A DNA stretch of 25,515 nt from the IMG/VR virus record IMGVR_UViG_3300032326_001208, positions 64,001 to 89,515 of that record. The stretch is one strand, 5' to 3'. The stretch's first letter is position 1, and every line of letters starts with the position of its first letter. The notes under the pieces were generated by a model, which was not told where the DNA came from, made no database searches, and worked only from the letters and a program-made list of their open reading frames with translations. Both the position numbers and the translations under genes were made by a program. Origin of the DNA: a virus. Shown here in pieces: positions 1-25,515 of the stretch.

Positions 1-2
1 CA

Positions 3-473
3 ATCCTTTCAGTAGGGTTTGACCATCCACAACTGGATTGTATCATTACGGGGAGACCTACGGCTTCTTTGAGTTGGTGGTATCAATTTGTGGGTAGGGT
101 GACACGTATCCATCCTGATAAGCAGAATGGGCTTATAATTGATTTCGTGGGGAGTGTACCAAAGTTCGGGAAAGTAGAAGATTTATATTTTAATTATGAA
201 GTTCCTTTATGGAAATTATATGGAGAAGGTCAGAAGTTATTGACGGGTATTCCACTTCACGAAATAGGTTTACACAAACAAAACCAACCATCACCACACG
301 ATATAGCCGCTCAAGGTCCTGTGGTTAAGATGACATTCGGAAAATATAAAGATACTGAAATTCGTAAGATTCCAATTTGGTATCGTAAATGGATGTTAGA
401 AAATATTAAATGGAATCCTTTCAACAAACACATTCAGCAGGAGTTACTCCGTCTTAAAGAAATCGGTATTTAG
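3..473 (+). CDS. SF2 DNA/RNA helicase, C-terminal part, with FGKYK (DUF3820-like) tail; 5' partial
   Basis: The reading frame is open from the left edge, so this is the last ~156 residues of a longer protein. Near the edge VGFDHPQLDCIITGRPTAS matches helicase motif V, followed by QFVGRVTRIHPDK, a good motif VI (Q-x-x-G-R-x-x-R) of DEAD/DEAH superfamily 2 enzymes. The closest phage parallel is the UvsW-type recombination and repair helicase. After the helicase core, about residues 110-150 (FGKYKDTEIRKIPIWYRKWM) resemble the small DUF3820 domain seen next to phage exonucleases and helicases. The in-frame TTG at 69 is only an internal codon. Helicase identity is secure from motif VI; the UvsW assignment is an inference because motifs I-IV lie outside the window. 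Confidence 0.85.
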   Translation: MLSVGFDHPQLDCIITGRPTASLSWWYQFVGRVTRIHPDKQNGLIIDFVGSVPKFGKVEDLYFNYEVPLWKLYGEGQKLLTGIPLHEIGLHKQNQPSPHDIAAQGPVVKMTFGKYKDTEIRKIPIWYRKWMLENIKWNPFNKHIQQELLRLKEIGI

Positions 474-493
474 TTTAGTTAATATTTATTAGT

Positions 494-739
494 ATGAGTA
501 AAATAAAATACTACATACTACGATATTGGGTTTCTTTCTCTTTTTTAGTATTAGCATATTATTTTTACGAACCACAATCAACAACCATTCATTGCTCTCC
601 AAACATATTAATTAGTGTTGGGGAATCAAAAACTCTTTTGGGATTAGGTGAAATGACTTGGATGTGGATATTAATGGCAATAGCACACGGAGCAAATGCC
701 TGTTATTGTGATATTAAATCATTGTTGAAAAAGAAATAA
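494..739 (+). CDS. small membrane protein
   Basis: An 81-residue protein with two likely membrane segments, about residues 10-25 (YWVSFSFLVLAYYFY) and 52-68 (GEMTWMWILMAIAHGA), and a lysine-rich C-terminus (KSLLKKK) that would stay in the cytoplasm. I do not recognise a family. It begins 20 bases after the helicase gene and its stop overlaps the start of the next gene (TAATG), so the three small genes up to 1108 look co-transcribed. A weak AATATTTATTA match to the phage late-type motif lies just before the start, at 481-491. Small membrane proteins in phage early regions often target host functions, but nothing here shows that. Confidence 0.7.
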   Translation: MSKIKYYILRYWVSFSFLVLAYYFYEPQSTTIHCSPNILISVGESKTLLGLGEMTWMWILMAIAHGANACYCDIKSLLKKK

Positions 740-906
740 TGATGATATCAACCACCATATCAAAGTTACTTAATCTTTTGTTATTGGTGTTTGGTTTTGT
801 TTTCTTTTTGATTTTTACACAACAATTGAAATATAGATATTATCAATGGATAGGGTTGAGAAGTGTATGGGCTAAAAAGATATTATTTAAAAAATTAATA
901 AAATAA
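739..906 (+). CDS. very small membrane protein, 55 aa
   Basis: The ATG at 739 overlaps the stop of the previous gene (TAATG) and opens a 55-codon frame. The product has one long hydrophobic segment (about residues 8-27, ISKLLNLLLLVFGFVFFLIF) followed by a basic, aromatic tail (YRYYQWIGLRSVWAKKILFKK). The next gene begins one base after its stop. Translational coupling on both sides, one clear membrane helix and a positive tail argue that it is real despite its size. Function is unknown; a single-helix anchor or small inner-membrane effector would fit the composition. Confidence 0.6.
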   Translation: MMISTTISKLLNLLLLVFGFVFFLIFTQQLKYRYYQWIGLRSVWAKKILFKKLIK

Positions 907-907
907 G

Positions 908-1108
908 ATGTACGTTATTCATAAACAACTTATACCAAAAAACACACTTATCTGGGTATTAAAAATAAACAATAGTGATGATTTGCATTCTTTTTCTACG
1001 TTAGAGGAAGCCGAATTGAAATTAAATGAATTGAAAAATTCTGATACCGATGGTAGAGATTATAAAATTTCTATAAAGAATGAGGATGGTAGTTTTTCAG
1101 AACTGTAA
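908..1108 (+). CDS. hypothetical small protein
   Basis: A 66-residue soluble protein with no recognisable motif. The middle (FSTLEEAELKLNELKNSD) predicts one amphipathic helix, flanked by short strand-like stretches (LIWVLKINN, YKISIKNEDGSF), giving a small alpha/beta protein. It starts one base after the preceding gene and ends the small-gene cluster; a 208-base non-coding stretch follows. I do not recognise a homologue. Confidence 0.65.
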   Translation: MYVIHKQLIPKNTLIWVLKINNSDDLHSFSTLEEAELKLNELKNSDTDGRDYKISIKNEDGSFSEL

Positions 1109-1282
1109 GCTGCTCCAAGTTCCTAGTTAAAGTCTTTATTTATACTGCTTCCTTGTTTCCCTGCTTAAATAGTCTAGTGTCAATAACTATTGTCAAAAAA
1201 TCCCAAACGTAAACAAATGTGGAAAAATTTTTTAGTTTTTCAAATATAGTTTGTTTTGCTTGGTAATATCAGGAATTATTCG

Positions 1283-1290
1283 TATATTTG
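1283..1290 (+). promoter_or_regulatory. Bacteroidota-type promoter A (-7 box; -33 box 1260-1263)
   Basis: The -7 box is TATATTTG at 1283-1290 and the -33 element is CTTGG with TTG at 1260-1262, exactly 20 bases apart, matching the Bacteroidota consensus TTTG / TAnnTTTG. The sequence after the -33 (TTGGTAATATCAGG) is the same as at promoter B. It lies 27 bases before the DUF3310 ATG at 1317 and inside an upstream in-frame extension of that gene, which argues against the longer start. The rest of 1109-1260 is A+T-rich and shows no gene or clear hairpin. Confidence 0.85.
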
Positions 1291-1316
1291 TAAAAAGAAT
1301 AAAAATATCTACATAT

Positions 1317-1577
1317 ATGCCTGCTAAACCAAACATAAGAAAAGACGAATTTATTAAGAAAGAAATGGTAAACGGTCCTCAACATTATGGGGGTGTTGAT
1401 AATCCATACGAAGTGATTAAAGTATGTGAAGCATGGGGGTTAGATAAGGATGCGTACCTATTCAATGTAGCTAAATACATAGCAAGAGCCGGCAAGAAAG
1501 ACCCACAAAAGGAATTAGAAGATTTAAAGAAAGCTGCATTTTACCTTAATAGAAAGATAGAAAACCTACAAAAGTAA
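1317..1577 (+). CDS. DUF3310 family phage protein
   Basis: An 86-residue protein matching the DUF3310 pattern almost throughout: QHYGGVDNPYEVIKVCEAW, then FNVAKYIARAGKKD, then ELEDLKKAAFYLNRKIENL. DUF3310 proteins are common in phages of many hosts, sometimes fused to nucleotide kinase or nucleotide-metabolism proteins. The fold is helical and a nucleotide-related role is suspected but not proven. The start was set at ATG 1317 because a TTG further upstream (1251) would place the promoter inside the gene and adds residues unlike the family. It is the first gene after promoter A. Confidence 0.9.
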   Translation: MPAKPNIRKDEFIKKEMVNGPQHYGGVDNPYEVIKVCEAWGLDKDAYLFNVAKYIARAGKKDPQKELEDLKKAAFYLNRKIENLQK

Positions 1578-1592
1578 AGAATTTGATAGGGA

Positions 1593-1603
1593 TATATTTA
1601 TCC
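1593..1603 (+). promoter_or_regulatory. late-type motif TATATTTAT(CC), no -33
   Basis: TATATTTATCC matches 9 of 11 positions of the recurrent TATATTTATAA element. It lies only two bases from the ATG at 1606, so a transcript from it would be nearly leaderless. No TTTG occurs at the 20-base spacing used by the other promoter class. Weaker than the copies at 21545 and 22998. Confidence 0.4.
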
Positions 1604-1605
1604 TT

Positions 1606-3237
1606 ATGGAATATCAAAACTTATTACTATATCCAAACGTATATCCGTCAGTTGATAATTATGGAAGAACCCTTGATGGTAACTTCGCCGTAGTTGGTAA
1701 TTACGAAAGGGATAATGTAAAACCATATACAAATCCAAGTCTAGAAAATATAGAAATTATTGATAATACTTCGTTTAGATTTATTCTTGCAGTAAAAGAA
1801 TCTAATATATCCGATGAGATACGATATTTCACTTCTCAACCTTTTTATGATGATTTATTAATATCAATAACTGAAAATAATCCCTATTTTATTAATAACG
1901 CTTTAAATGAGAATTTGTTTATAAGAGTTACACTTGATAAACAAATAGCTGTATTTAACGATTTGAAGTTAATAGATTTAGCAACCGGTGTAAAACAAAA
2001 CCAAAATCTTTTTTTAGTAGCAGATAATAGCGTTGATTACATTACATTAGTTCAATATATAGATTGGGTTGTTGGAAGAGTTAATCCGGATGATGATGAT
2101 AATAATGGAGTTTTACCTGCTGAAAAAATTGCTGATTATGAAATTGGGGAATATGACCCAGTAACCGGTGAGTTTACTCCAAATAGTGCAAAAGCTGTTG
2201 CGTTAGCAAATAGATTAGAAAGTTTATATTTGGAGTTAGAAGAAATTGAAGAAGCGATTGCAGCTATGCAAGGCGATATACCGGCTGCTCCAACAAAAAG
2301 AAAAACATCGGTATTAGAAATTGTTAGTTTGGGATTGGGAGCGCTTAGCGTAGTAAAAGGAGCTAGTGCTATCAAATCATTAGCAGCTGCAGAAAAAGCA
2401 GGAAAAGCACTTGGAAAAGGTGCACAATTAGCGGCCGTTACAGTAGAAAGAAAACTTCCAGTAGTAGGAGAGTTGAATAAGGCCGGAATGAAATCATTAG
2501 CAGATAAGGTATCACAACCTGGATTTACAAATGCATTAGGACAACCACTGGCAACGGAGGCAACAAAACAAATAGCTAAAAAGGCATTTAATTTAAAAAA
2601 CGTAGTAAATAGTGTAAAAACTGCGGCAACTCAAACCAGTCAGTTTATAAGTAATAAATCTAAACAAGTTTCTGGATTAATCAATAGAGCGGCTGGTACA
2701 CCGCTTGGTGCAGCCACAATCCAAACTGCTATTGCAGCTAGTGGTGTAGTTGCAAGTAGTAAGGGAACTGTTCAACCAAAAGGAGCAGTAGCAGTAAAAG
2801 TACTAAAAGAAGTAAGAAAAACTGCAACCATAGAATTAGGAAAAGCGGTAGTAAAAAGAGCTATTACAAAAGGAATTATAAAAGGGGCTGGGGCGAAGAT
2901 ATTGGGTGCGGCTACTGGTCCAATTGGAGCGGGTATTATGGCTGCAGTTGGTATAGTGAAGTTTTTTGTTGGTAAGGCAAAACAGAAAAAAGAATTCAAA
3001 AAACAAAAGCAAGCATATGATAAATCAATGGCTGAATTAGAACGATTAACTAAGCGAAAGGAAGATATTGAATTTGAAATAAATAATATAACAAAAAGCG
3101 GTAAATTAACAGTTGATGGTAAACCAAGAGGAGATGATAGATTTTCATCAACACAAAAGTATTTCCAAAATATAGGAAGAACTATTTTAGAAAAACAACA
3201 ACAGCAAGAAAATAATACACAAACTTCGTTTGGATAA
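1606..3237 (+). CDS. large Ala/Gly-rich protein, probable virion or ejected protein
   Basis: A 543-residue protein in three parts. Residues 1-~165 look globular and beta-rich, and end in an acidic loop (DDDDNNG). Residues ~190-420 are helical, rich in Ala, Lys and Val. Residues ~428-458 form a Gly/Ala-rich hydrophobic stretch (GAGAKILGAATGPIGAGIM, then AAVGIVKFFVG) like a glycine-zipper membrane segment, followed by a strongly basic coiled coil (~460-505) and a Gln-rich tail. Amphipathic Ala/Gly-rich proteins with one membrane-active segment are often internal virion proteins delivered with the DNA, or baseplate-associated proteins. I infer a structural or ejected role but recognise no family. 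The late-type motif just upstream agrees with virion expression. Confidence 0.65.
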   Translation: MEYQNLLLYPNVYPSVDNYGRTLDGNFAVVGNYERDNVKPYTNPSLENIEIIDNTSFRFILAVKESNISDEIRYFTSQPFYDDLLISITENNPYFINNALNENLFIRVTLDKQIAVFNDLKLIDLATGVKQNQNLFLVADNSVDYITLVQYIDWVVGRVNPDDDDNNGVLPAEKIADYEIGEYDPVTGEFTPNSAKAVALANRLESLYLELEEIEEAIAAMQGDIPAAPTKRKTSVLEIVSLGLGALSVVKGASAIKSLAAAEKAGKALGKGAQLAAVTVERKLPVVGELNKAGMKSLADKVSQPGFTNALGQPLATEATKQIAKKAFNLKNVVNSVKTAATQTSQFISNKSKQVSGLINRAAGTPLGAATIQTAIAASGVVASSKGTVQPKGAVAVKVLKEVRKTATIELGKAVVKRAITKGIIKGAGAKILGAATGPIGAGIMAAVGIVKFFVGKAKQKKEFKKQKQAYDKSMAELERLTKRKEDIEFEINNITKSGKLTVDGKPRGDDRFSSTQKYFQNIGRTILEKQQQQENNTQTSFG

Positions 3238-3248
3238 ACTTCTTTATT

Positions 3249-3259
3249 TATATTTATAA
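3249..3259 (+). promoter_or_regulatory. late-type promoter motif TATATTTATAA
   Basis: Perfect match to the recurrent TATATTTATAA element, 18 bases before the ATG at 3278. A TTTGG occurs upstream (3229-3233), but its spacing to the box is 16 rather than the 20 used by the five host-type promoters. Probably drives 3278-4489, which ends in a terminator. Confidence 0.55.
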
Positions 3260-3277
3260 GTAATAAAAAGGTTGCCG

Positions 3278-3631
3278 ATGGTTAATCCGAATGTTGCATG
3301 GAAGAAGTACCTTAATAGTAGTAATCCTATTATTAACCGATATCTTAATGAATACGGTGATAATATACTTCACCAGACATTTCAAAGATTAACGTCAGCA
3401 ATTACATCTAAAAAATCTCACATCATTTTATTTCGTTTTAAAGATTCCGATATTGTTTCCAAAATCGGTAAGGATGAATATATCCCAGCATTAGAACATT
3501 TATTAAACCTTTGTATTAAATTAGAAAAATACGAATTATGTAGAGATATACATAATAAATTGAAACTTATTAAATTAAAAAAAGCTAGGGGAAACCCCAG
3601 AAGTGTTACGGCCACCAAACCAAAAAAATAA
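3278..3631 (+). CDS. conserved phage hypothetical protein (LFRFKDSDI motif)
   Basis: A 117-residue, mostly helical protein. The middle carries HIILFRFKDSDIVSKIGKDE followed by a helical EYIPALEHLLNLCIKLEKYE and a basic C-terminus ending TATKPKK. I recall similar small proteins with an FRFKDSD-like core next to PhoH genes in T4-like phages, but cannot name a function. A TTG at 3272 in frame would add two residues; the ATG at 3278 is preferred. It lies six bases before the PhoH gene, so the two are probably one transcript from the motif at 3249. Confidence 0.75.
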   Translation: MVNPNVAWKKYLNSSNPIINRYLNEYGDNILHQTFQRLTSAITSKKSHIILFRFKDSDIVSKIGKDEYIPALEHLLNLCIKLEKYELCRDIHNKLKLIKLKKARGNPRSVTATKPKK

Positions 3632-3637
3632 ATTGAT

Positions 3638-4489
3638 ATGGCTAAAAAGGTTAGACAGGAAGAAGTTCCAGCGGAAGTAGTTAAAGAGTATAAGTTATCG
3701 TATCCAAAAGTTATAAAGAAAATAAAATTTAAAACATTCAATCAAAAAAGATTTTACAAAGCAATTGAGCATCCCAATCACAATATTATAATGGGACATG
3801 CTTTAGCAGGAGCAGGAAAAACATACATATCAATTCAAAAAGGTTTAGAGTTATTATTACATCGTTTGTCACATATTGAAAAATTAATTATTATTAATCC
3901 AACCGTAGATGTTGGTAACGAAGATAAGTTAGGGCATTTGCCTGGAGATTTAATGGAAAAGATTGCAGTTCACAACGAATCATCTCTTTTTATAATGCAT
4001 AAAATTATTGGACCCGTAGAAACAAAAAAGTTAATAGAACAAGGTAAAATTGAGTTTAGAGTACTTAACTTTTTAAGAGGTATAAACTTTGAAAAAAGTT
4101 ATGTAATTTTAGATGAAGCACAAAACGCATCACCACATCAATTAAAAACTTTAATCACTCGTATTTCGGATGATACAAAGTTAATTATTGAAGGTGACCT
4201 TTCACAATGCGATAAGTACCGAACTAATGGTTCACCCGCTTACACAAAAAGTGGATTCTTTGATGTGTGGAAACGATTGGGCAAACTTAAAGGTGTTTAT
4301 CAAATAGAATTTACAAGAGAAGATTGTATTCGTTCAGGTATTGTTAAAAGAGTACTTGAAAGATATGAATTAGAAGAACAAATAATTTTAGGTGAAAATA
4401 ACCCTTATGATTTAGATTTCAGTTTTAAACCATTTCCAGACGAAGATGAACAGGAAATCGTTGAAAATGAGGAAGTTATAACTAATTGA
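3638..4489 (+). CDS. phoH: PhoH-like P-loop ATPase
   Basis: A 283-residue protein matching the PhoH family over residues ~33-250. Walker A is GHALAGAGKT (53-62), Walker B is YVILDEAQN (155-163), and the conserved GDLSQCDK lies near residue 195. PhoH proteins are ATPases with presumed RNA helicase or RNA-processing activity. They are among the commonest auxiliary genes in marine phages, where they were first linked to phosphate stress though the role is not settled. The acidic C-terminal tail (PDEDEQEIVENEEV) is extra to the core. It is the last gene before a strong terminator. Family call is firm; its function in infection is not known. Confidence 0.93.
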   Translation: MAKKVRQEEVPAEVVKEYKLSYPKVIKKIKFKTFNQKRFYKAIEHPNHNIIMGHALAGAGKTYISIQKGLELLLHRLSHIEKLIIINPTVDVGNEDKLGHLPGDLMEKIAVHNESSLFIMHKIIGPVETKKLIEQGKIEFRVLNFLRGINFEKSYVILDEAQNASPHQLKTLITRISDDTKLIIEGDLSQCDKYRTNGSPAYTKSGFFDVWKRLGKLKGVYQIEFTREDCIRSGIVKRVLERYELEEQIILGENNPYDLDFSFKPFPDEDEQEIVENEEVITN

Positions 4490-4534
4490 TTTTCAATGAC
4501 TTATGAAAAGGGGACGTAACTAGTTGATTTTCAA
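4479..4534 (+). repeat. 18-bp direct repeat at the end of phoH
   Basis: TAACTAATTGATTTTCAA at 4479-4496 and TAACTAGTTGATTTTCAA at 4517-4534 differ at one base. The first copy contains the phoH stop codon; the second forms the loop of the terminator hairpin. The unit start points are 38 bases apart. It may be a small tandem duplication at the gene end. Confidence 0.75.
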
Positions 4535-4554
4535 CACGTTATTTCCCCTTTTTT
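4506..4554 (+). terminator. rho-independent terminator after phoH
   Basis: AAAAGGGGACGTAAC (4506-4520) pairs with GTTATTTCCCCTTTT (4538-4552) except for two internal mismatches. The right arm ends in a run of T. The loop itself can form a five-base stem (GTTGA/TCAAC). Promoter B follows at once, so this separates two transcription units. Confidence 0.85.
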
Positions 4555-4579
4555 ATTTGGTAATATCAGGTATTTTTCG

Positions 4580-4587
4580 TATCTTTA
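4580..4587 (+). promoter_or_regulatory. Bacteroidota-type promoter B (-7 box; -33 box 4556-4560)
   Basis: TTTGG at 4556-4560 (TTG 4557-4559) is followed after exactly 20 bases by TATCTTTA at 4580-4587, a TAnnTTTG box with A in the last place. The segment TTGGTAATATCAGG plus TTTTTCGTAT closely repeats promoter A. The ATG of the deoxyribonucleotidase is 24 bases downstream. Confidence 0.8.
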
Positions 4588-4610
4588 CTATGTAAACAAA
4601 TTGAGAGATT

Positions 4611-5093
4611 ATGTCCCAAAAAAAGATTGTATGGATTGATATGGATGGGGTGCTTGTTGATTTCAATGGGCACGTTGAAGAAACTATATCAAAGAATGTA
4701 TTTTTAAAAGAAAATTATAAGGGTAGGTATGACCATATACCTGGTATTTTCAGAAACCCAAAACCAGTTGAAGGAGCTATTGAAGCTATCAACAAATTAG
4801 CAGAAAGTGGTAAGTACGAATTGTATATAGCTACTGCGGCCCCTTGGGGTAACCCGATGGCGGCTATGGATAAGCGATTTTGGATTGAAGAACACTTTGG
4901 TAACTTATTCAAAAAGAAAATGGCAATAACTCACCTTAAAGGTTTATTAATAGGTGATTACTTAATTGATGATAGAATCGCAAATGGAGCCGGAGAATTC
5001 AAAGGTGAATTATTACGATTCGGATGGTCTTACGAAACAAAATTATTTAACGAATATCCTACTTGGGAAAGTATCCTTAAAAAATTGTTATAA
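4611..5093 (+). CDS. 5'(3')-deoxyribonucleotidase, HAD superfamily
   Basis: A 160-residue HAD-fold phosphatase. The catalytic motif I is WIDMDGVLVDF, with the nucleophile Asp10 and general acid Asp12. The motif II region YELYIATAAPWGNP and the late acidic motif IGDYLIDDR follow in order, as in the NT5C deoxyribonucleotidase family. Such enzymes dephosphorylate deoxyribonucleoside monophosphates and are common in large phages, where they may tune nucleotide pools alongside ThyA (10335-11258). First gene after promoter B; the lipoprotein gene begins one base after its stop. Confidence 0.88.
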   Translation: MSQKKIVWIDMDGVLVDFNGHVEETISKNVFLKENYKGRYDHIPGIFRNPKPVEGAIEAINKLAESGKYELYIATAAPWGNPMAAMDKRFWIEEHFGNLFKKKMAITHLKGLLIGDYLIDDRIANGAGEFKGELLRFGWSYETKLFNEYPTWESILKKLL

Positions 5094-5094
5094 A

Positions 5095-5649
5095 ATGAAA
5101 AAACTATTAACCCCTATTGTTTGCTTGTTTTTATTAATATCTTGTCAAAAAGATGAAATATATCCTGAACCAATTTTAAATTACGAATTGGTAATTGATT
5201 CCGTACTAAATAGAGCTGGTAATAAATCTTTACCAAAAGATAGTAATGGATATTATCATTTGGTTATAAACAATCCGTATTCTATACAACAAACGCATAG
5301 AGTAGTTGGAAGATTTTTAGTAAATAATAAACCCGCACAATATCCACATAAAATAGAATGGGAAAGTAATTTATTTTGGTCAACCAAAAGAGGTGATACT
5401 ATTGCAACGATAAGTGAAACCTATATAAATTATTTTACAGGTCAATTTACAATTGTAAAATTACCACCGTTTATAGCACTTAAATCAGAATTAGTACCAA
5501 CAACAAATATTGTATCATATACATCCAAAGATGGTGGATTCTCTAATATGATTGCTCCTATTAAAGAAATGATTGGAGATACGATGGTGTTGAAAGCAGA
5601 GAACACATTAAGTAAAAAAATAGTTTATACTAAAATAGTATTGGAATGA
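5095..5649 (+). CDS. predicted surface-exported lipoprotein
   Basis: A 184-residue protein with a lipoprotein signal peptide: MKK, a hydrophobic core, then LLISC with lipid-bearing Cys17. The residues after the cysteine are Q-K-D-E, very like the lipoprotein export signal Q-K-D-D-E known from Capnocytophaga, which sends lipoproteins to the outer face of the outer membrane. The mature part looks beta-rich. The start is ATG 5095; the frame is open further upstream, inside the preceding gene, but that extension has no signal peptide. It sits between a nucleotidase and a small acidic protein (ATGA overlap with the latter). Phage lipoproteins made early often block the phage's own receptor; that role is only inferred. 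Confidence 0.8.
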   Translation: MKKLLTPIVCLFLLISCQKDEIYPEPILNYELVIDSVLNRAGNKSLPKDSNGYYHLVINNPYSIQQTHRVVGRFLVNNKPAQYPHKIEWESNLFWSTKRGDTIATISETYINYFTGQFTIVKLPPFIALKSELVPTTNIVSYTSKDGGFSNMIAPIKEMIGDTMVLKAENTLSKKIVYTKIVLE

Positions 5650-6011
5650 GAAAGAAAGAAGTAAAACTACCAATGACTCCAATAACCGAAGAAACGTTTA
5701 TTAGACAAGGTTGGAAAAAGATTATAGCCGGTGATGGTATGGATGAAAATGGAAACGATGAAGAAGGTCATTACTACTGGACAATACCAATTCCAAAATA
5801 TAGAGATGATGAATTTGCACCGATGTTAATATCAAGTGCAACCGATGAACAACTCTTAATGAAAGAAATTGGAATAAAGCCTGGTCAATTTTTTATAGAA
5901 ATAATGGATATGGACGGGTTAGGGTTTTGTAGTAGTGAAGAAGAATTGGATATTCTATATTCAGCTCTTTGTGGAGAGGATATTGAAGAAAATTTGGAAA
6001 TTCAAGAATAA
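5646..6011 (+). CDS. hypothetical acidic protein
   Basis: A 121-residue acidic protein beginning with an ATGA overlap with the lipoprotein stop. Visible features are a Gly/Asp-rich loop (AGDGMDENGNDEEGHYYWTI), PIPKYRDDEFAPM, and a second acidic segment (IEIMDMDGLGFCSSEEELD). I recognise no domain. It has no signal peptide, so it acts in the cytoplasm although translationally coupled to a secreted lipoprotein. The last 20 codons contain the -33 element of promoter E. Confidence 0.7.
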   Translation: MRKKEVKLPMTPITEETFIRQGWKKIIAGDGMDENGNDEEGHYYWTIPIPKYRDDEFAPMLISSATDEQLLMKEIGIKPGQFFIEIMDMDGLGFCSSEEELDILYSALCGEDIEENLEIQE

Positions 6012-6016
6012 AATCG

Positions 6017-6024
6017 TATATTTG
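6017..6024 (+). promoter_or_regulatory. Bacteroidota-type promoter E (-7 box; -33 box 5993-5997)
   Basis: TTTGG at 5993-5997 (TTG 5994-5996) and TATATTTG at 6017-6024 are exactly 20 bases apart. The ATG at 6029 is four bases after the -7 box, where transcription itself is expected to begin, so the message would be leaderless or nearly so. Confidence 0.8.
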
Positions 6025-6028
6025 TATT

Positions 6029-6676
6029 ATGAAAAGTTACACAGAAAAACAATTGGAAGAAAATTACGAAAAGTTTCTAAACTTGGTTCGTAAAGCATGT
6101 AGTTCTAATCCTGAAAGATTGGAGAAACTATTAAAGATGTATTCAATGGACGAATTAGGTCCTAATTTGATTATATCACCTGCGAGTGGTAATCTCAATT
6201 ATCACAATGCGTATGAGGGTGGATATATTGACCACGTTATGAATGTTTGTAAGAACGCACTTCGTATGAAAAAACTTTACGAAGAAGCTGGTGGTATAGT
6301 TGATTTCACCGATGAGCAGTTATTATTTGCAGCACTTCATCATGATTTGGGTAAGTTAGGTATTAAAGACGAATTACACTATGTACCAAATGATTCAAAA
6401 TGGCACATTGATAATAGAGGTGAATTGTATAAAAGAAATGAAAATATTCCTTTTATGACAATTACCGATAGAACATTCTTCACATTAAATCATTACGGAG
6501 TTCAGTATAATGAGAATGAATACTTTGGTATCAAACTAACCGATGGTCTATACGATGAAGATAATGAAAAATACTTTAAAGTATATGATACTTCAAAATA
6601 CCTTCGTTCTAAAATTCAATATATACTACATTGGGCTGACCATATGAGTACAATTATTGAAAGACAAAATGCATAA
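6029..6676 (+). CDS. HD-domain phosphohydrolase
   Basis: A 215-residue protein with the metal-binding pattern of HD hydrolases: His69 in YIDHVMNV, His105-Asp106 in ALHHDLGKLG, and a later Asp in HWADHMSTI near residue 205. The sequence between (residues 115-165) includes aromatic and charged stretches typical of phage-encoded HD proteins. Likely substrates are nucleotides or cyclic nucleotides; the sequence does not decide between dNTP hydrolysis, 5'-nucleotidase activity or signal degradation. It is transcribed alone from promoter E, with a late-type motif starting 15 bases after its stop. Confidence 0.85.
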   Translation: MKSYTEKQLEENYEKFLNLVRKACSSNPERLEKLLKMYSMDELGPNLIISPASGNLNYHNAYEGGYIDHVMNVCKNALRMKKLYEEAGGIVDFTDEQLLFAALHHDLGKLGIKDELHYVPNDSKWHIDNRGELYKRNENIPFMTITDRTFFTLNHYGVQYNENEYFGIKLTDGLYDEDNEKYFKVYDTSKYLRSKIQYILHWADHMSTIIERQNA

Positions 6677-6690
6677 TTTTTAGCTACGGC

Positions 6691-6701
6691 TATATTTATA
6701 A
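6691..6701 (+). promoter_or_regulatory. late-type promoter motif TATATTTATAA upstream of hsp20
   Basis: Perfect TATATTTATAA with no TTTG at the -33 position. It is followed directly by a hairpin (6703-6727) and a 74-base leader to the hsp20 ATG, the longest leader of this promoter class in the window. Confidence 0.6.
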
Positions 6702-6702
6702 A

Positions 6703-6727
6703 CCGATAGAGCTGGCCAGCATATCGG
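6703..6727 (+). promoter_or_regulatory. 5'-leader hairpin of hsp20
   Basis: CCGATA (6703-6708) pairs with TATCGG (6722-6727), and GCT/AGC inside forms a second short stem around a GGCC loop. Since transcription should begin about here, the mRNA would carry a hairpin at its very 5' end. An AAAAGGAG stretch follows at 6738-6745 and AAAAAAGG just before the start codon. Confidence 0.55.
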
Positions 6728-6775
6728 CGTATCATCCAAAAGGAGATACAACTTAACGCTTAAAAAAGGTAAAAA

Positions 6776-7255
6776 ATGAAAAACCAAATTCAAAGGGGAT
6801 TCCCTACCCCACATTTTAGGGACGAGTTCTTCACTCCATTAGATACTTTATTTGATAAAGTATTTTCAGATGCATTTCCTGAATTAACAAAGGAAATCGG
6901 TATCAACCCATTCCAACAAAACGCGTATCCAAAATGTGACATCATTAACTTTGATGACCGTATTGAGATTGTAGCGGAAGTACCCGGTCTAACCAAAGAA
7001 CAAATTACCATTGATGTAGATGGTGATGTGATTACATTAAAAGGAGAAAAAGCAAGTAAATCACAAGAAAAAGAAGGTGGAGTATATCTTCGTAGAGAAG
7101 TTAAACGTTCATCTTTCTTGAGAAGTTTTACAGCTGATTCTAAAATCTTTGATTTAGATAAGGTAAAAGCATCATTTGAAGATGGTGTATTGGAGTTACA
7201 AATACCAAAGAGAGAGCCTGAAAAACCAAAGAAAAGAACAATTTCAATAGGGTAA
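6776..7255 (+). CDS. small heat shock protein Hsp20 / alpha-crystallin family
   Basis: A 159-residue small heat shock protein. The alpha-crystallin domain spans about residues 50-145: CDIINFDDRIEIVAEVPGL, ITIDVDGDVITLKGEK, VYLRREVKRSSFLRSF, and the conserved A-x-x-x-x-G-V-L-like ASFEDGVLELQIPK. The C-terminal I-x-I oligomerisation motif is present as ISI in RTISIG. These are ATP-independent holdases that keep unfolded proteins soluble; T4-like cyanophages and other marine phages often carry one, perhaps to help virion assembly. It is a one-gene unit bounded by a late-type motif and a terminator. AAAAAAGG before the ATG gives a weak ribosome site. Confidence 0.95.
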   Translation: MKNQIQRGFPTPHFRDEFFTPLDTLFDKVFSDAFPELTKEIGINPFQQNAYPKCDIINFDDRIEIVAEVPGLTKEQITIDVDGDVITLKGEKASKSQEKEGGVYLRREVKRSSFLRSFTADSKIFDLDKVKASFEDGVLELQIPKREPEKPKKRTISIG

Positions 7256-7273
7256 TCCTATCAAAATACAGAA

Positions 7274-7308
7274 GAGGGTGGGTATCAAAATCCACCCTTT
7301 TTCTTTTT
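7274..7308 (+). terminator. rho-independent terminator after hsp20
   Basis: AGGGTGG (7275-7281) pairs perfectly with CCACCCT (7292-7298), followed by TTTTCTTTTT. Loop of ten bases. It closes the hsp20 unit; the next late-type motif starts four bases later. Confidence 0.85.
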
Positions 7309-7311
7309 ACT

Positions 7312-7322
7312 TATATTTATAT
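7312..7322 (+). promoter_or_regulatory. late-type promoter motif TATATTTATAT
   Basis: Ten of eleven positions match TATATTTATAA. The -33 position falls in the terminator loop and has no TTTG. The ATG at 7342 is 19 bases downstream. Confidence 0.55.
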
Positions 7323-7341
7323 AGAAACAAATAATAGTTTT

Positions 7342-7521
7342 ATGAAACCTGAATACAAAATGAGAGCTCAAGAGAATTTAGAAGCAATTGCTAAAAGAGC
7401 TAAAGTTATTTCCGAAATGTTAAATGGTGAAAGACCAGTTAATCAAGATGAAGCAAAAAGAGCTGCAAAGGAAATTGAAAGATTGGTTGAATTGACAACA
7501 AACATTGTAGATTTAGCATAA
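7342..7521 (+). CDS. hypothetical 59-aa helical protein
   Basis: A complete 59-codon frame beginning 19 bases after a late-type motif and ending five bases before the next gene. The product is almost all helix: QENLEAIAKRAKVISEMLNG, a short turn with RPVN, then DEAKRAAKEIERLVELTTN, i.e. a helical hairpin. I recognise no family. Good spacing, coding-like composition and its position as the first gene of the unit argue that it is real. It could be a small structural or accessory protein paired with the membrane protein downstream. Confidence 0.65.
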   Translation: MKPEYKMRAQENLEAIAKRAKVISEMLNGERPVNQDEAKRAAKEIERLVELTTNIVDLA

Positions 7522-7526
7522 TAAAA

Positions 7527-8864
7527 ATGAATTGGTTAAAAGTATTAGTTGGGCTTTCAGCAATCCTTGTTGCCGGATGTGCGGCTTATTTCTCTGTAAC
7601 TGGATTAGGTGTACTATTTGCGGGAGCATCGGTTTCGGTAATGGTAATGGCAGGTTCATTGGAACTTGCTAAATTAGTTGCCGCAACATACCTAAAACAA
7701 GAATGGGATACATTAAAAGGATTTAACAAATGGTATTTAACTATATCAGTTGGTACTTTGATGCTTATCACATCGGCCGGTATCTTTGGATATCTATCAA
7801 ACGCATTCCAACAACAAAATTTAGGATTACAAAAGATTGAAAGAGATATTGCGGTATATCAAACTCAAATCACAAAAAATGATGGAGAGATAGCCCGTTA
7901 TACAACTCAATTAACTAACCAACAAAATATTCGTAACTCACAAGAGGCTAATTTATCTAAACAAATAGATAAAGATAAATCAACTTCAAGAGTTTCACAA
8001 ATGATTAAAACTGCCGATAAAGAAATTGCATCGGTATCTAAACGTATTGATGAACTGACAAAACAAAACAATGTTGCATTAGATTCAATTAACGCAATCA
8101 AAAATAACAACATTGAATTAGAAAGAGAAGTTGGTGGATTTCGTTTCGTAGCAGAAGCATTTGGAGTACCACTTAATACAGTTGTAAAATTCTTTATATT
8201 CATTATAGTAATTGTATTTGACCCGTTAGCGGTTGCATTGATTATTGCATTTAATGGTTTACTTATGAAACGTAAAGAAGAAGATGATTTATCAGATTGG
8301 GATGCTACATTAGGGGATGGGTTAGATGATGATTATAAGGAATATGAAGTATATGGTGATAAGGAAAAGCAAAAAGAAGCCATAGTTGAAACGATGAAAG
8401 GAGATGAGGAATTGGGATTATACGATGAATATGGGGAGAATACATTATTAGGCGATGAAATGGAAGATTACATTAACAAAACGAATGAGGAGCAAATACA
8501 AAAGGAATTAGAAGAAGCCGAAAAAAAAAACGAAACTGATACCACTCCAACAAATTTGGAAACAACTGAAATAGATGACGAGCTAAAAATGCTAACAGCT
8601 GATTTTTCACCAAGAGCAATAGACTTGACCGGAGATGGTAAACCAGATGGCATAGATACCGATGGTGATGGTTTAATAAATGAATTTAGAGCTAGAAGTA
8701 CTGCTCGTATGAATGGGGAAGATTTATTACCATATTATGCTAAGCCAAATTTTAATTGGGATGACCGTAAGAATTGGATAAATGACCAAAACGCTGTTAA
8801 TTATTGGATAAAACACATCAAACCTTCTCAATATCCAACCGATTTCTCAAGTAAATCATACTAA
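7527..8864 (+). CDS. membrane protein with coiled coil and Ca-loop (DxDGDG) tail
   Basis: A 445-residue protein. Three membrane segments at about 3-25, 28-52 and 70-92 are followed by a long coiled coil (~95-205, rich in Gln, Asn and Lys) and a fourth segment at ~213-245. An acidic tail (250-365) ends in two overlapping EF-hand-like loops, DLTGDGKPDGID and DTDGDGLINEF (~366-386), and a tryptophan-rich end. Related N-terminal halves (VTGLGVLF..SLELAKLVA) recur, to my recollection, in T4-like marine phages as membrane proteins of unknown role. With four segments both ends would be cytoplasmic. The loop type recurs in the protein at 20529. Could be an infection-stage membrane scaffold; function unknown. 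Confidence 0.8.
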   Translation: MNWLKVLVGLSAILVAGCAAYFSVTGLGVLFAGASVSVMVMAGSLELAKLVAATYLKQEWDTLKGFNKWYLTISVGTLMLITSAGIFGYLSNAFQQQNLGLQKIERDIAVYQTQITKNDGEIARYTTQLTNQQNIRNSQEANLSKQIDKDKSTSRVSQMIKTADKEIASVSKRIDELTKQNNVALDSINAIKNNNIELEREVGGFRFVAEAFGVPLNTVVKFFIFIIVIVFDPLAVALIIAFNGLLMKRKEEDDLSDWDATLGDGLDDDYKEYEVYGDKEKQKEAIVETMKGDEELGLYDEYGENTLLGDEMEDYINKTNEEQIQKELEEAEKKNETDTTPTNLETTEIDDELKMLTADFSPRAIDLTGDGKPDGIDTDGDGLINEFRARSTARMNGEDLLPYYAKPNFNWDDRKNWINDQNAVNYWIKHIKPSQYPTDFSSKSY

Positions 8865-8890
8865 TATTTGGTAAATTCATAAAGTTTTCG

Positions 8891-8898
8891 TATATTTG
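8891..8898 (+). promoter_or_regulatory. Bacteroidota-type promoter C (-7 box; -33 box 8867-8871)
   Basis: TTTGG (8867-8871, TTG 8868-8870) and TATATTTG (8891-8898) are exactly 20 bases apart, with TTTTCG just before the box as in promoters A and B. The ATG at 8921 follows after 22 bases. It probably drives the long operon 8921-13159. Confidence 0.85.
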
Positions 8899-8920
8899 TA
8901 TAACAACAAATAATACTAAA

Positions 8921-9796
8921 ATGATGAATTTAGGATACGCTTGTATCAATATGAGTATGGGTAAGAAAGTATCTACTAATCGAGCTATGGTTAAGAGAAC
9001 TTTCCAAACAAAAGGTTTAGACTATGTTTCTGAGCTTGCATTACTCAATGCAAAAGATATTATTAAAATTTTAGAGTGGAATAGATTGAATGGAATTAAA
9101 TTATTCCGTTTATCATCTACCATTGTGCCTTGGGGTGACCATTTGGATTTAACTCAATTAAAAGATTACAAAGAGATTAAAAGTGAGTTAAAGAAAGCTG
9201 GTGATTTCGCTAAGTTTTGGGATATGCGTATTAATTCACATCCTGGTCCATTTGTTGTATTAACTTCTCCAAAAGAAGAAGTAGTTAAAAACGCAATTGC
9301 AGATTTAGAATTACATGCTAAAATATTTGATATGATGGGGTTATCTAAAACTCATTATAATAATATTAATATTCATTGTAATGGTGTTTATGGTGATAAA
9401 AAATCCGCTATGGATAGATTCATCCAAAACTTCAAAAGACTCTCTCCATCGGTTCGCAAACGATTGACAGTAGAGAATGATGATAAGGCATCTATGTATT
9501 CAGTTTTAGACCTTATGTATATTCACAAACATACAAATATTCCAATTGTATTTGATTACCACCATCACCAATTTTGTACAGGTGGATTAACCGAAGAAGA
9601 AGCTCTTAAATTAGCATCAGCAACTTGGCCTAATGGTATTACTCAAGAAGTACATTATTCAGAAGCAAGAGAAGGAAACAAACCACAAGCACATGCTGAT
9701 TATATTAAACAATTACCAAACACATATGGATTGGATTTGGATATTATGGTTGAGGCAAAAGCAAAAGAATTAGCAATACTACCTTTTATTAAATGA
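8921..9796 (+). CDS. uvsE: UV-damage endonuclease (UvsE/Uve1 family)
   Basis: A 291-residue TIM-barrel protein matching the UVDE family across its length: N-terminal LGYACINMSM, then KLFRLSSTIVPWG (~97), NIHCNGVYG (~148), LTVENDD (~181), PIVFDYHHHQF (~209), EVHYSEAR (~242) and HADYI (~257), ending DIMVEAKAKE. These His, Glu and Asp residues bind the metal cluster. The enzyme nicks DNA 5' to pyrimidine dimers and other lesions, giving an excision pathway independent of UvrABC. Length is near the usual ~290-300. First gene after promoter C; the stop overlaps the next start (ATGA). A phage in sunlit water would gain repair of its own DNA. Confidence 0.93.
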   Translation: MMNLGYACINMSMGKKVSTNRAMVKRTFQTKGLDYVSELALLNAKDIIKILEWNRLNGIKLFRLSSTIVPWGDHLDLTQLKDYKEIKSELKKAGDFAKFWDMRINSHPGPFVVLTSPKEEVVKNAIADLELHAKIFDMMGLSKTHYNNINIHCNGVYGDKKSAMDRFIQNFKRLSPSVRKRLTVENDDKASMYSVLDLMYIHKHTNIPIVFDYHHHQFCTGGLTEEEALKLASATWPNGITQEVHYSEAREGNKPQAHADYIKQLPNTYGLDLDIMVEAKAKELAILPFIK

Positions 9797-10113
9797 TGAA
9801 TTATATAGCCATATTAACTTTTCAAATAATGTTTAATATCTTTAAGGTATTAGAAATTAAATTTACTTATGAAAATCAATTGACACGATTGATGCTTAAT
9901 TCAGTATGGATTAATTTGGTATCACTTGCTTCGGTTTATTTCTCATTAGATAGTTTGTTAAAAGGTGATATGTGGGTACTGCCATTTTATATTGGTGGTA
10001 GTGTATTGGGTAAATGGATAGCTATGACTCAAATGGATAATTTAGAATCAAAATTATTTTTCTTTTTCAAAACTAAAACTGAAAAAAATGGCAAAGGCAA
10101 AACTAGAATATGA
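9793..10113 (+). CDS. small membrane protein
   Basis: A 106-residue protein starting with an ATGA overlap with uvsE. Hydrophobic segments at about 3-18 (NYIAILTFQIMFNIF), 37-55 (VWINLVSLASVYFSL) and 60-80 (WVLPFYIGGSVLGKWIAM) suggest three membrane passes, followed by a basic tail (KTKTEKNGKGKTR). I recall similar short phage proteins with a GGSVLGKWIAM-like end but no function. It overlaps the next gene by 26 bases in another frame, which suggests translational coupling. Confidence 0.65.
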   Translation: MMNYIAILTFQIMFNIFKVLEIKFTYENQLTRLMLNSVWINLVSLASVYFSLDSLLKGDMWVLPFYIGGSVLGKWIAMTQMDNLESKLFFFFKTKTEKNGKGKTRI

Positions 10114-10333
10114 TTTAAATGATGCCGATGATTCTATGGCACATAAAAGAGCTGTTAAATCATTGGATATGGCATTAGCATTGTGGGATATAACCCATAA
10201 TACTAAAAAGAGGTTAGAGTGGAGTATGGAAGGTAAAGAAATAGATAAGTATGAGGCATTAGATATGGTATATGAAAAGATATATGAAATATTGGATGAA
10301 CACAATATAAAACTGGATGATTTAATAATTTAA
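10088..10333 (+). CDS. conserved small phage protein (LEYDLNDADD motif)
   Basis: An 81-residue helical protein opening with LEYDLNDADDSMAHKRAVKS and continuing LDMALALWDITHNTKKRLEW. This signature is familiar from small proteins encoded in many unrelated phages and some plasmids, usually close to nucleotide-metabolism genes, but no activity is established that I know of. Here it directly precedes thymidylate synthase (one base between), consistent with that context. Overlaps the upstream membrane protein gene by 26 bases. Confidence 0.8.
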   Translation: MAKAKLEYDLNDADDSMAHKRAVKSLDMALALWDITHNTKKRLEWSMEGKEIDKYEALDMVYEKIYEILDEHNIKLDDLII

Positions 10334-10334
10334 T

Positions 10335-11258
10335 ATGAATAATTTAGATAAACAATATAAAGAATTATTAGAAACTATTATCAACTATGGTGTTGAGAAA
10401 AAAGATAGAACCGGAACTGGTACTAAATCTATTTTCGGATACACTATCAGACATAATATGAAAGATGGATTTCCGGCTCTTACAACAAAAAAATTAGCGT
10501 GGAAGCAAGTTGTATCGGAACTACTTTGGTTTCTAACAGGTCAAACTAATATTTCTTTTTTACATAAACATAATAATCATATATGGGATGGTGATTATGA
10601 AAAGAGTGGAAGAACTGACGGTGAATTAGGACCTATATATGGTAAACAATGGAGAAAGTGGGATGGTAAGAATGGAAGGATTGACCAAATAGATGATTTA
10701 GTAAAAGAACTTAAAACTAATCCCGATAGTAGAAGATTAATGGTATCCGCATGGAATGTAGGTGAGTTGGACCAAATGGTTTTACCACCTTGTCATTATG
10801 GATTTCAACTTTACACAAAAGAATTAAGCTTTGAAGAAAGAAAAAAATATTTTACTGATTCTATAAATAAAAGTATTTACTACGCAGAAGATTTTGATGA
10901 ATCTAAATTGGATGAATTAAATATCCCTAAACGAGCAATTTCTTTAATGTGGAATCAACGGAGTGTAGATACGTTTTTAGGATTACCATTTAATATTGCT
11001 TCATATGGATTATTGTTACATATTATAGCAAATGAAGTGAATATGGTACCTGATGAATTGATTGGTAATTTAGGTGATGTACATTTATATTCAAATCATA
11101 TTAAACAAGCTAAAGAACAAATTGGTAGAAAACCATTTGATTTACCACAATTAAAAACTGATGCAAAGATAGACGGTATATGTTGTAATACACCTGATGA
11201 TTTCATATTAGAAGGATATCAATCACACCCAACAATTAAAGCACCTTTAAGTAATTAA
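10335..11258 (+). CDS. thyA: thymidylate synthase ThyA
   Basis: A 307-residue ThyA that methylates dUMP to dTMP with methylene-tetrahydrofolate. Visible family motifs: DRTGTGTKSIFG (phosphate-binding Arg25), SELLWFLTGQTN, GPIYGKQWRKW, DSRRLMVSAWN, catalytic Cys153 in LPPCHYGFQLY, then WNQRSVDTFLGLPFNIASYG and GDVHLYSNH. About 40 residues (~161-201, rich in Lys, Glu and Tyr) are inserted between the catalytic loop and the next conserved block, making it longer than the ~264-residue bacterial enzyme. Other catalytic residues look intact. Sits mid-operon with the small DLNDADD protein upstream and a cupin downstream; complements the deoxyribonucleotidase. Confidence 0.96.
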   Translation: MNNLDKQYKELLETIINYGVEKKDRTGTGTKSIFGYTIRHNMKDGFPALTTKKLAWKQVVSELLWFLTGQTNISFLHKHNNHIWDGDYEKSGRTDGELGPIYGKQWRKWDGKNGRIDQIDDLVKELKTNPDSRRLMVSAWNVGELDQMVLPPCHYGFQLYTKELSFEERKKYFTDSINKSIYYAEDFDESKLDELNIPKRAISLMWNQRSVDTFLGLPFNIASYGLLLHIIANEVNMVPDELIGNLGDVHLYSNHIKQAKEQIGRKPFDLPQLKTDAKIDGICCNTPDDFILEGYQSHPTIKAPLSN

Positions 11259-11259
11259 T

Positions 11260-11646
11260 ATGATATACGATGTAAAAATACAACATCCTAAAAGAGTTGA
11301 AAAGAAATGGGGATATGAATTATGGATACATAATGATACTGATTATTGTGGTAAGTTATTAGTATTTAATAATTCAGGAAATAAATTCTCAATGCATTAT
11401 CATATGATTAAAGATGAAACTTGGTATGTGCAAGAAGGAGCATTTCAATTTGATTGGATTGATACCGAAAATGGTGAGAGATGTTACACACAAATACAGC
11501 AAGGTGATGTGATAGAAATAAAAAAAGGATTACCACATCAACTTACGGCACTAACTGATGGTGCTACAATATTTGAAGCGAGTACCCAACATTTTGACGA
11601 AGATAGTTACCGAATATACAGAAATCAACCAAGTGATTTAGAATAA
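11260..11646 (+). CDS. cupin-domain protein
   Basis: A 128-residue single-domain cupin. The metal ligands fit the cupin pattern: His46-x-His48-x4-Glu53 in SMHYHMIKDETWYVQEG, and His93 in GLPHQLTA. The start RVEKKWGYELWI resembles the phosphomannose-isomerase/sugar-epimerase-like small cupins found in phages and viruses. These may bind or isomerise sugars, but the sequence does not fix a substrate. Its stop overlaps the next start (TAATG). Confidence 0.85.
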   Translation: MIYDVKIQHPKRVEKKWGYELWIHNDTDYCGKLLVFNNSGNKFSMHYHMIKDETWYVQEGAFQFDWIDTENGERCYTQIQQGDVIEIKKGLPHQLTALTDGATIFEASTQHFDEDSYRIYRNQPSDLE

Positions 11647-11837
11647 TGACAAAGATAACAAAACATCTACGAAGTGTAGAAGATATAAAAAAAGAATTAG
11701 AAGAATATCCGGAGAATATAAAATTCTATATGGGTTATATGGGATTTGAATCTCAACACGAAGGTTCAATAGATTATGTAGAAGAAAAAATTAAAGAATA
11801 TAATAACATTATAAAAAATCCAAACAACAATGAATAA
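11646..11837 (+). CDS. hypothetical small protein
   Basis: A 63-residue protein beginning at a TAATG overlap with the cupin gene. It is charged and helical at both ends (SVEDIKKELEEYPENI, VEEKIKEYNNIIKN) around a short GYMGFESQHEG centre. No family recognised. The eight-base overlap with the next gene again suggests coupling. Confidence 0.6.
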   Translation: MTKITKHLRSVEDIKKELEEYPENIKFYMGYMGFESQHEGSIDYVEEKIKEYNNIIKNPNNNE

Positions 11838-12093
11838 AGTTGAAGAAATTTTTAAAGCATGGAAAACTTCATTCAATCCAAATGAAGCACAAAAACAGTT
11901 AGCATCTTTAAGAATGGATATTTGTAATTCATGTGAACATAAGCAAGTAATTGCTTTTGCAAGATGCGGATTGTGTGGGTGTCCGTTGAGCGGTAAGATA
12001 TATTCGCCAGTTGAAAATGCTTGCCCTGCAAATAAATGGAAATTAATTGATAAAGAATTTTTTGAAAATACTATTAAATATAAAAATAAATAA
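11830..12093 (+). CDS. zinc-binding phage protein
   Basis: An 87-residue protein with six cysteines in a zinc-ribbon-like layout: Cys32 and Cys35 in DICNSCEHK, Cys46, Cys49 and Cys51 in RCGLCGCPLSGK, and Cys65 in ACPANKW. I recall this C-N-S-C ... C-G-x-C-G-C-P-L-x-x-K ... C-P-x-x-K-W arrangement as a recurrent small phage and cyanophage protein of unknown role. The N-terminal ~30 residues form a helix. Probably binds a structural zinc ion and could contact nucleic acid or protein. Confidence 0.75.
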   Translation: MNKVEEIFKAWKTSFNPNEAQKQLASLRMDICNSCEHKQVIAFARCGLCGCPLSGKIYSPVENACPANKWKLIDKEFFENTIKYKNK

Positions 12094-12094
12094 A

Positions 12095-12676
12095 ATGAAA
12101 ATAAAAAAAATTAGTGAGGCTCCAATATCTGCCGAAGATGTTTCTTCGTATAAATCATTGATATCTTCTTTAGAAGGCATTGTATTTAGTGCCGCGGATG
12201 TATTAATTGATAAACGAATCATTACTATACGATTGGGAAATAAAGAAGATGAATTAACTTTGGTAAACCCAAAAGTAATATCATTATCAGATAGACCATT
12301 GGTATATTTTGAAAAAGATACATATAAAGAAAATAAAGTTAGAAAAACAATTCGTTACCCTTGGATAGTATTGGAAACCGATAATTTAGGAAAAGTTGAA
12401 TTTAAAGCAACGAGTGAAACATTTGATTGGAAAAGTGCTGATGAATTTTTTAGTGATGCCGGCTTATTGGAAGCTGTGTTAGTACAACGGGCTTTGGATG
12501 CAATTGATGGTATTGATATCACACATCCAACTCGTCAATATTCAGAAACCATTACAAAGGATAAAGCGCCTGGTAGAAATGAAAGAGTTATGTTACAAGG
12601 ACCTGCTGGTGAAATGGAATTTGTAAAAAGCAAAAAGGTTGATTCTTACCTACAAAAAGGATGGAGTGTAATTTAA
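12095..12676 (+). CDS. hypothetical protein
   Basis: A 193-residue soluble protein. The N-terminal half is alpha/beta (SLEGIVFSAADVLIDKRIIT, LTLVNPKVISLSDRPLVYFE) and the C-terminal third contains SADEFFSDAGLLEAVLVQRA, then a short SH3-like end (GEMEFVKSKKVDSYLQKGW). Parts recall phage-encoded peptide-deformylase-like proteins (NPKVISLSDRP, and LEAVLVQRALD where the catalytic helix would be), but the metal-binding HExxH is absent, so I do not assign that function. The start is ATG 12095, two bases after the preceding stop, not the ATG at 12047 inside the upstream gene. Confidence 0.65.
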   Translation: MKIKKISEAPISAEDVSSYKSLISSLEGIVFSAADVLIDKRIITIRLGNKEDELTLVNPKVISLSDRPLVYFEKDTYKENKVRKTIRYPWIVLETDNLGKVEFKATSETFDWKSADEFFSDAGLLEAVLVQRALDAIDGIDITHPTRQYSETITKDKAPGRNERVMLQGPAGEMEFVKSKKVDSYLQKGWSVI

Positions 12677-12686
12677 ATTCTAAACA

Positions 12687-12932
12687 ATGGCAAAATTAAT
12701 ATTTATCATAGATGAAGAAGAAAATAGAGAAGCTTCTAAAATAGAATTTGAAGTACCAAACGATATGGATGTTTGGGAATACAAAAGAATGTGTATGAGA
12801 ATGGCGGGAGCTATGGGATATACATCGTTATCAGTAAGAAAAGCATTTGGTATAGAATATAAAAAAGATTTGAATTCAGAACTATCACAAATCTTTCAAA
12901 CCGCTTATAGTGGCTCAATTGAATTAGCATGA
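12687..12932 (+). CDS. hypothetical small protein
   Basis: An 81-residue protein with a beta-strand start (AKLIFIIDEEEN, KIEFEVPNDMDVWEY) and helical remainder (KRMCMRMAGAMGY, LSVRKAFG). It resembles small phage proteins that combine an acidic strand with a helix, but no function is known to me. Its stop overlaps the next start (ATGA). Confidence 0.65.
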   Translation: MAKLIFIIDEEENREASKIEFEVPNDMDVWEYKRMCMRMAGAMGYTSLSVRKAFGIEYKKDLNSELSQIFQTAYSGSIELA

Positions 12933-13159
12933 AAGAAGTATTAGCAGCACAAAACGAAAGAATATTAACCTTACAATTGTTATTGGAAGCATTGGTAGAT
13001 GAGTTAATAGAAACTAAAAAAATCAAGGAAGAAAAACTTGATGATAGATTTCAGGCTAAAATGGAATGGGCCCAAAGTGAAATAAAAAAAGCCAGAAACG
13101 AAATGGAAATAGATTATTTTAATAGTTCTATGTTTGGTGGTAAAATGGGTGAAGCTTAA
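12929..13159 (+). CDS. hypothetical coiled-coil protein
   Basis: A 76-residue protein, almost entirely one charged amphipathic helix (AAQNERILTLQLLLEALVDE, then EIKKARNEMEIDYFN) with a Gly-rich end. It would dimerise as a coiled coil. Last gene of the promoter C operon; the -33 element of promoter D follows directly after the stop. No family recognised. Confidence 0.65.
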   Translation: MKEVLAAQNERILTLQLLLEALVDELIETKKIKEEKLDDRFQAKMEWAQSEIKKARNEMEIDYFNSSMFGGKMGEA

Positions 13160-13184
13160 ATTTGGTAGTTTCAATAAAAAATTG

Positions 13185-13192
13185 TATATTTG
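13185..13192 (+). promoter_or_regulatory. Bacteroidota-type promoter D (-7 box; -33 box 13161-13165)
   Basis: TTTGG (13161-13165, TTG 13162-13164) and TATATTTG (13185-13192), exactly 20 bases apart. ATG of the next gene follows after 18 bases. This promoter leads to the phage sigma factor gene, so host-type transcription would supply the late sigma. Confidence 0.85.
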
Positions 13193-13210
13193 TATATTAA
13201 TTAAAATTTT

Positions 13211-13498
13211 ATGGATTATTTAATTGGATTCTTACTAATAATATTATTACCAGCTTCAATAATATTTAATATCCTTCTATTAATTAGAGGGATAAACTTT
13301 GTCAAGCAAAATGAACAATTAATGGATACTATTAGAGATTACGATGATAGACAAATCGGTACTCAAATTAAAATAGAATCCATGCTCCAAAAAATGAAAG
13401 AAATTGATATTAGAGGTTCATTTGAATCCGATGATGAAGTAGGAGCTGTGTTTTCTGAATTAAAGGAAACAATAGAAACATATAAAAACGAAATCTAA
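13211..13498 (+). CDS. membrane-anchored coiled-coil phage protein
   Basis: A 95-residue protein with one N-terminal membrane helix (~3-25, LIGFLLIILLPASIIFNILL) and a cytoplasmic coiled coil that contains EIDIRGSFESDDEVGAVFSE. This I-R-G-x-F-E-x-D-D-E-V-G core is familiar to me from small proteins of T4-like cyanophages and other marine phages, function unknown. It lies three bases before the sigma factor gene and shares promoter D. Confidence 0.75.
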   Translation: MDYLIGFLLIILLPASIIFNILLLIRGINFVKQNEQLMDTIRDYDDRQIGTQIKIESMLQKMKEIDIRGSFESDDEVGAVFSELKETIETYKNEI

Positions 13499-13501
13499 AA
13501 C

Positions 13502-14224
13502 ATGCCTAGAAAAAAGAAGGAAAAAATGTATTTTACAATGGATACCGAAAGAGCCATTATAGAATATAACAAATCTGAAGATTTTAAATTTAGAAATAAA
13601 ATTTACGAAGAAAGTATAAAATATCCATTTGAGAAATTAGCAGAAAATATTCTCAATACATTTAAGTTTTCATATTTTGATGTGTCCAAAGAAGATATTC
13701 AAATGGAAGTGGTATCTACTCTCATTGAAAAAATACATATGTTCAAAGAAGGTAAGGGTAAAGCATTCTCTTATTTTTCTATTGTTGCAAAAAACCATTT
13801 GATTCTAAAAAATAATGGTAACTACAAACGCTTTAAAAAGACTGCATTACTTTCTGAAATGCCTGAAAGTTGGAATCCTGAAGATGACTTTAGAGAAGTA
13901 GAACAAGGAAATGAGTTTGTGGAATTTAAAGATTTAATGCTCAAATATTGGGACCAGAATCTTACCAAAGTATTTACAAAGAAAAGAGATATACAAATTG
14001 CAGATGCAGTATTAGAGTTATTCCGCAGAAGTAGATTTATAGAAAATTTTAATAAAAAACATCTATATCTTCTTATCAGAGAGATGACCGATTGTAAGAC
14101 ACATTACATTACAAAAGTGGTAAACGAAATGAAGAAACATCAGGTAAAGATGTTGAATGATTATTTAGACCACGGAATGATTACATCCCCAAGTAACGAT
14201 TTTTGGAAAGAGGAATATTTATAA
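13502..14224 (+). CDS. gp55-like late sigma factor
   Basis: A 240-residue protein with a sigma-70 region 2-like core at ~44-112: KLAENILNTFKFSYFD, DIQMEVVSTLIEKIHMFKEG, KGKAFSYFSIVAKNHLILKN. The layout parallels T4 gp55, which lets host RNA polymerase read late promoters needing only a -10-type box. Residues ~165-225 add a helical block not in gp55. The C-terminus TSPSNDFWKEEYL resembles gp55's S-P-S-L-D-F-L-Y-E, which binds the sliding clamp. No clear region 4 is visible, matching the -33-less TATATTTATAA promoters. Marine phages carry close relatives. Sigma family membership is well supported; the clamp tail is inference. Confidence 0.82.
   Translation: MPRKKKEKMYFTMDTERAIIEYNKSEDFKFRNKIYEESIKYPFEKLAENILNTFKFSYFDVSKEDIQMEVVSTLIEKIHMFKEGKGKAFSYFSIVAKNHLILKNNGNYKRFKKTALLSEMPESWNPEDDFREVEQGNEFVEFKDLMLKYWDQNLTKVFTKKRDIQIADAVLELFRRSRFIENFNKKHLYLLIREMTDCKTHYITKVVNEMKKHQVKMLNDYLDHGMITSPSNDFWKEEYL
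14214..14224 (+). promoter_or_regulatory. late-type motif AATATTTATAA
   Basis: Ten of eleven positions match TATATTTATAA. It covers the last codons and stop of the sigma gene and lies 18 bases before the ATG at 14243, the same spacing as the motifs at 3249 and 7312. No TTTG at the 20-base spacing. Confidence 0.45.
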
Positions 14225-14242
14225 TCTATAAAGGATTATAAT

Positions 14243-14608
14243 ATGACAGATTTAGCTTCAATGTTATTACACAGCAGAACACAAGCACACGTGTTCCATT
14301 TAAGAGTATCTCCAAACGGATTAGCTCCACATCTTGCTTTAGAAGCATACTACGATGGTATTGTGGGATTAATAGATGGTTTGGTAGAAGGTTATCAAGG
14401 AATGAAAGGTTTAATTGAGTTCAAAGCAGTAAAAGGACTTGATAATGATGCATCAATTGAAAATATTGTAGCTTATTTTGAAGACCTATTAAAATTTGTA
14501 CAAACAAATAGAAAAACCGAAGAATTATCAGCGAGTTGGATTCAAAATGAAGTTGATAATGTTGAGAAATTAATATATTCTACTCTCTATAAATTAAGAA
14601 ATTTATAA
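14243..14608 (+). CDS. ferritin-like helical protein (DUF5856-like)
   Basis: A 121-residue all-helical protein starting MTDLASMLLHSRTQAHVFHL, then LEAYYDGIVGLIDGLVEGYQ and a last helix with SWIQNEVDNVEKLIYSTLYK. The pattern H-x-x-H/L near the start with Y-Y-D-x-I-V-G-L-I-D-G-L-V-E-x-Y-Q matches the phage DUF5856 family, which resembles a Dps/ferritin-type four-helix bundle. Metal binding or DNA protection has been suggested for such folds but is not shown. It follows the late-type motif at 14214, has AAAGGA before the start, and ends at a strong terminator. Confidence 0.72.
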   Translation: MTDLASMLLHSRTQAHVFHLRVSPNGLAPHLALEAYYDGIVGLIDGLVEGYQGMKGLIEFKAVKGLDNDASIENIVAYFEDLLKFVQTNRKTEELSASWIQNEVDNVEKLIYSTLYKLRNL

Positions 14609-14634
14609 TTTAATATTAAAAATAATACTATTTT

Positions 14635-14672
14635 AAGAGTATCCAATATTTATGTTTGGATACTCTTTTTAT
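14635..14672 (+). terminator. strong rho-independent terminator
   Basis: AAGAGTATCCAA (14635-14646) pairs perfectly over 12 bases with TTGGATACTCTT (14656-14667), nine-base loop, followed by TTTATTT. It ends the sigma/ferritin-like unit. The remaining ~95 bases before 14767 hold a weak promoter-like pair and an AGCAGGA ribosome site. Confidence 0.92.
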
Positions 14673-14695
14673 TTGTGTCCAATTAGTTTCTGCAA

Positions 14696-14703
14696 TAGTT
14701 TTA
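14696..14703 (+). promoter_or_regulatory. weak candidate promoter before 14767
   Basis: TTTG (14672-14675) and TAGTTTTA (14696-14703) again have 20 bases between, but the box ends in A and lacks the TTCGTATATT context of the others. It lies right after a terminator and before a new unit, so some promoter is expected here. Confidence 0.3.
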
Positions 14704-14766
14704 CAAAATTTCGTTGTGATAAGTGTTCCGTAACTTGTTATACTAATATAATAAGCAGGAAAAATC

Positions 14767-15423
14767 ATGCAATACATTAAATCAACTGTTTTGAACTTTA
14801 AAGAGTTATTGTTCAAAATGTTTTTACTGGGTGTTGGTCTTTTTATAGGATTTGCACTCGTATTCCAATTGTTCTTTGTATTTCTACAAATTAGTGGTAG
14901 AGAACAATGGGCTACCGAACTCTCTAATGAAATTACTCATAGAATTGACGGTACATTCAAAAATAATCCAGAAAATATTTGGTATGAGGAATCAGACCAC
15001 GTCTGGGTTGAAGGTGTTGAAAACCAGGTTAAGATTGGTAAATTAGCCGGAAATCGTAATTTGGCATTCGGTGTAAAAAATATATTAGAAGAATATCTTC
15101 AGGAAAAAGGATATGATTTAGCACCAGATGCACCATACAAATTAAAGGTTAATATTGTTTATTTGGACGTATTAACTACAAAAACAAATATTTCAGTTTT
15201 TCATAAAGGAGAAGAAGAAGTGGTTGTGAGACTGCAGGGTATTCTTTACAAAGATGGAAAGAAGGAGAAAGAAGTTGTGGTAGAAGAAGGTTCATCTGAA
15301 ATATCAATGTCTACGTTAATTGTTGACCAGGGTGGAAAATTCAATCAAACCTCCCTAAGCAACGCCCTTAAAAAAGCATCGGATAGTTTAATTAAAAAAC
15401 TATTCGGTAAAAACGCAAAGTAA
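14767..15423 (+). CDS. membrane-anchored CsgG-like protein
   Basis: A 218-residue protein with one N-terminal membrane helix (~15-42, MFLLGVGLFIGFALVFQLFF) and a periplasmic domain. Segments of that domain line up in order with the CsgG-like protein at 23023: FGVKNILEEYLQEKGYDL with LGVANIVLEYLDNLNRFEF, VNIVYLDV with VEIEVYDY, RLQGILYKDGKKE with QVRFTNAENGS, and FNQTSLSNALKKASD with FNQSTISISTKKALD. So the two are probably paralogues, one tethered to the inner membrane. First gene of the envelope operon; the next gene starts one base after its stop. The CsgG assignment depends on the paralogue and is less sure on its own. Confidence 0.65.
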   Translation: MQYIKSTVLNFKELLFKMFLLGVGLFIGFALVFQLFFVFLQISGREQWATELSNEITHRIDGTFKNNPENIWYEESDHVWVEGVENQVKIGKLAGNRNLAFGVKNILEEYLQEKGYDLAPDAPYKLKVNIVYLDVLTTKTNISVFHKGEEEVVVRLQGILYKDGKKEKEVVVEEGSSEISMSTLIVDQGGKFNQTSLSNALKKASDSLIKKLFGKNAK

Positions 15424-15424
15424 G

Positions 15425-17107
15425 ATGAAAAAATTATTAACATTTTTAGGGATATTGGTAATATCTCTATTATCGTTCAAATCAGAAGCTCAAATAGTTG
15501 TAAACCAATCTATTTCAGCAGGACCTTATAAAGTTGGTGATACAATCACTATAACTTATACAGTAAATAAAGGAACTACATCACCTCGTTATTTTTGGTT
15601 GAGATACCAATTCAATAATAAGGCTTTAACGTACCTATCGACTACATTTACACAGGGTTCTCAATCTCAAACCTTTTATACCGGTTGGACTAACTATAAG
15701 TTTACACCAAAACAAAATGTAAGTGATACATCACTTTACGGACAATATCAGGCTACACCTTGGGGATATGCTGTAAATGCGGATTGGAACGTTGGGCAGT
15801 TGGCAATTCAAAGAGCTGACCAATCTATCAATGGTGTAATAGCAACTCAAAGATATATTCTTAAAGACCAAAATGTTTACGAAAACTTCCATGATTTAGA
15901 TTTATCATATGCATTAGATAGTGCAACGGGTAACAACATTCCATTTGTAAGAACAACATCTGGTCCTTTATCAATTACCGGTGTAAGTGGTAATACATCT
16001 TTCTTTAAAGTAAGAGTACTATTCCCATCTGGATATAATATTGCTGACCACAACGTTCAATTAATGAGATTGAAAACAGACGGTACTGGTGATATTGATT
16101 GGTCACAACAACCACTTCAACAAAAAGCATTGGATGGTAGTGGTGAGGCTATATTCACAACAGGTGTTAAAGTTGGTGATTCGTTAGGTGTATTTGTATC
16201 ACCTGCTTCACAAAAGTCTTGGATGAACAATGTGATAACTGTATCAGATGCATATAAATCATTTTTAGGTATTTCACAAACTGATATTAATGGTACATCA
16301 AATTATTTCACAAGACCAAACTTGGAAAGAAAAATTGGTAACATTACTAGAAATGATAATGTATTTACCGAAGCAGATTCTTATTTCGCATTTGCATATG
16401 TAATGGGACAAGATGTATCGGCAAATGCATTTGTACCAACATCAACCGCAACTTCTTGGAGATGGCAGAGTGGTTTGTTAAATCAAAGTTGGTTAGATGG
16501 AAATCAAAGATATAGAGTATATGTTACTCAACCTGCACAAACCGTAGATGCGGTATTTGCATGGGGTGGTGATTTAGATTGGTCACATTCATCTCATCCT
16601 GATACGGTAGCGGCAAGAATATCAGCAGGTATCTTTACAAACGCAGTAAATCCTGGCACATCGGATGTTACTACTATACAGAGTATGTCCACTATGGCAA
16701 TGACTTCATACCAATCAAATTCATATCAAAGTGCTAAATTAGAGCAAGCATCTTTAAGTGTAGTATCTACATTAGAAGGTGGTAAAGTTGTTTTAAGTAC
16801 TAGATTAACCAAAGAAGGTTTAGCAGGTTTGCAAGTTATTATGAATTATGATTCAACAAAATTAACATTGGATAACGTAATATTTGATGCTGGTTCTACA
16901 ATCACCAATTTCTCAACGCATGATAATGGTAGATTGACATTTGGTTCTATTGACCAAATAAAAGTTTCTAGAATCAAAACTGGAATTCCATATAAATTAA
17001 TCTTCACACCAAAAGTTCCATTAAGCAATACTGCCGGTTTATTCTTCTTTGTACTAGCAGATGCTGTTGATGCGACTGGTAAGAAGATAGAACTTGTAGT
17101 AGACTAA
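15425..17107 (+). CDS. secreted protein with degenerate dockerin-like and cohesin-like regions
   Basis: A 560-residue protein with a clear signal peptide (KKLLTFLGILVISLLSF, cleavage near SEA-Q). Residues ~25-290 are beta-rich with no family I recognise. At ~309-330 TRNDNVFTEADSYFAFAYVMG matches the dockerin repeat of the next protein, but its calcium loop has lost the first two Asp positions. GDLDWSHSS (~381) fits the second dockerin half. The last ~120 residues (LSTRLTKEGLAGLQVIMNYD, GLFFFVLADAVDATGK) resemble a cohesin-type beta sandwich. No T9SS-type sorting tail follows. It overlaps the next gene at TAATG. Likely an extracellular or virion-surface adhesin; role inferred. Confidence 0.75.
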   Translation: MKKLLTFLGILVISLLSFKSEAQIVVNQSISAGPYKVGDTITITYTVNKGTTSPRYFWLRYQFNNKALTYLSTTFTQGSQSQTFYTGWTNYKFTPKQNVSDTSLYGQYQATPWGYAVNADWNVGQLAIQRADQSINGVIATQRYILKDQNVYENFHDLDLSYALDSATGNNIPFVRTTSGPLSITGVSGNTSFFKVRVLFPSGYNIADHNVQLMRLKTDGTGDIDWSQQPLQQKALDGSGEAIFTTGVKVGDSLGVFVSPASQKSWMNNVITVSDAYKSFLGISQTDINGTSNYFTRPNLERKIGNITRNDNVFTEADSYFAFAYVMGQDVSANAFVPTSTATSWRWQSGLLNQSWLDGNQRYRVYVTQPAQTVDAVFAWGGDLDWSHSSHPDTVAARISAGIFTNAVNPGTSDVTTIQSMSTMAMTSYQSNSYQSAKLEQASLSVVSTLEGGKVVLSTRLTKEGLAGLQVIMNYDSTKLTLDNVIFDAGSTITNFSTHDNGRLTFGSIDQIKVSRIKTGIPYKLIFTPKVPLSNTAGLFFFVLADAVDATGKKIELVVD

Positions 17108-19416
17108 TGAGAAACTTATTAATATTTTTATTTTTATTAATTACAAATTTAGGGTTCGGTCAGAGTGTATCTGCACCGGACTCTAAATCGTTTTTACCAT
17201 CTACAAATGGACAAGATGCTAGTGGATTTGTATTGAGTGGATTTGGTTCTACTGAAACTCTATTAGCATCAATCAGTTTAGTGAATCCACCAACAGGTAC
17301 AACATTTAATTTAACCACAACAACAGGTCTAACCGCAGCAAGTGGATTTACATTAGCAGGTAATAAAACTCGTTTAGTGGTAACGGGAACGATGGCTAAT
17401 GTCAATATAGCATTAGCATCTCTAAAAGTAAACACAGGTTCGGTGAGAGGTAATATTGCATTATCGGTAGCAGCTACGGTTAATCCAACGGGTTTCTTTT
17501 ATAATGGAACAAACGGACACTTTTACAGACCAATAACTGCAACCAACGAAAGAACAACATATACCAATGCAAGAGCAAGGTCTTTATTAACCACATTCAA
17601 AGGACAGACTGGATATTTGGTAACAATCACTTCCGCTGATGAAGATGCTTTTATATTCGCAAATGTACCTGCAACTAATGTATGGTTTGCAGCTACGGAT
17701 GAAGTTGTTGATGGTAGATGGGTAATTGATGCTGGGCCTGAAAGAGGTACGGTAATGAAAACCTCAAATGGACATGCTACAGGAAATATTCCAGGTGTGT
17801 ATAACAACTGGGCATGGAATGAACCAAATGGTGCTAATGGTAGTGAGAATTATGCAGTAGCAAAGTGGAATGGTGCAGCAAATTGGAATGATTTATCAAA
17901 CCATTGGAGTAATCCTTATGTAATTGAATATGGAACTTGGACTAATCCTGATGATGCTACATTTACAGAGTTTTATACAAATTCGGTAACACATACAAAC
18001 GGAGATGTATTAACTGCAAGATTTAATTTTGATTTTGGAACTAATATAGATGAAACTAAGTTTAGTGCAACTTTATTAGCGCAATCAAATAATCAATACC
18101 TACCAACTACAAATACCAACCGAACTCTAAATGGATTAGGTAGAGTAGATATTACAAATGATTTAGATACAGTAAAAATAACTGATGGAATTAGAGCAAC
18201 TATAACACCAGGTCAAGTAGAATGGTCACTTATAAATCCATACGAAGCATCACGAAATGGACACCGATTGCAAATTGATGAAAGGGAGTTCTTTGGAACT
18301 GGTATAAACTTAAATCAAATAAAATCAGTACAATTATTTGATATATACGATGGCCCTATTCAACCTTTGGATTTTGGTGGATGGTGGAAACAATGGTTAG
18401 TGCCGGGAAATATTAACCTTGCTAGTAAAGTTGCTGCAAGTTCATTTCAAAGTAATATAAGATTACAAGATGGATGGTATGCGTTTAGAGCCGAATATAA
18501 TTTCACACCAAATACAATGTTTAAACAACATGGAATAAATTTATCATATACTAATCAAACCGAACTAAATAATTTATATAGTAGTATTGTGACCGTATCA
18601 GATGTGTTTATTGCATTTAAAGAATTATCAAATGGTGGAATATTTGGAAACGAAAGTGGATTAGAGTTTACATCTGGTGTTCAATTTATGAATGCAGATG
18701 TGGATGGTAATGGTATATTCAATGAAGCGGATACATATAAATTATTACAACATTTGATTGGAGTCCAACCACTTACTCAAAATACTAATTTAAACAATTT
18801 AATAAAGTTATATGGTAAATCTGAATATGATGCAATAACAAAAACAAATTGGAATACTCAATTCAACTCAACGAGAAGTTTATATCCATTTAATTTAAAT
18901 AGTGGAACACTTAATAACACTTATAATGTTAGTGCAACTTGGGTAGGTGATGTAAACTTATCACATTCTGCACAACAAACTCCAGCTGTAATAGCGGGAG
19001 CTTCTATTAGAAGTATGAGTACTACACCAATCAGTTTACCGATATTAAATCAAATAAACGCATTTATAATAACTGAAATTGTTGGAGATAGTGTTAATGC
19101 ATATATTACGATTGACCCACTACAACAGGAATTAGTAGGAACTCAATTCAAATTAAATTACGATAATAGTTTATTAAAGTTTAGCAGTGTATCTTATAAA
19201 ACAAAAGGGTCACCAACTAATTATGGAACTGATAAAGGTGATTATGTAAATTTTGGTTCTTTAATTACTGATGGTGGGGTTTTGGATAATACTACCGAAT
19301 ATAAAATCAGTTTCAAACCACAAACAAAATTAAATAACGTACTAGGTTTAATTTCAATTTCATTTACCGATGCTGTAAATAAAAGAGGAAACACATTAAA
19401 AGTAAAAATAAAATAA
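17107..19416 (+). CDS. secreted C-type lectin protein with dockerin-like and cohesin-like domains
   Basis: A 769-residue protein with signal peptide (NLLIFLFLLITNLGFGQS). Residues ~40-120 resemble a bacterial cadherin-like sandwich (TGTMANVNIALASLKV). Residues ~129-277 form a C-type lectin domain: GHFYRPI, GYLVTITSADEDAFIF, VWFAATDEVVDGRWVI, YNNWAWNEPNGANGSENYAV and WNDLSNHWSNPYVIEYG. After a long middle region, DVDGNGIFNEADTYKLLQHL (~535) is a good dockerin calcium loop with GDVNLSHS (~614) as its second half, and the end (~640-769) is cohesin-like. The C-terminal 250 residues parallel those of the preceding protein. Overlaps both neighbours at TAATG. Probably binds glycans at the cell or virion surface. 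Confidence 0.85.
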   Translation: MRNLLIFLFLLITNLGFGQSVSAPDSKSFLPSTNGQDASGFVLSGFGSTETLLASISLVNPPTGTTFNLTTTTGLTAASGFTLAGNKTRLVVTGTMANVNIALASLKVNTGSVRGNIALSVAATVNPTGFFYNGTNGHFYRPITATNERTTYTNARARSLLTTFKGQTGYLVTITSADEDAFIFANVPATNVWFAATDEVVDGRWVIDAGPERGTVMKTSNGHATGNIPGVYNNWAWNEPNGANGSENYAVAKWNGAANWNDLSNHWSNPYVIEYGTWTNPDDATFTEFYTNSVTHTNGDVLTARFNFDFGTNIDETKFSATLLAQSNNQYLPTTNTNRTLNGLGRVDITNDLDTVKITDGIRATITPGQVEWSLINPYEASRNGHRLQIDEREFFGTGINLNQIKSVQLFDIYDGPIQPLDFGGWWKQWLVPGNINLASKVAASSFQSNIRLQDGWYAFRAEYNFTPNTMFKQHGINLSYTNQTELNNLYSSIVTVSDVFIAFKELSNGGIFGNESGLEFTSGVQFMNADVDGNGIFNEADTYKLLQHLIGVQPLTQNTNLNNLIKLYGKSEYDAITKTNWNTQFNSTRSLYPFNLNSGTLNNTYNVSATWVGDVNLSHSAQQTPAVIAGASIRSMSTTPISLPILNQINAFIITEIVGDSVNAYITIDPLQQELVGTQFKLNYDNSLLKFSSVSYKTKGSPTNYGTDKGDYVNFGSLITDGGVLDNTTEYKISFKPQTKLNNVLGLISISFTDAVNKRGNTLKVKIK

Positions 19417-19769
19417 TGAAAAAGTTAATATCAATCTTATTGTGTTTTGTTCTTTTTATAATCTCTTGTAGAAAAGTAGAAGTAACACCAGCACCAACAC
19501 CAAAGGTAGAAGATATATTTTCTGTTAAAGAAGCATCTATTGGAAATGGTGAACAATTTAAGTTCACTTTAAAATCGGAAGGAATATATACACTTACTCT
19601 TTTTGATTCAGTAGGTCAGCAAGTAGTTACTAGAGAAAGAATAATTGGTAAAATTGGGGAAAATTCCTTAAAGTTATACACAAAATCGTTACCTGTTAGA
19701 TATTTATATTTATCATTGGAAGATAAGAATAGTGTCCAAATAGGTAAAACGTTACTGATAATAAATTAA
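19416..19769 (+). CDS. lipoprotein with sorting-domain-like beta sandwich
   Basis: A 117-residue lipoprotein: MKK, hydrophobic core, lipobox FIISC with Cys18. A short Pro/Thr linker (VTPAPTPKVED) leads to a ~75-residue beta domain (QFKFTLKSEGIYTLTLFDSV, ENSLKLYTKSLPVRYLYLSL) that resembles the fold of type IX secretion C-terminal domains. The residues after the lipid Cys are R-K-V-E, unlike the surface-export signal of the lipoprotein at 5095, so it may stay in the periplasm. Paralogous to the next gene. Starts at a TAATG overlap with the lectin gene, hence same transcript and likely shared process. Confidence 0.75.
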   Translation: MKKLISILLCFVLFIISCRKVEVTPAPTPKVEDIFSVKEASIGNGEQFKFTLKSEGIYTLTLFDSVGQQVVTRERIIGKIGENSLKLYTKSLPVRYLYLSLEDKNSVQIGKTLLIIN

Positions 19770-19781
19770 AATAGAATTAAA

Positions 19782-20153
19782 ATGAAAAAAGTATTATTAG
19801 TATTATTTGGAGTAATCATCTTGGTTGGATGTAGAAAATCTCCAATTGATATAATTCAACCTGTAAATCCAAACGCAGAATTAAAAATGTCAGCAACCGC
19901 TGGTATTAAGTTACAATCTCAATTTGTTACTTCGGAAGTGGCTATGAACGTAAAGCTAGAAACTGCAGGAAATGTGACAGTTAAAATTTTAGATATTGCA
20001 AATAGAGTAGTATCTAAAGAAACAATGTACGCAAATTCTGGAGATAATATATTAAAAGTATATACTACCGCTTTACCGGCATCAGCTTATAGAATAGCTC
20101 TATATGATGTAAATGGTAAGATGATTGGTATTACTGATTTCAACAAGTTATAA
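19782..20153 (+). CDS. lipoprotein paralogue of 19416
   Basis: A 123-residue lipoprotein with lipobox ILVGC (Cys17) followed by R-K-S. The mature beta domain (MNVKLETAGNVTVKILDIAN, NILKVYTTALPASAYRIALY) aligns with the preceding lipoprotein: both have a G-x-x-T-L/V-x-x-x-D-x-x-x-x-V core, then a x-x-N-x-L-K-x-Y-T-x-x-L-P turn. The two are probably a tandem duplication. It lies 12 bases after its twin. No known family beyond the sorting-domain-like fold; a paired periplasmic role with the secreted cohesin-like proteins is plausible. Confidence 0.75.
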   Translation: MKKVLLVLFGVIILVGCRKSPIDIIQPVNPNAELKMSATAGIKLQSQFVTSEVAMNVKLETAGNVTVKILDIANRVVSKETMYANSGDNILKVYTTALPASAYRIALYDVNGKMIGITDFNKL

Positions 20154-20182
20154 AATTTGTAACATTAAAATAAAAAAACAAA

Positions 20183-20506
20183 ATGGCAGAAGAACAACAA
20201 GAACAATCAAGCGGTGGTGGTTCAATAAAGAACATACTATTAGGACTTGTATCTACAATCACATTGGGTGTTGGTGGATGGTTTACAACTAAATTAACAG
20301 GTGGAGATGATAAAGATGCAGCTCCAGCTCCAGCAGCAGCTCCTGTAATCAACATTACAAACTCTAACCAACAATCACAAGCAGCAGGTAAAACTGTAAT
20401 AATTAACAAAGGCGGTGATGGTGGAACAGCAAAACCAGCTCCAGCTCCAGCACCAGTTAAGAAGAAAGAAGGTGATGAGTTCAAAGAGAAACCAGCTGAG
20501 TGGTAA
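20183..20506 (+). CDS. single-pass membrane protein with Pro/Ala linkers
   Basis: A 107-residue protein with a Gln/Glu/Gly-rich start, one membrane helix (~15-37, IKNILLGLVSTITLGVGGWF) and a low-complexity tail with two Pro/Ala runs (PAPAAAP, PAPAPAP) around a short strand pair (VINITNSN, GKTVIINKGGDGG). The tail ends in charged residues and Trp. Together with the next two genes it forms a run of three small membrane proteins before a terminator. Holin, spanin or virion-associated roles are all possible; nothing distinguishes them. Confidence 0.7.
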   Translation: MAEEQQEQSSGGGSIKNILLGLVSTITLGVGGWFTTKLTGGDDKDAAPAPAAAPVINITNSNQQSQAAGKTVIINKGGDGGTAKPAPAPAPVKKKEGDEFKEKPAEW

Positions 20507-20528
20507 TAAAAACTAAAATTTATATAAA

Positions 20529-21158
20529 ATGGCAGAGCAACAACCAAGTGGGTTTAAAGACCTATTAAATAAAATGATGAGCCGTAGATGGTGGATTACC
20601 GCTATGGTGTTGGGTGGATTTATGTTTATTATGGCAGGGATGTTCTTTGCTATATTTAACAAATCTGCAATAGAAGGAGAATGGAAAGAACTTCTATTAT
20701 TGTTATTAGGAGCTTTCATTGGCTCTTATGGTAAGATTATTGATTATTGGTTTAGTGATACCGATAAGGATAAAATGTTAGTACAAAAGATGGATGAGGA
20801 AGATGGTACATCATTAAGCAACACAGCTGATATGCCTGTAACTCCACCAAATAATACTCCATTAATTCCAGAAGCATTTACCGCAGCTATTTCAAATACA
20901 CAATCACAACCTAAAGTTGAATCAGTAATTGAATCAGCTCCAATCGCTGAAGCACCAAAAGCTAAAGTAGGTGTTGAAGTGGATGAAGATGGTGATGGTG
21001 TAATGGATGGTTTAGATTTTGATGGTGATGGTAAGATTGATGAGTACTTTGCTCATAGACAATGTGAGCACGTTTGGGGTGACTTAGACGGAGATGGTGA
21101 TGAAGAATGTTTGAAGTGTGGAAAGATTAAAGATGAAGATGCTGAACAAGCTGGATAA
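20529..21158 (+). CDS. two-pass membrane protein with calcium-loop and zinc-knuckle tail
   Basis: A 209-residue protein with two membrane helices (~21-43, WWITAMVLGGFMFIMAGMFF; ~55-70, ELLLLLLGAFIGSYG), then a Pro/Ser-rich linker. The tail holds two adjacent EF-hand-like loops (DEDGDGVMDGLDFDGDGKID, ~153-173) and a third D-x-D-G-D-G loop inside a cysteine framework: C-E-H-V-W, DLDGDGDEECLKCGK. So calcium and zinc sites may be interleaved. The same loop type ends the membrane protein at 7527. Both termini are probably cytoplasmic. The first residues (MAEQQPSG) resemble those of the preceding gene. Confidence 0.75.
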   Translation: MAEQQPSGFKDLLNKMMSRRWWITAMVLGGFMFIMAGMFFAIFNKSAIEGEWKELLLLLLGAFIGSYGKIIDYWFSDTDKDKMLVQKMDEEDGTSLSNTADMPVTPPNNTPLIPEAFTAAISNTQSQPKVESVIESAPIAEAPKAKVGVEVDEDGDGVMDGLDFDGDGKIDEYFAHRQCEHVWGDLDGDGDEECLKCGKIKDEDAEQAG

Positions 21159-21201
21159 ATTAGTTATGTATTGTTACATTAATTAATTAAATTGTAAAAT
21201 T

Positions 21202-21480
21202 ATGGGATTCTTTAAAGAATTATTCAAAGACAACAATGATATCAACGAAAAATCAGTAGTTGGTTTCTTATCATTTGGTTGTATGGTACTTGCATTATTC
21301 GTAGACTTGGTAACAGGTTATATGGGTAAGGAATTACTAATCAACGAATATATTTTCAACGGATTTTTAGTAATCACATTGGGTTCATTTGGTATCGCTT
21401 CGGTTGATAAGTACATCAATAGAAAAGCAGAGCACGATAAGAACAAATTGGATGCTGGGACTGAAGAAGAATTAGGATAA
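21202..21480 (+). CDS. two-helix membrane protein, possible holin
   Basis: A 92-residue protein with two membrane helices (~20-42, VVGFLSFGCMVLALFVDLVTG; ~53-72, FNGFLVITLGSFGIASV) and charged ends (FKELFKDNNDINEKS; NRKAEHDKNKLDAGTEEE). The short size, two helices and GSFGIASVDKYINRK ending resemble small holin-like proteins of Bacteroidota phages, which would place the lysis functions here. No endolysin is visible in the window, so the call stays tentative. It is the last gene before the terminator at 21518. Confidence 0.6.
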   Translation: MGFFKELFKDNNDINEKSVVGFLSFGCMVLALFVDLVTGYMGKELLINEYIFNGFLVITLGSFGIASVDKYINRKAEHDKNKLDAGTEEELG

Positions 21481-21517
21481 TATATTTCCTTTAACTGTAG
21501 GAAGGGCGGAAGTATTT

Positions 21518-21545
21518 AAGGGAGAACATAGTTTCTCCCTTTTTT
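21518..21545 (+). terminator. rho-independent terminator after 21480
   Basis: AAGGGAGAA (21518-21526) pairs perfectly with TTCTCCCTT (21533-21541), six-base loop, followed by T4. It closes the envelope operon starting at 14767. Confidence 0.92.
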
Positions 21546-21555
21546 ATATTTATAA
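21545..21555 (+). promoter_or_regulatory. late-type promoter motif TATATTTATAA
   Basis: Perfect motif, 13 bases before the ATG at 21569. The -33 position lies within the terminator stem and has no TTTG, so this promoter can only be of the -33-less class. Confidence 0.65.
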
Positions 21556-21568
21556 TAAATAAAATGTT

Positions 21569-21772
21569 ATGGCACTACCTTGTCCAGCTTGTAGGAAACC
21601 TTTGGGACTAACTTTAGAATTTATATTTAAACACCCAGTTTCAGCCTGTCCGCATTGTGAGACCGTTTTGGATTTTACGGTAAACGATGAAATAAAAGAA
21701 AAATATAAAGAAGCACTTGTTGAGATAGAAAAAATTAAAAAAGAGTATCAGGGTGTGGTAAAATTTGGATAA
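21569..21772 (+). CDS. zinc-ribbon protein
   Basis: A 67-residue protein with a zinc ribbon, Cys5-x2-Cys8 (PCPACRKP) and Cys27-x2-Cys30 (ACPHCETV), followed by a charged helix (EIKEKYKEALVEIEKIKKEY). Probably a small zinc-dependent DNA- or protein-binding phage protein; no named family. First gene after the late-type motif at 21545, with the DUF2589 pair downstream. Confidence 0.75.
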   Translation: MALPCPACRKPLGLTLEFIFKHPVSACPHCETVLDFTVNDEIKEKYKEALVEIEKIKKEYQGVVKFG

Positions 21773-21796
21773 TTGGGTTGTTTTATACTTTTTAGG

Positions 21797-21805
21797 ATAT
21801 TTATG
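21797..21805 (+). promoter_or_regulatory. weak late-type motif GATATTTATG
   Basis: GATATTTAT keeps the ATATTTAT core of the late-type element but not its TAA end. It lies in the 75-base gap before the first DUF2589 gene (21848), 42 bases from the ATG. Confidence 0.25.
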
Positions 21806-21847
21806 TCCAAACAAGTTACAAAAAATTAATTATAAAAACTTAAATTT

Positions 21848-22462
21848 ATGGCAGGTATCGCAGACCAATTCGCAGGTCTTCCTATTGAAGATTTGATTGT
21901 TTCACCGATTGTTGGTATGGCAAAAGGTCAAGCAAAATTAAACGAAGTAACTTGGAAATACATTTCTGAAGTAGCATTCGTAACGGATGAAAAAACTAAA
22001 AAAACTAAAGCACGTTCTTTAGATGTTGAAATGAACAGAGTTGTAACCGATGGTGCAACAGGTGAACAAAAACTACAAAAAATTTATAGTAAAGTTCCTA
22101 TGTTACCATTAGTACCACTTCCTTCATTAGCAATTACTTCAGCAGATATTGAATTTGCTATGGAAGTAAAAACTTCAGAAGCAGAAAAAAGTGAAGTAAA
22201 AAGTGAAAGCAGTGTTGAAGTATCGGCAGGTGGCAGATTTTGGGGTATGAGCTGGAATGCAAAAATTTCTGGTAAAGTAGCTACAAACAAAGAGAACACT
22301 AGAAGTACTGATAACTCAGCTAAATACAACGTAAAAGTACATGCTGAACAATTACCAGCAACTGAAGGTATGTTGAAATTATCAGATTACCTAACTCAAA
22401 TGTTAGAACCATCTTTAATTCCACTTACCGAAGACCCAGCAACTGGTGGTGGTAAGAAGTAA
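21848..22462 (+). CDS. DUF2589 family protein
   Basis: A 204-residue protein matching the DUF2589 plan: an N-terminal helix (LPIEDLIVSPIVGMAKGQAK), then a beta sandwich, VPMLPLVPLPSLAITSADIE, the S/K/E-rich loop, and a C-terminal strand pair with VKVHAEQLPATEGMLKLSDY. DUF2589 proteins occur in bacteria and phages, usually in neighbouring pairs; their role is unknown. No signal peptide. The next gene looks like a partner with a similar core, so the two probably form a complex. The acidic S-E-x-K run at ~108-122 is unusual but fits the family's variable loop. Confidence 0.88.
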   Translation: MAGIADQFAGLPIEDLIVSPIVGMAKGQAKLNEVTWKYISEVAFVTDEKTKKTKARSLDVEMNRVVTDGATGEQKLQKIYSKVPMLPLVPLPSLAITSADIEFAMEVKTSEAEKSEVKSESSVEVSAGGRFWGMSWNAKISGKVATNKENTRSTDNSAKYNVKVHAEQLPATEGMLKLSDYLTQMLEPSLIPLTEDPATGGGKK

Positions 22463-22489
22463 TAAATAAAATAAAATAAAGGTTATATT

Positions 22490-22966
22490 ATGGCAAGATT
22501 AAATGTAGAGGAACTAGTTGGCGGTCTTTTAGAGGCCGCCATGGTTTCTCAAGGTATAAGTGAAAGACAGCATATTAATGCTCTCCGAAACTATTTCAAT
22601 GAAGATGGTACACCCAAAACCACTACCTTTAATATAGGTGGTAAGGATTTGGTTGTACCTCTTTATATTTTAGCGGACCATTCATCTATTGGATTAGATG
22701 AGCTAGATATTGAGTTTACTTGTAGACTTATATTTGGTGATGAAGAAAAGGAAGTATCCAGTCTTAAAAAATCTCTATTGGGGTTATTTAAGAAAAAAGG
22801 ATACGAACATAATATCAAAGGTATTGAAGTTGATTCAGGATACAATCCAAGTGAAGCTGGGATGGCTAAAATAAAGGTTAAGTTTAAGGCTGATGAAAAA
22901 CCTGAAGCTGTAAGTAGATTGATTGATGAATATATCAAAAATCTAGAAGACCCAAATGTAAAGTAA
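22490..22966 (+). CDS. DUF2589-associated partner protein
   Basis: A 158-residue protein with N-terminal helix (NVEELVGGLLEAAMVSQGIS), a strand pair (LVVPLYILADHSSIGLDELD), and a C-terminal half with IKGIEVDSGYNPSEAGMAKI and KADEKPEAVSRLIDEYIKNL. The V-P-L-x-x-L-x-x-x-x-x-I-x-x-x-E-L-D-I-x-F core mirrors the PLVPLPSLAITSADIEF core of the preceding DUF2589 protein, so it is likely the second member of the pair. No signal peptide. Ends one base before the second terminator-promoter cassette. Confidence 0.72.
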   Translation: MARLNVEELVGGLLEAAMVSQGISERQHINALRNYFNEDGTPKTTTFNIGGKDLVVPLYILADHSSIGLDELDIEFTCRLIFGDEEKEVSSLKKSLLGLFKKKGYEHNIKGIEVDSGYNPSEAGMAKIKVKFKADEKPEAVSRLIDEYIKNLEDPNVK

Positions 22967-22969
22967 ATT

Positions 22970-22998
22970 AAGGGAGAACATCGTTTCTCCCTTTTTTT
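22970..22998 (+). terminator. rho-independent terminator after the DUF2589 pair
   Basis: AAGGGAGAA (22970-22978) pairs with TTCTCCCTT (22985-22993), loop CATCGT, then T5. Nearly the same as the terminator at 21518. Confidence 0.92.
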
Positions 22999-23008
22999 AT
23001 ATTTATAA
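22998..23008 (+). promoter_or_regulatory. late-type promoter motif TATATTTATAA
   Basis: Perfect motif, 14 bases before the ATG at 23023. The -33 position lies in the terminator stem. Drives the CsgG-like gene and probably everything to 24775. Confidence 0.65.
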
Positions 23009-23022
23009 TAAATTATTTATGT

Positions 23023-23751
23023 ATGAAAAAATTAATCGTATTATTAGGTATATTGTTAATTACGAGTGGTGTGGGTGTTCTACATGCTCAAACAATAGGA
23101 AGTACTAAAACAGAAGAATTCAAAGCAGATTTTGAAAAGAAAAAAGACATATCTGCGTATTTAGATTATGAAGGACCAAAAAAGAATATTCAAATTCTTA
23201 AATGTGGTATTGGTGAGGAAGTGTACGAAATGTATCCTGAACTAAAAGAAAAGAGAGTGGGATTGGGTGTTGCAAATATCGTATTAGAATATTTGGATAA
23301 CCTTAATAGATTTGAATTCACCGAAGATAAGACTGAAATCAAAAACAGAATGGTGCAACAATTCAAAGCATCAAACGCTGGAATTTCTGAAAACAAAATT
23401 GAAGGTAGAGGTAAAATCAAATTAGCGCATTACTTTGTAGAGATTGAGGTATATGATTATTCAGTATCAGAAGATGAAACAATAAATTTAAAAGATGGTA
23501 TCAAAGATAATTTGGTAACTCGTTTAGGTTTACAGGTTCGTTTCACAAATGCTGAAAATGGTTCAATCATCGCAGCATCTGGTTTGGGTGAAGCTAAAAC
23601 AAATAGACAATTAACATTAGTTTCAGATGCTTCAATAGACCCGATTAAGTTTAACCAATCAACTATTAGTATTTCAACTAAAAAAGCATTAGATATAGCA
23701 TGTGCAAATATATTAGATAAAATGATTAAAAAAGGTGTATTCACTAAATAA
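23023..23751 (+). CDS. CsgG-like secreted protein
   Basis: A 242-residue protein with signal peptide (KKLIVLLGILLITSGVGVLH, cleavage near AQT). The mature part follows the CsgG order: KKNIQILKCGIGEEVYEMYP, GLGVANIVLEYLDNLNRFEF, DKTEIKNRMVQQFKASNAGI, HYFVEIEVYDYSVSEDETI, RLGLQVRFTNAENGSIIAAS, and a final helix (KKALDIACANILDKMI). CsgG forms the outer-membrane pore for curli export; related proteins occur in some T4-like phages, to my recollection. No lipobox is present, unlike the CsgG lipoprotein, so pore formation is uncertain. Paralogous to 14767. First gene of the unit after the motif at 22998. Confidence 0.8.
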   Translation: MKKLIVLLGILLITSGVGVLHAQTIGSTKTEEFKADFEKKKDISAYLDYEGPKKNIQILKCGIGEEVYEMYPELKEKRVGLGVANIVLEYLDNLNRFEFTEDKTEIKNRMVQQFKASNAGISENKIEGRGKIKLAHYFVEIEVYDYSVSEDETINLKDGIKDNLVTRLGLQVRFTNAENGSIIAASGLGEAKTNRQLTLVSDASIDPIKFNQSTISISTKKALDIACANILDKMIKKGVFTK

Positions 23752-23754
23752 TTT

Positions 23755-23877
23755 ATGGGAAGTAAAGCAAAGAAACCAAGAGCAATGAGAAGCCGTAGAA
23801 GCGGTATTAAAAAATTAGAATTAGTAAAAGCTAATTTAGCAATTTTAAAGAAATTAGAGAGTGATAAAACTAACTAA
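23755..23877 (+). CDS. very basic 40-aa peptide
   Basis: The ATG at 23755 is three bases after the CsgG-like stop and opens a 40-codon frame. The N-terminal half is strongly basic (GSKAKKPRAMRSRRSGIKK), the second half is an amphipathic helix (LELVKANLAILKKLESDK). Net charge is about +12, as in nucleic-acid-binding or antimicrobial peptides. It overlaps the next gene, which starts with GTG at 23861, by 17 bases. Too short for family assignment; the position and coupling support it. Confidence 0.5.
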   Translation: MGSKAKKPRAMRSRRSGIKKLELVKANLAILKKLESDKTN

Positions 23878-24775
23878 TATATTAAATGAAGGTGTGAGTG
23901 CTAGTGTAGTTACTTGTGATTCATGTAATTGGCATTGGGATATATCCGATGGTGGTACTCAACCTTACCTATGTCACAAATGCGGACATGATAATATGCC
24001 AATTAGCGAAGACCTTCGTAAATGGTTTGGTAGTGGACCAACTGGTGGTTGGGATAGATATAATACCAAAGGTGAAAAGGTTGGAAAATGTGGAGATTCT
24101 AAAAAAGGGTCTGCATATGCAGCCTGTTTATCAAATGCTAAAGCTGATAAATTAGGTAAAGATGGTAGAGCTTCATTTGTAAAAAGAAAAAGAGCTGCGC
24201 AATCTGATGCCGGTGATAGTAAGAAAGGTGGTGAACAAAAGAAAGGACAGAAACCTACATTTGTAAAGACCGGAGCTAGTGAGGGATTGGAAGAAAAATG
24301 GTCTCAAAAATATAAGAACTCAATAAATTGTAGTAACCCAAAAGGTTTCTCACAAAAAGCACATTGTGCTGGTAAAAAGAAAAACGAAATCATGACAATA
24401 GAAGAAAAAATGGAATTATTCTTGGAAAAGAATTGTCCAACTGACCCAGGTAAATGGTCAGCATCTAAAGCAGCCGCTAAAAAGAAGTTTGATGTATATC
24501 CATCAGCATATGCAAATGGATGGGCTGCAAAAAATTACAAATCAAAAGGTGGTGGTTGGAAAGTGTGTAAAGAAAGTGTTATGAAAGAAGTTGAAGTTGG
24601 ACCAGGACATGGAAATGATAGAGATATGGTTGTGGGTGTTGCAGAAATACTTCGTATGGTAGATGATGTGAATAATAGAAAAGAAATAGCAGAAGCTATG
24701 TTAAGAAAGTTCAAATCAGAAGATGTAATACATAATGCAGAAGAGTTTTTAACATTATGTGGAATTTCTTCATAA
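23861..24775 (+). CDS. phage domain-array protein (zinc ribbon, Lys-rich repeats, YPSAYANGW domain)
   Basis: A 304-residue protein starting at GTG 23861 with MIKLTNILNE, a start sequence common in phage domain-array proteins. Residues 19-41 form a zinc ribbon (Cys19, Cys22, Cys38, Cys41 in CDSCNWHWD and LCHKCGHDN). Next come a Gly/Lys-rich block (CGDSKKGSAYAACLSNAKAD, ~76-140), a KWSQKYKNSINCSNPKGFSQ block (~145-173), the phage domain with DVYPSAYANGWAAKNYK (~205-228; I recall it as DUF5872) and a helical end. All four are recurrent phage modules usually seen separately or in mixed order, perhaps virion-associated. The longer context argues for a structural or DNA-associated role; unproven. 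Confidence 0.8.
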   Translation: MIKLTNILNEGVSASVVTCDSCNWHWDISDGGTQPYLCHKCGHDNMPISEDLRKWFGSGPTGGWDRYNTKGEKVGKCGDSKKGSAYAACLSNAKADKLGKDGRASFVKRKRAAQSDAGDSKKGGEQKKGQKPTFVKTGASEGLEEKWSQKYKNSINCSNPKGFSQKAHCAGKKKNEIMTIEEKMELFLEKNCPTDPGKWSASKAAAKKKFDVYPSAYANGWAAKNYKSKGGGWKVCKESVMKEVEVGPGHGNDRDMVVGVAEILRMVDDVNNRKEIAEAMLRKFKSEDVIHNAEEFLTLCGISS

Positions 24776-24805
24776 TTTGTTAATATTAAAATAACCGATT
24801 TAGAC

Positions 24806-24866
24806 AAACGCTCTCATAGTTATTGAGGAACTAACCTAAAATAACTTTATGAGAGCGTTTCTTTTA
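24806..24866 (+). promoter_or_regulatory. hairpin covering the start codon of the TonB-receptor gene (terminator or attenuator)
   Basis: AAACGCTCTCATA (24806-24818) pairs perfectly over 13 bases with TATGAGAGCGTTT (24848-24860). After a two-base bulge, GTTATT pairs with AATAAC (24840-24845), leaving a 15-base loop. The right arm contains the ATG at 24849, and CTTTTATT follows. It could end the unit before it, or hide the start codon of the gene after it. Confidence 0.85.
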
Positions 24867-25515
24867 TTAATGTTACTTCCATTTGTAACGTATTCACAAG
24901 ACACATTATTTTCCAAACAACTATCCACAATTACAGTCCGTTCAGCGGGTAAGAAATCTACAGAAGTAGCTGTAATAACAACCATTCGTAATTCATCCGT
25001 AGTATCGGATGGAGTATCAATAGATTTTATTAAAAAAACACCTGATAGAAATGTAGGTGATGCACTTAAAAGAGTAAGTGGTGTAACAATCCAAAACGAT
25101 AAGTTTGTATTGGTAAGGGGATTGGCAGATAGATATAATTCAGCTATCCTAAACAAAACACTCCTACCATCAACCGAACCTGATAGGAGAGCATTTTCAT
25201 TTGATATAATTCCAACAGCATTAATTGATAACATTATAGTTGCTAAATCAGCATCCGCAAACCAACCAGGTGATTGGAGTGGTGGATTGGTACAAATTAC
25301 AACAAAAGAAGTATCCGATAACTTTTTTAATATCTCATTGGGAAGTGGTTGGGGTTTGGTTTCATCTCTTAAAGATTTTAAGTTAGTTCAAACTACCGAA
25401 TTCCCTTCCACATTCCCATCCACTTACAAATATCGTATTAGTGGTAATGGTGATAAAAGATTATTCACAAAACAATTTAGTAATCCAATTGCAGAAGGAT
25501 TTACATCATCGACAA
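24849..25515 (+). CDS. TonB-dependent outer-membrane receptor, 3' partial
   Basis: The frame from ATG 24849 stays open to the window edge, 222 codons seen. The signal peptide is MRAFLLLMLLPFVTYS-Q. A TonB box-like stretch (LSTITVRSAGKKS) leads to a plug domain: NVGDALKRVSGVTIQNDKFV, VRGLADRYNSAILNK, PDRRAFSFDIIPTALIDNII and DWSGGLVQITTKE, all typical of Bacteroidota receptors with R-G-L-x-D-R-Y. The N-terminal carboxypeptidase-D-like domain usual in many such receptors is absent. TonB receptors move large ligands across the outer membrane with energy from TonB. In this phage-like setting it is unexpected; the barrel part lies beyond the window. Confidence 0.88.
   Translation, partial: MRAFLLLMLLPFVTYSQDTLFSKQLSTITVRSAGKKSTEVAVITTIRNSSVVSDGVSIDFIKKTPDRNVGDALKRVSGVTIQNDKFVLVRGLADRYNSAILNKTLLPSTEPDRRAFSFDIIPTALIDNIIVAKSASANQPGDWSGGLVQITTKEVSDNFFNISLGSGWGLVSSLKDFKLVQTTEFPSTFPSTYKYRISGNGDKRLFTKQFSNPIAEGFTSST

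Follow-up and report, generated by a model that had tools for sequence, protein, structure and literature searches.

The TonB-dependent receptor (TBDR) gene that ends the window (the whole stretch of DNA analysed, 25,515 nucleotides long) is, with near certainty, phage-borne, and the pair that it forms with a downstream lipoprotein gene in its viral relatives is probably a phosphorus acquisition module under Pho-type control. Phosphorus uptake was indicated by the partner lipoprotein, by the gene neighbourhood of the related pair in Aquirufa and by a promoter repeat upstream of the receptor, and the same three lines favoured feeding of the infected cell among the roles that a first-pass annotation had proposed for a phage-borne receptor. 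The window is taken from a virus record of 89,515 bp (G000), of which it covers positions 64001-89515, and the record stops inside the receptor gene. The receptor and the gene before it are placed as follows:

23861..24775, + strand: gene directly upstream of the TBDR, 304 aa, matching two PHROGs of unknown function
24849..25515, + strand: TBDR gene, N-terminal part, cut by the contig end
25116..25136, + strand: plug motif RGLADRY
25269..25292, + strand: plug motif GDWSGGLV

The receptor open reading frame (24849-25514, + strand) starts with ATG and runs for 222 aa with no stop before the window end. Within the last 667 bp of the window it encodes a signal-peptide-like start, followed by a stretch that we take to be Ton-box-like, the plug and the beginning of the barrel; the barrel itself is known from relatives, the window copy ending before it. 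The Pfam Plug domain (PF07715) was matched from residue 51 at 35.5 bits against a cut-off of 23.9, and the two plug motifs on which the Bacteroidota-type assignment had been based were both located in the gene. TonB-dependent transport by the viral receptor is predicted from these features.

The first-pass annotation had left room for a different origin, namely a stretch of host sequence bordering a prophage, or a join made in assembly at about 24780-24850, in which case the receptor would not be the phage's. This reading has in its favour that the record breaks off within the gene, that GC skew falls just before it (GC content across the join is roughly flat) and that profile searches of G000 itself found neither the T4-like capsid protein Gp23 nor a terminase. 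Both versions were refuted by independent assemblies. A separate assembly (L023), in which the upstream gene and the receptor have the same arrangement, matched the window in a single alignment of 3,510 bp running through 24780-24850 at 95.8% DNA identity, and other assemblies were collinear across the same interval at 93.4% (L007 and L008, whose alignments are identical and which are perhaps one phage), 90.5% (L009) and 84.6% (L024). The receptor gene is internal on large contigs (as long as 326 kb) that encode Gp23 and terminase, its partner gene is conserved, the protein is under purifying selection, and in the receptor tree 48 non-redundant viral copies cluster with a single Aquirufa sequence, separate from the remaining cellular relatives. 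With the carriage of a Bacteroidota-type receptor by a phage confirmed in this way, we give the host-DNA reading next to no credence.

Searching related phages for the receptor yielded relatives in 103 confirmed IMG/VR stretches, of which the best 80, from 69 metagenome ids, were kept for study; 15 of these 80 loci lie on contigs longer than 100 kb, the largest being 326 kb. Among records picked mostly from the longer ones of the 80 loci, Gp23 was found in 13 of 22 (21 IMG/VR records including G000, plus megaphage LR745206), including 10 of the 15 contigs longer than 100 kb, and in 0/14 control genomes. A terminase profile matched 17 of 27 records, 13 of them strongly, and the same profile also matched in 11 of the 14 control genomes. 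Both proteins are present in G001, a 274-kb contig that is a close relative of G000. G000 was counted as phage because it shares with G001 93-95% DNA identity over the last 3.5 kb of the window and also a second TBDR; G001 carries relatives of both G000 receptors, about 27 kb apart and in the same relative orientation. Matches to human faecal "Bacteriophage sp." records (MT838075, MT837092, MT835841 and MT835888) were not counted as evidence of viral carriage; MT835841 looks bacterial by eye.

The second receptor of G000 (58899-62159, - strand; locus L087:2900-6160) is complete, with 1086 aa and CarboxypepD, Plug and OMP_b-brl_4 domains, and is unrelated to the first. It has seven IMG/VR relatives, among which three large contigs (274, 207 and 133 kb) also carry the first receptor. 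As a candidate Pho-controlled gene it was rejected, with no repeat of the kind described below within 250 nt upstream in G000 or in six of the seven relatives, for which the start was taken at the match. Elsewhere in G000, genes that by eye resemble purine nucleoside phosphorylase (L002:5810-6622) and adenine phosphoribosyltransferase (L004:14164-14670) suggest nucleotide salvage in the same phage. The window also encodes two neighbouring DUF2589 proteins of unknown function (21848-22462 and 22490-22966) and two long secreted-looking proteins (15425-19416), whose cohesin-like matches are weak and under cut-off and whose relatives lie near the receptor in 27 of 81 loci clustered.

Across the 80 loci, 64 receptor open reading frames reach a stop codon: 28 are 740-790 aa long, 35 exceed 790 aa and one, in L056, has 580 aa and a reading frame that breaks. 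The remaining 63 were counted as full-length, including L018, whose start is cut by the contig end. The nearest complete viral relatives of the window receptor have 750 aa, and the other kind has about 825 aa with a CarboxypepD domain, the presence of which in the 35 longer proteins was judged by length (L071 seemingly exceeds 790 aa through an upstream extension only). The absence of a carboxypeptidase-D-like domain, noted in the first-pass annotation, holds for the window copy but not for the family, about half of the longer viral relatives having one; it is a trait of part of the family and no mark of a viral decoy.

Plug also scored above its cut-off in the two complete viral relatives scanned, beside OMP_b-brl_3 at 88 and 92 bits. 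In L059 the domains PF13715, PF07715 and PF14905 were all matched, PF13715 under its cut-off; L015, which is of the window's kind, is without PF13715. An AlphaFold2 model of the L015 receptor consists of plug and barrel (pLDDT 78.5), and the 50 PDB matches listed for it, reaching down to E 1.8e-23, are all TBDRs. At E <= 0.001 the only match in a BFVD structure search was "TonB-dependent receptor SusC, uncultured marine phage" (TM 0.82). PHROG searches at E 0.01 gave no match for two complete receptors or one lipoprotein, and assignment to a named viral family was dropped; weak PHROG matches of the 222-aa fragment were not repeated with the full proteins.

Eleven chosen pairs of receptors, four of them over the window's 222 codons, all gave dN/dS values of 0.06-0.21, and the viral receptor is under purifying selection. 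These values bear on the possibility that the gene is chance-captured cargo with no function for the phage. The gene is accessory, as such cargo would be: among 24 Gp23-bearing contigs, mostly fragments, a single one matched, already a known carrier, and two long contigs of related phages, of 169 and 162 kb, had no match. Neutral cargo is very improbable given the low dN/dS, the intact frames in 63 of 64 copies and the retention of both partner and promoter repeat.

The gene directly downstream of the receptor encodes a lipoprotein of about 400 aa in 60/60 loci with enough downstream sequence, and the two genes overlap by 4 bp in 56 of these 60. As the window copy stops before the partner gene, the partner is known from relatives. 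The L015 lipoprotein had no Pfam (E 0.01), NCBIfam, PHROG or PDB sequence match. Its model is a right-handed beta-helix (pLDDT 87.6) with VIA-align Z scores of up to 23.8, while no Foldseek match reached an E below 0.03. Among the 20 viral and host copies aligned, an acidic cluster (D198-D226, E255 and D257) is invariant. The SusC/SusD glycan transporter type (SusCD) was rejected for this pair, since the partner had no PF07980 or PF14322 match at E 0.01 and was modelled as a beta-helix instead. All 60 relatives have the order of a TonB-dependent transporter (TBDT) followed by a lipoprotein of predicted pectin-lyase fold, the feature of the pairs in phosphate utilisation systems PUS III and PUS IV.

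Comparison of the receptor with host genomes, another way in which its origin could be checked, found relatives in Bacteroidota, the nearest of them in Aquirufa. A GTDB scan with two short peptide patterns, which may miss further relatives, gave 39 cellular loci: the nearest were in Aquirufa antheringensis (L088, 68%) and a Cytophagaceae MAG (72%, part of the gene), and the other 37 were 25-47% identical in the best segment. The Aquirufa pair is the nearest cellular pair to the viral one, at 68-75% identity, and lies in a phosphorus locus with the order TBDR, lipoprotein, phosphatase-like gene and PiT; the MAG pair likewise precedes a phosphatase-like gene and PiT. Within 8 kb in Aquirufa are PiT (PHO4, 295 bits), an alkaline phosphatase (250 bits) and a phosphonate HD-oxygenase, which, like a TIGR03364 oxidoreductase, scored above its NCBIfam cut-off. 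The Aquirufa receptor has the PF13715, PF07715 and PF14905 architecture, as does Fjoh_0545 of Flavobacterium johnsoniae.

Aquirufa's family was represented by 200 genomes, and 182 of them encode relatives of the lipoprotein. Distances to PHO4 were taken in the 74 highest-ranked of these 182: 6 have PiT no more than 3 kb from the lipoprotein gene, and 14 have it within about 16 kb, the other 60 being without such a link. PhoU was found in 0/74, which has no bearing either way on a Pst/PhoU context. In Flavobacterium fontis (L277) a homologous pair (TBDR 31% identical and 937 aa long, lipoprotein 44% identical) adjoins genes that by eye are PhoB-, PhoR- and glycosyltransferase-like. A second Flavobacterium genome (L278) has the receptor in the same place, and the next gene there is split into two open reading frames with a start that is not lipoprotein-like.

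In the phage loci examined, covering up to about 8 kb on each side, no relatives of the Aquirufa PiT, PhoA, phosphatase-like gene or OprP-type porin were found. Directly behind the pair, 4 of the 80 loci carry a family-2 glycosyltransferase gene and a PlcP/LpxH-like phosphoesterase gene:

L009:11508-12964: glycosyltransferase/phosphoesterase cassette, identical to that of L010
L010:8879-10335: glycosyltransferase/phosphoesterase cassette
L079:11501-12990: glycosyltransferase/phosphoesterase cassette
L086:11322-12911: glycosyltransferase/phosphoesterase cassette

The two genes resemble the lipid-remodelling cassette of phosphate-starved bacteria, and the phage phosphoesterase is 44-48% identical to an Aquirufa-type gene that is preceded by a three-unit repeat of the type found upstream of the viral receptor.

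Two elements were recognised between the upstream gene and the receptor in the window:

24781..24795, + strand: two TAA[CT] units 11 bp apart (TAAT at 24781-24784, TAAC at 24792-24795), Pho-box-like
24817..24825, + strand: TAGTTATTG, which resembles the -7 promoter element of Bacteroidota

The TAA[CT] units lie 68 nt before the receptor ATG, and as many as four occur in other phages of the family. Direct repeats with an 11-bp period are typical of PhoB boxes, and such a period suits OmpR-type regulators in general, not PhoB alone. Two units are weak evidence by themselves, being found in 3% of control promoters, so that the case is carried by the family. The 80 loci were reduced to 55 viral upstream regions of at least 130 nt, with near-duplicates removed and the start codon set by rule of thumb, and the controls came from our own ORF calling, so that spurious ORFs may be among them. 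A pair of TAA[CT] units at a lag of 11 bp was present in 38/55 viral regions versus 22/727 other ORFs of the same loci, and at least three units at this spacing in 15/55 versus 0/727. The repeat was first spotted by eye and counted afterwards, at every spacing from 5 to 30, and Fisher p-values overstate the independence of these related sequences. Spacings of 9, 10 and 12-15 bp were found in 3 to 9 of the 55 viral regions and 8 bp in 26, with 19 and 22 also raised; the enrichment at lag 8 is tentatively put down to common upstream stop-codon context.

Not even two units were found in 17 of the 55 viral regions, eight of which belong to a group with an exonuclease gene upstream. In this group (L038, L049, L056, L060, L068, L074, L076 and L080) the receptor follows closely behind the exonuclease gene, named as such in L038, and no repeat is present. 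The exonuclease gene family occupies that upstream place in 10 loci, and several loci of the group have a TACGTATAAGTGAA-like sequence upstream of the receptor, a possible phage promoter.

The host pairs of Aquirufa and its family carry the same repeat, at least three units lying within 200 nt in 16/20 versus 7/217 other genes (20 regions were fetched, L168 being left out for want of a receptor ORF and L088 added). The seven controls with the repeat are one PiT gene, two PlcP/LpxH-like phosphoesterase genes, three copies of a gene divergent from the TBDR and one PhoB-like regulator gene, itself divergent from a TBDR, whose best NCBIfam matches are PhoB models under their cut-offs. The Flavobacterium loci next to PhoB/PhoR-like genes have no gene with a three-unit repeat within 200 nt, and no clear 11-bp repeat was seen at the pair of megaphage LR745206. 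Taken together, the promoter sequences suggest that the viral operon is apparently controlled by host phosphate-starvation regulation through putative PhoB binding.

The host loci and promoters also bear on whether the pair takes up a nutrient other than phosphorus, such as a carbohydrate or a siderophore. Beta-helix proteins often bind or cleave polysaccharide, the siderophore transporter XusA of B. theta, which works with the surface lipoprotein XusB, is among the PDB matches listed for the receptor model, and in most of the 74 genomes of Aquirufa's family the pair is not next to PiT. A carbohydrate has moreover been proposed for the megaphage "SusC" (PMC9723777). The partner is not SusD-like by Pfam, though; the 11-bp repeat precedes the pairs of Aquirufa's family and a PiT gene there; and the Aquirufa and F. 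fontis pairs adjoin phosphorus or PhoB/PhoR-like genes. A study of F. johnsoniae further reports that TBDTs followed by such lipoproteins are induced under Pi depletion only (PMC8115612). That the repeat is absent from the Flavobacterium loci and that the partner gene is split in L278 makes phosphorus slightly less sure and another nutrient slightly more so, and the latter is, on balance, rather unlikely.

TBDRs are common phage receptors, and a phage-encoded receptor-lipoprotein could in principle replace, mask or titrate a host receptor used by rival phages or bacteriocins, acting in superinfection exclusion or as a decoy. The product would sit in the outer membrane, where such a role is played, and the same phage has a second, unrelated TBDR. 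Exclusion would need neither a lipoprotein partner, present in 60/60 loci, nor a Pho-type promoter, and the nearest cellular pair lies in a phosphorus locus, and purifying selection extends across the whole protein. A role in exclusion is accordingly improbable, and the suggestions that the receptor competes with that of the host or keeps out rivals gained no support, as nothing found points to them.

Phosphorus acquisition by the viral pair could proceed as follows. In T4-like jumbo phages of putative Bacteroidota hosts, the receptor gene would open an operon of two genes, the pair being a version of the host PUS IV-like transporter-lipoprotein pair. When an infected cell runs short of phosphate, host PhoB would bind the repeats of 11-bp period and switch the viral operon on. 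The lipoprotein would then catch or process a putative phosphorus-containing ligand at the cell surface, and the receptor, energised by TonB, would move this ligand across the outer membrane. Host phosphatases of the periplasm, together with PiT, would finally bring phosphate inside, where it could benefit the phage in viral DNA synthesis.

The evolutionary relationship between viral and host pairs was examined in a tree of 97 receptors, obtained from 116 by removing near-duplicates, one of them a second Aquirufa-type sequence; the tree did not include the MAG fragment (L089). The 48 viral sequences and Aquirufa fall into one clade (SH-aLRT 100, branch 1.41); the rest of the tree comprises Aquirufa's family with 18 sequences, further cellular receptors with 26 and a public phage collection with four. 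Megaphage LR745206 has a separate, distant version of the receptor on a long branch outside the T4-like clade. The Aquirufa receptor groups with three phages (support 98) in this tree, which comes from a quick search, has several long branches flagged and settles no root inside the viral-Aquirufa clade. At the Aquirufa phosphorus locus, two other genomes hold a different TBDR-lipoprotein pair, and an exchange is visible between L167:9817-13564 and L164:5358-9998, where the pair differs between flanks that share 82% and 80% DNA identity. Both alternative pairs are AT-rich, so that base composition is no guide to transfer between phage and Aquirufa. Transfer of the pair from phage to host is possible, a reading drawn from the branching of the Aquirufa pair among viral sequences and from its place in a phosphorus locus where relatives have another pair. 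A wider scenario combines a Bacteroidota jumbo-phage lineage that has a phosphorus-uptake module run by host PhoB, some members adding a glycosyltransferase and a PlcP-like phosphoesterase that may strip lipid phosphorus, with an Aquirufa pair acquired from phage in replacement of the native receptor; we put it forward tentatively, as doubtful in its entirety.

To our knowledge, phage genes for phosphorus supply are mainly those of cyanophages, encoding periplasmic PstS and PhoA. Among the matches listed in open-licence PMC papers there was no phage TBDR-lipoprotein pair, no phage TBDR tied to phosphorus and no recognisable Bacteroidota Pho-box sequence. What appears to be new here is the phage TBDR-lipoprotein pair tied to phosphorus, megaphage TBDRs and cyanophage phosphorus genes having been known before. 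If the proposed role is true, phage phosphorus supply would reach the outer membrane and one of the major groups of aquatic bacteria that degrade polymers, and by hijacking a regulator the phage operon would respond to the phosphate status of its host. Because receptor and lipoprotein are kept together there without other phosphorus genes, the viral loci would also offer an entry to the function of the abundant low-phosphate lipoproteins (FI/FII). Aquirufa-type genomes, for their part, have a phosphorus locus in which receptor pairs are swapped, possibly with phages.

Among known systems, the host counterpart of the viral pair is described in F. johnsoniae, where the PhoBR cluster includes the TBDT Fjoh_0545 (pf07715, pf13715 and pf14905) and the lipoprotein Fjoh_0546, both of which rise on Pi depletion, with 8.0 and 9.9 in the FC column of the table given in PMC8115612. 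According to the same study, PUS IV (Fjoh_0545/0546, lipoprotein FII) and the similar PUS III (Fjoh_3857/3856) consist, as in the phages, of a TBDT followed by a pectin-lyase-fold lipoprotein (PMC8115612). The F. fontis homologue of the phage pair, with its PhoB/PhoR-like neighbours, is laid out as this PhoBR cluster, a likeness based on described layout and architecture. Unlike PUS IV, the viral receptor is phage-borne and shorter (750-825 aa versus 937 aa in F. fontis), and about half of the copies are without CarboxypepD; no phoBR or phosphatase gene was seen beside the viral pair, and the 11-bp repeat is absent from the Flavobacterium loci.

Cyanophages carry pstS and phoA under the control of host PhoBR, as described in PMC10976474, and are alike in having a phage phosphorus gene with a promoter that is apparently read by the host phosphate-starvation regulator. 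The proposed system described here differs in its putative Bacteroidota hosts, which are not cyanobacteria, in its promoter sequence and in comprising an outer-membrane TonB-dependent transporter and a surface lipoprotein where cyanophages have a periplasmic binding protein or phosphatase.

The "SusC" TBDR of the two megaphages Mar_Mega_1 and LR745206, for which PMC9723777 suggests a possible role in carbohydrate uptake, is also a receptor on a huge phage. In the 634-kb megaphage record, which is unannotated (LR745206.1, 77475-81045), a beta-helix lipoprotein gene likewise adjoins the published "SusC" gene. It is about 26% identical to the receptor studied here, has the lipoprotein before the TBDR and falls outside the T4-like clade; the comparison suggests that "SusC" may merit re-reading as phosphorus and not carbohydrate uptake. 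The nearest cellular pair, that of A. antheringensis (68% identity for the TBDR and about 72% for the lipoprotein), has the same gene order and a four-unit repeat upstream, and differs from the viral pairs in being chromosomal and followed by phosphatase-like and PiT genes.
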